DNA of 47,974 nt from Lachnospiraceae bacterium (lineage in GTDB: Bacteria > Bacillota > Clostridia > Lachnospirales > Lachnospiraceae). Positions 1 to 47,974 of the stretch are shown in pieces. A model generated the notes under the pieces. That model was not told the DNA's origin. It was given only the letters and a program-made list of their open reading frames with translations, and did not search any database. The stretch is taken from positions 112,717 through 160,690 of the forward strand of contig JAFRSU010000038.1 of NCBI GenBank assembly GCA_017427415.1, read 5' to 3'. Position 1 is the first letter of the stretch. Each line of letters opens with the position of its first letter. The position numbers were made by a program, and so were the translations under genes.

Positions 1-1487
1 ATCCTGGCACCTTTATTGTCTATGCACCATACAAACTTGGGATTCTTTGAGATGATATCACCCTTATCCAGTCTGCCCTCGGCTTCAAGCTTTTGCATAT
101 ATTCGTAGATATACCTGCAGGAATCTCCGTAGCTTCTGCCTAAGAAGCTCTCAAACAGTATAACATTCTTTTTAACGGAGAATTTCCTGAATATCCTCTT
201 ATATATGTTCCATTTCCACTGAAGCGGAGTACCCAGAAGACCTTTTTTCTTTCTGAACATGGAATAAAGGTTTGCTGTCTTTTTCGCTCCCTTTACCTTG
301 CCCTTAGCAAGCTTCTTTATGATACGCTTCTTAAAGAATTTGTATCTTTTTCTTTTAAATTTGTATTTCGGTATCTTCTGCATGAACGGGACAAATTTGC
401 CCAGTTCCTCATCCGTCCACTTTAAAGCCACAGGGTGCTTACCCTTGGTCATTTTTCTCAAAATATAAGCCAGTATATAGTTTTCAAGGTAGGCAAGGTT
501 TACATTCTTACCCTCATCGTTCATACTGCCCTTCTCTTCAGCCAGTTTCCACGATTCATCTAGGCTTTTGATGAACTCATCCTTCTTACCTTCCGACTCC
601 TCCTGTAAGAGCGAAGGCATTCTTACGGAATCATTGTGGCTTCTCTTATAATAGCTTATCCTCTCGCCTGTCACCATATTCTTTCTGCGGTTGACAATGG
701 CGGTCTTAAGACAAAGCCTTGTCATAAAAGGAAGATCGCTGTAGTAAGTATAAGTCTCATCAAAGAACTCGCCCTTTAAATACCCGGCAGGGATGAGTAT
801 ACCGAGCACCGTGGCAGAGCCGTACCAGTAATGTATGAGTGTGGCTTCATCCTCCATCTCATCATAATACTCGTCACCGTCTACGGCACTTAAGGCATCG
901 GTGGCTTCCTCGCCGAAGTCATCTCCGACAGCGGCATTGTCATCATCCGAGCCTTCCTTTAACGCTGCCTCGATCTCAGCCATCTCCTGCTCTTTTTTAA
1001 GTCTCTTTTCCTCTTCCTTTGTCAGCTGGCTTTCCCTCTTAAACCAGGTCTTTTTCTGTACAAGTCTCACCATCATGCCCGGATTTTCAGCAGCCTTGGT
1101 GAGCAGTCCTTCAAAACTCTGCGCAGAGATATAATCATCGCTGTCCATAAAAAGCACGTAGTCGCCGGTCACATTTTTAAGACCGGTATTTCTGGCTGCT
1201 GCAACACCCTTGGGCTTATCCTTTTTTGCGCCTGTGGATAATAACCTGATATCAAGCTCCGGAAATTCTGCACATACCGCATCGACATCGTCCCCGCATC
1301 CGTCCTTTACTATAAGCACTTCAAGCTGCGGTATCTCATCTATGAGTGTGCGCTCTCCCGTATATGTGGGCGGAAGCTCTGGTAAGGTCTCATCAAAAGA
1401 ATGATACTCCTGTGCCTTTAAGCTCTCCAAACAGTCTCTTATATAAGCATCTCCGCGGAAATGCGGGATGATAACACTAATCTTCAT
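1..1487 (-). CDS. Bifunctional GT2 glycosyltransferase / CDP-glycerol glycerophosphotransferase-like protein (3' end outside window)
   Basis: The reverse strand is open from an ATG at 1487 to the window edge (495 codons seen, C-terminus missing). Residues 1-125 are a GT-A family 2 fold: an MKISVIIPHFR start, a VLIVKDGCGDD strand, and the metal-binding MDSDDY motif at about 114-119. From about residue 430 the frame changes to the N-terminal signature of the CDP-glycerol:glycerophosphotransferase (TagF-like) family, KNVILFESFLG followed by RYIYEYM and KFVWCIDN. The usual role of such fusions is teichoic acid or related glycopolymer synthesis at the inner membrane face, using nucleotide-sugar and CDP-polyol donors. 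A weak AGGTGG ribosome site lies just upstream. The gene follows tagG-tagH on the same strand, which fits synthesis plus export of a wall polymer. The substrate is inferred, not visible. Confidence 0.85.
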   Translation of the reverse strand, partial: MKISVIIPHFRGDAYIRDCLESLKAQEYHSFDETLPELPPTYTGERTLIDEIPQLEVLIVKDGCGDDVDAVCAEFPELDIRLLSTGAKKDKPKGVAAARNTGLKNVTGDYVLFMDSDDYISAQSFEGLLTKAAENPGMMVRLVQKKTWFKRESQLTKEEEKRLKKEQEMAEIEAALKEGSDDDNAAVGDDFGEEATDALSAVDGDEYYDEMEDEATLIHYWYGSATVLGILIPAGYLKGEFFDETYTYYSDLPFMTRLCLKTAIVNRRKNMVTGERISYYKRSHNDSVRMPSLLQEESEGKKDEFIKSLDESWKLAEEKGSMNDEGKNVNLAYLENYILAYILRKMTKGKHPVALKWTDEELGKFVPFMQKIPKYKFKRKRYKFFKKRIIKKLAKGKVKGAKKTANLYSMFRKKKGLLGTPLQWKWNIYKRIFRKFSVKKNVILFESFLGRSYGDSCRYIYEYMQKLEAEGRLDKGDIISKNPKFVWCIDNKGAR

Positions 1488-1531
1488 CTCTTACCACCTA
1501 ACTCTTTTTATGTCTTTTAAGATATTTGCTG

Positions 1532-2371
1532 TCAACTCTTGTCAGCTATCATTTCTTCATATTGTGCACATATCTTCTCAGCCTTGCCGGAAGCTATCAC
1601 ATGCCCGTGGTCTAAGATGATGGCCTTGTTACAGTTAGCTATCACCTGTTCGCTCGAATGTGATACAAACAGGACGGTCACGCCCTTCTTCATCATCTTG
1701 GCAAGCTTCTTCGAGCTCTTTTTCCTGAATTTCGCATCTCCTACCGAGAGCACTTCATCAAGTATCAGTATCTCGGGATCCACAACCGTAGCTATGGAAA
1801 ATCCGAGTCTTGCCTTCATACCTGAGGAGTAATTCTTTACCGGCACGTTTATAAAACTGCCGAGCTCTGAAAATTCCACTATCTCATTAAAACGTTCCTT
1901 GATAAACGCCTTGGAATATCCGAGCATGCTGCCGTAAAAATATATATTTTCCGCCCCGGTATAATCTTTATCAAATCCTGCACCAAGTTCGAGCAGCGGC
2001 ACAATATTCCCCTTTACGGTGACCGTACCTTCAGTGGGTTTTAATACTCCGGCTATACATTTAAGCAGTGTCGACTTTCCGGCTCCGTTAAGTCCTAATA
2101 TGCCTACTCTGTCGCCCTTTCTGATCTTAAGGTTTACTTCCCTTAATGCCCAGAATTCCTTGTAGTTAAGCTTTCTTTTTACGAGCCTTACGAAATATTC
2201 CTTAAGGCTGTCCACCTTTTGTTCCTGTATTCTGAACCTTACGCCTAAGTTCTCGACTACGATGACCTTGGGCGGAAGTTTTTTCTTTTTCTTCTTTTTT
2301 TTCTTCGGTGCCGGAGCTTTCAGCACTTCTTTATCCGGAAAATTCACCGGATTCTTATTATTGTCTTCCAT
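1532..2371 (-). CDS. tagH: Teichoic acid / polysaccharide ABC exporter, ATP-binding subunit (TagH/Wzt-like)
   Basis: A 279-residue ABC ATPase with Walker A GLNGAGKST at residues 93-101, signature YSSGMKARLGFS, Walker B ILILDEVLSVGD, and an H-loop VSHSSEQ. The LDEVLSVGD form and the VRFRIQEQ-type start are characteristic of the O-antigen/teichoic acid exporters (TagH, Wzt) rather than drug pumps. With the permease directly upstream it would flip a lipid-linked glycopolymer across the membrane. It lacks the long C-terminal carbohydrate-binding domain of some Wzt proteins. Oddity: residues 23-31 are nine consecutive lysines in an unstructured N-terminal tail. The product name is secure at family level; the exported polymer is not known. 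Confidence 0.9.
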   Translation of the reverse strand: MEDNNKNPVNFPDKEVLKAPAPKKKKKKKKKLPPKVIVVENLGVRFRIQEQKVDSLKEYFVRLVKRKLNYKEFWALREVNLKIRKGDRVGILGLNGAGKSTLLKCIAGVLKPTEGTVTVKGNIVPLLELGAGFDKDYTGAENIYFYGSMLGYSKAFIKERFNEIVEFSELGSFINVPVKNYSSGMKARLGFSIATVVDPEILILDEVLSVGDAKFRKKSSKKLAKMMKKGVTVLFVSHSSEQVIANCNKAIILDHGHVIASGKAEKICAQYEEMIADKS

Positions 2372-2377
2372 TAATAT

Positions 2378-2573
2378 ACCTCACAAGTCTGCTCCGCAGA
2401 CTGCTTCCCTTCGCTAAGGATATATCATCATACTTCGTATGACGATATATCCCATCAAGTAGAAGCCTATAGTTTGCATCCTGCCTTCCCCTTGAGGGGA
2501 TATATCGATGCACGTAGTGCGTCGATGCCGTCCCTGGCGAAGGGAAGGTGGCACGAAGTGCCGGATGAGGTGT
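2378..2573. repeat. REP-like palindromic repeat, copy 1
   Basis: The intergenic stretch begins ACCTCAC and ends GATGAGGTGT. It is packed with nested inverted repeats (TCTGC/GCAGA, CTTCCCTTCGC/GCGAAGGGAAG, TTCCCCTTGAGGGGA). It shares these modules with 8280-8396 and 10155-10210. The right end supplies the TGA stop of tagG. A longer apparent ORF across it is only a by-product of the palindromes. Confidence 0.75.
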
Positions 2574-3373
2574 CATACATACAGTATGAATTTATCCTGT
2601 TTTCTCCAGAATACCAGTACCCCAAGCAGGAATACCACTATAGAGAAAATAAGCGAATACCAGAAATGATAACCGTCGCAGACTATGCCGTCACTTGCCA
2701 TGATGCTCCTGCCGAATACCGCATTCCTGAACATTACGATAAGCGAGTACAGCGGGTTAACCTTAAATATCCACAGATTGGATGCCGATTTGATCTTATC
2801 CACCTTATAGAATATCGCGCAGGTGTACATGATAAGCATGAGTGCTACGGTCCAAAGATACTCTAAGTCCCTGAAGAACACATTGAAGGTTGAAAGCATA
2901 AGCCCAACTCCCATGGTCATAACAAGGATGAGGAGCATCGGGACAAAAGCCTGGAAAATACAGGCCGTGACCTTTACCTTCTCAAATATCATAACACCCA
3001 CCAGTACTATCAGCGATATCACAAACATGATATAATTCGAAACCACCGCTGAAAGAGGATACATATACTTCGGTACATATACCTTTCCTATCATGGTACC
3101 GTGCTTTCTGACAGACTTTAACGCCACCTTGGTCCCGTTTGAGAAGAAGCCGTATAACAAACGCCCGCAAAGTATGTATACCGGGAAGTTATCGTCTCCT
3201 TTTCCGAGCAGTTCCGAGAACACAAGTGTAAGTACTATCATTGTCAAAAGGGGTTCTAAGAGTGTCCAGAACACTCCCAGAACCGAACTTCTGTATTTCA
3301 GCTTTATATCTTTTTTTACAAGCTCCCAAAAAAGAAACCTGAATTTCTTTAAATTGTTTATAAATTCCTTCAT
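2573..3373 (-). CDS. tagG: Teichoic acid / polysaccharide ABC exporter, permease subunit (TagG/Wzm-like)
   Basis: A 266-residue ABC-2 type permease. The N-terminal amphipathic segment (FLFWELVKKDIKLKYRSSVLG) followed by six predicted membrane helices, and the FNVFFRDLEYLW loop, are standard for TagG/Wzm/KpsM proteins. It would form the channel half of the exporter whose ATPase is the next gene. About 200 bp of palindromic repeat separates the two. The ribosome site (AAAGAACGG) is weak. The gene lies 20 bp after cdaR, so the exporter may be co-transcribed with cdaA-cdaR. Family is certain; substrate is inferred from the neighbouring CDP-glycerol transferase. Confidence 0.88.
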   Translation of the reverse strand: MKEFINNLKKFRFLFWELVKKDIKLKYRSSVLGVFWTLLEPLLTMIVLTLVFSELLGKGDDNFPVYILCGRLLYGFFSNGTKVALKSVRKHGTMIGKVYVPKYMYPLSAVVSNYIMFVISLIVLVGVMIFEKVKVTACIFQAFVPMLLILVMTMGVGLMLSTFNVFFRDLEYLWTVALMLIMYTCAIFYKVDKIKSASNLWIFKVNPLYSLIVMFRNAVFGRSIMASDGIVCDGYHFWYSLIFSIVVFLLGVLVFWRKQDKFILYV

Positions 3374-3393
3374 ATTACCGTTCTTTTATCATC

Positions 3394-4665
3394 TTATTCG
3401 TCGGGATATACATTGCCCTGATATGTCTCGGTTGCCACATCATCGACAAGGACATTTATCTTACCTATCTCAAGTACGTATACGCCGTCGTAATCGCTCA
3501 TAACCTGCAGCGAATGATTACCTTTTTCAAGTCCTTCCACATCTACATATAACCCGAAATCGGAGGCTTCAACATTGGTCATCTCGCCGATCTTTCCGCG
3601 TACTACCACCTTCGACATCCAGTTAAAATATGTGGTATAGGTATGCTGGTCGTCCTTACCCTTAAGCTCTATATCCTCAGCCTTAAGGTCAAAACTCTTT
3701 TCCTCCATCTTTAAGATAGGAACCTTTATACCCATCGTAACCGTCTGGTCCACAAGCTTTAAGCCTTCTACCTTATAATCGGACTCAAGGAATTCTTCCA
3801 GGTTGATCTGCTTCTCTATAGTCTCGGAAGCCCCGTATATACCCACATCGACTACTATCTCCCTTAAAGATGCAAGTACTGCTTCTTCTGCAGTTACCTG
3901 AACCTCTGCAGGTGCAAACTCTACCTCACCCTGATAGCAGAATTCGGCGGGAGTTCCGACTGCCCTGACATTGAGCGGTACGGTCTTTATCGGGCATATC
4001 GTAAGATTTACCTTTATGGTATCGGGTACGATCGTGATCTTCTTGGAATCGATCTTCACGTTATCTGAGCCGACCGCATAGAGTTCAACCTCCATCTCAG
4101 TTGAATCCTTCATACCGTCGATCTTGACCTCGGCTACTACCTCTTTTACATTTGCCACCTGGCTCTCGGCACCTTTAACGCTGACTAAGCTTGTATCCGT
4201 AGAGCAGTCATACAGGAAATAACCTTCCTTAACATCTCCGATCCTGTCTATACGTATGCTTTTTGATACGGTACCTTCGGCCTCTAATATGATCGCCATT
4301 GTCTCGGTACGTGCTGTCCATGTTACTTCACTTTCATGCTCGTCCTTGCATTTCACCTCTATCGGTACCATCTTCATACTTGATACCGAATTAAAATCAG
4401 CGGTAGCGATAAAGTCATCGGCACTTAAGCCATCCACTACACTTCTTCTTCCCTTTACCTTTATGTCTACCTTTTCACCGGATTCAACAGCATATCTGTA
4501 TCCTCTGGATGTGATAACATCATCATTTACTATCTGGACCGGTATATCGTAGATTGTCCTGGTTACCGCCGGATCCTCAACATTCATGACTATCAGCCAC
4601 AATAGCAGTGCCAAAAGCACCGAAAGCAGCTTCAGACCGATATTTTTTGAAATGAAATTCTTCAT
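3394..4665 (-). CDS. cdaR: YbbR-domain protein, regulator of diadenylate cyclase (CdaR)
   Basis: 423 residues with one N-terminal membrane helix (about 10-27) and a long extracytoplasmic region of repeated YbbR-type beta modules (segments such as VDIKVKGRRSVV and VKVNLTICPIKTVPLNVRAVG). CdaR proteins bind the membrane-bound cyclase CdaA and tune c-di-AMP synthesis. The gene starts 3 bp after cdaA, the conserved cdaA-cdaR order. The usual third member, glmM, is absent here; a polymer exporter follows instead. Confident from context plus repeat architecture. Confidence 0.88.
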   Translation of the reverse strand: MKNFISKNIGLKLLSVLLALLLWLIVMNVEDPAVTRTIYDIPVQIVNDDVITSRGYRYAVESGEKVDIKVKGRRSVVDGLSADDFIATADFNSVSSMKMVPIEVKCKDEHESEVTWTARTETMAIILEAEGTVSKSIRIDRIGDVKEGYFLYDCSTDTSLVSVKGAESQVANVKEVVAEVKIDGMKDSTEMEVELYAVGSDNVKIDSKKITIVPDTIKVNLTICPIKTVPLNVRAVGTPAEFCYQGEVEFAPAEVQVTAEEAVLASLREIVVDVGIYGASETIEKQINLEEFLESDYKVEGLKLVDQTVTMGIKVPILKMEEKSFDLKAEDIELKGKDDQHTYTTYFNWMSKVVVRGKIGEMTNVEASDFGLYVDVEGLEKGNHSLQVMSDYDGVYVLEIGKINVLVDDVATETYQGNVYPDE

Positions 4666-4668
4666 ATG

Positions 4669-5565
4669 TCACCTTTCTGCTTTCTTTGCGCTTTTATCGT
4701 TCTTTCCGATCCTTAAGATACCTTTTTTCTTTTTGGTGGTATCCTCGTTCATCCTGTTCTGAATCTCTTTCAGTCTGTCATAGAGGAACTCTCTGGTTAC
4801 ACGTCTTGAAAGTTCACCGTTCTGTGCTACGGATACGGCTCCTGTCTGTTCGGATACTACAATCGTAAAGCTGTCCGTAACCTCGCTTATACCTACGGCA
4901 GCTCTGTGACGTGTTCCGAGCTCCTTACTGATCTTGGTACTGTCAGTAAGAGGCAGATAACAGGTAGCGGCTGTGATCCTGTTGCCCCTGATCACTACCG
5001 CACCGTCATGAAGCGGTGTGTTGTGTTCGAATATATTGATGATAAGCTCGCTGCTTATCTTCGCATCGATCATGATACCGGTAGCCTCTATGTCATCAAG
5101 TCTCTGCTCTCCCTCTATTATCATGAGAGCACCGGTTTTTACCTTAGCCATATCAAAGGTGGCCTTTATGATACCATTGATGGTCTCTTCAGAAAACTTT
5201 TCCTCTGCCTGGTTATTGCCGAACAGCGGTGTCACCAGTCCTATATTACGCTTACCGAGCTGCTCTAACGCTTTTCTGAGCTCAGGCTGGAACAGTATGA
5301 TGGCAGCTGTAATGGATACCGCGATACCGTTTTGGAATATCCACAGTATAACATCGAAGTTTAACAGCGCCGCTATCATATAGAAAACAAACAGCACAAC
5401 AACACCCTTCATGAGAACCCATGCACGGGTGTTTTTCATCCACTTGATTATATTGTATATCAGGATTGCAATGATAAGGATCTCGACACAGTCCATTACT
5501 TCGATCTTTACCATTTTAACAGGTTCCAGCATTCCGCTGAAAAAATCTTTCAGATAATCCATCAT
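4669..5565 (-). CDS. cdaA: Membrane-bound diadenylate cyclase CdaA
   Basis: 298 residues: three N-terminal membrane helices (about 24-95), then a DAC catalytic domain. The two active-site signatures are present, DGAVVIRG at 187-194 and GTRHRAAVG at 217-225, so the enzyme should condense two ATP to c-di-AMP. Known roles of c-di-AMP in Firmicutes are potassium and osmolyte balance and cell-wall homeostasis. The C-terminus is a lysine-rich tail. Two adjacent ATGs (5565, 5562) share an AAGGA ribosome site; the first is used. The gene follows two membrane proteins of unknown role and precedes cdaR at 3 bp, so it is probably in one operon with them. Confidence 0.95.
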   Translation of the reverse strand: MMDYLKDFFSGMLEPVKMVKIEVMDCVEILIIAILIYNIIKWMKNTRAWVLMKGVVVLFVFYMIAALLNFDVILWIFQNGIAVSITAAIILFQPELRKALEQLGKRNIGLVTPLFGNNQAEEKFSEETINGIIKATFDMAKVKTGALMIIEGEQRLDDIEATGIMIDAKISSELIINIFEHNTPLHDGAVVIRGNRITAATCYLPLTDSTKISKELGTRHRAAVGISEVTDSFTIVVSEQTGAVSVAQNGELSRRVTREFLYDRLKEIQNRMNEDTTKKKKGILRIGKNDKSAKKAER

Positions 5566-5581
5566 AGACGTTTATATCCTT

Positions 5582-6805
5582 TTATTTTTCTTCTTCATCC
5601 ATTTCGTCGTCAAGCAGCATTTCTTCTTCATAATCGTCTTCTCCGGTCTCGTCGGGAAGCTCAGTACTGTATCCGTCGTCTTCGACAGGTCCCTGCTCAC
5701 CGTCACCGTCCGGGTTTTCAAGAAGCATGTACGGACTCTTAAAGTCCTTAGGTTCATACTCTTTTACATCAAGATCCTCTTCTTCCATATCCTCTTCGTT
5801 TTTCTCGTAAGCATTATCCGGCTCGTAATCCTCATCCTCGGTCTCTTCCTCGTACTCGTAATCATCGCCGTCTATAGCACTCCTGTTAAAATGCTTTACG
5901 TCCATCTCTCTTAAGCTGATATTGACCTTGGGTACTGCCTTTACATAATAGTAATAATCGTCATCCTCGAACTGTACGCGCTCCACTGCGGTGTAATCAA
6001 GGATACGCTTCATATAGTCGCAGAACATTGCGATGATACCCGACAGCACACTCATAAGGATAAGTGTTCCTACCGATACCGTCACATCATACTTTAAATC
6101 CGCGATAAGGAAGCCTAAGATATTTACCAGTACGCCTGCACCGAGTGATATCTGGAAGGAATAGTCGAATGAAAATCTTCTGATGAACCATACCACAGTG
6201 ATGACAAGTGAAAATACTATTATCATCATGATCATCTTGTGGTTATCCATCAGCTGGTCAAATACATCCGTATACAGGCCTACCACATCTTCCAGGTTAA
6301 GCTCTACTTCCCTGCCTGCAGCCCCCTTGACGATATCTATCAGGTGATATACTATGACACCGCAGATGGTGGGAAGTATGGTAATGGGGTTGCTTGTACT
6401 TCCCATAAGGATGGGCACACTGTAATGCAGGTTATATTTTGTGAGTACCGGTATGACTACCGCTACAGCCATATGCTTAGGGCTGAATCTTAAGAGCAAT
6501 GCATAAAGTACTATATAGACCAGCAGCAGAAGTATGGCTACAAACAGGTTGACAGCATATACATGGAGCAATGTCAGGCCCGCCGCAAAGAGTACCATTA
6601 CCTGGCTGGGTGTCACTGCCGATACCGCTGCCATGGCAAGCACTATCGGTACGCCCGTAAACTTGGGATTATAGCCTAAATCGGTATTGATGGCCGAAAA
6701 TACCAGGATACTGAACAGGAATTTTACGGCCGGGTTTACTATGAATCTTACTTTCTGGTATGCCTTAAGGATGACCTCCCTAATTTCCAGCAATATGGTT
6801 ATCAT
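5582..6805 (-). CDS. Polytopic membrane protein with acidic C-terminal tail, function unknown
   Basis: 407 residues. Roughly the first 280 hold eight to ten hydrophobic segments, with a soluble loop around 165-190; the SNPITILPTICGVIVYHLID stretch looks like a re-entrant or pore element. After about residue 305 the protein becomes strongly acidic (EYEEETEDEDYEPD, EEDMEEEDLD) and ends in DDEMDEEEK, about 100 residues of likely disordered tail facing the cytoplasm. I do not recognise a named family. The ATG overlaps the stop of the preceding gene by 4 bp (6802-6805), so the two are translationally coupled, and cdaA begins 16 bp after its stop. A role linked to c-di-AMP or ion balance is only a guess from position. 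Confidence 0.8.
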   Translation of the reverse strand: MITILLEIREVILKAYQKVRFIVNPAVKFLFSILVFSAINTDLGYNPKFTGVPIVLAMAAVSAVTPSQVMVLFAAGLTLLHVYAVNLFVAILLLLVYIVLYALLLRFSPKHMAVAVVIPVLTKYNLHYSVPILMGSTSNPITILPTICGVIVYHLIDIVKGAAGREVELNLEDVVGLYTDVFDQLMDNHKMIMMIIVFSLVITVVWFIRRFSFDYSFQISLGAGVLVNILGFLIADLKYDVTVSVGTLILMSVLSGIIAMFCDYMKRILDYTAVERVQFEDDDYYYYVKAVPKVNISLREMDVKHFNRSAIDGDDYEYEEETEDEDYEPDNAYEKNEEDMEEEDLDVKEYEPKDFKSPYMLLENPDGDGEQGPVEDDGYSTELPDETGEDDYEEEMLLDDEMDEEEK

Positions 6806-7221
6806 TTATCTTCGTCCTCCTGAACTATGCCATCCTCTACCAAGTAGATATGGTTTAGTTTTCTGAGCATTCTGAAATATCTTGCGAGTTTTTTTCTTGA
6901 TGCTGCGTATTTTAATGAGTAGCAGACCATGGCGATTATTACGTAGGTGGCCAGCACTATGATATACAGTCCGAGTATTTTTTTACCCAATGCCTCGTAA
7001 TCGATATTGAAGGCATTTTCTATCAGATACTCGAGCTTATAAATTACGGCTACCACTACTAAGAGCAGATATGCTATGGTTACGGCAACTCCGGTTTTCC
7101 AGGCCTGGAATCTGGTGTAGTCGCCTTTATAGTAACGGGCCAGCTTCATGTCTTCCCTGCCTTCTTTTTTCTCGTATATGGCAAGCTGTGTCATCAGCCT
7201 GATCTTTCGTTCGTTGAGCAT
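6802..7221 (-). CDS. Small two-helix membrane protein, function unknown
   Basis: 139 residues beginning MLNERKIRL. An AAGGAGGT ribosome site 5 bp upstream (7226-7233) selects the ATG at 7221 over an in-frame ATG at 7248. It has a basic N-terminal cytoplasmic segment (about 1-40), two membrane helices (about 45-65 and 82-105), and a charged C-terminus ending EDGIVQEDEDK. No family is recognised. It is first in the run leading to the acidic-tailed membrane protein (4-bp overlap), cdaA and cdaR, so the two unknown proteins probably work together. Confidence 0.78.
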   Translation of the reverse strand: MLNERKIRLMTQLAIYEKKEGREDMKLARYYKGDYTRFQAWKTGVAVTIAYLLLVVVAVIYKLEYLIENAFNIDYEALGKKILGLYIIVLATYVIIAMVCYSLKYAASRKKLARYFRMLRKLNHIYLVEDGIVQEDEDK

Positions 7222-7314
7222 ACGGAACCTCCTTACAGTATTCCCCAAATTACAAGTATATCACAACTTTGTAAGAAATGAAAGTTTTTTTTGATGTAAT
7301 GCGGCGGCCCCAAT

Positions 7315-7508
7315 CTTAATATCACAATAAAACAAAAAATGGCTCTGTCCGGGCAGCATCCCGGACGGAGCTTTTACTCTGTCTTAGGGTCCTCCATTTT
7401 GCTTCGCAAAACAGAGCCGTGGCACCAGGACTCCGGCAGTCGCGTTGTGACTGCCACCTCGTGCCGTACGTCACGAGCCCTAAATTTATATCCCTACACG
7501 ATATTAAG
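7315..7508. repeat. MITE-like element, copy 1
   Basis: It opens CTTAATATCAC and closes ACGATATTAAG, giving a 9-bp terminal inverted repeat. Inside is GGCTCTGTCCGG-CAGCATCCCGGACG and, near the right end, GTCACGAGCCCT. The same order of modules occurs at 25495-25652. There is no coding capacity, so any mobilisation would need help in trans. Confidence 0.7.
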
Positions 7509-7510
7509 AT

Positions 7511-7586
7511 AGTCTTTCAAAAATTTGTTAGACTTTGTTAGTCTTTCAAAAATCTGTTAGTCTTTGTTAGGTTTTGTTAGTCTTTT
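7511..7586. repeat. 29-bp tandem repeat
   Basis: Two adjacent 29-bp units (7511-7539 and 7540-7568) beginning AGTCTTTCAAAAAT differ at two positions. A degenerate third part (TTTTGTTAGTCTTTTT) follows. The block lies next to the MITE-like element in a 549-bp stretch (7222-7770) that has no gene; the rest of that stretch to 7770 shows nothing identifiable. Confidence 0.75.
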
Positions 7587-7770
7587 TCTGTAAAATATTG
7601 CATACTAATTGTTTTGTCAAGAACAATCAGAAAAAACTCCTACTTTCTCTGTAATACCCGTTCCACTCCCTGTGCATCGCCTATATTTTCACACAAAAAA
7701 GCACTGCTATCCGTTAAGATAACAGTGCCTGAAAAACACCAAATTGGATCAATCTCTCTATGCCCGGATA

Positions 7771-8259
7771 TCAGTATCCGAATGTGCCCGCCAAGGATTC
7801 GTCATCCTCAATCCAGTCTCTTACGTGGATCTTGCGGTATTTGTCTTCTGTATCACGGATAAATACCTTATCTATACCTGAGTTAATGATCAGACGCTTA
7901 CACATGGAGCAGCTGTTGGAATTGGCTACGTATTCGCCGGTTTTAACATCCTTGCCGCACAGGAACATGGATGCTCCTATCATATCCTGACGTGATGCAC
8001 TTATTATGGCATTTGCCTCGGCATGTACGCTTCTGCAGAGCTCATAACGCTCACCTCTGGGGATATTGAGCTCTTCACGGATGCAGCGTCCTAAATCCGA
8101 ACAGTTCTGCCTGCCTCTCGGAGCTCCCACATAACCGGTAGATATTACTTCGTCATTCTTAACTATTACGGCACCGTATGCTTTTCTTAAGCATGTTCCG
8201 CGCTTTGCCACTACTTCTGCCAAGTCAAGGTAATAATTGATCTTGTCGCGTCTTTCCAT
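7771..8259 (-). CDS. Cytidine/deoxycytidylate (dCMP) deaminase family protein
   Basis: 162 residues of the zinc-dependent CMP/dCMP deaminase fold. The zinc and catalytic motifs are complete: HAE at 79-81 and SCSMC with C117 and C120. The TGYVGAPRGRQNC segment and the insert with a further Cys/His match ComEB-type dCMP deaminases, which turn dCMP into dUMP for dTMP synthesis. In this position it is a single-gene unit between a repeat block and a REP-like element, with AAGGAGG in front of the start. The substrate is family-level inference. Confidence 0.9.
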   Translation of the reverse strand: MERRDKINYYLDLAEVVAKRGTCLRKAYGAVIVKNDEVISTGYVGAPRGRQNCSDLGRCIREELNIPRGERYELCRSVHAEANAIISASRQDMIGASMFLCGKDVKTGEYVANSNSCSMCKRLIINSGIDKVFIRDTEDKYRKIHVRDWIEDDESLAGTFGY

Positions 8260-8279
8260 GTATGTCCTCCTTATATTTT

Positions 8280-8396
8280 ACACCTCATCAGTCAGCTAAA
8301 GCTGACAGCTTCCCCTTGAGGGGAAGCCTTGTGGCTAACTGTTTTAGCCTTCCCCTCAGAGGGGAAGGTGCCTCCTTTAGGAGGCGGATGAGGTGT
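8280..8396. repeat. REP-like palindromic repeat, copy 2 (most complete)
   Basis: It is bounded by ACACCTCATC on the left and GATGAGGTGT on the right (perfect inverted ends). Internal hairpins are CAGCT/AGCTG, CTTCCCCTTGAGGGGAAG and CCTTCCCCTCAGAGGGGAAGG. It lies between the start of the deaminase and the stop of the sugar kinase, ending 2 bp before the kinase TGA, so it may also act as a transcript-end hairpin. Confidence 0.8.
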
Positions 8397-8398
8397 TA

Positions 8399-10096
8399 TC
8401 AGATACTTTCAACAGCAGCTTTCTCTGCGGCTAAGCCCTTAAGATATACTTCCTCAAATTTATCAAAGCCTGCTACAAGCTTTGCATCAGGTGCGATGGT
8501 CTCGCCCTTCTGTCCTGCAAATACCTTGATACCCAGGTAATCCTGCAGTGACTCGTTTGCAGCCTTATTTACCATATATGCTGCAAGGATAGCCATACCC
8601 CATGCGCCGCCTTCTCCTGCTGTCTCCATAACGGATACTGAAGAGTTAAGTGCTGCAGCAAGTATGCCCTGGGCTACGCCCTTTGTCTTAAAGATGCCTC
8701 CATGGCCGTAAAGTGTATCCACCTTTACGCCTTCATCCTTTATCATGACATCACAGCCTGTCTTAAGTGTTGCAAATGCTGAGTAAATATGTGTCCTCAT
8801 GAAGTTGGCCAGATTAAACTTTGCATCGGGTGTACGTACGAACATGGGACGTCCCGCATCAAGATCTGTCACACCTTCACCTGAAAGGTAATTGTAAGAG
8901 ATAAGTCCGCCGCAGTCGGGGTCTCCCTCTAAAGCCTTGTTAAAGAGCGTTACGTAAAGCTTGCCCTTATCAACTGTGCCGCCGTTTGCCTCGATAGCTT
9001 CTGCAAGCAGGTTAACCCATGCGTTGATATCCGATGTACAGTTGTTGCAATGTACCATACCTACCGCACTGCCGTCAGGTGTGGTAACTATATCGATAAT
9101 AGGATATACCTTTGAGAGATCTTTTTCAAGTACTACCATCGCGAAAATGGATGTGCCGGCTGAAACGTTGCCTGTACGCTGTGCTACAGAATTGGTAGCT
9201 ACCATACCTGTACCTGCATCACCCTCGGGAGGACAGAGCGGTATGCCTGCTTCAAGCTCTCCGCTTTCATCAAGAAGCTTAGCGCCTTCAGCGGTAAGAG
9301 TACCTGCTGCCTCACCGGCCGTAAGTACCTGAGGTAATATGTCACGCAGCTTCCAGGATAACCCTTTAGCTGCCGCAAGTGCGTCAAACTTATCAACCAT
9401 GCCCTGGTTGTAGTCACCTTTGGCGGTATCGATAGGGAACATACCCGATGCTTCTCCCACACCTGCCACACGCTTGCCGGTAAGCATATAGTGGATATAT
9501 ACAGCCAATGTGCTTAAGAAATCGATCTTTCCTACATGCTCCTCGCCGTTAAGTATTGCCTGGTAAAGATGTGCTATACTCCAGCGCTGGGGAATATTGA
9601 AATTGAATTCTTTGGTAAGCTTTTCTGCTGCTTCGCCTGTAATGGTATTTCTCCAGGTCCTGAAGGGTACCATGAGGTTTCCTTCTTTATCAAATACCAT
9701 ATATCCGTGCATCATGGCCGAGAAGCCGATGCTTGCAAACCTCTTTATACCTACGCCGTATTTTTCCTTTACGTCCTTTTTAAGGTTAGCATAACAGTCC
9801 TTAAGTCCTGTCCAGATGTCATCGAGCGAGTATGTCCATACACCGTTCTCGAATCTGTTTTCCCACTCATGACCGCCCTCTGCTATGGGGTTGTGGTTTT
9901 CGTCTATTAATACTGCCTTGATCCTGGTTGAACCAAACTCAATACCCAATACGCTTTTTCCGCTTTCGATACATTTTGCTGCATCCATTTTAAGTTCCTC
10001 CTTAACCTCTTTTAATGAATATGTTACCGGATCCATCATATGTTCTTTCATAGCTTTTTTATAACATTTAAGATCATATTCATCTTCTCTGTTCAT
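8399..10096 (-). CDS. FGGY-family carbohydrate kinase, substrate unknown
   Basis: 565 residues. The start at 10096 is chosen for its GAGGA ribosome site; a longer frame to 10144 lacks one. Domain order is that of FGGY sugar kinases: an N-terminal ATPase lobe with [17 protein letters not shown] (about 50-66), the middle [12 protein letters not shown] region, and a C-terminal lobe with [13 protein letters not shown] and [14 protein letters not shown]. It is longer than xylulokinase (about 500) because of a 45-residue N-terminal helix-rich extension. The reaction is ATP-dependent phosphorylation of a free sugar such as xylulose, ribulose or fuculose; I cannot tell which. An esterase gene lies upstream on the same strand and a 15-bp palindrome sits between them. 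Confidence 0.88.
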
Positions 10097-10129
10097 TTTG
10101 TATTCCTCATATAAAAAGGTATTACATAT

Positions 10130-10144
10130 TTGACAATTTGTCAA
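10130..10144. promoter_or_regulatory. 15-bp palindrome upstream of the sugar kinase, possible operator
   Basis: TTGACAATTTGTCAA is a perfect inverted repeat centred 41 bp before the kinase ATG. Its reverse strand contains a TTGACA that could serve as a -35 box, so a bound repressor would block transcription. No matching regulator gene is in the window. Confidence 0.45.
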
Positions 10145-10154
10145 TTGTTATTAT

Positions 10155-10210
10155 ACACCTCATCCACCGCTTCGCGGTCCCCCTTCCCCTCAAGGGGAAG
10201 GCTTAGCCGG
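10155..10210. repeat. REP-like palindromic repeat, copy 3 (half element)
   Basis: It begins ACACCTCATCC, followed by the hairpins CCGCTTCGCGG and CCTTCCCCTCAAGGGGAAGG. The right half with GATGAGGTGT is missing. It lies just after the esterase gene and before the kinase leader. Confidence 0.75.
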
Positions 10211-10225
10211 GATAGCACAAGCCCT

Positions 10226-11974
10226 TTACATTTCCGGAGTAAAACTCTTTCTTACGGTCTCAAAATCGCCGCCCTCTATAGTACCATCGGGGAGACGCCT
10301 GAAATTGCTCATGAATCTCCATGCGTTTTCACAGGTATGCTCCCTGCACTCATGACCCTGCTCGGAGATAGAAGCCAGTGCGTTATAGCACTTTCCTTCA
10401 CCGTTTTTGAACATCTCTATGGTAAGGACTGCTTTTCTGTTTACATCGAAGGTTCTGTATCTTACATCCCCGTTTATGCCCCAGATCTTATTTGCCCAGT
10501 TATCCTTATCCGCAAGTAAAGCATCGTAAGTCCTTGTGATACCGTTTGAAAGCTTAGAAGCTATGCCCTTCTTTACTGCTTCGGCTACTGTGTCGGCAGC
10601 TGTAGTCTCTGCATTGGGGCTGTCCTTTACCGCACCATTAAGCTCCAAGATATATTTGATCCTGTCTAAGCACTTCTGTGCCTGGAAAGGAAGCTCCGGC
10701 AGAGGTGTAACTTCTCCTCCTGCGTAGAATACAGGTACCGGCACTGTGGTATTAAACGGATAGGGAGAAGGCTGTCCGAATACATTTACACCCATCTCAA
10801 ATGTAGCATCCATAGGAGCCGCAGCTGCTAAGTATGAAGGATGCTCCGCGATGAAATCCCAGCTCTTGCATCCGCCCATCGAGAACCCGCTGCAATAGAT
10901 GCGTGTCATGTCTATATTGTATTTACTTTTAAGTCTGTCGATAAGTGCCGTCATCTCGGTAGCTGTGCTGTTAAGATGGTGCTCTATCGATACAAGCAGG
11001 AAGTTATGCCTGTGAGCTATATTTGCCCAGCCTGAGATATATGCTATATAGAAAGCACTGTCTCCGCCGCCATGGAAGGTAAGCAAAAGCGGTACGGGAC
11101 CGTTATCAAATATACCCTTGTTGTAGAAAGCGAAATATCCTACCCTGTGTTCTTCGGTACCCTTGTCATCCCCGCGGTTATCCTCTGAGGTCTTAAGTGT
11201 TTCGCTGCCGGGTTCTATCACCATACCGTCTTTTTCTAAGTCCGGATCTAGCTCGAGCTCGCCGAGCATACGGCGGAATTTTCTTGAGAAATTATAGAAG
11301 TCTGCAGCCGTATCGGCCTTATCCTTGATGTACAGGTATTTAACCTTTTCCTTTAATACCTTATTGATCTCATCACTGTTGCCTATGGAGATGACAGGTA
11401 TATCATCCGCCTCAACCTCGGGTATCACCGAAAGTCCCTCTAAGATACAGGTCACTGCCGCACTGTCTGCATCCTTAAACCATAAGCCCGCACCCTTAAA
11501 GTGCTTCAGATAATTCTTAGCGATAAAATCAGCCGACTCTCCGTAACCGTACAGGTTGGTCCTGAATATGGCACCTCTTATCCTGTACTCATCGAGCTTA
11601 TGAGTGAAACGATTCCAGCATTTTACCACACCATTTTCATAATACTGGTTGATCCCGGAGTTCTCCAGTATCTCGTCAAATACCTTAGGATCGGCATTCT
11701 TCCAGCTACCGGCTGTAGGATAGATAAATACCACACTGCTCGCGAAATCTTTGGCCAGTTTTTCAAAACCTTTTTCCTTTGCAAATGCTGCCGCCTTCTC
11801 AAAAGAAAGCTTCTCCGGTGCAAATACCAAAAGATAAGGTGCTATAAAACCATAGTTAAGAAGTCCGTCATCCTTGTCGTTTTCAGGCACATAGCAGAGT
11901 GCGCTGAATCTCTCAAATGTATGCTCCCAGCATACGCCTCCGTCCACCTTAGATACTACAGGCATTTCGTTCAT
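10226..11974 (-). CDS. Large alpha/beta-hydrolase (esterase, PHB-depolymerase/LpqC-like C-terminal half)
   Basis: 582 residues from the ATG at 11974, which has GGGGGTT 6 bp upstream; an extension to 12040 is less likely. There is no signal peptide. The first ~290 residues are an unrecognised domain. From about 300 comes an alpha/beta-hydrolase: LLTFHGGGDSAF oxyanion region (about 316-327), the nucleophile elbow GFSMGG (about 369-374), and a CxxHTCENAW segment near the end that may carry the catalytic His. Such enzymes hydrolyse ester bonds in plant polysaccharide substituents or small esters. It is upstream of an FGGY sugar kinase on the same strand, consistent with carbohydrate use. The exact substrate is unknown. 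Confidence 0.8.
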   Translation of the reverse strand: MNEMPVVSKVDGGVCWEHTFERFSALCYVPENDKDDGLLNYGFIAPYLLVFAPEKLSFEKAAAFAKEKGFEKLAKDFASSVVFIYPTAGSWKNADPKVFDEILENSGINQYYENGVVKCWNRFTHKLDEYRIRGAIFRTNLYGYGESADFIAKNYLKHFKGAGLWFKDADSAAVTCILEGLSVIPEVEADDIPVISIGNSDEINKVLKEKVKYLYIKDKADTAADFYNFSRKFRRMLGELELDPDLEKDGMVIEPGSETLKTSEDNRGDDKGTEEHRVGYFAFYNKGIFDNGPVPLLLTFHGGGDSAFYIAYISGWANIAHRHNFLLVSIEHHLNSTATEMTALIDRLKSKYNIDMTRIYCSGFSMGGCKSWDFIAEHPSYLAAAAPMDATFEMGVNVFGQPSPYPFNTTVPVPVFYAGGEVTPLPELPFQAQKCLDRIKYILELNGAVKDSPNAETTAADTVAEAVKKGIASKLSNGITRTYDALLADKDNWANKIWGINGDVRYRTFDVNRKAVLTIEMFKNGEGKCYNALASISEQGHECREHTCENAWRFMSNFRRLPDGTIEGGDFETVRKSFTPEM

Positions 11975-12071
11975 GATATAAACCCCCATATTCTTGTTCT
12001 TGATACCGGGCAGGCCGTATAATACGCTTCCGCCCTCCATATTAAATTCGAATATATTTTAATATATTATC

Positions 12072-12079
12072 AAACGTTT
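12072..12079. promoter_or_regulatory. AAACGTTT palindrome upstream of the esterase, possible LacI-type operator
   Basis: AAACGTTT has the CG-centred palindromic core typical of LacI/GalR-family operators and lies about 100 bp before the esterase ATG in AT-rich DNA. No LacI regulator is encoded in the window, so this is weak evidence. Confidence 0.3.
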
Positions 12080-12125
12080 TACAAGCCAGTTCTTGCTAAT
12101 TAATCTTAATAATTTACCACCGTTT

Positions 12126-12290
12126 GTGAACTACTCGGCTACAAGTAACCGAGCTTCCTGCTTCAACCACTACTGCGTTGGCTACGATATACATAACTCA
12201 GCGTCTTACACCGTGTCCACAGGCGTATAAGTTAGGACAGTTCCTGCCCTACTGAATATTTATCTTTAGGCTATTTCGAAAGATTCGTTT
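12126..12290 (-). ncRNA. Candidate omega-RNA (reRNA) of the TnpB element
   Basis: The strand that encodes TnpB continues past the gene's 3' end into about 140 bases of structured, GC-richer sequence. This ends in the hairpin CTCGG-loop-CCGAG (12134-12153) followed by AGTTCAC at 12126-12132. In the IS200/IS605 family, this right-end segment is the guide RNA scaffold processed from the tnpB transcript, and the next roughly 20 bases of flanking DNA act as the guide. The 5' limit is a guess, because omega-RNAs usually overlap the end of the gene. Confidence 0.65.
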
Positions 12291-13408
12291 AGTATGCGGA
12301 GTCCTTCACGTAGGATATTGATAGCTGCGTTCCGGTCACGGCTGATTGTAAGACCACAATCACATTTCATTGTACGGATAGCAAGATTTTTCATCTCAGG
12401 ATGCAACGTTCCACAGCAATGACAGATTTGTGATGACGGGAACCATTTATCTACCCTGATAAGATGTTTATTTCTATCGGTCAGTTTGTATTCAAGCATA
12501 TTTAGGAACATGCCGTATCCGTTATCAAGAGTAGCCTTACCGTTACCAAAACCTTTATTAGACATAGACCTCATATTCAGAGATTCTACACATACAACAT
12601 CATACTGATTGGCTATCTCAGTAGATATCTTATGCAGGTTATCAAGTCTCTGATTTGATATATGTCTATGGATCTTATTGACCTTACGCAGCTGCTTGAG
12701 GTAGTTTTTGGATTTAGCTTCATTCTTCTTGGAGCCTTGCATGCGTGATAACTTACGCTGTGCTTTGGCAAGTTTATCGTGGTTTTCACGGTAGTATTTG
12801 TGATTGGTGCCAACATTACCATTATTATCTGTGTACAAACCGTCGGAAGCATAGTCCAAACCTATAGCGTTAGTCTTATCCGCTATATAGGTATTTACGG
12901 GATTTTCGAACTCAAAAAGCATGGATACATAATACTTGCCGTCTGAATCCTGTGATACGGTAGCAGACTTGATAAGCCAGCTGTCATCAGGCTTACGATG
13001 GATAACAGCTTTCACACAGCCTATTTTCGGAAGTCTGATACTGTTATCAATAAGAGCAACAGTCCCATGCTGATTGTTTGTAGTATAAGACTTACGGCTA
13101 TGCTTGCCCGACTTGTATTTAGGAAATCCGTTCATCTTTTTACGGGATTTACTAAAGCAGTTTTTGAAAGCACCCTGTAAATTCAGTTGTGCATTTGCAA
13201 GAGCAAGGCTGTCTACCTCTTTGAGATATGGATAATCCTCTTTGTATTTGGCAGGGGTCACGCCTGCAAATTTACCAGTAGACCTATAGCTCTCGATTTT
13301 ATCAGAAAGCATGAGATTATAGACCTTACGGCAACAGCCAAAGGTCTTGGCAAACATGACAGCCTGTTCAGTTGTAGGGTATAATCTGTATTTGATAGCT
13401 TTATTCAT
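12266..13408 (-). CDS. tnpB: TnpB RNA-guided nuclease, IS200/IS605 family
   Basis: 380 residues from the ATG at 13408 (MNKAIKYRLYPT, the usual TnpB start). The N-terminal helix-turn-helix/OrfB region contains the typical FAKTFGCCRKVYN. The RuvC nuclease residues appear intact: Asp in GLDYASDGL, Glu in VVCVESLNM and Asp in ISRDRNAAIN. A zinc ribbon of the form CHCCG...CDCG lies before the last Asp. TnpB proteins cut DNA next to a transposon-specific motif under guidance of an RNA from the element's right end. The gene has its own promoter, and the ATG lies 6 bp after the -10 box, so the mRNA may be leaderless. No TnpA accompanies it. Confidence 0.93.
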   Translation of the reverse strand: MNKAIKYRLYPTTEQAVMFAKTFGCCRKVYNLMLSDKIESYRSTGKFAGVTPAKYKEDYPYLKEVDSLALANAQLNLQGAFKNCFSKSRKKMNGFPKYKSGKHSRKSYTTNNQHGTVALIDNSIRLPKIGCVKAVIHRKPDDSWLIKSATVSQDSDGKYYVSMLFEFENPVNTYIADKTNAIGLDYASDGLYTDNNGNVGTNHKYYRENHDKLAKAQRKLSRMQGSKKNEAKSKNYLKQLRKVNKIHRHISNQRLDNLHKISTEIANQYDVVCVESLNMRSMSNKGFGNGKATLDNGYGMFLNMLEYKLTDRNKHLIRVDKWFPSSQICHCCGTLHPEMKNLAIRTMKCDCGLTISRDRNAAINILREGLRILNESFEIA

Positions 13409-13414
13409 ACTCTT

Positions 13415-13443
13415 ATTATAGCAAACATATGTTCGGATGTCAA
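13415..13443 (-). promoter_or_regulatory. tnpB promoter
   Basis: Read on the minus strand: TTGACA (13443-13438), a 17-bp spacer, TATAAT (13420-13415). Both boxes are consensus. Transcription would begin about 7 bp downstream, at or next to the A of the tnpB ATG. Confidence 0.8.
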
Positions 13444-13497
13444 GAGAAAACGCTTTCATCTCGGTAATTGAATTGCCGAGAATTCCCGCTTGATATC

Positions 13498-13926
13498 TTA
13501 AAAAAACGATAGAATATATCCTGCAAACAGAAACGGGATAAAAGGAAGCGTACTTTTTCTTTTAAGCTTCCGCATAACGAGCATTACTCCCGAAAAGACC
13601 GTTATCAGTAAAAGAGCCGCAGTAAGTATCCTTATAACTGTCTCTATCCCAAGCGAAGCTCCGAGCATCATTACCAGGCACCCGTCTCCGACACCTATCT
13701 GTCCCCTGCTTACAAACGATATGACAAGCAGCACCGCCCCCGGTATGAGCCCTAAAATATTGTCAGCTATAGATATGCTCTCCGCTCCTTTGGTGAGCAG
13801 TCCTGCCGGGATAAATAATACCCCCGCTGCAAGCAGTGCTACAGGGACCGATTTTTTAAGCAGATCTTCCAAAGACAGTACTGCAATATAAATACCGAAT
13901 ATGACATAAAGAACTATACGCATCAC
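13498..13926 (-). CDS. Prepilin peptidase, type IV A24 family (TadV/CpaA-like)
   Basis: 142 residues, four to five membrane helices, with GVGDGCLVMMLGA carrying the second catalytic aspartate motif (GxxD-like) of A24 aspartic peptidases and LSLEDLLKKSVP holding the first. Family members of this short type lack the methylase domain and cut the leader of Flp prepilins. It is the last gene of the tad operon; its ATG overlaps the stop of the TadE-like gene by 4 bp (13923-13926). The likely substrates are the Flp pilin and perhaps the TadE-like protein encoded upstream. Confidence 0.85.
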   Translation of the reverse strand: MMRIVLYVIFGIYIAVLSLEDLLKKSVPVALLAAGVLFIPAGLLTKGAESISIADNILGLIPGAVLLVISFVSRGQIGVGDGCLVMMLGASLGIETVIRILTAALLLITVFSGVMLVMRKLKRKSTLPFIPFLFAGYILSFF

Positions 13927-14927
13927 AGATCCTCGGTCCCTTTCTTACTCTTACATCTTTTGCATTCCCTTCGTTTCCCGACTTCCGATATGCCTACGGT
14001 GAGTATCGTCCTTTTCAGTCCCTGGCACTTCCCGTCATAATGATATCTGTCACCGTCAGGCGTAATATAGCATTCATCCTGCTCAGACTTGCCTTTTACA
14101 CAGAATTCACAGGGATAATACTTTGCTCCGCCGTCATTACGCAGTCCGGACACATTGGAAAAGTACACCTTCTTCGGCCGGACATTCAACGCCGGACAGG
14201 AATGGATATAGTGATAACAATACCCCGTATCGGTTATGAGTACTTTTTCCTCTTCCTCCTGTCCCTCTTTCGGCTCCTCCTCATCCGGTTTTACCTCCTC
14301 CAGGAGAGATACAACCTTCGTGCCGGTAAAATATCTGTACCGTATGCTGTGCTCTACCGGGATGGTTATATCAGGAAAAAGTACCAACGGCACCCTGAAC
14401 TTATAGCTGCATTTCATGACAAGGCATCTGTCGATATCGAACAGGATGCTTCCGTCACATGTAAGTCCCGAACTTCCGCCGTCTATATATTTAAATACTT
14501 CGTCAGGGAATCTGGAAGACAAGAACGCTTCTATCAATAAACTGTCTGCAGTATTCGAGACAAAGTTTTTAATACTGAACCCGTTCGTCTCCGGCAGGAG
14601 TGCGGACACAGCCTCTACCGCCCGTGCTGCTACAGCTCTTTTGGTATCTTTTCCGTACAGGGAATCCTCCGCTTCCCTAAGCACACTGTTCCTGAGCTCC
14701 GCCACAGGTTCTACCAGGCTTCCGTATGCACTGAGGTCACGGGCCGCAGTATACATTTCCCGTTGTATTACATACTGGGTTTTGATAAATATAAAAAGAT
14801 AACACAGAGCCATGCAGGCAAAAAAGAATATAGGGAATGCAAGGGCCGCCTCGACTGTGATCGAGGCTCCCGTCTTTTTCCTGCTTATACTCTGTTTCTC
14901 TGCCGGATACGGCATCTGCTTTGACAT
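13923..14927 (-). CDS. TadE-like pseudopilin with duplicated cysteine motif
   Basis: 334 residues. GGAAGGAG 5 bp upstream selects the ATG at 14927 rather than 14960. Residues 19-48 (TGASITVEAALAFPIFFFACMALCYLF) are the TadE hydrophobic N-terminal segment with the conserved Thr-Val-Glu. A soluble domain follows, then an acidic linker (about 213-228). The C-terminus has two copies of a YH...C...L...CxxC motif, at about 232-276 (C244, C273, C276) and 287-325 (C301, C322, C325), resembling the small metal-binding motif found at the ends of some secreted nucleases. It is probably a minor pilin or assembly factor exposed outside the membrane. The metal-binding role is inferred. Confidence 0.82.
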   Translation of the reverse strand: MSKQMPYPAEKQSISRKKTGASITVEAALAFPIFFFACMALCYLFIFIKTQYVIQREMYTAARDLSAYGSLVEPVAELRNSVLREAEDSLYGKDTKRAVAARAVEAVSALLPETNGFSIKNFVSNTADSLLIEAFLSSRFPDEVFKYIDGGSSGLTCDGSILFDIDRCLVMKCSYKFRVPLVLFPDITIPVEHSIRYRYFTGTKVVSLLEEVKPDEEEPKEGQEEEEKVLITDTGYCYHYIHSCPALNVRPKKVYFSNVSGLRNDGGAKYYPCEFCVKGKSEQDECYITPDGDRYHYDGKCQGLKRTILTVGISEVGKRRECKRCKSKKGTEDL

Positions 14928-15042
14928 TAAAAACTCCTTCCGGTCAGACTTTTGTGACATGTTGATTCATCTTTGAGAGTAGTTTTGCTTTACACGAATA
15001 ATATAGCTGTCAAAACAGATGCCGTATCCGGCAGCAAGCCTT

Positions 15043-17649
15043 CTAATGATATGCCACGCTGTCACTGACCTTGACTTTTGTATATCCGTCCGCCCTCCAT
15101 ATACCGGACAGAGCCTTAGAAAATACCGCCGGTGCCTCAAATACAGCATCACAGGAAAATCCCGTAACAGCATTACTTATCAGAAAATCCTCATCATATT
15201 TGTATCTTAGGTTTTCCTGGATTATATCCATCGCACGTGAAGCCTGCGTAGTCTGTCCCTGGAGCAGCAGCAATACCAGAAGATAATTCTCATAATCAAG
15301 ATATATCTCCGATTCATTGAAATTATCCGCTTTTTCCGATACAAGCGATGCAAATGCAGGAAGTTCCGCAAGCGTCAGGCAGAAGCTTTTATCATTCGGT
15401 ATGATGGGGACCTTCTTGCCGCGCATTATGGCAGCAGTCTCTATCACAGCCTGTGCCGCCGCCCATAGGAAAAGTATCAGATACTTTACTATCGTTATCA
15501 AAAAGGGCAGACCGGTAAAACCTACTATGGACGCAGCTAACACTCCGGCTTCACCGCGTTTTTTACTGTTGCTCATGGTATAGATAGTGCAGAGTGCAAG
15601 ACGGAGCAGCATTATCTTTGTAGCTGCCGCAGACAGATTTGCTTTGTCAGTCTTAAATCCCGAAAGTATATATTCAAGTTCGTACTCAAGTACCGTGTCT
15701 CCCTTGACGCTTTTATCTGCAAAGCTTTTAAAATGATGGACCATATATGCTGCCGACAAAAACTTTCTGCTTCCGGCTTCAAGTCCGTTCTCAAAAAGCT
15801 CGGCTATCGCGGAAAGGCCCGAATCCTCATCGGCACTTTCAAGCAATTCTCCCCCGCTTTTATCCTCAAGGGTTTCATTGATACTCCCGCCGTCTTCCGT
15901 ACCGCTTTCCTCCAGCTCATACCAAAGGCTAGGAAGCAGCTCCGATATCAGCTGATTCTCCGACACTTCGGTCCCGCTTTTTAAGAAAAGTTTCAGATAA
16001 CCGTCAGCTATATTACTTTCAAACTCCGCTATAAGTTTATTCTCGATCACGCTTTCCTTCAGTTCCGAATAATCAAACGAAAATCCCGAATAGCTGAAGC
16101 TTTTAAAGGTATCCCCCGTGCCTTTAAGCCTTTCTATCCTGTCTGCGATGCTTGCCGCACTGTCATCCTCGGGCCATACAAAGGCTGTGGCATCCACCTT
16201 ATTTAACACGCCGATATCATATTCCGCAGTCCTTTTGATCCCGGCAAAATCCGTGATCTTTATCCTTCCGTCCCCGCGACCCACATATGTCTTCATATAG
16301 TCAAGCGAATCCGTAAGTCCCGCCTTCATATCCTTGCTTAAGATCGGATCGACTGTTTTTAACAATTCTTCATATCCGTCCACCAGAGGTCTTACTGCCT
16401 CCTGTTTTCTTCCCACGTCATCCACAATTCCGCAGACCTGCTGTAATTTATCATACGTATCCGAGTACAGATCAAGCAGTAGATCGGCTTTCCCTTTACA
16501 TTCCGTAGCCTGCAGTTCCAGTTGTTCCAATATTTCCTTTAGCTTTCCCTTAAGTTCATCCGCCTTCTTTTCAGCATCATCCGCTTTTTGTTTCAGCTCG
16601 GGCAGTTCTGCGCCCAGCTGTTCCATTTTAGTTTTAAGAGTATCAGCTTGTCTTTTCTCGCGTTCGATCTGGGGAGTACGCTTATTTTTTACTCTTTTAG
16701 CCTTCTTTTTATCTCCCGATTCCTCAGCCTCTCTTATCTCTTTCTCATAACCTGCTATTTTTTCCAATATGGTTTCCAATTCTTCTTCGGCAGCCTCAAG
16801 CTCATCTTCCTTCAGGTCATACTGCTCCTTACAGCTTTTAGCCTCATCCTCCAGAACCTTAAGTCTGGCCCTGCTTTCCTCGGATTCATCAAGCTTCTTT
16901 TTATGCTCTTTAAGGCTTTTCTCATAATCCGTCACCAGTGATACGGGATCAAGGTATTTTCCCGCGACTTTTTCATATACCGACGGCTTATTGATCCCCG
17001 TGCTGCTCATACTCACGCTTCCGACAAAAAACCGTTTGATAAATTTATCCTCTATACTGTATCCCAAAAGTGAAGAAGCCTTGCTCCCAAGCGTTAAGTT
17101 CACACCGTCTATAAGTTTCATCAGTTCAAGCGTATACATATCTATAACGGAGAGTTCATCCTCGATACCCATCTTCCGCTCCATGATCTTAGTGATGGTC
17201 TTCTGATCACCTAAGGACCTTATCCTGTCAAATATCTCTTCGATGATATCTTCAGCCACTCCGAACTTTTCGTAATCCACTGCCTGCGTGATAAACTCGT
17301 ATCCCGATCTGTCCATCAACATCTGAAGCCCGTATGTTTTTACGCTTACCTCATTAAAACCCCAGACATTTTCCCCCATATACTTTTCGAGCCGTCTCTC
17401 CAGTTCATCCACATCCTGTGTTTTATTGCCAAACCCGGTATCAAGTGCAAATATATGATATTCCTCAAGCAGCGGCCCGAAGTAATCCCCCATTACAGAC
17501 TCGGTCGAGGTTTTAAGCAGCATTTGCGCATAGGACGCAGAGGCAGCCCTTCTGGCTCCCTCAAGGAATACAAGTATAAGAGAAAGGATCAGTATAAGTA
17601 CCAGAGCTAAGAAGACACAGATCGTCCCGTCCGTTCTTTTTCCGTCCAT
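15043..17649 (-). CDS. Large membrane-anchored protein of the tad locus (DUF5702/TadG-like)
   Basis: 868 residues. It starts MDGKRTDGTICVFLALVLILILSLILVFLEGARRAAS, the Tad-type pseudopilin-like membrane segment followed by an extracellular body, as in the DUF5702 proteins of Clostridia. Residues about 225-380 are a long charged coiled coil (repeated Glu/Lys heptads). Another hydrophobic region near 690-730 suggests a second membrane hairpin. It sits between the Flp pilin and the TadE-like gene, the usual TadG/TadF position. It may organise the pilus base or bind the cell wall. Function is inferred from order only. Confidence 0.78.
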   Translation of the reverse strand: MDGKRTDGTICVFLALVLILILSLILVFLEGARRAASASYAQMLLKTSTESVMGDYFGPLLEEYHIFALDTGFGNKTQDVDELERRLEKYMGENVWGFNEVSVKTYGLQMLMDRSGYEFITQAVDYEKFGVAEDIIEEIFDRIRSLGDQKTITKIMERKMGIEDELSVIDMYTLELMKLIDGVNLTLGSKASSLLGYSIEDKFIKRFFVGSVSMSSTGINKPSVYEKVAGKYLDPVSLVTDYEKSLKEHKKKLDESEESRARLKVLEDEAKSCKEQYDLKEDELEAAEEELETILEKIAGYEKEIREAEESGDKKKAKRVKNKRTPQIEREKRQADTLKTKMEQLGAELPELKQKADDAEKKADELKGKLKEILEQLELQATECKGKADLLLDLYSDTYDKLQQVCGIVDDVGRKQEAVRPLVDGYEELLKTVDPILSKDMKAGLTDSLDYMKTYVGRGDGRIKITDFAGIKRTAEYDIGVLNKVDATAFVWPEDDSAASIADRIERLKGTGDTFKSFSYSGFSFDYSELKESVIENKLIAEFESNIADGYLKLFLKSGTEVSENQLISELLPSLWYELEESGTEDGGSINETLEDKSGGELLESADEDSGLSAIAELFENGLEAGSRKFLSAAYMVHHFKSFADKSVKGDTVLEYELEYILSGFKTDKANLSAAATKIMLLRLALCTIYTMSNSKKRGEAGVLAASIVGFTGLPFLITIVKYLILFLWAAAQAVIETAAIMRGKKVPIIPNDKSFCLTLAELPAFASLVSEKADNFNESEIYLDYENYLLVLLLLQGQTTQASRAMDIIQENLRYKYDEDFLISNAVTGFSCDAVFEAPAVFSKALSGIWRADGYTKVKVSDSVAYH

Positions 17650-17667
17650 AATCCTAAAACTGTCCCG

Positions 17668-17946
17668 TCACAGAGAATCCGTGCCGGATGTGATAGATTC
17701 AAACGCTTTGTTGATTATCTCGATTATCTTGTCTTTAAAGATGATCACGAGCGCCACGAGGACCACGAGTATCAACACAATTTCGACCACACCTATACCT
17801 CTGTTGTCGCTTGCGAAGCTCATTCCCCTACTAACACCTCTGTTAACACCGCTGTTAACACACCTGTTATCATCCCTATTTTCATTTTTGTTATTATCAT
17901 CATATTTCATATCGATCAAAACATTGTCCAAACGTTTATTATACAT
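17668..17946 (-). CDS. flp: Flp-type pilin (Flp1 family) with long leader
   Basis: 92 residues, with GGAGGG before the ATG. Residues 48-55 read NRG|IGVVE: a prepilin peptidase site after Gly50 with Glu at +5, followed by a 20-residue hydrophobic core and a short tail ending SGTDSL. The mature pilin would be 42 residues. The leader is unusually long (50 residues against about 10-20) and hydrophilic, rich in Asn and Asp, with short GVN/GVS repeats at about 30-41 that reflect a repeated GTTAAC motif in the DNA. The gene lies between tadC and the TadG-like gene. Probably the major pilus subunit. Confidence 0.82.
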   Translation of the reverse strand: MYNKRLDNVLIDMKYDDNNKNENRDDNRCVNSGVNRGVSRGMSFASDNRGIGVVEIVLILVVLVALVIIFKDKIIEIINKAFESITSGTDSL

Positions 17947-17961
17947 TTTTCCCTCCTGTAT

Positions 17962-19440
17962 TTAAAAAGAGCTGAAGGCAGGTACCACCACTATGGCGAT
18001 AACAAGTATCAGCATTCCGAACATCGGAAGTAACAGCTTTGTTCCGGTTTCCTCGCCTTTTTTCCTGACGTTTTCCCTGCGTTCCGCAAAACTTTCCTTT
18101 GATTCGGATTCAAGTATCTCGATAATACCCGAACTGCCTCTTTTTATGTTTCTGGCAAGCAGGGTTCCGAACCGGTTATAGGCCGGCACCGAACATCTGG
18201 TACCGAATCTTTCATATACTTTTACCTCGGGTATACCCAGCTGCATCTCCCTGTCGGATATAAGCATTTCTTCGTATGCAAATCTCATGCCTGTTTTTTT
18301 GTTACCGTTCTTCTTCTCCCCTCCTTCATCTCTTTCCCTCTTTTTCCGGTAATCCGAGCATATCTTATTCCAGGCACCCCTGCATGTCATGCCCGCTGTT
18401 ATCAGCATCACAAATTTACTGATGATGTCGGGATAATCCTGCATCATCTGTTCTGTACGTTTTTTCTGTTTTTTATGTATGTCCTGTTTCATTGCCGGAA
18501 GTACCGCACCTGCAGCTATCAGACCTATGATCAGGAACATAACGGAAGTATTGTCTTCCTCTTCATTCCAGGACAGTTCCTTATCTCCTATTCTTTCAGG
18601 AAGCTCATAATAGTTCTCCGTCCTTGTCGCTATATCAGCTTCCTTCAGGGATTCTTCCAGTTCTTCCAGAAATCTGTCTTTCTCAGTCACATCCGGCGGA
18701 TATATCATTATGTCCAGATAATAATCCCATAACCGGTCAAAATAAGTCAGTTCTGCGTGCAGGGTGGCCGGGACAGGCTCGGTATAGTCTTTATTCTTTA
18801 CTTTACCATCGACACTTAAAAACCAGGAATTGTCATCCGTCCAATTTATTCTTACCGAGGTGCCCGGGATTTCGGTTATAAGGTTAATTTTCCCCCGCAC
18901 GCATTCAGCCGACTCATTTGGATCAAATATCATTTTATCTATATAATACTGTGCCTCCGCTTTAAGCTTTTCAAATTCCTCACCTTTTAACTCACGTTCA
19001 CTGACCCTGACTGTATAATCCTGTTCATCGGTAAGGACACTCTTCAGGATCAGATTGTACTTTTCATCACCCTTCCCGGCTTCATTTCTCTTCAGATGAT
19101 TGTTATCTGTCAAGATGCTTTCACGCGAAAAGGTATAAAGAAAGCATACTAAAAATGTCAGTCCGAGTACCGCCAAAACCGAAGCTATGCATTTGCATCC
19201 CTGTTTTTTCCGGGCATTTTCCGGGCGTTCATCCACATAAATCTCCCTTAAAATGTCCATATTGCCGAAAACATCCTCTTTTTTATTCTTTTTTATAATG
19301 TCGTATATAACAGAGGCCAGAGGATACAGGCTTTTCAAAGGATGTTCGTCGCTCTCCAGTCCTTTAAAAGAAGCGTCCTTCTTATTGCAGACTGCAGCCC
19401 CGGCGATGATAAGTATCGGTACCGCCAACAAAAAATACAT
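17962..19440 (-). CDS. tadC: Tad pilus inner-membrane protein TadC-like, with extra N-terminal ectodomain
   Basis: 492 residues. The C-terminal part (about 300-492) is a type II secretion F domain: helices at about 297-315 and 470-490 around MMQDYPDIISKFVMLITAGMTCRGAWNKI and GSSGIIEILESESKESFAERR. Ahead of it are two membrane segments (about 1-17 and 83-105) and a soluble stretch of roughly 190 residues (110-295) that ordinary TadC proteins (about 300 residues) lack and that should lie outside the cytoplasm. It pairs with TadB to form the platform driven by TadA. It starts 10 bp after tadB. The role of the ectodomain is unknown. Confidence 0.82.
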   Translation of the reverse strand: MYFLLAVPILIIAGAAVCNKKDASFKGLESDEHPLKSLYPLASVIYDIIKKNKKEDVFGNMDILREIYVDERPENARKKQGCKCIASVLAVLGLTFLVCFLYTFSRESILTDNNHLKRNEAGKGDEKYNLILKSVLTDEQDYTVRVSERELKGEEFEKLKAEAQYYIDKMIFDPNESAECVRGKINLITEIPGTSVRINWTDDNSWFLSVDGKVKNKDYTEPVPATLHAELTYFDRLWDYYLDIMIYPPDVTEKDRFLEELEESLKEADIATRTENYYELPERIGDKELSWNEEEDNTSVMFLIIGLIAAGAVLPAMKQDIHKKQKKRTEQMMQDYPDIISKFVMLITAGMTCRGAWNKICSDYRKKRERDEGGEKKNGNKKTGMRFAYEEMLISDREMQLGIPEVKVYERFGTRCSVPAYNRFGTLLARNIKRGSSGIIEILESESKESFAERRENVRKKGEETGTKLLLPMFGMLILVIAIVVVPAFSSF

Positions 19441-19450
19441 TTGTCCCTCC

Positions 19451-20257
19451 TTACATTTCGATTTTTACTACATGGTCGGAAATCCTGCAAAGCAGCAGAT
19501 ATAGCACAAGTACTATCGTCATAAAAACTATCCCGAACAGATTGCCGTACAGTGCAGCTACCATATCCGGCGAAAACACTCTTAAATATATAAGTATTCC
19601 GAACGGGATAAGTTTCATAATGTCAGCTTCATACTTTTTCGAAGCAATGACCGTACGCAGTTCTCTTTTGAGTTCAACACGTGTATGTATGACATCCGCG
19701 GTTGATTTTATAATAAGTATCAGATTGCCTCCGGTCCTTTTCGCGGTGGCAAATATATCAGCGAAGCTTTTTATATCATCCACTCCGCTCCTTAAAGAAA
19801 AATCAAGAAATATCTCCTCTACCGTCATGTTGTTTTCTACAGCTGAAATAATCCCCCGCATTTCCTTCATGATAAGATCTTCCTCATTATAAGAAAGTTT
19901 CATATCAAGGTATGCTTCCTTCAATGCATTTTCTATAGAATACCCCGATTCCAATGCACTGCTAATGCAGTTGATGCAGTCCTTAAATTGCATATTAAGT
20001 TTCCATTTTCTGGCTTCCTTCAGTTTATTTTTGGTCACAGCCAGATGATAAGGGATATAAGGAAGAAGAAGGAGTGCAAAAAACAAACTGTTGTAACAAA
20101 GGATCGCCAGGAACACTATTATACCCAGCGGGATAAGGATGTTCTTTATCAATTCCTCGCGTGTAAATGTATAGTATTCATAATCCGGCACTGATGAGTT
20201 TTTCCGTATTTTTGAGTCCGTTCCCGACTTTTTTAAGACTTCCGGTAACACGGCCAT
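19451..20257 (-). CDS. tadB: Tad pilus inner-membrane protein TadB-like
   Basis: 268 residues from the ATG at 20257, which has GGAGGAGGG at a workable distance; a start at 20278 is less likely. A membrane helix pair at about 57-85 is followed by the T2SSF domain (CINCISSALESGYSIENALKEAY, FATAKRTGGNLILIIKSTADVI) and a C-terminal helix pair ending in a hydrophobic hairpin. TadB and TadC form the membrane platform of Flp pilus assembly. The start lies 80 bp inside tadA in another frame, an unusually long overlap. Confidence 0.87.
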   Translation of the reverse strand: MAVLPEVLKKSGTDSKIRKNSSVPDYEYYTFTREELIKNILIPLGIIVFLAILCYNSLFFALLLLPYIPYHLAVTKNKLKEARKWKLNMQFKDCINCISSALESGYSIENALKEAYLDMKLSYNEEDLIMKEMRGIISAVENNMTVEEIFLDFSLRSGVDDIKSFADIFATAKRTGGNLILIIKSTADVIHTRVELKRELRTVIASKKYEADIMKLIPFGILIYLRVFSPDMVAALYGNLFGIVFMTIVLVLYLLLCRISDHVVKIEM

Positions 20258-21350
20258 TTTTCTCACCCTCCTCCACATACCTAAAGCACGGGTTTAAGAC
20301 TACCTCATTGTTCTCAAAGCCGGCGACTTCCGTTATTTCTATGACCTTTCTGCTTTTATCGCGGAACCTTCCGAGCTGTATTATTATGTCTATAGCAGAA
20401 GATATCTGTCTTCTTACGGCCAAAAGCGGGATATCCGCACCTAAAAGCACCATGGTCTCCATACGGGAAAGCATATCTCTTGTTGAATTGGCATGTCCCG
20501 TCGACATGCCCGAATGTCCTGTATTCATAGCCTGCAGCATATCAATACATGCTGCGTCCCTGACTTCCCCGACGATTATCCTGTCAGGTCTCATTCTTAA
20601 GGAACATTTTATAAGATCTCTGATGGTAATCTCGTTTTTTCCTTCAACATTTGCGTTACGTACTTCCAGGCTTACAAGATTCGGGATGCTCCTTATCTGA
20701 AGTTCTGCCGAATCTTCTATCGTTATAACTCTCTGATCATGTGGGATATAATTTGATAATGCATTTAAGAACGTTGTTTTTCCGGATCCCGTACCTCCGG
20801 AAACAAAAATATTGTAGCCTGCAACAACAAGCTTTTTTAAGAACTCCGCAGCCTCTTCGGTAAGTGAACCGTATTCTATGAGTTTAGGTATAGTCATTAC
20901 TTCCTGCGGAAATTTTCTGATGGTTATGACCGGCCCGTTTATGGCAATGGGCGGCAAGATCATATTAACTCGGGAACCGTCCTGTAATCTCGCATCAACT
21001 ATGGGGCTTGCTTCATTTATTATCCTGTTCGAACCGGCGGCGATCTTCTGTACCACGTCATCAAGTTTTTCTTTTGTGTCAAAGCATATGTCACGCCGGT
21101 TAAGCGCCCCGTTCTTTTCTATAAAAATATCATCGGTCCCGTTAACCATTATCTCGGTAATGGTACTGTCGTCCAAAAGCTCCTGCAGCACGTCAAGTCC
21201 CCTGATCGCTGCATATATATAAGCCTTCAGCCTTAGTTTTTCTTTAAGTGAAAGATAGTGCTCTCCACAGTATCCGAGTACCGTGTCCGCTATATCGGCG
21301 TTGATCTCGTCATCATCCACTATCCCCTTATTCTGTGCACGGCGTACCAC
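20178..21350 (-). CDS. tadA: Tad pilus assembly/secretion ATPase TadA (CpaF family)
   Basis: 390 residues in the displayed frame. A VirB11-type hexameric ATPase: ITEIMVNGTDDIFIEKNG N-terminal motif (about 64-80), Walker A GGTGSGKTT at 185-193, Asp box ITIEDSAELQ, Walker B IIVGEVRD, and the His-box GHSGMSTGHANS. It powers pilus extrusion from the cytoplasmic face. The only standard start codon is a GTG at 21350 with no ribosome site. The frame is open upstream, and an AGAGGG lies 8 bp before an ATA codon at 21389, so the protein could be 13 residues longer. It follows tadZ directly. Confidence 0.93.
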   Translation of the reverse strand: MVRRAQNKGIVDDDEINADIADTVLGYCGEHYLSLKEKLRLKAYIYAAIRGLDVLQELLDDSTITEIMVNGTDDIFIEKNGALNRRDICFDTKEKLDDVVQKIAAGSNRIINEASPIVDARLQDGSRVNMILPPIAINGPVITIRKFPQEVMTIPKLIEYGSLTEEAAEFLKKLVVAGYNIFVSGGTGSGKTTFLNALSNYIPHDQRVITIEDSAELQIRSIPNLVSLEVRNANVEGKNEITIRDLIKCSLRMRPDRIIVGEVRDAACIDMLQAMNTGHSGMSTGHANSTRDMLSRMETMVLLGADIPLLAVRRQISSAIDIIIQLGRFRDKSRKVIEITEVAGFENNEVVLNPCFRYVEEGEKNGRVTGSLKKVGNGLKNTEKLISAGL

Positions 21351-21382
21351 TTCATTGCACAGTCTTTTTCTTTCATCTTTAT

Positions 21383-22390
21383 CTAGTATATCTTATTCCC
21401 TCTTTCTTTTATATATTTACCCAGCCTTCCGGAAAGCAGTGCTTCAAACCCGTAATCTCCCTTCAGGCACTCATCATCCGGTATGCAGATTTCTGCAGTT
21501 TTATCCAGTAAATCTCCTTTTCCGCAATAAATGAGCTGTCTTTTCCACTCCTTAAGCTTCTTACGGCTCCCGGCCTCTTCCTTATATGGTGTAAAAATCC
21601 TTCCGGCTGCAAGCAGCACCTCCATGCTGGCAGCTCCGATGATCCCTACATCGAAAACCACACTGTTAAATGTTCCGTCACCGCATACATTTTCTACAAG
21701 GTCATGCATATTTTCAGGAGACATATCATACAGGTCAAACCAGTGCGATACTCCGTTTATACACTCAAGATTACCCTTTTTGATAGTAAATTTTTTAAGG
21801 AATTCCATAAGATGCGGCTGCATGCCGTTCAGATAAAAGATGACATCCGTAAGGTCTTTTCCCGCGGGATTCTTCTCCTCGCCGGGAAGTGTAAAAAACG
21901 GATCAAAACTGATAAACAGAGTATGCTCTCTCTCCGCAAGATATGCGGCCAGTGCAAGTGCAAAGGTAGAGCTGTAGCTTCCCCCTACAGGACTGCAGAC
22001 ACAGAATATATTTTTAGGCTTCACACCTGTATCCCCTGTTTTGATATCGGTCTTTAAGGCTGCATTGAACCTCTTCATTATCTCTTTCATGATATCATCC
22101 GATGACTGGTACTTAAATATGATATTACTCTGTTCCGCCACATCACGGACCGTACTGGCCTCGGAGAGTCCGCATATCACTGTGGCTGATGAATCCTTCA
22201 TGCATTCATCCAGAAACGCCTCATCACATAGCAGTACATCTATCCTGTTTTCCTTTATATAATCCTCATAGGCGTTCTTCTCGGTAAATATAAGTATCTG
22301 AAAGATAACCTCGTCACTTTTGTTCAGGTTCTTTGCCAGTTCTTCTGCATACTCCCTGTCTTCTGTACGAATCGCCATTATTCTTTTCAT
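21383..22390 (-). CDS. tadZ: TadZ/CpaE-like pilus localisation protein with degenerate P-loop
   Basis: 335 residues from the ATG at 22390 (MKRIMAIRTEDREYAEELAKNL). The open frame continues to 22549, but those extra 53 residues look like leader sequence. Residues 1-130 resemble an atypical receiver domain; from about 140 comes a MinD/ParA-like fold with FCVCSPVGGSYSSTFALALA in place of the deviant Walker A, lacking the usual lysines, so it may not hydrolyse ATP. TadZ proteins place the pilus machine in the cell. It is first in the tad operon, behind a promoter at 22663-22691 and a roughly 265-nt leader. Family call rests on position and fold pattern. Confidence 0.75.
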   Translation of the reverse strand: MKRIMAIRTEDREYAEELAKNLNKSDEVIFQILIFTEKNAYEDYIKENRIDVLLCDEAFLDECMKDSSATVICGLSEASTVRDVAEQSNIIFKYQSSDDIMKEIMKRFNAALKTDIKTGDTGVKPKNIFCVCSPVGGSYSSTFALALAAYLAEREHTLFISFDPFFTLPGEEKNPAGKDLTDVIFYLNGMQPHLMEFLKKFTIKKGNLECINGVSHWFDLYDMSPENMHDLVENVCGDGTFNSVVFDVGIIGAASMEVLLAAGRIFTPYKEEAGSRKKLKEWKRQLIYCGKGDLLDKTAEICIPDDECLKGDYGFEALLSGRLGKYIKERGNKIY

Positions 22391-22656
22391 GCTCAAACCT
22401 GTGCTAAAAAAGCATCCTTTCCGGGCACAGCACCCCTTTATTGACTCGCAATTTCCAAAAAAGGGCGCAAAAATAAAACCCTGATATGATTTAAAAATGT
22501 GGGAGGCTCCTGTGGACGGAATAAAGAAACAAAAACCTTCAAAAATCAAACAGTAAAATAATAAAAATGTGAATAATAAAACTAAAACTACTAAAAACTA
22601 TGAAATAATTACTAAAAAAACTATAGAATAAAATGATATTGCCATCTGTTTACGAC
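22391..22656 (-). other. Long 5' leader of the tad operon
   Basis: Between the predicted start of transcription (about 22656) and the tadZ ATG lie about 265 nt. The half next to tadZ contains potential stems (GGAGCCTCC; GTGCT...AGCAC around 22404-22435) and an open frame in phase with tadZ. It does not match the c-di-GMP riboswitch consensus as far as I can judge by eye. Confidence 0.4.
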
Positions 22657-22662
22657 AGTAAT

Positions 22663-22691
22663 ATAATACTCCTTAAATGCCCCGTTGTCAA
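22663..22691 (-). promoter_or_regulatory. Promoter of the tad operon
   Basis: On the minus strand: TTGACA (22691-22686), a 17-bp spacer, TATTAT (22668-22663). This is the only strong promoter seen upstream of the eight co-directional tad genes. Confidence 0.7.
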
Positions 22692-22718
22692 TAAAAATAT
22701 AATTTTTTTTAATTTAAG

Positions 22719-22747
22719 TTGCATATTTGAATTCTTTGTAATATAAT
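22719..22747 (+). promoter_or_regulatory. Promoter of the malic enzyme gene
   Basis: TTGCAT (22719-22724), a 17-bp spacer, TATAAT (22742-22747). It is divergent from the tad promoter, with 27 bp between the two -35 boxes, so the two operons share a short AT-rich control region. Confidence 0.7.
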
Positions 22748-22835
22748 CAACTCTAATGTAAAAATAGCAATGTATATAATGTATAAAAATACATTAACTA
22801 AGAAAGGAAAAGCCGGGGATCCGGCCGGAGAAAAC

Positions 22836-24008
22836 ATGAACTACGCTGAGGAATCACTGAAGAAGCACTATGAATGGAAGGGCAAGATAGAAGTTATCTG
22901 CCGTGCACCGTTAGAGACGAGGGAAGACCTTTCCCTTGCATACACACCCGGTGTTGCACAGCCCTGTCTTGAGATACAGAAGGATGTGGATAAGAGTTAT
23001 GAGCTCACCCGCCGTTCCAATCTCGTCGCAGTCATTACCGATGGTACCGCGGTACTCGGCTTAGGTGATATAGGTCCCGAAGCAGGCATGCCTGTCATGG
23101 AAGGCAAATGTGCACTCTTCAAATCCTTCGGCGATGTAGATGCCATCCCGCTCTGTGTAAAGTCAAAGGATGTGGATGAGATCGTAAAGACCGTAAGTCT
23201 CATCTCAGGTTCCTTCGGCGGAGTAAACCTTGAGGATATTTCAGCTCCGAGATGTTTTGAGATAGAAAGAAGACTTAAAGAGATCTGTGACATCCCGATC
23301 TTCCATGATGACCAGCACGGTACCGCAGTAGTCGTACTTGCTGCCATGATGAACGCATTGAAGATCACAGGCAAAAAGATAGATGATATAAGAGTGGTAA
23401 CCAGCGGTGCAGGTGCTGCCGGTATCGCCATTATAAAGCTTCTTATAAAAATGGGCTTAAAGGACGTAGTACTCTGTGACAGAAAGGGTGCCATCTACGA
23501 AGGCCGTGAGGGACTTAATCCCGAAAAAGAAGAAATGGCAAAGATCACCAACCGTCAGATGAGAAAGGGTACTCTTGCAGACGTGCTTAAGGGTGCGGAT
23601 GTATTTATCGGTATTTCAGGTCCCGGACTTGTTACCCCCGAGATGGTTAAGTCAATGGCAAAGGATCCCATCCTTTTCCCGATGGCCAACCCCACACCTG
23701 AGATCATGCCCGACCTTGCAAAAGAAGCAGGTGCCGCAGTAGTAGGTACAGGCAGAAGCGATTTCGCCAACCAGATAAACAACGTCTTGGCATTCCCCGG
23801 AATCTTCCGCGGTGCTTTGGATGTAAGAGCTTCAGATATTAACGATGAAATGAAGATTGCTGCAGCAAAGGCTATAGCAGAATATATCCCCGAGGATAAG
23901 CTTAACCCCGAGTACATCATTCCTTCCGCACTTGACAGGAATGTAGCAAAGGCAGTAGCGGAAGCAGTAGCAAAAGCTGCTAAAGAGACAGGCGTAGCAC
24001 GTCTTTAA
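22836..24008 (+). CDS. Malic enzyme (malate dehydrogenase, oxaloacetate-decarboxylating)
   Basis: 390 residues from the ATG at 22836, which has CCGGAG 6 bp upstream; the frame is open 22 codons further but without a ribosome site. It carries the small-type bacterial malic enzyme signatures: SLAYTPGVAQPC, the VAVITDGTAVLGLGDIGPEAGMPVMEGK stretch, FHDDQHGTA metal/substrate site, and GAGAAGIAI of the NAD(P)-binding Rossmann domain. The enzyme converts malate to pyruvate and CO2 with reduction of NAD(P). A gene for a Re-citrate-synthase-like enzyme follows at 62 bp on the same strand, so the pair probably links C4 and acetyl-CoA metabolism. Confidence 0.95.
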   Translation: MNYAEESLKKHYEWKGKIEVICRAPLETREDLSLAYTPGVAQPCLEIQKDVDKSYELTRRSNLVAVITDGTAVLGLGDIGPEAGMPVMEGKCALFKSFGDVDAIPLCVKSKDVDEIVKTVSLISGSFGGVNLEDISAPRCFEIERRLKEICDIPIFHDDQHGTAVVVLAAMMNALKITGKKIDDIRVVTSGAGAAGIAIIKLLIKMGLKDVVLCDRKGAIYEGREGLNPEKEEMAKITNRQMRKGTLADVLKGADVFIGISGPGLVTPEMVKSMAKDPILFPMANPTPEIMPDLAKEAGAAVVGTGRSDFANQINNVLAFPGIFRGALDVRASDINDEMKIAAAKAIAEYIPEDKLNPEYIIPSALDRNVAKAVAEAVAKAAKETGVARL

Positions 24009-24070
24009 TAAGTATATTTAACGGAGCTTTCCGTTTACCGTATTCTTTAGGAAAGGAGTACTGATCAATC

Positions 24071-25483
24071 ATGATGAACCAGAGATCAAAGGCAACAGAG
24101 TTATCCATAAATCCCAATACCAATCTGCTCGAGCAGGATCCTTATTCTTATCAGCTTCAGGATGTGGCTGAACCCGAGCTTTTCAGACTTATATATCCGT
24201 ATTCCGAGGTTCCGAAGGTACCTTTTAACTACCGCCGTGTTCCCATGAACATGCCGGAGGATATCTTCATCACCGACACCTCATTCCGCGACGGACAGCA
24301 GTCGCGTACTCCCTACACCACCAAACAGATGGTTGACATATATAAGATGCTCCACCGTTTGGGCGGTAAGAAGGGTATGATCCGTCAAACAGAATTTTTC
24401 GTATATTCGAAGAAGGACCGCGATGCATTACAGGAATGTATGGAGCTTGATTATGAGTTCCCCGAGATTACAACCTGGATACGTGCATCAAAGCAGGATT
24501 TCGAACTTGCCAAGGACCTCGGTATAAAAGAGACCGGCGTTTTAGTGAGCTGTTCCGATTATCATATTTTTAAGAAAATGGGTCTTACCCGTGCACAGGC
24601 TCTCGATAAATACCTTGGCATCGTAAAGGAATGCTTAAGCCACGGACTCCGTCCCCGCTGTCACTTTGAGGACATAACAAGAGCTGACTTCTACGGATTC
24701 GTTATTCCTTTTGCAAGCGAGTTAAAGAAGCTTTCCGATGAAAGCGGTATCCCCATCAAGATCCGTGCGTGTGATACCATGGGTTACGGTATCCCTTATC
24801 CCGGCGTGGCACTTCCGAGAAGCGTATCGGGTATCATCTACGGTCTCCAGCACTATGCGGGATTTACCAGCGACATGCTCGAGTGGCACGGACATAACGA
24901 TTTCTACAAGGGTGTTGTAAATGCTTCCACCGCATGGATGTACGGCTGCGGTGCTGTAAATTGTTCACTTTTGGGTATAGGTGAACGAACAGGTAACGTG
25001 CCTGTAGAAGCCATGGTAATGGAATATGCTTCATTAAAGGGCACATTTAATGGCATGGATCCGACTGTCATCACCGAGATAGCCGACTATATCGTAAACG
25101 AGACCGGGTATGAGCTTCCTCCGATGACTCCTTTCGTAGGAAGCCACTTTAACTTGACCAGAGCCGGCATACATGCAGACGGACTGCTTAAGGATGAAGA
25201 GATCTACAATATCTTCGATACCGATAAGATCCTTAACCGTCCCGCATCAGTATCCGTTACCAATACCTCAGGTCTTGCAGGTATCGCATGCTGGATCAAC
25301 CGTCATTACAAATTAAAAGGAGATGCTTCCATAGATAAGAAGCATCCCGTTATCGCTAAGATCAAGGATTGGGTTGACGCTGAATACGCAGCAGGACGTA
25401 TCACTCTTATAAGTGATGACGAACTTGAAGGACTTATCGAAAAGTATAAGGATGAGCTTGCTGCTGACGGCTTCAAGTTCTAA
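24071..25483 (+). CDS. DRE-TIM metallolyase family enzyme, Re-citrate synthase / isopropylmalate synthase-like
   Basis: 470 residues with AAAGGAG before the start. It has a TIM-barrel with ITDTSFRDGQQSRTPYT (metal/CoA site, about 66-82), CDTMGYG, the WHGHNDFYKG metal-binding histidines, and a second-domain HADG helix. The overall pattern (long N-terminal arm with RRVPMNMPEDIFITD; no C-terminal allosteric leucine domain) matches the clostridial Re-citrate synthases, which make citrate from oxaloacetate and acetyl-CoA in organisms without the standard enzyme. Homocitrate or isopropylmalate synthase activity remains possible. Neighbour: malic enzyme upstream, same operon. The family is sure, the reaction moderately so. 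Confidence 0.75.
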   Translation: MMNQRSKATELSINPNTNLLEQDPYSYQLQDVAEPELFRLIYPYSEVPKVPFNYRRVPMNMPEDIFITDTSFRDGQQSRTPYTTKQMVDIYKMLHRLGGKKGMIRQTEFFVYSKKDRDALQECMELDYEFPEITTWIRASKQDFELAKDLGIKETGVLVSCSDYHIFKKMGLTRAQALDKYLGIVKECLSHGLRPRCHFEDITRADFYGFVIPFASELKKLSDESGIPIKIRACDTMGYGIPYPGVALPRSVSGIIYGLQHYAGFTSDMLEWHGHNDFYKGVVNASTAWMYGCGAVNCSLLGIGERTGNVPVEAMVMEYASLKGTFNGMDPTVITEIADYIVNETGYELPPMTPFVGSHFNLTRAGIHADGLLKDEEIYNIFDTDKILNRPASVSVTNTSGLAGIACWINRHYKLKGDASIDKKHPVIAKIKDWVDAEYAAGRITLISDDELEGLIEKYKDELAADGFKF

Positions 25484-25494
25484 TAATCGCTTAA

Positions 25495-25652
25495 AGTGCG
25501 GCACAGTCTTAATATCACAGGAAAACAATTAAAGGGCTCTGTCCGGACAGCATCCCGGACGAGATTGCCACCAAAGGCAATTCGTCTCGGGAGCATGCCC
25601 GTCACGAGCCCTTATTTTATGTCTGTGAGTGATATTAAGCCTGTGCCGCACT
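25495..25652. repeat. MITE-like element, copy 2 (perfect ends)
   Basis: The ends form a 25-bp terminal inverted repeat with one mismatch: AGTGCGGCACAG then CTTAATATCAC on the left (25495-25518), with the inverse at 25629-25652. The interior carries GGGCTCTGTCCGG-CAGCATCCCGGACG and GTCACGAGCCC, which can pair into a long hairpin. It begins 12 bp after the citrate synthase-like stop, so it could double as a terminator. Related to 7315-7508. Confidence 0.8.
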
Positions 25653-25742
25653 CCTTCCAAGCCTATATTTTTTTATCTCCTGCAGATAGTATAAGAAAAC
25701 GATGTCTACCGGCTTATCTGCTTCTTTTCATGGATAAATCTT

Positions 25743-27191
25743 TTAGAAACCGAAATATCTTTTTGCGTTATAATATGATAGATCTGCAGCTATACCGCCT
25801 AGTATCTCCTCATCCCATGCATACTCTCCGTTCTCGACAAATCCTGCGAGTATATTGCACATGATACGTCTGAAATATTCATGGCGGGTATATGAGAGGA
25901 AGCTTCTTGAATCGGTAAGCATGCCGACGAAGTTACCGAGTACTCCTTCATTGGCTAAAGACTTCATCTGTGCTTCCATACCTGCCTTATTGTCGTTGAA
26001 CCACCATGCGGAACCATGCTGGAGCTTACAACCGTAAGTACCGTCCTGGAAGCAGCCCATGATGGTCTCTATAACAGCATTTTCTGTAGGGTTAAGGCTA
26101 TAGATTATGGTCTTCGGAAGTCCTGATGCTCCGGTGCTTTTAAGCTCGTCGAGATTTTCACCGTTTAAGTCACAGGCATCTAAGAAATCAGCCAGATTAG
26201 CACCGTTATCCGAACCGAGTATCGCATCATATCCGGTATCAGCGCCTATCCTCTTAAACATCCTGGTATTGTTGTTTCTCTTGCACCCATAATGAAGCTG
26301 CATTACCCAGCCTCTTAAAGTATACTCTCCTGCTAAGAATACCTGGAGTGCATACTTGTATTTATTTATCTGTTCATCATTGAGTGCTTTTCCCGAAAGA
26401 GCAGCCTTAAATATCTCACTTACCTCTTCCTCATTATATGTGCACTTGTAAGGGATATCGGTAAGTCCGTGGTCCGCTATGCAGCATCCGTGATCTGCAA
26501 AATGCTTTAATCTGATCTTTAGGGCTTCTTTCAGGGCAGCATAATCATTTATATCTATACCGGCTGCCTTACCAAGAGTCTCTATATAACTCTTAAACTC
26601 AGGCTTTTCGATATTTACAGCCTTGTCCGGACGCCATGCGGGAAGCACTTTGGTCTCAAAGCTCATATCCGCAGCTATTTTCTCATGCCAGATAAGGGAA
26701 TCCACAGGATCATCCGTGGTGCATATCATTTCAACATTTGAAGCCTTTATAAGACCTCGTGCACTCATCTTTTCAGGCTCTTCTTTTATCTTTTCGTTGC
26801 AAAGCTCCCAGACCTTCTCAGCCGTCTTTGAATTAAGAGGTCCGTCATATCCGAAATATCTTTTTAACTCCAGATGGCTCCACTGATGTACGGGATTACC
26901 GATGCAGCGCTCAAGAGTCCCGGCAAACTTTATAAACTTATCGTGATCGGATGCATTCCCTGTCACGTACTCTTCCATCACTCCGTTGGCTCTCAGCAAT
27001 CTCCACTTATAATGATCGCCTCCCAGCCAAATCTGTGTGATATTCTCGAACTTCCTGTCCTCATATATCTCCTGAGGATTTATATGACAATGATAATCTA
27101 TTATCGGGAGCTTTTCCGCATATTTATGATACAGTATCTTTGCATATTCGTTTTTCAGAAGAAAGTCCTCATCCATGAAATTCTTTTCCAT
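25743..27191 (-). CDS. uxaC: Glucuronate isomerase (uronate isomerase)
   Basis: 482 residues from the ATG at 27191 (AAGGAAGG upstream). Typical UxaC length and features: PIIDYHCHINPQEI metal site near the N-terminus, the WRLLRANGVMEE segment, CTTDDP and the C-terminal GMLTDSRSFLSYTRHEYFRRI. It interconverts glucuronate and fructuronate, or galacturonate and tagaturonate. It is the last gene of kdgA-kdgK-uxaC, so the cluster covers entry and lower steps of uronate breakdown; the reductase and dehydratase genes are not in the window. Confidence 0.95.
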   Translation of the reverse strand: MEKNFMDEDFLLKNEYAKILYHKYAEKLPIIDYHCHINPQEIYEDRKFENITQIWLGGDHYKWRLLRANGVMEEYVTGNASDHDKFIKFAGTLERCIGNPVHQWSHLELKRYFGYDGPLNSKTAEKVWELCNEKIKEEPEKMSARGLIKASNVEMICTTDDPVDSLIWHEKIAADMSFETKVLPAWRPDKAVNIEKPEFKSYIETLGKAAGIDINDYAALKEALKIRLKHFADHGCCIADHGLTDIPYKCTYNEEEVSEIFKAALSGKALNDEQINKYKYALQVFLAGEYTLRGWVMQLHYGCKRNNNTRMFKRIGADTGYDAILGSDNGANLADFLDACDLNGENLDELKSTGASGLPKTIIYSLNPTENAVIETIMGCFQDGTYGCKLQHGSAWWFNDNKAGMEAQMKSLANEGVLGNFVGMLTDSRSFLSYTRHEYFRRIMCNILAGFVENGEYAWDEEILGGIAADLSYYNAKRYFGF

Positions 27192-27305
27192 TTTTCCTTC
27201 CTTATCGCAGGCATGGATATGCATCGGTGACGTGCCTGCCGCGACACCGACGAAAGTCTGAAGTCTTTTTCAAACTTTTATCTTTAACAAGCTTATGTTA
27301 CTGCT

Positions 27306-28328
27306 TTATCTCTGTACTCTGCCCGATGCGTCTCCGCCGGCAAGCTTCTTTACCTCATCCACGGTCACCATGTTGTAATCGCCTTCGATGCTGTGCTTTA
27401 AGCAGCTTGCAGCCACCGCGAAATTGATGGTATCCTGTCCGCTGTAATCGTTAAGGCATGCATAGATAAGTCCGCCGCCGAATGAATCACCGCCGCCTAC
27501 ACGGTCAACGATGTGTACGGGATATGTACGGCTGAAATAGAAATCACTGCCGTCATAGAGCATACCTGCCCAGTCATTGTCGTTAGCTGAAATGGAGCCT
27601 CTTAAGGTGATGGCAACTTTCTTAAAGCCAAACTTCTGAGCAAGCTGTAATGCTACATCCTTATAGCCTTCATGGTCTACCTTACCGGAAGTAACATCCG
27701 TATTTCTTGCCTTGATTCCGAATACATCATCAGCATCCTGCTCATTTGCTATACATACATCCACATACTTGCAGAGCTCACCCATAACCTGTCCGGCCTT
27801 TTCCTTTGACCAGAGCTTATTACGGTAATTAAGGTCACAGCTGACGGTAATACCCTTAGCACGGGCCGCCTTTACAGCCTCTAAACATATCTCTGCAACA
27901 TTGTCGCCTAATGCGGGAGTGATGCCTGTAAAATGGAACCAGTCTGCACCCTCAAGTATATCATCCCAGTCAAACTCATCCTTTGTTGCCTGTGAGATAG
28001 CAGAGCCTGCTCTGTCATATATAACCTTGGAAGGTCTCTGGCTGGCACCTTTCTCTAAGTAATATATACCCAGTCTGTCTCCGCCTCTTAAGATCTCATC
28101 GGTATCAATACCGAATCTTCTTAAAGAGTTCACACATGCCTGTCCTATCTCATGCTTCGGAACCTTGCTTACAAATACCGCATCCACACCGAAGTTCGCA
28201 AGCGAAACAGCTACATTTGCCTCACCGCCGCCGAAAGTAGCACCGTACTTTTCAGCCTGTACAAATCTGTAATATCCTTCAGGTGCAAGTCTTAACATTA
28301 TCTCACCGAATGTAATAACTCTTTTCAT
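27306..28328 (-). CDS. kdgK: 2-keto-3-deoxygluconate kinase (PfkB family)
   Basis: 340 residues starting MKRVITFGEIMLRLAPEG at 28328; an in-frame ATG at 28382 is possible, and neither has a good ribosome site. The ribokinase/PfkB fold is seen from FGGGEANVAVSLANFG (substrate), GITPALGD, and DRVGGGDSFGGGLIYA holding the catalytic Asp and anion hole. It phosphorylates KDG to KDPG, the substrate of the aldolase encoded 102 bp upstream in the same operon. Substrate call depends on that context. Confidence 0.9.
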   Translation of the reverse strand: MKRVITFGEIMLRLAPEGYYRFVQAEKYGATFGGGEANVAVSLANFGVDAVFVSKVPKHEIGQACVNSLRRFGIDTDEILRGGDRLGIYYLEKGASQRPSKVIYDRAGSAISQATKDEFDWDDILEGADWFHFTGITPALGDNVAEICLEAVKAARAKGITVSCDLNYRNKLWSKEKAGQVMGELCKYVDVCIANEQDADDVFGIKARNTDVTSGKVDHEGYKDVALQLAQKFGFKKVAITLRGSISANDNDWAGMLYDGSDFYFSRTYPVHIVDRVGGGDSFGGGLIYACLNDYSGQDTINFAVAASCLKHSIEGDYNMVTVDEVKKLAGGDASGRVQR

Positions 28329-28430
28329 CTTATTTTTCGACTGCTCCCGCTCACAGCTTATCTTGGCAGTCATTCCTTTCATTTTTTTATCTTTTAGATC
28401 GTTAGATGCTGCGTTCCTGCAGAATAACGA

Positions 28431-29069
28431 TCATTTATTGATGTTTTTTACCAGATCTACAGCTTCCTTACACATTCTTTCTATTTCATCAAACTTACCT
28501 TCGGCTATAAGCTTTTTGTCTACCATCCAGCTGCCGCCGCATGCGATAACCTTGTTAAATGCAAGATAATCACAGATGTTATTTGCATTGATGCCGCCTG
28601 TAGGCATGAACTTAACATTGCCGTAAGGTGCAGCCATGGCCTTTATAAGCTTTAGTCCGCCAAGTGCCTCTGCGGGGAAAAACTTTACAACTTCAAGATC
28701 AAACTCAAGTGCTGCCTCAATATCACTGGGATTAGCACATCCGGGTACCATGGGGATACCCTTATCCACGCAGTATCCTACTACCTTAGGATTAAGTCCG
28801 GGACTTACTATGAACTTAGCTCCTGCGGATACTGCCCTATCCACCTGCTCTGTCTTAAGCACGGTACCTGCACCTACAAGCATGTCAGGAAATTCCTTTG
28901 ACATGATCTTAATTGCCTCTTCTGCAGCATCAGTCCTAAACGTAACCTCAGCGCAGGGGATACCTCCGTTCATAAGTGCCTGTCCGAGCTTTACAGCATC
29001 CTCGGCTTTATCGATCGCTACTACAGGAACGATCTTTATTTCCGAGATCTTTTTTAATATATCGTTCAT
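28431..29069 (-). CDS. kdgA: KDPG/KHG aldolase
   Basis: 212 residues. AAGGAGG 5 bp upstream fixes the start at 29069; a longer open frame to 29174 is leader sequence. Class I aldolase motifs: the catalytic Glu region CAEVTFRTDAAEE, GAGTVLKTEQVD, FIVSPGLNP, and the Schiff-base Lys in VVKFFPAEALGG. It splits 2-keto-3-deoxy-6-phosphogluconate into pyruvate and glyceraldehyde-3-phosphate. First gene of the kdgA-kdgK-uxaC operon, behind a TTGAAA-17-TATATA promoter. Confidence 0.94.
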   Translation of the reverse strand: MNDILKKISEIKIVPVVAIDKAEDAVKLGQALMNGGIPCAEVTFRTDAAEEAIKIMSKEFPDMLVGAGTVLKTEQVDRAVSAGAKFIVSPGLNPKVVGYCVDKGIPMVPGCANPSDIEAALEFDLEVVKFFPAEALGGLKLIKAMAAPYGNVKFMPTGGINANNICDYLAFNKVIACGGSWMVDKKLIAEGKFDEIERMCKEAVDLVKNINK

Positions 29070-29211
29070 TTTGCCTCCTTGATCTTGGCGGATCACCGCT
29101 TTCAGACATGATCCGTTTTGCTGCAAAAGCACACAAAGCATCCTGACCGAAAGCCATAAATCCACATTTATCATATTTAAGAACAGTATACACTTTATAA
29201 AAAGATAATGC

Positions 29212-29240
29212 TATATATTTCTTGCTTTTTTCTTTTTCAA
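29212..29240 (-). promoter_or_regulatory. Promoter of the kdgA-kdgK-uxaC operon
   Basis: Minus strand: TTGAAA (29240-29235), a 17-bp spacer, TATATA (29217-29212). The leader to the kdgA ATG is about 136 nt; no clear operator is seen. The remaining sequence between here and 29397 holds a short inverted repeat ATTCCTGTTAAGGAAT (29250-29265) and nothing else recognisable. Confidence 0.55.
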
Positions 29241-29397
29241 AAAAAAAGATTCCTGTTAAGGAATTTTCGAAATCTGCCGATATAAGTCTACGGAGTGGTA
29301 TGCTCTAAGACAGGAAATGAAAGTACAGGACTTTTATGTCCCGGCAGCCCCGGCAGGCAGCGGCTGTCCGATAAAAGCGCCTGCAAAAGGAGAAAAA

Positions 29398-29736
29398 ATG
29401 GCCAATTACCTTGAGATAAAAAACGTATCGGACGGTTATGTCGGAAAAGTAAGACAGGACCTCAAATTTAAAACAGGAAACTTTGTATGGAAGATATTTT
29501 TTAATATCCCGCTCAATCCGTCCACAGTCAATAACCAGAACCTGACCGTGACAAATGCTGCAGGCAAAGCCCTCAGCACACATATAACTTACAATTCGGA
29601 GCTTCACGCCATCGAGATAGCCCCGAAGGAAGCCTATGCCCAGGGCGAATCCTACTTCCTCCACGTCGGCAAACTCGTCGAATCCCGTGGCGGGCAGAGA
29701 CTAAAAGATGAAATAAGTATAGAGTTTGCAGTATAA
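29398..29736 (+). CDS. Small Ig-like (SbsA-type) domain protein without signal peptide
   Basis: 112 residues from the ATG at 29398, chosen because AAAGGAG stands 6 bp upstream; a start at 29317 is open but unsupported. The whole protein is one beta-rich domain: FVWKIFFNIPLNP, STVNNQNLTVTNAAGK, and the IEIAPKEAYAQGESYFLHVGK pattern typical of the bacterial Ig-like domain used in S-layer and surface proteins. Here it stands alone, with no signal peptide, anchor or second domain, so it would stay in the cytoplasm unless exported in another way. Function unknown. Confidence 0.75.
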   Translation: MANYLEIKNVSDGYVGKVRQDLKFKTGNFVWKIFFNIPLNPSTVNNQNLTVTNAAGKALSTHITYNSELHAIEIAPKEAYAQGESYFLHVGKLVESRGGQRLKDEISIEFAV

Positions 29737-29749
29737 GGTCATAAAAAAT

Positions 29750-29789
29750 AAAGCATAACGCAAGCTTCCTTGCAGTTATGCTTTTTCTT
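29750..29789. terminator. Bidirectional terminator
   Basis: Stem AAAGCATAAC / GTTATGCTTT (29750-29759, 29775-29784) extended by GCAAG-CTTC-CTTGC inside, flanked by A-runs on the left and T-runs on the right. It separates the convergent Ig-like gene and murA. Confidence 0.9.
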
Positions 29790-29830
29790 TTGTCATATTG
29801 TAGAGGCCGATCTTAAATGCACGGATAAAC

Positions 29831-31138
29831 TTACGAAACCCCTCTTAATGCCATCTTTCTGCAGTAAAGGTCTTCATCGACATCATCATCAACCTTTTCT
29901 ATCTCGGCACCTAAGCTCTTGAGCTTAACTTCGAACTCTTCATATCCGCGCTCAATGTACTCAACCTGCTCTACTACACTGAATCCGTTAGCCACAAGAC
30001 CTGCGATGACAAGTGCAGCTCCTGCTCTTAAGTCAGGTGAGCATATAGTAGCACCGGTAAGCTTCTCAACACCGTTGATGATGGCGATATTTCCCTCTAC
30101 CCTGATGTTTGCTCCCATTCTTGCCAGCTCATCCACGTACTTAAATCTGTTATCAAAGATATTCTCCGTAACGGTACTTGTACCACGGCTTAATGCAAGC
30201 AATGTGGTCATCTGAGGCTGCATATCGGTCGGGAAACCGGGATATGCAAATGTCTTTATCTGGGCACTCGAAAGCCTGTCATTTGATACGACACGTATCG
30301 AGTCATCATTCTCTATAACCTCGGCACCGATCTCTGAAAGCTTTGCAGATATAGCTTCCATATGCTTAGGTATAACATTCTTTATAAGAACATCGCCTCT
30401 GGTAGCTGCAGCTGCCAGCATGAATGTGCCTGCTTCTATCTGATCGGGGATAACAGCATAAGTGCTTCCGTGAAGCTTCTCAACACCCCTGATCTTGATG
30501 ACATCGGTACCTGCACCTTTTATGTTAGCACCCATACTGTTGAGGAAGTTCGCTACGTCAACGATGTGGGGCTCTTTAGCTACATTCTCAAGGATGGTCT
30601 GTCCGGGTGTAAGTGCAGCTGCAAGCATAACATTGATAGTAGCCCCTACGGAAACGATATCAAAGAAGATATGGCTTCCCTTAAGTGCTGTAGCCTCTGC
30701 TGAAAGTACACCGCCGTAAGTAACCTCTACCTTGGCACCTAACTGTCTGAACCCTTTGATGTGCTGTTCCACGGGACGGCTTCCGATGTTACATCCTCCG
30801 GGGAGCGGAACCTGTGCACGTTTATATTTACCGAGGAGTGCTCCTAACAGATAGTAGGAACCTCTCATCTTACGCATATTTTCATTATCTACAACAAAGC
30901 TGCACATAGAGCCCACGATCTTAACCGTGTGTCTGTCAACTCTGTCAACTATAGCACCCATATCACGGATGGCATCAAGAAGGACATTTATATCCCAGAC
31001 ATCGGGAAGGTTCTCAATGGTAACCATTTCATCCGACATAATGGCTGCAGCAACAATACCCAAAGCTGCATTTTTAGCGCCGTTTATCACGACATCACCT
31101 GCAAGGGATTTTCCGCCTCTTATAATATATTTGCTCAT
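29831..31138 (-). CDS. murA: UDP-N-acetylglucosamine 1-carboxyvinyltransferase
   Basis: 435 residues, full MurA length. The catalytic Cys is C116 in LPGGCNIGSRPVEQHIKGF, so fosfomycin would be expected to bind. Also present are the NGAKNAAL start and the FPTDMQPQMTTLLALS segment. It performs the first committed step of peptidoglycan synthesis in the cytoplasm. It is monocistronic with its own TTTACA-17-TATAAT promoter. The ATG has no visible Shine-Dalgarno; instead a TATGCC/GGCATA stem-loop lies directly ahead of it. Confidence 0.96.
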   Translation of the reverse strand: MSKYIIRGGKSLAGDVVINGAKNAALGIVAAAIMSDEMVTIENLPDVWDINVLLDAIRDMGAIVDRVDRHTVKIVGSMCSFVVDNENMRKMRGSYYLLGALLGKYKRAQVPLPGGCNIGSRPVEQHIKGFRQLGAKVEVTYGGVLSAEATALKGSHIFFDIVSVGATINVMLAAALTPGQTILENVAKEPHIVDVANFLNSMGANIKGAGTDVIKIRGVEKLHGSTYAVIPDQIEAGTFMLAAAATRGDVLIKNVIPKHMEAISAKLSEIGAEVIENDDSIRVVSNDRLSSAQIKTFAYPGFPTDMQPQMTTLLALSRGTSTVTENIFDNRFKYVDELARMGANIRVEGNIAIINGVEKLTGATICSPDLRAGAALVIAGLVANGFSVVEQVEYIERGYEEFEVKLKSLGAEIEKVDDDVDEDLYCRKMALRGVS

Positions 31139-31215
31139 TTATGTAGTGGTATTATGCCCTTTTTAAAAGGCATATCCTTTCATTTTACTATATACTTCTA
31201 GTTCTATTTCTCCCT

Positions 31216-31244
31216 ATTATAACCTTTTGTAACATTTTTGTAAA
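31216..31244 (-). promoter_or_regulatory. murA promoter
   Basis: Minus strand: TTTACA (31244-31239), a 17-bp spacer, TATAAT (31221-31216). The leader is about 70 nt and includes a stem-loop (31154-31175). Confidence 0.65.
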
Positions 31245-31284
31245 CTCTTTTTTTATTTTTTTTGCAAAATATGCAAAAAAGCCT

Positions 31285-31312
31285 TTGACAAACGCTATTT
31301 ATCAATTATAAT
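31285..31312 (+). promoter_or_regulatory. Promoter of the HD-GYP gene
   Basis: TTGACA (31285-31290), a 16-bp spacer, TATAAT (31307-31312). It is divergent from the murA promoter. Confidence 0.75.
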
Positions 31313-31369
31313 TATACTTGGGGAAATAAATGTATCATATGCTATCAATGTAGAAACATGGAGGTTTTT

Positions 31370-32452
31370 ATGGATGTAAAGCGTATTGGGATAAATGAAG
31401 TAAAAAGCGGTATGCTGGTCGCCTACGATGTTTTAAATGACTCGGGACAACTGCTTTTTCCTGCCGGTGCAAGACTGACGGAAAAAGCTATTACCCGTAT
31501 GCGCTTCCATGCCATACCTTTTATCAGGATATATATTGAAAATCCGTCCGATGCGGTGGATGACGGGGTAGACGAGCAATCCTTCTTTGAAAAGCTCAGA
31601 GACACCGAAGAATTCAAGGAATTCAACGAAAAATTTACCGATGTTGCCGCTACCTTCGAAGAAGAAATGCGAAGAGTCCTGCGTGAAGGCGGAGATACGG
31701 ACAGTACTTCTCTTTCCAACGGTGTAAAGAAAATACTCGGATCGTGTCGCTCCGGCATACAGGTATTTGACCTGCTTCACTGTTCAAGGACTTATGATGA
31801 GGTTGTGTTTGCCCACTCCCTTAATGTTGCGATCATCAGTGCGGTACTAGGCGGATGGCTGCATTTCAGTGCCGAAGATATTGACACTCTTATAGTATGC
31901 GGTATCTATCATGATATCGGTAAACTGGTCATACCCAAAGAGATCATCGATAAGCCCGGCCCTCTTACTCCCGATGAATTCAATGTGATAAAGACTCACA
32001 CGACTAAAGGCTACGCCATTCTCAACAAGATGAACCTTGACAGACGTGTAAAGCTTGCTGCTCTTATGCACCATGAGAGAAGCGACGGATCCGGCTATCC
32101 GTTCGGTGTGACCGGCGACCGTGTGGACGACCTTACAAAGGTTATCGCTATAGCCGATGTATACGAAGCGATGACCGCACCGAGAAAATACCGTAAAGCA
32201 AGATGTCCTTTTGAAGCTGTACGAATGTTTGAATCAAGCGGTCTGGCACTTTATGATACCTCATTTCTTATGACTTTCCTTGAGCACATAACCATGTGCT
32301 ATATGGGATACAGAGTAAGGCTTAACGACGGGACGATAGGCACCATCGTATACATGAACAAGCAGGATGACACCAGGCCGATGATACGAGTCGGTTCGGA
32401 ATATATCAATCTGTTCAGGAATCCCGAACTGTACATTGAGGAAATCTTATAA
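31370..32452 (+). CDS. HD-GYP domain protein, probable c-di-GMP phosphodiesterase
   Basis: 360 residues from the ATG at 31370 (GGAGG 5 bp upstream). Residues 1-65 are a small beta domain that often precedes HD-GYP (KSGMLVAYDVLNDSGQLLFPAG). The HD-GYP core has H149, HDIGK at 181-185, H210 and HHERSDGSGYP at 234-244, so metal ligands and the GYP motif are complete. It should hydrolyse c-di-GMP. There is no membrane segment or receiver domain, so the input signal is unknown. Monocistronic, ending at a strong terminator. In this genome c-di-GMP could affect the tad pilus, but nothing in the window proves that. Confidence 0.9.
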   Translation: MDVKRIGINEVKSGMLVAYDVLNDSGQLLFPAGARLTEKAITRMRFHAIPFIRIYIENPSDAVDDGVDEQSFFEKLRDTEEFKEFNEKFTDVAATFEEEMRRVLREGGDTDSTSLSNGVKKILGSCRSGIQVFDLLHCSRTYDEVVFAHSLNVAIISAVLGGWLHFSAEDIDTLIVCGIYHDIGKLVIPKEIIDKPGPLTPDEFNVIKTHTTKGYAILNKMNLDRRVKLAALMHHERSDGSGYPFGVTGDRVDDLTKVIAIADVYEAMTAPRKYRKARCPFEAVRMFESSGLALYDTSFLMTFLEHITMCYMGYRVRLNDGTIGTIVYMNKQDDTRPMIRVGSEYINLFRNPELYIEEIL

Positions 32453-32522
32453 GACACCGGGTTATGTATCAATCTTACGATATTTTCTCACTCAATACTC
32501 CAACGTTCTACTCTTAACAGTA

Positions 32523-32560
32523 AAGGCCTACCTGCCAGTAAGCAGTTAGGCCTTATTTTT
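32523..32560. terminator. Terminator between the HD-GYP gene and the TPR-AAA gene
   Basis: Stem AAGGCCTACCTGC / GCAGTTAGGCCTT (one mismatch), loop CAGTAA, followed by TATTTTTGTT. It serves the rightward gene and may serve the convergent leftward one. Confidence 0.88.
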
Positions 32561-32586
32561 GTTATTTCATAGATAATGACAATGTA

Positions 32587-35256
32587 TTAGATAGAATTGG
32601 GTATATCCTTACTGATTATAACATTGCTTCTTACATGCTTCTCATGCTCTAAAGTCTGGCGGATATAAGCCTCGCCGTTTCTCTGCTCGGCATTGTCGAG
32701 AGTTTTTACCAAGTACTTCTCTGTCCTTGCAAGTGCACCCTCTTCGGTAGCTCTCAAGATTCCCTTTATCCTCTTGGACATAAGGTCATATGCTTCCGAC
32801 TCAAATACGAATCCGGCTTTTCCGATCTTATAATCAACATAGTCAAACAAATCTTCCTGATTAAATGCAGGTATGATCACTCTGGGTCTAAACATATCCT
32901 CAAACTTTTCCCTGTTTCTGAAAAGTTCTACCATATTCTTTCGGTAATCGGCTATAACTATCATCGTGTTTCTTCCGAGCTTCTTTATGATATCCGAAAT
33001 ATCCCATATGGCTTCTTCAGAAAGATCGCCTGCCTGATTTACCACAAGACATCTTCCTCTAAGCTTTTCTGTCCTGTCTTTAAGGTTTATCTGGTTTACC
33101 TTATTGGCATCCGTCCATACGGTCTGAGATGCACTTATAAAACCGCTGTCTGCCATAAACTTGGCAAATCCGTGTGCTATCGCTTTCTTACCTGTACCGC
33201 GTTCACCTATGATACAGTAGTTCATGGTCTCTTCGGTATTGTCCGCCAGACGCTCTAAGCATTTAAGTATCTGGGAATTCATATCCTTCTGGCATGCAAA
33301 GAATCCGAAATAATCCTCCAGGGTCTTTCCTGATTTTTTAAGATAACCGGCTATCACGCTGTTCTCAGGCACCTCGATGCATTTAAGCTGTTTGGGTGTG
33401 TAAATACCGTCCTTAGGAACACGCTCGGTACTTATCTGTACTTCCTTCAGGCTCTCCGTAATATCAACAGTGAAATCATCTGTATCAACCGCAGCATCTG
33501 TCACTATACCTGCAGCTGTGGTTACAGCTGCAACTGTCTCTTTCCCTGCCAGCGATGCTTTTTCTTCCTGAAGTGCCTTTTCATTTGCCAGACGGGCCAG
33601 TTGCTTTTGATGATCGAGGAATTTACGTTTGTCCTTCTTTCTCTCGCTTTCTATAAAACGCTGCTTTTCGAGCTCTGCCTCACGTTCCTTCCGCAGCTTT
33701 TCTTCGTTCTCTAAAGTCTGCTGTTTCTTTATATCGTCCTGCTTCTTCTTTTCTTTTTCCTGTATCTTTTCTTTAAATCTGGACATCCAGCCCTTCTTCG
33801 GAGTTTTATCCTTATCCTTAGGTTTATCCTCTACGAAGCCAAGCTCCCTCTCCACTGCTTCAAGCAGCTGGGATTTGGGTGATTTCTCATAATCATCATC
33901 GTAATCTTCTTCTTTTCTTGAGGAAGGTTTTTCCTGCTTTTTGACAGGCGGTCTTACTATGGTTCTGTCGGCATCCTTCTTTGCATCTCCGCTTTCTATA
34001 TCAGGCCTGCTCCAGACTCTGGTCATGTCTTCAGGCTTCTGCTCTTCCTTCTGGGGCTTGTCTTCACTGTCCTCGATAAGCGCCTGCTCTACTGCCTTAG
34101 CTATCTCATCCTCAAAAAGATCGGTCTCATGTACAGGACGTGTTACCGCCTTCTTTATACTCTCCTCGGATACCTGAGGTTCTGTATATGCAATCTTTTC
34201 ATCAGCTATCTTGAGGTCTTCTTCGGTGTACTCCTCCTCAATATAGTCTTCTTCAGGTAATTTTTCTGTCGCTGTATACTCAACTTCCTGTGCATCGTAT
34301 GTGTCTGTGTCAGCCACAGCAACATCTGAATTGTCATCTGAATCGGCTGATATGACAGTCTCCGTATTCTCCTCACCAGCGAAAGCCTCAGCGTTTTCCG
34401 TATCGGGGAGTTTCTCTGTTGCCACAGCTGCATCTGTTACAACTTCATCAGTCTCATTATCATCCGATACAGCGCCGTTTACAGGTACAGCCTGAGGTAC
34501 AGCCACCTGAGGCTCACCGTTCCATGTAGCCCTGTATTTTTCACTTATGGATGTTTTCTTTTCAGCCTCTTCAGGAATATCTGCAACCGCTTCTGTATTT
34601 CCGGTATCAGCCTGATCAGCATCCCCCTGACTGTCTGATACTTCACCCTCATTTACCTTTTGACCGGAGAGCTCACGTAACGATATCTCTCCCGAATAAT
34701 ATGCTTTAAGTGCCCTTGCCTTATCTACAGCTTCGCCGTCTCCGAACCATATGATGATATCGTCACATGTCTTTATGCATTTCTCGGCATCACCCATCTT
34801 GTGATAGAGCTTGGCAAGCTCATATCCCCAAGTGTCGTAGAACTCTACTCTTTTCAGCTCCTCAAGGCTTGCAGCCTGCTCTCTTAAACTCTTTCCCTTT
34901 AATCGGTCGATCTTATATTTGAAGATATAATTATAATAATCATTAGGAGCCATTTTCTTAAAATCAGCATAATACTTCTCGGCCTCATCAACCTTTTTCA
35001 GCCTGATGCAGATATTTACCAACTCCATTGCTACACGTCTGGTCTTTCTTCTGTCATATACCACACTGTAGCATTCTTTGGCACGTCCGAGCATACCGTT
35101 ATTAAGGTATACTTCGCCTATGACCATACAGTCAAGATTGTCCTTCAGCTTCGCAGGATCTATGCCGTCGGCCAGTTCAAGAGCCTCTTCGTATTTTTCT
35201 TCTCTTAAAAGACCCTTTATCTCTTCTATCTTAACAAAATTCTTATAACGGTCCAT
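32587..35256 (-). CDS. TPR - disordered linker - AAA+-like ATPase protein, function unknown
   Basis: 889 residues in three parts. 1-205: helical TPR-like repeats (EEALELADGIDP, GRAKECYSVVYD, AEKYYADFKKM, AEKCIKTCDDII). About 205-600: low-complexity, strongly acidic region rich in Val/Ala/Glu/Asp, then a Lys/Glu/Arg coiled coil (KIQEKEKKKQDDIKKQ). About 635-889: an AAA-type ATPase with Walker A GERGTGKKA, a Walker B-like CLVVNQAGDLS in which acidic residues are altered, and NTMIVIADYRK as sensor. The fold resembles CbbX/SpoVK-type AAA modules. There is no signal peptide. It could be a scaffold that couples ATP to protein assembly. I do not recognise a named family. Confidence 0.8.
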   Translation of the reverse strand: MDRYKNFVKIEEIKGLLREEKYEEALELADGIDPAKLKDNLDCMVIGEVYLNNGMLGRAKECYSVVYDRRKTRRVAMELVNICIRLKKVDEAEKYYADFKKMAPNDYYNYIFKYKIDRLKGKSLREQAASLEELKRVEFYDTWGYELAKLYHKMGDAEKCIKTCDDIIIWFGDGEAVDKARALKAYYSGEISLRELSGQKVNEGEVSDSQGDADQADTGNTEAVADIPEEAEKKTSISEKYRATWNGEPQVAVPQAVPVNGAVSDDNETDEVVTDAAVATEKLPDTENAEAFAGEENTETVISADSDDNSDVAVADTDTYDAQEVEYTATEKLPEEDYIEEEYTEEDLKIADEKIAYTEPQVSEESIKKAVTRPVHETDLFEDEIAKAVEQALIEDSEDKPQKEEQKPEDMTRVWSRPDIESGDAKKDADRTIVRPPVKKQEKPSSRKEEDYDDDYEKSPKSQLLEAVERELGFVEDKPKDKDKTPKKGWMSRFKEKIQEKEKKKQDDIKKQQTLENEEKLRKEREAELEKQRFIESERKKDKRKFLDHQKQLARLANEKALQEEKASLAGKETVAAVTTAAGIVTDAAVDTDDFTVDITESLKEVQISTERVPKDGIYTPKQLKCIEVPENSVIAGYLKKSGKTLEDYFGFFACQKDMNSQILKCLERLADNTEETMNYCIIGERGTGKKAIAHGFAKFMADSGFISASQTVWTDANKVNQINLKDRTEKLRGRCLVVNQAGDLSEEAIWDISDIIKKLGRNTMIVIADYRKNMVELFRNREKFEDMFRPRVIIPAFNQEDLFDYVDYKIGKAGFVFESEAYDLMSKRIKGILRATEEGALARTEKYLVKTLDNAEQRNGEAYIRQTLEHEKHVRSNVIISKDIPNSI

Positions 35257-35280
35257 TTTGATAATCCTTTACTCTCAAGT

Positions 35281-35988
35281 TTATTTTAATACAAGGTCCG
35301 AAAGCGAGCCGCTCCCGCTCTTTTCAAGCACTTCGTCTATAGTCCCGAAGGCTTTGCATACACCCTTGTCCAAAAGACATATGTGCGTGCTGATCCTTTG
35401 TACTTCCTCCATATAATGGCCTACATAGATAATGGCGGTACCGTGATTTTTGAGCTCTTCTATGGCTGTAAGTATCTGCATGCCGGACTGAAGATCGATA
35501 CCGGTGGTAGGCTCATCGAGTATTACAAGCTCCGGTCTGTGCAAAAGAGCCACTCCGATATTCAAACGTCTCTTCATACCTCCGGAATACTCACTCACCT
35601 TTTTCTTTAAAAGTGTGCTATCAAAAGATATAATATCACATACTCTTTTGATCTCTGTATCCATGTTCTCTTTGCTCACACCATAGCTTTTTCCCCAGAA
35701 CTTCAGATTGTCAAGCCCGCTTAACGTCTCATACAGAGCAATGTCCTGAGGTACATAACCCAACTTTCTCCTTATCGCATCGGGATCCTTTACTATATCC
35801 TGTCCGTTAAACAGTATCTGTCCCGCGTCGGGTTTAATAAGAGTGGCGATCATGCTCACACATGTTGATTTTCCGGCTCCGTTTGCACCTACGAGGCCCA
35901 GCACCTGGCCTTTATCCACTTTAAATGACAGGCCCGATACAACCTTCTGATCTTTATAACTTTTTGAAACATTGACCAATTCCAGCAT
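35281..35988 (-). CDS. ABC transporter ATP-binding protein (ABC-2 exporter type)
   Basis: 235 residues with Walker A GANGAGKST (34-42), Q-loop YVPQDIALYE, signature SEYSGGMKRRLNIG, Walker B LVILDEPTTGID and H-loop VGHYMEE. The sequence type is that of CcmA/DrrA-like ATPases serving ABC-2 permeases. No permease is encoded next to it: the TPR-AAA gene follows at 24 bp and a TVP38-type membrane protein precedes at 3 bp. The partner must lie elsewhere, or the neighbouring membrane protein is involved in a way not known. Confidence 0.9.
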   Translation of the reverse strand: MLELVNVSKSYKDQKVVSGLSFKVDKGQVLGLVGANGAGKSTCVSMIATLIKPDAGQILFNGQDIVKDPDAIRRKLGYVPQDIALYETLSGLDNLKFWGKSYGVSKENMDTEIKRVCDIISFDSTLLKKKVSEYSGGMKRRLNIGVALLHRPELVILDEPTTGIDLQSGMQILTAIEELKNHGTAIIYVGHYMEEVQRISTHICLLDKGVCKAFGTIDEVLEKSGSGSLSDLVLK

Positions 35989-35991
35989 CGT

Positions 35992-36675
35992 TTATTTTTC
36001 CTCTTTTTTACTTAATCTGTTATATATATAAATTCCGATCGCACTTATCACCGCAGTTATGGCAAACACTATTATAGCAAATCCGTATTCACCCGTACCC
36101 AATGCATTCCCGCCTATCGTAGATGTGATAATGGACGGGAGACGGCAGACCGTACAGATAAATATAAGCAGCGGCATGGGTATGTCGGTAAGTCCTCCGT
36201 AATAGCACAAAAGATCCTTCGGAGTCCCCGGTACTATAAACAGTATCATGAATACCACTATCTTTTTCTGCGATGATTGCAGGAACTTAAGATTCTCTAT
36301 CTTTTCCTTGTCAAAATAAATCTCCAAAAGTGCTTTTCCGAATTTCCTTACCAAAAAAAGCACTATGATACTGCCAAGCGACGCAGCTGCGATGCAAAGA
36401 ACAGTACCTTTAAACGTGCCGAACACATATCCCGCCACTATCTCAAGCGGTTCACCCGGGATAAATGCTATAAGTATCTGAAATATGACAAGTGCCACAT
36501 AGAGCACCGGTCCCCATATACCTTTTGAATCCACCCAGTCTCTGAACTCCTGCGGTTTTCCCGCAAGCTTTATCAAAGGTATGCCGACAAATATGCATAC
36601 CAATGCGATTATGATAACAGCTACCGCCATAAGAATACCGGCGATGAGCTTCTTTTTCTTCTTGCTTTCTTCCAT
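35992..36675 (-). CDS. TVP38/TMEM64 (SNARE-associated, DedA-superfamily) membrane protein
   Basis: 227 residues, about five membrane helices. The family core is clear: FIPGEPLEIVAGYVFGTFKGT, the GSIIVLFLVRKFGK helix, and VPGTPKDLLCYYGGLTDIP. DedA-superfamily proteins move or flip lipids or maintain membrane charge; the substrate for this branch is not settled. Its stop lies 3 bp before the ABC ATPase start. A lysine-rich tail and the short basic N-terminus face the cytoplasm. Confidence 0.88.
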   Translation of the reverse strand: MEESKKKKKLIAGILMAVAVIIIALVCIFVGIPLIKLAGKPQEFRDWVDSKGIWGPVLYVALVIFQILIAFIPGEPLEIVAGYVFGTFKGTVLCIAAASLGSIIVLFLVRKFGKALLEIYFDKEKIENLKFLQSSQKKIVVFMILFIVPGTPKDLLCYYGGLTDIPMPLLIFICTVCRLPSIITSTIGGNALGTGEYGFAIIVFAITAVISAIGIYIYNRLSKKEEK

Positions 36676-36771
36676 TTTTATATTACATATGATTCCTTAT
36701 TACTATTTTAAGCCGGCTCTTCGGATAGTCCCGTTACAGACCCGGATTGCACTTTGCAGCCAAAATAATGG

Positions 36772-36800
36772 TTGACATAAATGCGAAAACAAAGTATACT
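36772..36800 (+). promoter_or_regulatory. SRP RNA promoter
   Basis: TTGACA (36772-36777), a 17-bp spacer, TATACT (36795-36800). The predicted start falls at 36807-36808, which is the first paired base of the RNA. Confidence 0.85.
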
Positions 36801-36807
36801 AACTAAG

Positions 36808-37069
36808 TCGCACAGCCGGGGAGTTAGCGGTGCCCTGTACCTGCAATCCGCTATAGCAGGGGTGATGTCCGGTCCCGGGTAGCATATTGTCGGGCTGCCC
36901 TTCATAAGTGATGTTGACGTTTGGGTCTCGCGCAATGGCAGCCTGTGAACCGTGTCAGGGTAGGAATACAGCAGCACTAAGCAGTGTCTCTCATGTGCCG
37001 TGAGGGTGCCTGGGCCGAGTTAACTGTGAAGGTAACGACGGTAGTATCTATTCAAAACCGGGCGTGCGA
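36808..37069 (+). ncRNA. ffs: Signal recognition particle RNA, large bacterial type (6S-like scRNA)
   Basis: About 262 nt. The ends pair (TCGCAC with GTGCGA). The 5' part, GCCGGGGAGTTAGCGGTGCC, is the Alu domain typical of Bacillus/Clostridium SRP RNA. The S domain has GTGTCAGG, a GTA-GGAA-TAC stem with GNRA tetraloop, and AGCAGCACTAAGC, the Ffh-binding symmetric loop. A T-run follows the last pair. It guides nascent membrane and secreted proteins with Ffh. Its own promoter lies directly upstream. Confidence 0.95.
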
Positions 37070-37079
37070 TTTTTATATT

Positions 37080-37568
37080 TTACCTGTCATCCTGAGCGTC
37101 AGCGTAGGATCTTTTTTTCTTTCTGTCGACGATCATTATCCCGAACATCATGACCAGCACTCCGCAAAAACATCCTGCAGAATCCAGCCATACATCCTGT
37201 ATCATCGGTCCACGGCCCGAAAAAATCTGTATGGTCTCATCTATAAGTGCACACATCGTTCCAAAAATCCATGCATTTATAAACCTTATAACCTTAGGTG
37301 ATCTTATCAGCACAAGCCTCATAAAAAGCATAAGCTCTAACCCAAGTCCGAAAAACTCGGTAAAGTGAGCCAGCTTTCTTATGAAGAGTTCGGTCACATT
37401 GCCTTTTCCCGCAAATATCTCCAAAACAGGGCCAAGCACCTCAAAGAAAAATCCGCTTTCTTCTGCAGATTCCTCCTGGCCCATGCAGGAATGTATCCAT
37501 ATAAAGGCAAGAGTTGCAGCTATAAGCACCGATAGTATTGTTATAGCTTTTTTGTTACGTTTTTCCAT
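37080..37568 (-). CDS. VanZ-family membrane protein
   Basis: 162 residues, four membrane helices. The VanZ core is visible: FIRKLAHFTEFFGLGLEL, ALIDETIQIFSGRGPMIQDVWLDSAG. VanZ proteins affect teicoplanin sensitivity in some enterococci; in most genomes the role is unknown. The last ten residues (RSYADAQDDR) are encoded by a dispersed TCATCCTGAGCG-type repeat, so the natural C-terminus has probably been replaced. The stop is 10 bp from the convergent SRP RNA. It follows the secreted protein gene at 67 bp. Confidence 0.9.
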   Translation of the reverse strand: MEKRNKKAITILSVLIAATLAFIWIHSCMGQEESAEESGFFFEVLGPVLEIFAGKGNVTELFIRKLAHFTEFFGLGLELMLFMRLVLIRSPKVIRFINAWIFGTMCALIDETIQIFSGRGPMIQDVWLDSAGCFCGVLVMMFGIMIVDRKKKRSYADAQDDR

Positions 37569-37635
37569 ATTAATTCAAAATCCAACAACATATTTCTTTA
37601 TAACAGCACGGCTTATTATCATAACTGATTACAAC

Positions 37636-38628
37636 TTAATTTTTGACACTGTTAACCACATACGCCGCTTCTCTTATATGGCTTACCGCACCGTCATTCG
37701 GGTAATATAAGTAAAGCATACATACAAAGCCCGTTGTATCCGGCTTAAATACAAACTCAAGTATATAAGTATTACCATCTTTAGGTTTATACATCATGGT
37801 ACAATAATCTACATCAGTTCCATCTTGAAGCTCAACTCCCTGAATATCCGTTTTAAAATCAGCTGAAACTACTTCCATGATATTCTTTATAACAAGCCCT
37901 TCTATATCCCGAACGTCATATTTATCCGGATTCTTTTTCACAGGATAAAGATACGTATCATATGTAAAATAAAAGATATAGAAATTTTCCGGATATGTAA
38001 GGTTCTGAGGACATATGGCATTTAAGAAGAACTGATATCCGTTAACACCGTTATTGGTAAGCCTGCCCATAACATACTGATCTTTCCACTCTTTCGGAAT
38101 GCTGAAAGAAACATGTCCGTCAGGAGCAAGATCCGTTATAGTCTCATCTTCCATTACCAGATTGGGATAAAAAACATACCTTAGTGAAGGAAGTTCAAAA
38201 TCAGGGTTGATATAAAGGTATTCCGCATCAACCTCTTTCCCGTCCACCTGTCCGTATACGGTCACATAATCGCCTGGTTTAAGCAGTCCGGCAATGTTTA
38301 TCACCTGTTGCTCGGAAGTATCCACTTCAATATAATGATCGGCACCGTACACCTTCACGCTCTTACGATTGTCAGAAACGGACCCGAATTTCACCTGTCC
38401 GGTAAATGCCAGGTATCTGTCATCATAATTAGACTTAAAACGGCTCGGACTCCCAGCTGCCATGCTTGTGATAAAATCTATCGGAAATACCTGATACATA
38501 TGCACCGTTTCAAGACAGCTGCGCAATCTTGCTGTTTTCTCGGCAGCTCCCACACTTGTATTAAATAAAACTATCACCAGAGCCAGAAGACAGGCTGTGA
38601 ATTTTTTGACAAATCCTTTAAAACTCAT
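37636..38628 (-). CDS. Secreted protein of the ExbB/ExbD-like operon, with possible OB-fold
   Basis: 330 residues. Signal peptide at 1-29 (KKFTACLLALVIVLFNTSVGAAE, AxA cleavage). After it, residues about 65-120 (YLAFTGQVKFGSV...GADHYIEVDT...LLKPGDYVTVYGQVDG) read like the small OB-fold used in secreted nucleic-acid- or ligand-binding proteins. The second half (about 140-330) is beta-rich and unassigned. Its start overlaps the stop of the preceding gene by 4 bp (38625-38628), so it belongs to the operon with the ExbD-like genes. Function unknown. Confidence 0.8.
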   Translation of the reverse strand: MSFKGFVKKFTACLLALVIVLFNTSVGAAEKTARLRSCLETVHMYQVFPIDFITSMAAGSPSRFKSNYDDRYLAFTGQVKFGSVSDNRKSVKVYGADHYIEVDTSEQQVINIAGLLKPGDYVTVYGQVDGKEVDAEYLYINPDFELPSLRYVFYPNLVMEDETITDLAPDGHVSFSIPKEWKDQYVMGRLTNNGVNGYQFFLNAICPQNLTYPENFYIFYFTYDTYLYPVKKNPDKYDVRDIEGLVIKNIMEVVSADFKTDIQGVELQDGTDVDYCTMMYKPKDGNTYILEFVFKPDTTGFVCMLYLYYPNDGAVSHIREAAYVVNSVKN

Positions 38629-39161
38629 TCTGTCACCTCCCGGCTCTCAGTCCGGTATTCCTTACCGGACCCGTCAAGTATGCTCATTACATCCCTAAAG
38701 GTCTGATTTTCCGCATAATTATCTATAAGCACAAAGCTCTTGCCGCTAAATGCCTCTCCGTTTATCATGGTTTCAAAAGAAACTATAGAGTATGCTTTCA
38801 TTTCCGCTCCGCCTGCGCCCATGATCACTATGCTCTCGCCGTCTCCCGAATAGTCTTCGGCACCTACTATGATCTCAAACTCCTTGTCCTCAGGTCCTAT
38901 CACCGGTATATCCGTAGGAGTGATCTCCGGCGTCGGCTCCGGAGTGATACCCGGAGTATCCGTAGGAACAGGAGTTACCAGCCCTTTCTCATATGCGGTA
39001 TTTGCATTTCCGATCGAATCCCCTATGGAACCAGACAGATCGATAAAGGGCTTATCCGCATTTATGAGGCTTGGCATATTCCAGGACCAGAAAGCCGTAA
39101 ACAGCAGGAACATCAGGACGGCCGTTATTAATATTTTTTTCTTACTTGAGCCACTCTTCAT
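38625..39161 (-). CDS. Single-pass membrane protein with ExbD-like ectodomain (third of the set)
   Basis: 178 residues: basic N-terminus, one membrane helix (about 9-25), a proline/threonine linker (PTDTPGITPEPTPEITP) and a small alpha/beta domain (about 95-175) of which KSFVLIDNYAENQTFRDVMSIL resembles the beta-alpha unit of ExbD/TolR periplasmic domains. It overlaps the preceding gene by 20 bp and the following by 4 bp. The linker length suggests reach through the cell wall. The ExbD similarity is by pattern only. Confidence 0.72.
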   Translation of the reverse strand: MKSGSSKKKILITAVLMFLLFTAFWSWNMPSLINADKPFIDLSGSIGDSIGNANTAYEKGLVTPVPTDTPGITPEPTPEITPTDIPVIGPEDKEFEIIVGAEDYSGDGESIVIMGAGGAEMKAYSIVSFETMINGEAFSGKSFVLIDNYAENQTFRDVMSILDGSGKEYRTESREVTE

Positions 39162-39624
39162 TTTCTACGCTGTACCTTACACCCTTTTTGTCACATAAAG
39201 CTTTTATCTCACTCATTAAAGCCAATGTGGCATAGTCATCAACTATAGTTACGGGAATATTGTTTTCTACGCGATAGTCAATATATTTTTCTATTGCAGC
39301 GGTATCTGCTTTCTCATTTTCCACAAATACCTCAGAACCGCTTAACACAATACAGTTTTCCTTTATTACTTTGGTATTCTCGTCTTCTTCCTGAGAAGAT
39401 GCAGTATCTGCCTTCTCATTACCTGAAATGCCACCCGTCTCACCGTTAAACAGATAGTGTACCAGATATACCACCGCACATACGATGACCAGGAAAAGCA
39501 ATACAAATATACCCTTGGGCATCCTGTTGATATATTTTCTTATGGACGGCAGCAGTATCTTTCCCAAGCCGAACAGGAGGATTGCCAGAACTACCAGCAA
39601 TATGATCGCAGTAGGTTTACTCAT
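39142..39624 (-). CDS. Two-helix membrane protein with ExbD-like C-terminal domain
   Basis: 160 residues. Membrane helices at about 5-28 and 38-62, an acidic linker (about 66-84), then a small domain with IVLSGSEVFVENEKADTAAIEKYI and IPVTIVDDYATLALMSEIKALCDKKGVRY. The second pattern is close to the ExbD/TolR ectodomain, in which a strand ending in an Asp precedes an amphipathic helix and a final strand. It lies 19 bp after the ExbD-like gene. Role probably to link the motor complex to an extracytoplasmic partner; this is inference. Confidence 0.72.
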   Translation of the reverse strand: MSKPTAIILLVVLAILLFGLGKILLPSIRKYINRMPKGIFVLLFLVIVCAVVYLVHYLFNGETGGISGNEKADTASSQEEDENTKVIKENCIVLSGSEVFVENEKADTAAIEKYIDYRVENNIPVTIVDDYATLALMSEIKALCDKKGVRYSVENEEWLK

Positions 39625-39643
39625 AAAACCCTCTCCTTAAAAA

Positions 39644-40195
39644 CTACCTGATGCTGATGATACCGGGATATGCATTCTGTAAATCCTTAAAAATAGCGTA
39701 TATGGATTCATCATCCCTGTAAAGCATCTTTTCATCACCGTTAGAATTGATCGAAAGTATCATCGGAAGAGTCTCATCCTTTTTTATAACTTCTTCTATC
39801 ATCCTCTTACACTCTGCCCAGGTTTCTGCAGTATTGCTCGGAGTGAGGTTCAAAGTTACCGGCTCTTCATTGTTTATCATAACATATACTGTTCTCAGCC
39901 TTCTGTTTTCAAGGCTGTAGGACGCATATACGGTCACTGCGTTAAAATAATCACTCAAGGAATCATAGGCTGCCATCTGCTCAGCATATGTGTCAACCAA
40001 AGCTTCCATTTCATCAAGCTTTTTATCGGCTTCGCTCACATACACTTCTGCCTCTGCGAACTTCTGGTCTGCCTCCATATTGAAGGTATCCTGTCCTGCC
40101 AGAACCACTATCAGGACTATGAAGATAACATCAAGAAGAGGAGTCAGATCTATGATCAGTCTGCCTATGGATTTAGGTTTTTTATTCTTACCCAT
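39644..40195 (-). CDS. ExbD/TolR-like proton-channel subunit
   Basis: 183 residues. The single membrane helix (about 13-33) reads IIDLTPLLDVIFIVLIVVLA: the Asp in LTPLLDVIFI is the conserved proton-carrying residue of ExbD, TolR and MotB. A helical stretch (about 38-75) and a C-terminal alpha/beta ectodomain (LPMILSINSNGDEKMLYRDDESIYAIFKDL) follow. It begins 10 bp after the ExbB-like gene, the standard pair. It would form the rotor inside the pentameric ExbB-like stator. Strong family call; what the motor drives is not known. Confidence 0.88.
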   Translation of the reverse strand: MGKNKKPKSIGRLIIDLTPLLDVIFIVLIVVLAGQDTFNMEADQKFAEAEVYVSEADKKLDEMEALVDTYAEQMAAYDSLSDYFNAVTVYASYSLENRRLRTVYVMINNEEPVTLNLTPSNTAETWAECKRMIEEVIKKDETLPMILSINSNGDEKMLYRDDESIYAIFKDLQNAYPGIISIR

Positions 40196-40205
40196 ATGTT
40201 ACACC

Positions 40206-40742
40206 TCACTGGTCCTGTTTGTTGTCAAGTGCGAACTTATCCTTTGCCATATTGTAATTCTGTTCGAATGTATCGAAGTAAAGCTCCATCTTGTTTACAG
40301 TCTTGCTGACCAATATGGCATCGGCAAACTTAAGCACGATGGCTGCTATCAGTCCCCAGAACGTGGTAGACATAGAAAGTGTAAGTGCTTCCTTCATCTT
40401 GTTGATATCATCCAGATGCTGTATAAGTCCCGCTACGGTACCTAAGATACCAAGTAAAGGGAAGATTGGCACAAACTGCTCAAAGGTGGAATATATAAGC
40501 TGGATCTTATTATACTCCTCCTTGTATTCCAGTATCTCCTCCCAGGTATATGCATCGGGAGTTTTCTGAATACCTCCCGGAGTAAACTCCGTGGAGCGTT
40601 TCTTTTTATGTTTTTCGTCTATAGTATTCTGAAGTTTGGAAATATTCATCACAACATATGCAAACCCCGCAATGGTAATGATGGCCAGTACTAAGATCAA
40701 TCCGTTAATCGAATTACCGATAATGATAGCTAATGAGTCCAT
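40206..40742 (-). CDS. MotA/TolQ/ExbB-like proton-channel subunit
   Basis: 178 residues, three membrane helices (about 8-30, 88-108, 121-142). The family core is VPIFPLLGILGTVAGLIQ followed by ALTLSMSTTFWGLIAAIVLKFADAIL, which carries the conserved Thr and small residues lining the ion path. With the ExbD-like protein it should form a proton-driven stator. In Gram-negatives such pairs drive TonB, Tol or gliding; this Gram-positive has no TonB or outer membrane, so the client must differ. Genes for three anchored or secreted proteins follow in the same operon. Confidence 0.9.
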   Translation of the reverse strand: MDSLAIIIGNSINGLILVLAIITIAGFAYVVMNISKLQNTIDEKHKKKRSTEFTPGGIQKTPDAYTWEEILEYKEEYNKIQLIYSTFEQFVPIFPLLGILGTVAGLIQHLDDINKMKEALTLSMSTTFWGLIAAIVLKFADAILVSKTVNKMELYFDTFEQNYNMAKDKFALDNKQDQ

Positions 40743-40776
40743 ATATTCTCCTTCTCCTATCTGTTTTTATACTATG

Positions 40777-40818
40777 TGTCATTCATCCTTAAGATTCTTC
40801 GCTTTGCTCAGAATGACA
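40777..40818. repeat. Short dispersed inverted repeat (TGTCATTC...GAATGACA)
   Basis: TGTCATTC at 40777-40784 pairs with GAATGACA at 40811-40818; the body contains AAGATTCTTCGC and GCTCAGAATGACA. It lies between the AIM24 and ExbB-like genes. A related unit (GTCATCCTGAGCGTCAGCGTAGGAT) forms the 3' end of vanZ at 37083-37110. This family is common between genes in many Firmicutes. Confidence 0.65.
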
Positions 40819-40833
40819 TTGTTAGTTTCTCCG

Positions 40834-41625
40834 TTATTCTCTAGGTGCATTAATTCCGATATTTTCCCTTACAGGTGCGATGAGTACTCTCCCTGTTCCG
40901 GAATAAACGTTTACAAATCCTTCTTTGGCAGCCAGCGATCCGACCAAAGTCGCAGTGGTCTTTTCTACAGTAAACTTAAGCGTGGATGACCACGCGATAG
41001 CCATATCTCCGTCTATCTTTATCACATCATCATTTAACTCCGCTACTATAAGCTCATCCGCAGGTACGGGGCTTTCCAGAGCCACAAGCCCGCTGCCTTT
41101 AAGCACGGAGTTCCATATACCTTCGTTGCCCAGTATCAACGATGAAACATTTTTCCTCGAAACAACACTTACATCCACTGTATCCTCGCAGGCCAGGAAC
41201 ATGCCGTCCTCTATGACCACATCCCCTTCCCATTCGTCAAGGTCTGCTAAGAGGATATGATAAAACGTAGGCTCAAGTACTAAGGTACCTACTCCGGTAT
41301 AACGCGGCTTGACGATGGTCTCACTTGTAACCAGGCTTTTTACAGTCTTTTTAAAGAAGTCTCCCACTCCCTTAACATCCGTGGCAGCCTCGATATCACC
41401 TATCATCATCTGCATCTCGCCGGCCTGTATGATCACACCGGTCTTTTCATCTATGTCACAGACAAGCTGACGCTTCCGGACATTCATCTCGGATGCAAAA
41501 TAAGCCTCCTGTGCCCTGCTCGGTGAAACGGAAATATCACGCAGATACTCGATAACGCTGAACCTTCCGCGCCTTTCGATAACCTTCTTTGAATCCGTCT
41601 CAGACAACAAATTTGTTTTTACCAT
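40834..41625 (-). CDS. AIM24 family protein
   Basis: 263 residues, beta-rich, no signal peptide. The fold pattern of AIM24/TIGR00266 proteins is visible: MQMMIGDIEAATDV, YTGVGTLVLEPTFYHILLADLDEWEGDVVIEDGMFLAC and SLILGNEGIWNSVLKGSGLVALESP with the GxGxV turn. It forms trimeric beta-barrels in known structures; biochemical function is unknown. It precedes the ExbB-like gene by 91 bp with a dispersed repeat between, so it may or may not be in that operon. The C-terminus ends VRENIGINAPRE. Confidence 0.85.
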   Translation of the reverse strand: MVKTNLLSETDSKKVIERRGRFSVIEYLRDISVSPSRAQEAYFASEMNVRKRQLVCDIDEKTGVIIQAGEMQMMIGDIEAATDVKGVGDFFKKTVKSLVTSETIVKPRYTGVGTLVLEPTFYHILLADLDEWEGDVVIEDGMFLACEDTVDVSVVSRKNVSSLILGNEGIWNSVLKGSGLVALESPVPADELIVAELNDDVIKIDGDMAIAWSSTLKFTVEKTTATLVGSLAAKEGFVNVYSGTGRVLIAPVRENIGINAPRE

Positions 41626-41693
41626 TGGGATCCTCCGGTCATATCATTTTTTGCCATGATAAGTATACACCAAAACAATATAAAAATCAATGT

Positions 41694-41721
41694 TTGAAAA
41701 TCGTTTGAGTTATGCTATAAT
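41694..41721 (+). promoter_or_regulatory. Promoter of the beta-helix gene
   Basis: TTGAAA (41694-41699), a 16-bp spacer, TATAAT (41716-41721). The ~100-nt leader contains GGACG (41759-41763) and CGTCC (41802-41806) able to pair around the start of the leader. Confidence 0.6.
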
Positions 41722-41830
41722 GAATCTTGAACTGATATCAATTGTGCATCGATTATGAGGACGATTTTATGGTTTGTTCTGTCTATCAAAGAACCGTCCC
41801 TGTGATTGATTTTACGAAGGGAGTTTACAC

Positions 41831-43858
41831 ATGTCAAAAGAAAGGAAACAGGAAAAGAAACACCGTAACGCAAGACCGAAGTTGAGATATATCCTCTCAT
41901 TTCTGGCTTTTATGTTCTGCTTTTTATTCACCCTGAAGATACATGATATCAAGGCTGCTTCATATGCCAAAGTCATCAATGTCAAATTAAAGGACGGTCA
42001 GGATGCCACAGCAGAGATCCAGAAAGCACTTGACGAGGCAGCAAAGGCCGGCACCAAGAAGAAGCAGGCTATGGTAAAAGTACCTGCAGGCACCTACCTT
42101 TTAAGCAAGTCCTTAGTGATAGGTTCAAATACATACTTAAAGCTTGATAAAAAAACATACATGAAGAAGAATCCTAATTCCAAGGATCCCGTGGCACACA
42201 TGCTTCATGCTGTACGCGGAAATAAAGGCGGGTATTCGGACAACACGCGTATAACCGTAGACGGCGGTGTATGGGATACCGAGTTTAGGCAGTACAACGA
42301 AAAAACAAGTTCTTCCATTTTCATGTTTGCCCACACCAATAATCTGAAGATACTGAATGTAACTCTCCGCAACAGCTTCGGCACTCACCTTATAGAGCTC
42401 GGCGGCGTAAAGAAGGTTACCATCAAGAACTGTACTTTATACGGATACAAAGCTCCAAGCTCCGATGTAGAAAAGGAAGCCATCCAGTTTGATAACTGCC
42501 ACAACGATACTATCCTCTCATATGGTGAGCCTTTTGATGATTCACCCTGTACCGATGTAACAGTCACAAACTGCGAGATCTACAATTATCCGAGAGCTGT
42601 CGGAAGCCATACCATGGTTGAGGGTATCTACCACAAGAACATAAAGATAGTAAACAACAACTTCCATGATATAGATGATGCCGCTGTATACGGATACAAC
42701 TACGTTAACCTCACCGTAAAAGGCAACAAGATGGAAAACGTAGGTGCCGGCATACAGGTTAAGACCGATTCAGTAGCAAAGAACACCATAGTATCACGTA
42801 ATAAAGGTGTCAAGGCCATGAAGGTATCGGGTAATAATTTTAAGTTAAAGATAACGGATAACGTAATCACACTTAAGAAAACACTGGACCAGTCAGGTGC
42901 GGACTCAGGATCATCCATCGGTATATTCATATACGGTTCGGAGAAGTACCCGATGAAAAATGTGACCATAAGCAGCAATAAGATCACCTGTCATTCATCG
43001 GGAATCTACTTAAGATATGTAGATGATGCAGCCATCAGCGATAATACGGTTACACGTTTTTCGGGAGCTGCTGCTGCAGACAGTACAAAATTTGCCGAGG
43101 ATGCCATAAAACTGCTCGCCTCTAGCGGTGCCAAGATCACAGGCAACACTGTATCCTGTGCTTCCGCTCCTTTTGAGAACGGTATAGCAATGCGTGACGG
43201 AAGCAAGAACGCAGTAGTATCATCCAACACCATCACAGGTGCAGGAAAAGGCGGTATAGCTCTTTACAGCTCAAGCTCTATAAAGTCAGGTGACAGCAAT
43301 ACCATAAGCGATACCGGTGCAAACGGTATCGTAGTCGGCGGTGACTGCAGTGTCAGCTTAACCGGCGGCTCCATCACAAATGCAGGCGGCAAGGGTATCA
43401 ATGTCATGGAAAGCGGCAACCTTACCGTCAGCGGCATGACCATCTCGGGAAGTACCGGAAGAGGCATAGATATAGCAGGCAAGAGCAAGGTAAGTATCTC
43501 AGGCTGTACCATAATGAGCGGAAGTGCAAACGGGATATTTGTAGACGGCGACACCGATACAACCATAACAGGATGTACGATAAAGAATAACAAAGGAAAT
43601 GCCATACAGCTGAAAGTAGGCAAGGTTAAGATCACAAATAACGTGTTTAAAGACAACTGCTTAAGCGAAGCTGACGGAAAGGCTGTAGCAGTCTTCGGCG
43701 GTATCTCCGGTGAGATAAGCAACAACACCTTCTCTAACCCTCTTACCAAAAGCGAACTTTGGGTATCGGCTGATGCATCCTTAAGTCCGTATGTGAGCAC
43801 GGTGAAGACTGCGAAAGCGTACGGAACAACCGATGCAGCCGGAAACTATTATAATTAA
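41831..43858 (+). CDS. Secreted right-handed parallel beta-helix protein
   Basis: 675 residues with AAGGGAG before the ATG. Residues 1-43 are a basic stretch and a hydrophobic signal segment (YILSFLAFMFCFLFTL) ending IKAAS, a good cleavage site. The rest is a pectate-lyase-like beta-helix: repeated units of about 22-25 residues with patterns such as ITGNTVSCASAP, VSSNTITGAGKGGIAL and ISGCTIMSGSANGIFVDG, each with stacked Asn/Gly and Ile/Val positions. Family members act on polysaccharides or bind them. A catalytic site cannot be picked out by eye. No anchor motif is present, so it is released or held by charge. Confidence 0.88.
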   Translation: MSKERKQEKKHRNARPKLRYILSFLAFMFCFLFTLKIHDIKAASYAKVINVKLKDGQDATAEIQKALDEAAKAGTKKKQAMVKVPAGTYLLSKSLVIGSNTYLKLDKKTYMKKNPNSKDPVAHMLHAVRGNKGGYSDNTRITVDGGVWDTEFRQYNEKTSSSIFMFAHTNNLKILNVTLRNSFGTHLIELGGVKKVTIKNCTLYGYKAPSSDVEKEAIQFDNCHNDTILSYGEPFDDSPCTDVTVTNCEIYNYPRAVGSHTMVEGIYHKNIKIVNNNFHDIDDAAVYGYNYVNLTVKGNKMENVGAGIQVKTDSVAKNTIVSRNKGVKAMKVSGNNFKLKITDNVITLKKTLDQSGADSGSSIGIFIYGSEKYPMKNVTISSNKITCHSSGIYLRYVDDAAISDNTVTRFSGAAAADSTKFAEDAIKLLASSGAKITGNTVSCASAPFENGIAMRDGSKNAVVSSNTITGAGKGGIALYSSSSIKSGDSNTISDTGANGIVVGGDCSVSLTGGSITNAGGKGINVMESGNLTVSGMTISGSTGRGIDIAGKSKVSISGCTIMSGSANGIFVDGDTDTTITGCTIKNNKGNAIQLKVGKVKITNNVFKDNCLSEADGKAVAVFGGISGEISNNTFSNPLTKSELWVSADASLSPYVSTVKTAKAYGTTDAAGNYYN

Positions 43859-43895
43859 CTAAGTATCAGTTCCTTAAGTGCGGGATTGCAATAAT

Positions 43896-43919
43896 ATCGG
43901 GGGCTTCACAGCCCCCGAT
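43896..43919. terminator. Terminator after the beta-helix gene
   Basis: Perfect 10-bp stem ATCGGGGGCT / AGCCCCCGAT with a TCAC loop, followed by TTGTAAT. It probably also protects the convergent SGNH hydrolase operon end at 43965. Confidence 0.92.
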
Positions 43920-43964
43920 TTGTAATATCAATGTTTTTCTGTCATGTAAACCTCTTTCCGGCTC

Positions 43965-44912
43965 TCAGAATCCGATTTTTCTTATTACTTCTACCAGATT
44001 TCTGCCGTATGTCTCCGCTCCCAGACAGTTAGGATGAAGATTATCTTTATAGTATTCCGGAAGATGCGGTACAAGCTTAAAACCGTCCACTACAGTTACA
44101 TTCCTGTATCTGCCGGCTATTTCTTTTACGGTATTACAGAACTCCGTGAATTTAGGACGTGCATCCACCGGGATATCCCCTCTCCAGATAGGTGAGATAC
44201 ATAAGATCGGTATATCATTGCCGTATAAGCCGGTCAGAGCCTCATAATACTCTTCCACCGCCTTTCTCCCATCTTCTGTCCAAAACTGATTTGTGCCCAA
44301 AGCTACTATTATCTTATCGGGAGTGTAACCTTCCATCTTCATGAGGGATTTTTTGTCATAAATATATCCGCCGATACCCTGATTGATGATATCATAATTA
44401 AGCAGTCTGTTTGCCACACTAACATAAGTCTCCGCAGAACGGTCGGGTCCGTACCCCTGGGTGATGGAATCACCGAGCCAGAGTACCTTTTCATTCTTAT
44501 CTGCAGGCATTACCGATGCATCCGCCTCAAAGTTCTTAATGCCCGCGGTTGCATCAGCCGGAAGATATATTATAACATCTTTACTTCCTTCGGGAAGTTC
44601 AAATTTTATTGTTCCTTCCTCGGGAATATCTTTTACATACCTGATGTCTGTGATAAGTCCGTCTACACACAGCTCGAATGAATCCTCAGAACCTTTCCAG
44701 AAAAACTTGTAATCAAACGAAATGTTCCGTGCATCTGTAGTAAACTCTAATGTCTTAGCCGTGGATGCAGTGCATCTTTCATACCAAAATTCAAATGCCT
44801 CTTTAAAGTATGCGATCTGCTCCTTGGTATACTGGTAAGACATCAGATATCCGTCCTTTTCATCAAACGAATACGCCCCGAAATAAATGTTTTGCAACTC
44901 TGTGTTAGTCAT
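43965..44912 (-). CDS. SGNH/GDSL hydrolase with N-terminal jelly-roll domain
   Basis: 315 residues. An N-terminal beta-sandwich (about 1-135), then the SGNH core: LWLGDSITQGYG (block I, nucleophile Ser), GIGGY (block II), ALGTNQFW (block III Asn) and DNLHPN (block V Asp-His). This two-domain layout is that of CE2/CE3-like carbohydrate esterases, which remove acetyl groups. There is no signal peptide, so the substrate is cytoplasmic. It begins 30 bp after the radical SAM gene and may be part of that cluster. Confidence 0.85.
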   Translation of the reverse strand: MTNTELQNIYFGAYSFDEKDGYLMSYQYTKEQIAYFKEAFEFWYERCTASTAKTLEFTTDARNISFDYKFFWKGSEDSFELCVDGLITDIRYVKDIPEEGTIKFELPEGSKDVIIYLPADATAGIKNFEADASVMPADKNEKVLWLGDSITQGYGPDRSAETYVSVANRLLNYDIINQGIGGYIYDKKSLMKMEGYTPDKIIVALGTNQFWTEDGRKAVEEYYEALTGLYGNDIPILCISPIWRGDIPVDARPKFTEFCNTVKEIAGRYRNVTVVDGFKLVPHLPEYYKDNLHPNCLGAETYGRNLVEVIRKIGF

Positions 44913-44941
44913 GTGCCTTCTCCTTTTCCTTTTTCCCTTTT

Positions 44942-45961
44942 TTATGATTTTTTCGCCCCGCCTGCACAGAAGGGTGATTCATAAATATTACCGTGTACAA
45001 AATAATTATATGATCTGCAGCCGCCTCCGCAATATTCGCCGAGCTCGCATTCTGCACATTTGCCTGTGAGCTTATCCTTGGAAAACTTACGGTTATATGC
45101 AAAATTATCCGGGTTCTCCCAGATATCTTTAAGACTCATCTCCCTTAGGTTTCCTTCATTGAATGCGGGGTCATACATTGATTCACAGCCCCTGACATTG
45201 CCTACGCTGTCTATACCTATGGAGGTTATGCCTGCAGAACAGCCCCTAAAGTATGCTTCCCCGCTTAAGTTACCGCGTATGGAGCCTTCCGCTTCGGTAA
45301 AGTACCCGATATTGTCTGCCACACCCATAGCGAAAGGTGCTTCGTACATATGTGAGGTTACGAAGTTTATAACCTCCAGCATGTCAAACCGGTAATCTAT
45401 CCCGTTATTTGCAGCGTTCCCCATGGGTGAACAAGCCTGGAGCTGCCATGCATATATGCTGTATTTGTCAAGAATCCCGTATAGCTGCTCAAGATACTTC
45501 ACATTCTCACTGTTGAGCGTACTTATGACTGATACAGGTATGCCGGCAGACAGCAATGTTTCCATGGCATTCACTGCCCTGTCGAAGCTTCCCTGCTGCC
45601 TGTATTTATCATGCACTTCCTTCGGTCCGTCGAGCGATACCGATATCGATTCTATATTTGCTTCCTTCAGGTCTTCTATAAGCTCATCCCGGAACAGGAA
45701 GCCGTTAGTGATGATATTGACTTTTATCCCGTGTCCGGTAAGCCTTGCAACTATCTGCTTCCAGTCAGGTCTCATAAATACTTCGCCGCCTATCATGGAT
45801 ACACGTCTGCATCCAAGCTCGTTTAGCTGGTCCGCCACATCAAGGCATTCTTCGGTCGTAAGCTCATTTTCACGTTTCCTGCCGCCGCCCGAACCGCAGT
45901 ATTTACACGAAAAACAACATGCAAGCGTGATCTCCCAGACACACATTTTCAGGTGATACAT
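44942..45961 (-). CDS. Radical SAM/SPASM peptide maturase (putative RiPP-modifying enzyme)
   Basis: 339 residues. The radical SAM cluster motif is C15-xxx-C19-xx-C22 (ACCFSCKYCGSGGG), followed by GGEVFMRPDW (S-adenosylmethionine motif) and ISVSLDGPKEVHD. The C-terminal SPASM domain has the expected cysteines: FRGCSAG, NVRGCESM, GKCAECELGEYCGGGC and a last SPFCAGG, for two auxiliary iron-sulfur clusters. SPASM enzymes of this size make thioether or carbon-carbon cross-links in peptides. The start overlaps the last 13 bp of the VYAGP-repeat peptide gene in another frame with GGGGG 7 bp upstream, a close coupling of substrate and enzyme. Enzyme class is certain; the reaction is inferred. Confidence 0.92.
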   Translation of the reverse strand: MYHLKMCVWEITLACCFSCKYCGSGGGRKRENELTTEECLDVADQLNELGCRRVSMIGGEVFMRPDWKQIVARLTGHGIKVNIITNGFLFRDELIEDLKEANIESISVSLDGPKEVHDKYRQQGSFDRAVNAMETLLSAGIPVSVISTLNSENVKYLEQLYGILDKYSIYAWQLQACSPMGNAANNGIDYRFDMLEVINFVTSHMYEAPFAMGVADNIGYFTEAEGSIRGNLSGEAYFRGCSAGITSIGIDSVGNVRGCESMYDPAFNEGNLREMSLKDIWENPDNFAYNRKFSKDKLTGKCAECELGEYCGGGCRSYNYFVHGNIYESPFCAGGAKKS

Positions 45962-46326
45962 TTATTATCCCCCATTTGTTCAGGACCGGCATATACCGCA
46001 CGCATCTCGGGAAGATCCCTGACAGGATCCGGACCTTCTTGTGAGTTTTGGTGATCATCCGGCAAGTTATCAGGCTCATCGTATACGTCATCAGGCTCAT
46101 CGATCTCATCGGGCGTGGGAGGTCCTGCATATACATCCTCCATCTCCGAATCGGCTCTCTGTCTCATCCTGCCCATCATACCGGGCCCGGCATATACACA
46201 CATCATACGCTTTTTTCGGCTCAGTCCCTTAGGAGGCCCGGCATACACTATTTTTGTTTTTTCTCGATCTTCATTTACACGTTCCGGATAAGTCTTTTTA
46301 AAAAGATTTTTAAAGAAGTTTTTCAT
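45949..46326 (-). CDS. Multicore VYAGP-repeat peptide, putative RiPP precursor
   Basis: 125 residues with AAAGGAG 6 bp before the ATG. It starts with an amphipathic basic segment (MKNFFKNLFKKTYPER), a likely recognition leader or membrane-binding helix. Four exact VYAGP motifs follow at 27-31, 44-48, 65-69 and 111-115, each in different surroundings (IVYAGPPKG, CVYAGPGMMG, DVYAGPPTP, AVYAGPEQMG), plus a decayed VYDEP at 81-85. Charge shifts from basic to strongly acidic across the protein. Only two Cys are present, so thioether chemistry is unlikely to explain all repeats; the Tyr (or Val/Pro) of each motif is the candidate target. It is followed, with a 13-bp overlap, by a radical SAM/SPASM gene. 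I know no named family for it. Confidence 0.8.
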   Translation of the reverse strand: MKNFFKNLFKKTYPERVNEDREKTKIVYAGPPKGLSRKKRMMCVYAGPGMMGRMRQRADSEMEDVYAGPPTPDEIDEPDDVYDEPDNLPDDHQNSQEGPDPVRDLPEMRAVYAGPEQMGDNKCIT

Positions 46327-46371
46327 GTGCCGCTCCTTTCAGGCAGTTTATCCATCACCTTAGCCCGTATG

Positions 46372-46866
46372 CTATTTTTTCTTGGTTGCCTTTGCTGTTT
46401 TGGCAGGTGCCTTTTCCTTTACAGGCTTTACTATCTTAGCAGGTGTTTCTTTAGCAGGAGCTTCTTTCTTTACCGTCTTGGCCGGTTTTTTAGGTGCGGG
46501 TACGGATACCTTTGTCTTTTTGGCGGCCTTATTCTTCAACGGTCTTCCAACAAAGACAAGATCAAAATCCCCCAGTCTTGATACATTGCGGAGAGCTTCT
46601 ATATTCTCGGCAGCCACTTCATCAAGTATCTTCTTCTTGCCTTCAGCTATAGCGATGATCTCCTCGCCGGTGCATCTGATACGGATATCATGATCAAAGT
46701 ACTCGTAAGGCTGTACATCTACCTTTCCGTCCCTGACCTCGATATAAAATGCTCCCTCGCCTTCACCGTAAATATCTACCTGCACTGCAAGATGTCCGCT
46801 TACTGCCGATGCATCCACCTTTTCCAATGCTTTTTTCACTTTTTCCACTATTTTCTCGTAAGTCAT
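46372..46866 (-). CDS. SCP2-like domain protein with histone-like Lys/Ala/Pro tail
   Basis: 164 residues, AAAGGAGG before the ATG. Residues 1-110 form an SCP2 (sterol carrier/lipid-binding) type fold: VEKVKKALEKVDAS, HLAVQVDIYGEGEGAFYIEVRDGKVDVQPYEYFDHDIRIRCTGEEI. The last 50 are Lys/Ala/Pro repeats (PAPKKPAKTVKKEAPAKETPAK) like histone H1 or DNA-binding tails. Its stop is 45 bp before the VYAGP-repeat peptide start, so it is probably co-transcribed. SCP2 domains bind hydrophobic ligands; with this tail it may bind nucleic acid or another acidic partner, possibly the acidic peptide next door. Function unknown. Confidence 0.82.
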   Translation of the reverse strand: MTYEKIVEKVKKALEKVDASAVSGHLAVQVDIYGEGEGAFYIEVRDGKVDVQPYEYFDHDIRIRCTGEEIIAIAEGKKKILDEVAAENIEALRNVSRLGDFDLVFVGRPLKNKAAKKTKVSVPAPKKPAKTVKKEAPAKETPAKIVKPVKEKAPAKTAKATKKK

Positions 46867-46956
46867 AATATGCCTCCTTTTATCCAGAAACTATTTACAA
46901 CATTGAACAATTACATGTAATATAAACGGACCGGGAACCCCGTCCCCATGGTCCAT

Positions 46957-47337
46957 TTAGCTCTTTTTCACTGCTGCAATAACCTCGATTTCTACCAAAG
47001 CTCCCTTAGGAAGCGCAGAAACCTCCACACAGCTTCTTGCAGGCTTACCGGTGAAATACTTTGCATAAACCTCATTAAAATCAGCGAAGTCCTTCATGTT
47101 TGCAAGGAAACAGGTTGTCTTCACTGCATCTTCAAGCGAACTTCCTGCCGCATCCAGCACTGCAGAGAGATTCCCGATCACCTGCTCTGCCTGGGACTTA
47201 ATATCCTTTGTCTCAATCTGACCTGAAGCGGGATTGATCGGTATCTGGCCTGAAGTATATACCAGGTCTCCGATGACTATAGCCTGTGAATAAGGTCCGA
47301 TCGCTGCCGGTGCATTCTTTGTTTCGATAATCTTCAT
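46957..47337 (-). CDS. ridA: RidA family enamine/imine deaminase
   Basis: 126 residues, full RidA (YjgF/YER057c/UK114) length. Signatures: [12 protein letters not shown] near the start, [13 protein letters not shown], and [21 protein letters not shown] with the conserved Arg and Glu of the active site. It deaminates reactive 2-aminoacrylate from PLP enzymes and so protects the cell. It has its own TTGACA-17-TACTAT promoter; the SCP2 gene follows at 90 bp and could be read through. Confidence 0.95.
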
Positions 47338-47408
47338 TTTCTTTTCCCTTCTCTTTCGTCAATGTCACTTGATTCCTATACCATTAATTCATCTTTGTAT
47401 ATTAAAAT

Positions 47409-47437
47409 ATAGTACCACCGGTACCCTGCTGTGTCAA
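47409..47437 (-). promoter_or_regulatory. ridA promoter
   Basis: Minus strand: TTGACA (47437-47432), a 17-bp spacer, TACTAT (47414-47409). The spacer holds GTACC-N3-GGTAC, an inverted repeat that could be an operator. Confidence 0.55.
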
Positions 47438-47442
47438 TATAT

Positions 47443-47582
47443 TTATGCTGTAATAGCTAATTTGCCATCCTTCAGCTTGATCATCTGGCTGTTATCCAGA
47501 TATTTCGACATTCTCTGCCTTTTATCTGCTCATGTATGTAATCACAATATGGGCATGTAGGCATTCCATATATTTTGATCAT
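47443..47582 (-). pseudogene. Truncated glutaredoxin-like gene
   Basis: The ATG at 47582 begins MIKIYGMPTCPYCDYIHEQI, the first strand and CPYC active site of a glutaredoxin, but the frame stops after 33 residues (47481) instead of 75-90. A second frame (47511-47443) then continues MSKYLDNSQMIKLKDGKLAI to a stop, perhaps the remains of another gene's end. A deletion joining two genes would explain this. The ATG overlaps the stop of the preceding 62-residue gene (ATGA), so the original operon layout is kept. Confidence 0.7.
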
Positions 47583-47767
47583 CCTTTTACCTCCAGATTT
47601 TTCTCTAACTCTTCTGCTACACTTTCCATCCCCATCTTCCTGACCATATCCCCATATGACTTGTCATATTGAAACTGACTGATAGCTCCGGTCTTAAGGA
47701 ATGAGTCCAGTGTCTTCTTTTGCTCCAGGAACAGTGCCTTCTTCTTTTCAAAATCTATATCTGTCAT
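47579..47767 (-). CDS. Small helical protein paired with glutaredoxin, function unknown
   Basis: 62 residues, all-helical and charged: DIDFEKKKALFLEQKKTLDSFLKTG, QFQYDKSYGDMVRKMGM, ESVAEELEKNLEVKG. The stop overlaps the glutaredoxin ATG by 4 bp, and GGAGG near its end serves that gene. Its own ATG overlaps the stop of a 17-codon ORF. It probably worked with the glutaredoxin that is now broken. No family name known to me. Confidence 0.65.
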   Translation of the reverse strand: MTDIDFEKKKALFLEQKKTLDSFLKTGAISQFQYDKSYGDMVRKMGMESVAEELEKNLEVKG

Positions 47768-47817
47768 TTCCCCTTATCTCCCATAAGTGCCTTTATCGGA
47801 TTCACACCCTTTGCCAT
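47764..47817 (-). CDS. Possible 17-residue leaderless ORF
   Basis: MAKGVNPIKALMGDKGK from an ATG at 47817, 6 bp after a TATAAT box, ending in an ATGA overlap with the next gene. No ribosome site. It may be a true micro-protein, a remnant of an upstream gene or chance. Confidence 0.35.
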   Translation of the reverse strand: MAKGVNPIKALMGDKGK

Positions 47818-47823
47818 GTAATC

Positions 47824-47852
47824 ATTATACCAAATCAAAATTTTGTTTTCAA
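47824..47852 (-). promoter_or_regulatory. Promoter of the small glutaredoxin operon
   Basis: Minus strand: TTGAAA (47852-47847), a 17-bp spacer, TATAAT (47829-47824). The start of transcription would fall at about the ATG of the 17-codon ORF. Nothing further is identifiable from 47853 to the window end. Confidence 0.65.
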
Positions 47853-47974
47853 ACCCCAAATGCTCTTTGATAGTGTAAAGTTATTGTTGGTTGGGAGCTA
47901 AAAAAAGAATACCTTAGATTGATTCTTAGAATACAATGATTTACATCCAACCTGTATTTTAATGCTTTTACGCT

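Follow-up and report, generated by a model that had tools for sequence, protein, structure and literature searches.

A radical SAM/SPASM enzyme of Clostridia and its predicted substrate, a neighboring protein with repeated Tyr- and Pro-fixed sites

A stretch of 47,974 nt from Lachnospiraceae bacterium (assembly GCA_017427415.1, contig JAFRSU010000038.1, positions 112,717 to 160,690), hereafter the window, holds a radical SAM/SPASM enzyme gene and, just upstream, a gene for a protein with an array of short repeated motifs. The enzyme probably modifies each V-Y-x-[G/A/P]-P site of the array protein, a prediction drawn from comparison of related sequences. A bond between Tyr and the Pro three residues later (i+3) is our tentative prediction for the modification itself. 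No described class matching the array system was found, in keeping with the sequence-only reading of this DNA, which recognized no class with this core, and no Pfam or NCBIfam model matches the array protein. The features of the locus are as follows.

44942 to 45961, minus strand: radical SAM/SPASM enzyme gene, 339 aa, with the CX3CX2C motif and SPASM cysteines (Pfam).
45949 to 45961, minus strand: overlap of the array and enzyme genes, 13 nt.
45949 to 46326, minus strand: array gene, likely substrate, four VYAGP and one VYDEP (open reading frame and relatives).
45982 to 45996, minus strand: VYAGP copy 4, residues 111-115.
46072 to 46086, minus strand: VYDEP variant copy with Tyr and Pro retained, residues 81-85.
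46120 to 46134, minus strand: VYAGP copy 3, residues 65-69.
46183 to 46197, minus strand: VYAGP copy 2, residues 44-48, in the context MMCVYAGPGMM.
46234 to 46248, minus strand: VYAGP copy 1, residues 27-31.
46279 to 46290, minus strand: YPER, representing the second conserved element of the family (YPxx).
46291 to 46326, minus strand: basic amphipathic start, MKNFFKNLFKKT (by eye).

The array protein (MKNFFKNLFKKTYPERV...) is a 125-aa product read from the minus strand; the plus-strand frame over the same interval is interrupted by a stop. The 125-residue product with four exact VYAGP copies and one VYDEP, as described in the sequence-only reading, was confirmed on the minus strand. That reading regarded VYDEP as a decayed copy; the variant is indeed present, but its Tyr and Pro are kept. 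Neither chance nor DNA duplication accounts for the repeats. More than one VYAGP appeared in 0 of 2000 within-protein shuffles of the window protein, and the 86 exact copies in 29 partner proteins compare with a shuffle mean of 0.005 and a maximum of 1. A DNA tandem repeat was likewise rejected as the source, the four window copies being four different 15-base words and the 86 copies comprising 70. Genome-wide, the motif DNA TAYGCNGGNCC has 22 occurrences, 4 of them inside the array gene, and the reversed control has 24. A protein search of the source genome (E <= 10) found no second array gene. In the AlphaFold model of the window array protein (pLDDT 60.7, pTM 0.14, from a 10-row alignment), the chain is predicted to be largely unfolded.

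Within the motif, variation is lowest at Tyr and Pro. Beside the 86 exact copies in 29 partner proteins, words with one mismatch at positions 1 to 5 number 15, 0, 15, 5 and 0, and beside the 607 exact copies in 136 proteins (the window protein and 135 relatives) they number 76, 1, 108, 23 and 1. At least two motif copies are present in 136 of 136 proteins and at least three in 134, although all 136 come from VYAGP-containing queries, which biases the counts and makes the sample non-neutral. A wider tally gives 124 copies in the 29 partner proteins (86 VYAGP, 13 AYAGP, 5 VYMGP, 5 VYNGP, 4 VYAAP, 4 VYGGP and others); it presumes Tyr and Pro, whereas the one-mismatch count is unbiased. V, A, I, L and T all occur at position 1. 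The residue after Tyr is Ala in 107 of the 124 copies and Gly in 4, and the residue two past Tyr is Gly in 118. Flanking preferences extend outwards, with Met at -3 in 66 of 124 copies and Met or Phe at +3 in 60. VYGGP copies occur, several of them in enzyme-clade loci, and the smallest spacing between motifs is 10 residues. Given that five of six loci in the order's second family (65-67% identity) use VYAAP, LYAAP, VYAPP or IYAPP (the sixth has VYAGP, VYGGP and LYAAP), Gly is dispensable. Pro is not absolute either, because one copy in locus L118 is VYAPA and one in another relative is VYAGS. Of the earlier proposal of VYAGP as the core, the conservation of the motif stands, but its exact spelling does not, with relatives using VYAAP, VYAPP, VYGGP and VYMGP.

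As peptide motifs, the sites have evolved under purifying selection. In a comparison of the window with the two loci nearest to it, the motif codons show 20 synonymous and 0 amino-acid changes in 45 codon pairs, against 60 synonymous and 77 amino-acid changes in 233 spacer codon pairs (Fisher 5e-7). This bears out the earlier claim that the motif is the conserved part, and free drift of the motif among relatives, which the same reading had named as counting against it, was not found in this comparison.

Searching with the array protein returned 40 proteins at E <= 10 (384 candidates), and an array profile search returned 510 at E <= 0.001, the best 120 of which were examined. Named sources belong to Lachnospiraceae or elsewhere in Clostridia, and most are metagenome-assembled genomes of rumen and gut origin; by the taxonomic labels of the matches the gene pair is present in four families of Clostridia. 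Enzyme loci were collected from a genome-contig scan (20) and from genomes of relatives (12 of 99, one distant), the family (10 of 299), the order (17 of 295 at a looser cut, 7 in the close clade) and the class (6 of 391). After removal of duplicate records by comparison of array and enzyme sequences, 42 distinct loci remained (55-100% identity), in which no two enzymes are at least 95% identical except those of L099 and L101 (95.5%).

An array gene lies beside the enzyme gene in 39 of these 42 loci. Pairing was scored as a same-strand open reading frame with at least two [VAILT]-Y-x-[GAP]-P within 300 nt of the enzyme; the pattern count was 40 of 42, and L082 was dropped because the gene in question encodes a kinase-FHA protein with one match within the kinase domain. 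In the window the two genes overlap by 13 nt, from which we infer translational coupling, and the adjacent radical SAM/SPASM gene noted earlier is borne out (PF04055 and PF13186). The distance between array and enzyme genes is -37 to +129 nt in 33 of 35 gene pairs measured, L082 included. Array genes hold 2-10 motif copies. Arrangements vary: the array of L019 lies downstream of its enzyme, two array genes stand in tandem in L006, and in L133 and L135 the enzyme is flanked by an array gene on each side. At L020, with an incomplete enzyme gene, the gap was not measurable; in L020/L032 the array is intact and the enzyme match starts only at residue 112-127, the gene being broken or misassembled.

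Three loci are exceptions. In the genome of L009, the array is on a separate contig beside a MoxR-like ATPase gene (by eye); this array of a genome with a lone enzyme, with the ATPase gene adjoining, is seen at L092 (6899-8945, minus strand). In L031/L082, a kinase-FHA gene (8108-9385, minus strand, in L082) replaces the array and encodes VYAAP at residue 302, between both domains. The gene on the other side of the L082 enzyme encodes a protein whose start resembles a zinc ribbon (by eye). For L049/L081, no array was found within 12 kb or by profile in its genome, and its enzyme is the first branch of the enzyme clade in the drawn tree.

Across genomes, enzyme and array occur together. In 24 genomes of the genus, both are present in the identical 10 (G000, G001, G004, G005, G006, G008, G015, G016, G018 and G020; Fisher 5e-7), and the 14 enzyme-negative genomes have no array. 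The 299 family genomes were drawn evenly, so that nearly each represents a separate genus; the enzyme is present in 10, and array profile A2 matches 4 genomes, all within those 10 (Fisher 6e-7). Array homologs in genomes lacking the radical SAM gene, which the earlier reading had named as evidence against itself, were found in neither the 14 genus genomes nor the 289 enzyme-negative family genomes, where the profile used recovers 4 of 10 positives. Profile A2, built without the zinc ribbon, was adopted because its predecessor A1 also matched plain zinc ribbons, in at least 263 of the 299 genomes. The six strongest A1 genomes are all enzyme-positive. Among 30 A1 loci examined, 2-7 motifs were counted in each of the six at E below 1e-9 and 0 or 1 in the remaining 24, which include one locus of the enzyme-positive genome G150. 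Because both profiles miss divergent arrays (A2 recovers 4 and A1 6 of the 10 enzyme-positive family genomes, and some arrays that they missed were read beside the enzyme), negative results in other genomes carry less certainty.

Neighbor clustering of 21 loci recovered the enzyme from 20 and the array from 10; no third gene was common to more than 4 of them, the one that reached this number being a glycoside hydrolase family 3 gene. No conserved leader protease, exporter or kinase gene was found beside the pair in these 21 loci. The method is weak for short or fast-changing neighbors, such as a small RRE protein, since BLAST joined only ten of the divergent array reading frames. The glycoside hydrolase family 3 genes (L005 3128-5680, L010 2016-3794, L020 1453-3738 and L021 1-1494) probably reflect merely a common gene family in these bacteria. 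In the window, the gene upstream of the array (46372-46866, minus strand) has a weak, below-cut-off match to an SCP2-like domain and a Lys/Ala/Pro-rich tail; among 35 loci compared, it is present only in L002. Further along are a minus-strand row at 39644-41625 with ExbD-like (39644-40195), ExbB/MotA-like (40206-40742) and AIM24-like (40834-41625) genes, and a plus-strand gene at 41831-43858 for a 675-aa protein with a signal-like start and parallel beta-helix-type repeats (all by eye).

The enzyme itself scores above cut-off for both PF04055 (109.1 bits) and PF13186 (35.7 bits). Its Cys residues 15, 19, 22, 241, 259, 302, 305, 311, 315 and 332 are conserved in a 28-row alignment, and in the outgroup too. 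With its radical SAM domain starting as early as residue 10, the enzyme has no fused N-terminal RRE. The closest NCBIfam models are the peptide maturases TIGR04103 (nif11-class maturase 3, 230.3 bits) and TIGR03913 (225.9 bits), followed by one at 155.3; the TIGR04103 cut-off of 725 is far above the score, and the TIGR03913 score is likewise well below its cut-off. Four array-less outgroup enzymes that were scanned score alike with these two models, and identity as a peptide maturase is therefore supported at most weakly. In the tree, 35 enzyme-clade members form one group (split support 0.76) apart from 10 relatives (L104-L112 and L033; 35-41% identity, open frames of 479-525 aa). No array was found at any of these 10 loci in the roughly 1.5 kb examined on each side; some of the outgroup enzymes have a TPR-like tail (by eye). 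One viral-contig scan returned a single 34% relative, with no motif adjoining. The enzyme structure model (pLDDT 86.5) has PqqE, SkfB and SuiB as its leading PDB fold matches, PqqE being the top one, with a partial sequence match. PqqE acts on a Tyr-containing peptide, in which it joins Glu and Tyr. PqqE is described as depending on an accessory protein (PMC5682303).

Array proteins are modular. They range from about 80 to 360 aa, and a CxxC...CxxC zinc ribbon is present in 26 of 37 partner proteins and absent from 11; the window protein lacks it. Pfam Zn_Ribbon_1 was over cut-off in 4 of 9 neighbors scanned (L007, L014, L099 and L100). The YPxx element, mostly single, was found by pattern in 35 of 37 partners, the other two being a protein with a trimmed start, whose longer frame has YPxx, and a variant. 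The order of motif copies, YPxx, basic stretch and zinc ribbon is shuffled among relatives (by eye). In the window's genus, the basic stretch and YPER come first in most array proteins; L014 and L047 place YPENY after most sites, and L099, L100 and L118 run from YP through zinc ribbon and sites to a basic C-terminus. Basic stretches like the start of the window protein are internal or C-terminal in some relatives (by eye). A layout of N-terminal leader and C-terminal core was not found among the relatives. The initial description of the gene as a multicore RiPP precursor is hence half right: a small gene beside a dedicated modifying enzyme, a general RiPP feature, recurs in the 39 loci, but the leader/core layout and a widely conserved third gene were not found. 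The idea of a small precursor is not supported, given the size of the relatives, their zinc ribbons and their reordered modules.

The preferred reading would work as follows. The SPASM enzyme would bind each copy of the short motif and act a single time on the Tyr there. Since copies are found at any place in the array protein, with spacings down to 10 residues, we infer that the enzyme reads a stretch of about 10 residues (Met or otherwise hydrophobic at -3, then Tyr and Pro, and Met or Phe at +3) without a leader or RRE. At each site, a Tyr(i)-Pro(i+3) cross-link might form, with a mass change of -2 Da. This link is favored over other chemistries because a cross-link fixes both end residues and frees those between. 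Cyclophanes spanning three residues are disfavored because Gly, the residue two after Tyr in most copies, has no beta carbon. Alternatively, the constancy of Pro may serve binding, recognition or a turn, with no part in a bond. The absence of a conserved protease or exporter gene, together with the zinc ribbon in most partners, suggests that the modified protein remains in or at the cell. As a whole, the picture of a resident disordered scaffold, often with a zinc ribbon, in which one enzyme closes each V-Y-x-x-P into a Tyr-Pro ring without leader, RRE, protease or exporter, would be a new kind of radical SAM protein modification, but is doubtful. The main chemical rival, which we consider unlikely, is a splicease-like reaction in which tyramine would be excised at each X-Y site, leaving a keto-amide in the backbone and a mass change of -135 Da. 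TIGR04103 is the best NCBIfam model of the enzyme, and its InterPro entry is, we presume, IPR026482. PlpX, a SPASM radical SAM enzyme assigned to IPR026482, excises tyramine at Xaa-Tyr-Gly (PMC11002830). A leader is unnecessary there, short tags in other proteins being spliced, and a modified FtsZ tag holds GYGLP, with Pro three after Tyr as in the array motif (PMC10533398). The tolerance of V, A, I, L and T at position 1 and the VYGGP copies also fit such a reaction. Conversely, Tyr is followed by Ala, not Gly, in most array copies, and PlpX is described as working with the RRE protein PlpY (PMC11002830), whereas no widely conserved third gene was seen in the 21 loci. The Pro spacing is a thin parallel, because LYGLP tags were unmodified at the FtsZ places shown (PMC10533398). 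Spliceotides and arrays both have a SPASM enzyme and a Tyr site preceded by a variable residue, and recognition is short and leader-free in spliceotides, as predicted for arrays (PMC10533398, PMC11002830), but spliceotides, as far as these sources describe them, have an Xaa-Tyr-Gly core, an RRE partner and Nif11 or nitrile-hydratase-like leaders. Membership in that class was rejected on the rarity of Gly after Tyr (4 of 124 copies) and on an enzyme score under the TIGR04103 cut-off, matched by array-less outgroup enzymes; the link of PlpX to TIGR04103 is our assumption.

As a further rival, VYAxP might be a docking motif that recruits the enzyme, the changed residue lying elsewhere, in YPxx or the zinc ribbon. 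Short repeated motifs frequently serve as docking sites, and YPxx is nearly universal among the partners. We nevertheless regard docking as distinctly improbable, given that each array gene encodes 2-10 copies of a motif with an invariant, chemically reactive Tyr, whereas YPxx mostly occurs once and the zinc ribbon is missing from 11 of 37 partners. Tyr could instead be a phosphorylation or kinase-type site (YxxP), with the radical enzyme acting on a small molecule or another protein. In YxxP signaling motifs, Y and P are fixed and the two residues between are free, and one locus pairs the enzyme with the kinase-FHA protein; however, no conserved kinase adjoins the pair in 21 loci and enzyme presence tracks arrays, which makes this very unlikely. 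Epimerization of Val or Tyr at each site, in the manner of EpeE, is most unlikely: EpeE structures are within the PDB fold matches of the enzyme and EpeE-type epimerases work leader-free (PMC8326336), but these matches rank 34 and lower, below PqqE, SkfB and SuiB, and motif position 1 varies.

Other described systems offer partial precedents. TvgA/TvgB provides the multi-copy case, in which a SPASM enzyme beside a short-repeat peptide makes one change at many copies of the repeat, yielding a poly-cyclopropylglycine RiPP (PMC9062424). The TVG repeat, however, is TVGG and the changed residue Val, and its authors expected an oxidase and hydrolysis/export genes (PMC9062424), none of which is conserved at array loci; TVG membership was rejected on the Y-x-x-P core. 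Mycofactocin shares a Val-Tyr pair as the target of a SPASM enzyme, with MftC joining Val and Tyr at the C-terminus of MftA, whose C-terminal Tyr is decarboxylated (PMC5682303). The array pair is internal, and TIGR03962 gives 143.7 bits against a cut-off of 265, so this assignment was also rejected. The Aro-Xaa-Xaa-Asn peptides (cluster 27, PMC9062424) resemble arrays in having two fixed residues three apart, repeated and lying beside a SPASM-family enzyme, but the second residue is Asn rather than Pro, there are two copies in the C-terminal region, and their cyclophanes are a prediction only in that source. Sactipeptides and ranthipeptides were excluded, in line with the earlier view that the motif is not Cys-based, since a Cys donor is not present at each site (Cys at -1 in only 22 of 124 copies). 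No description of the motif or the pair, and no report of a modified peptide, was found in the literature searched, which was mostly open-access. The YAGP in a foot-and-mouth virus epitope is regarded as coincidence.

The array and enzyme genes form a clean two-gene system, in which a single radical SAM enzyme is predicted to act repeatedly, on a motif some 10 residues long. Its Tyr- and Pro-fixed pattern makes the chemistry distinguishable by mass, at -2, -135 or 0 Da per site. If the proposal is true, this would be a multi-site protein modification so far undescribed and a portable, leader-free tag of about 10 residues, and radical SAM protein chemistry would reach beyond secreted RiPPs.
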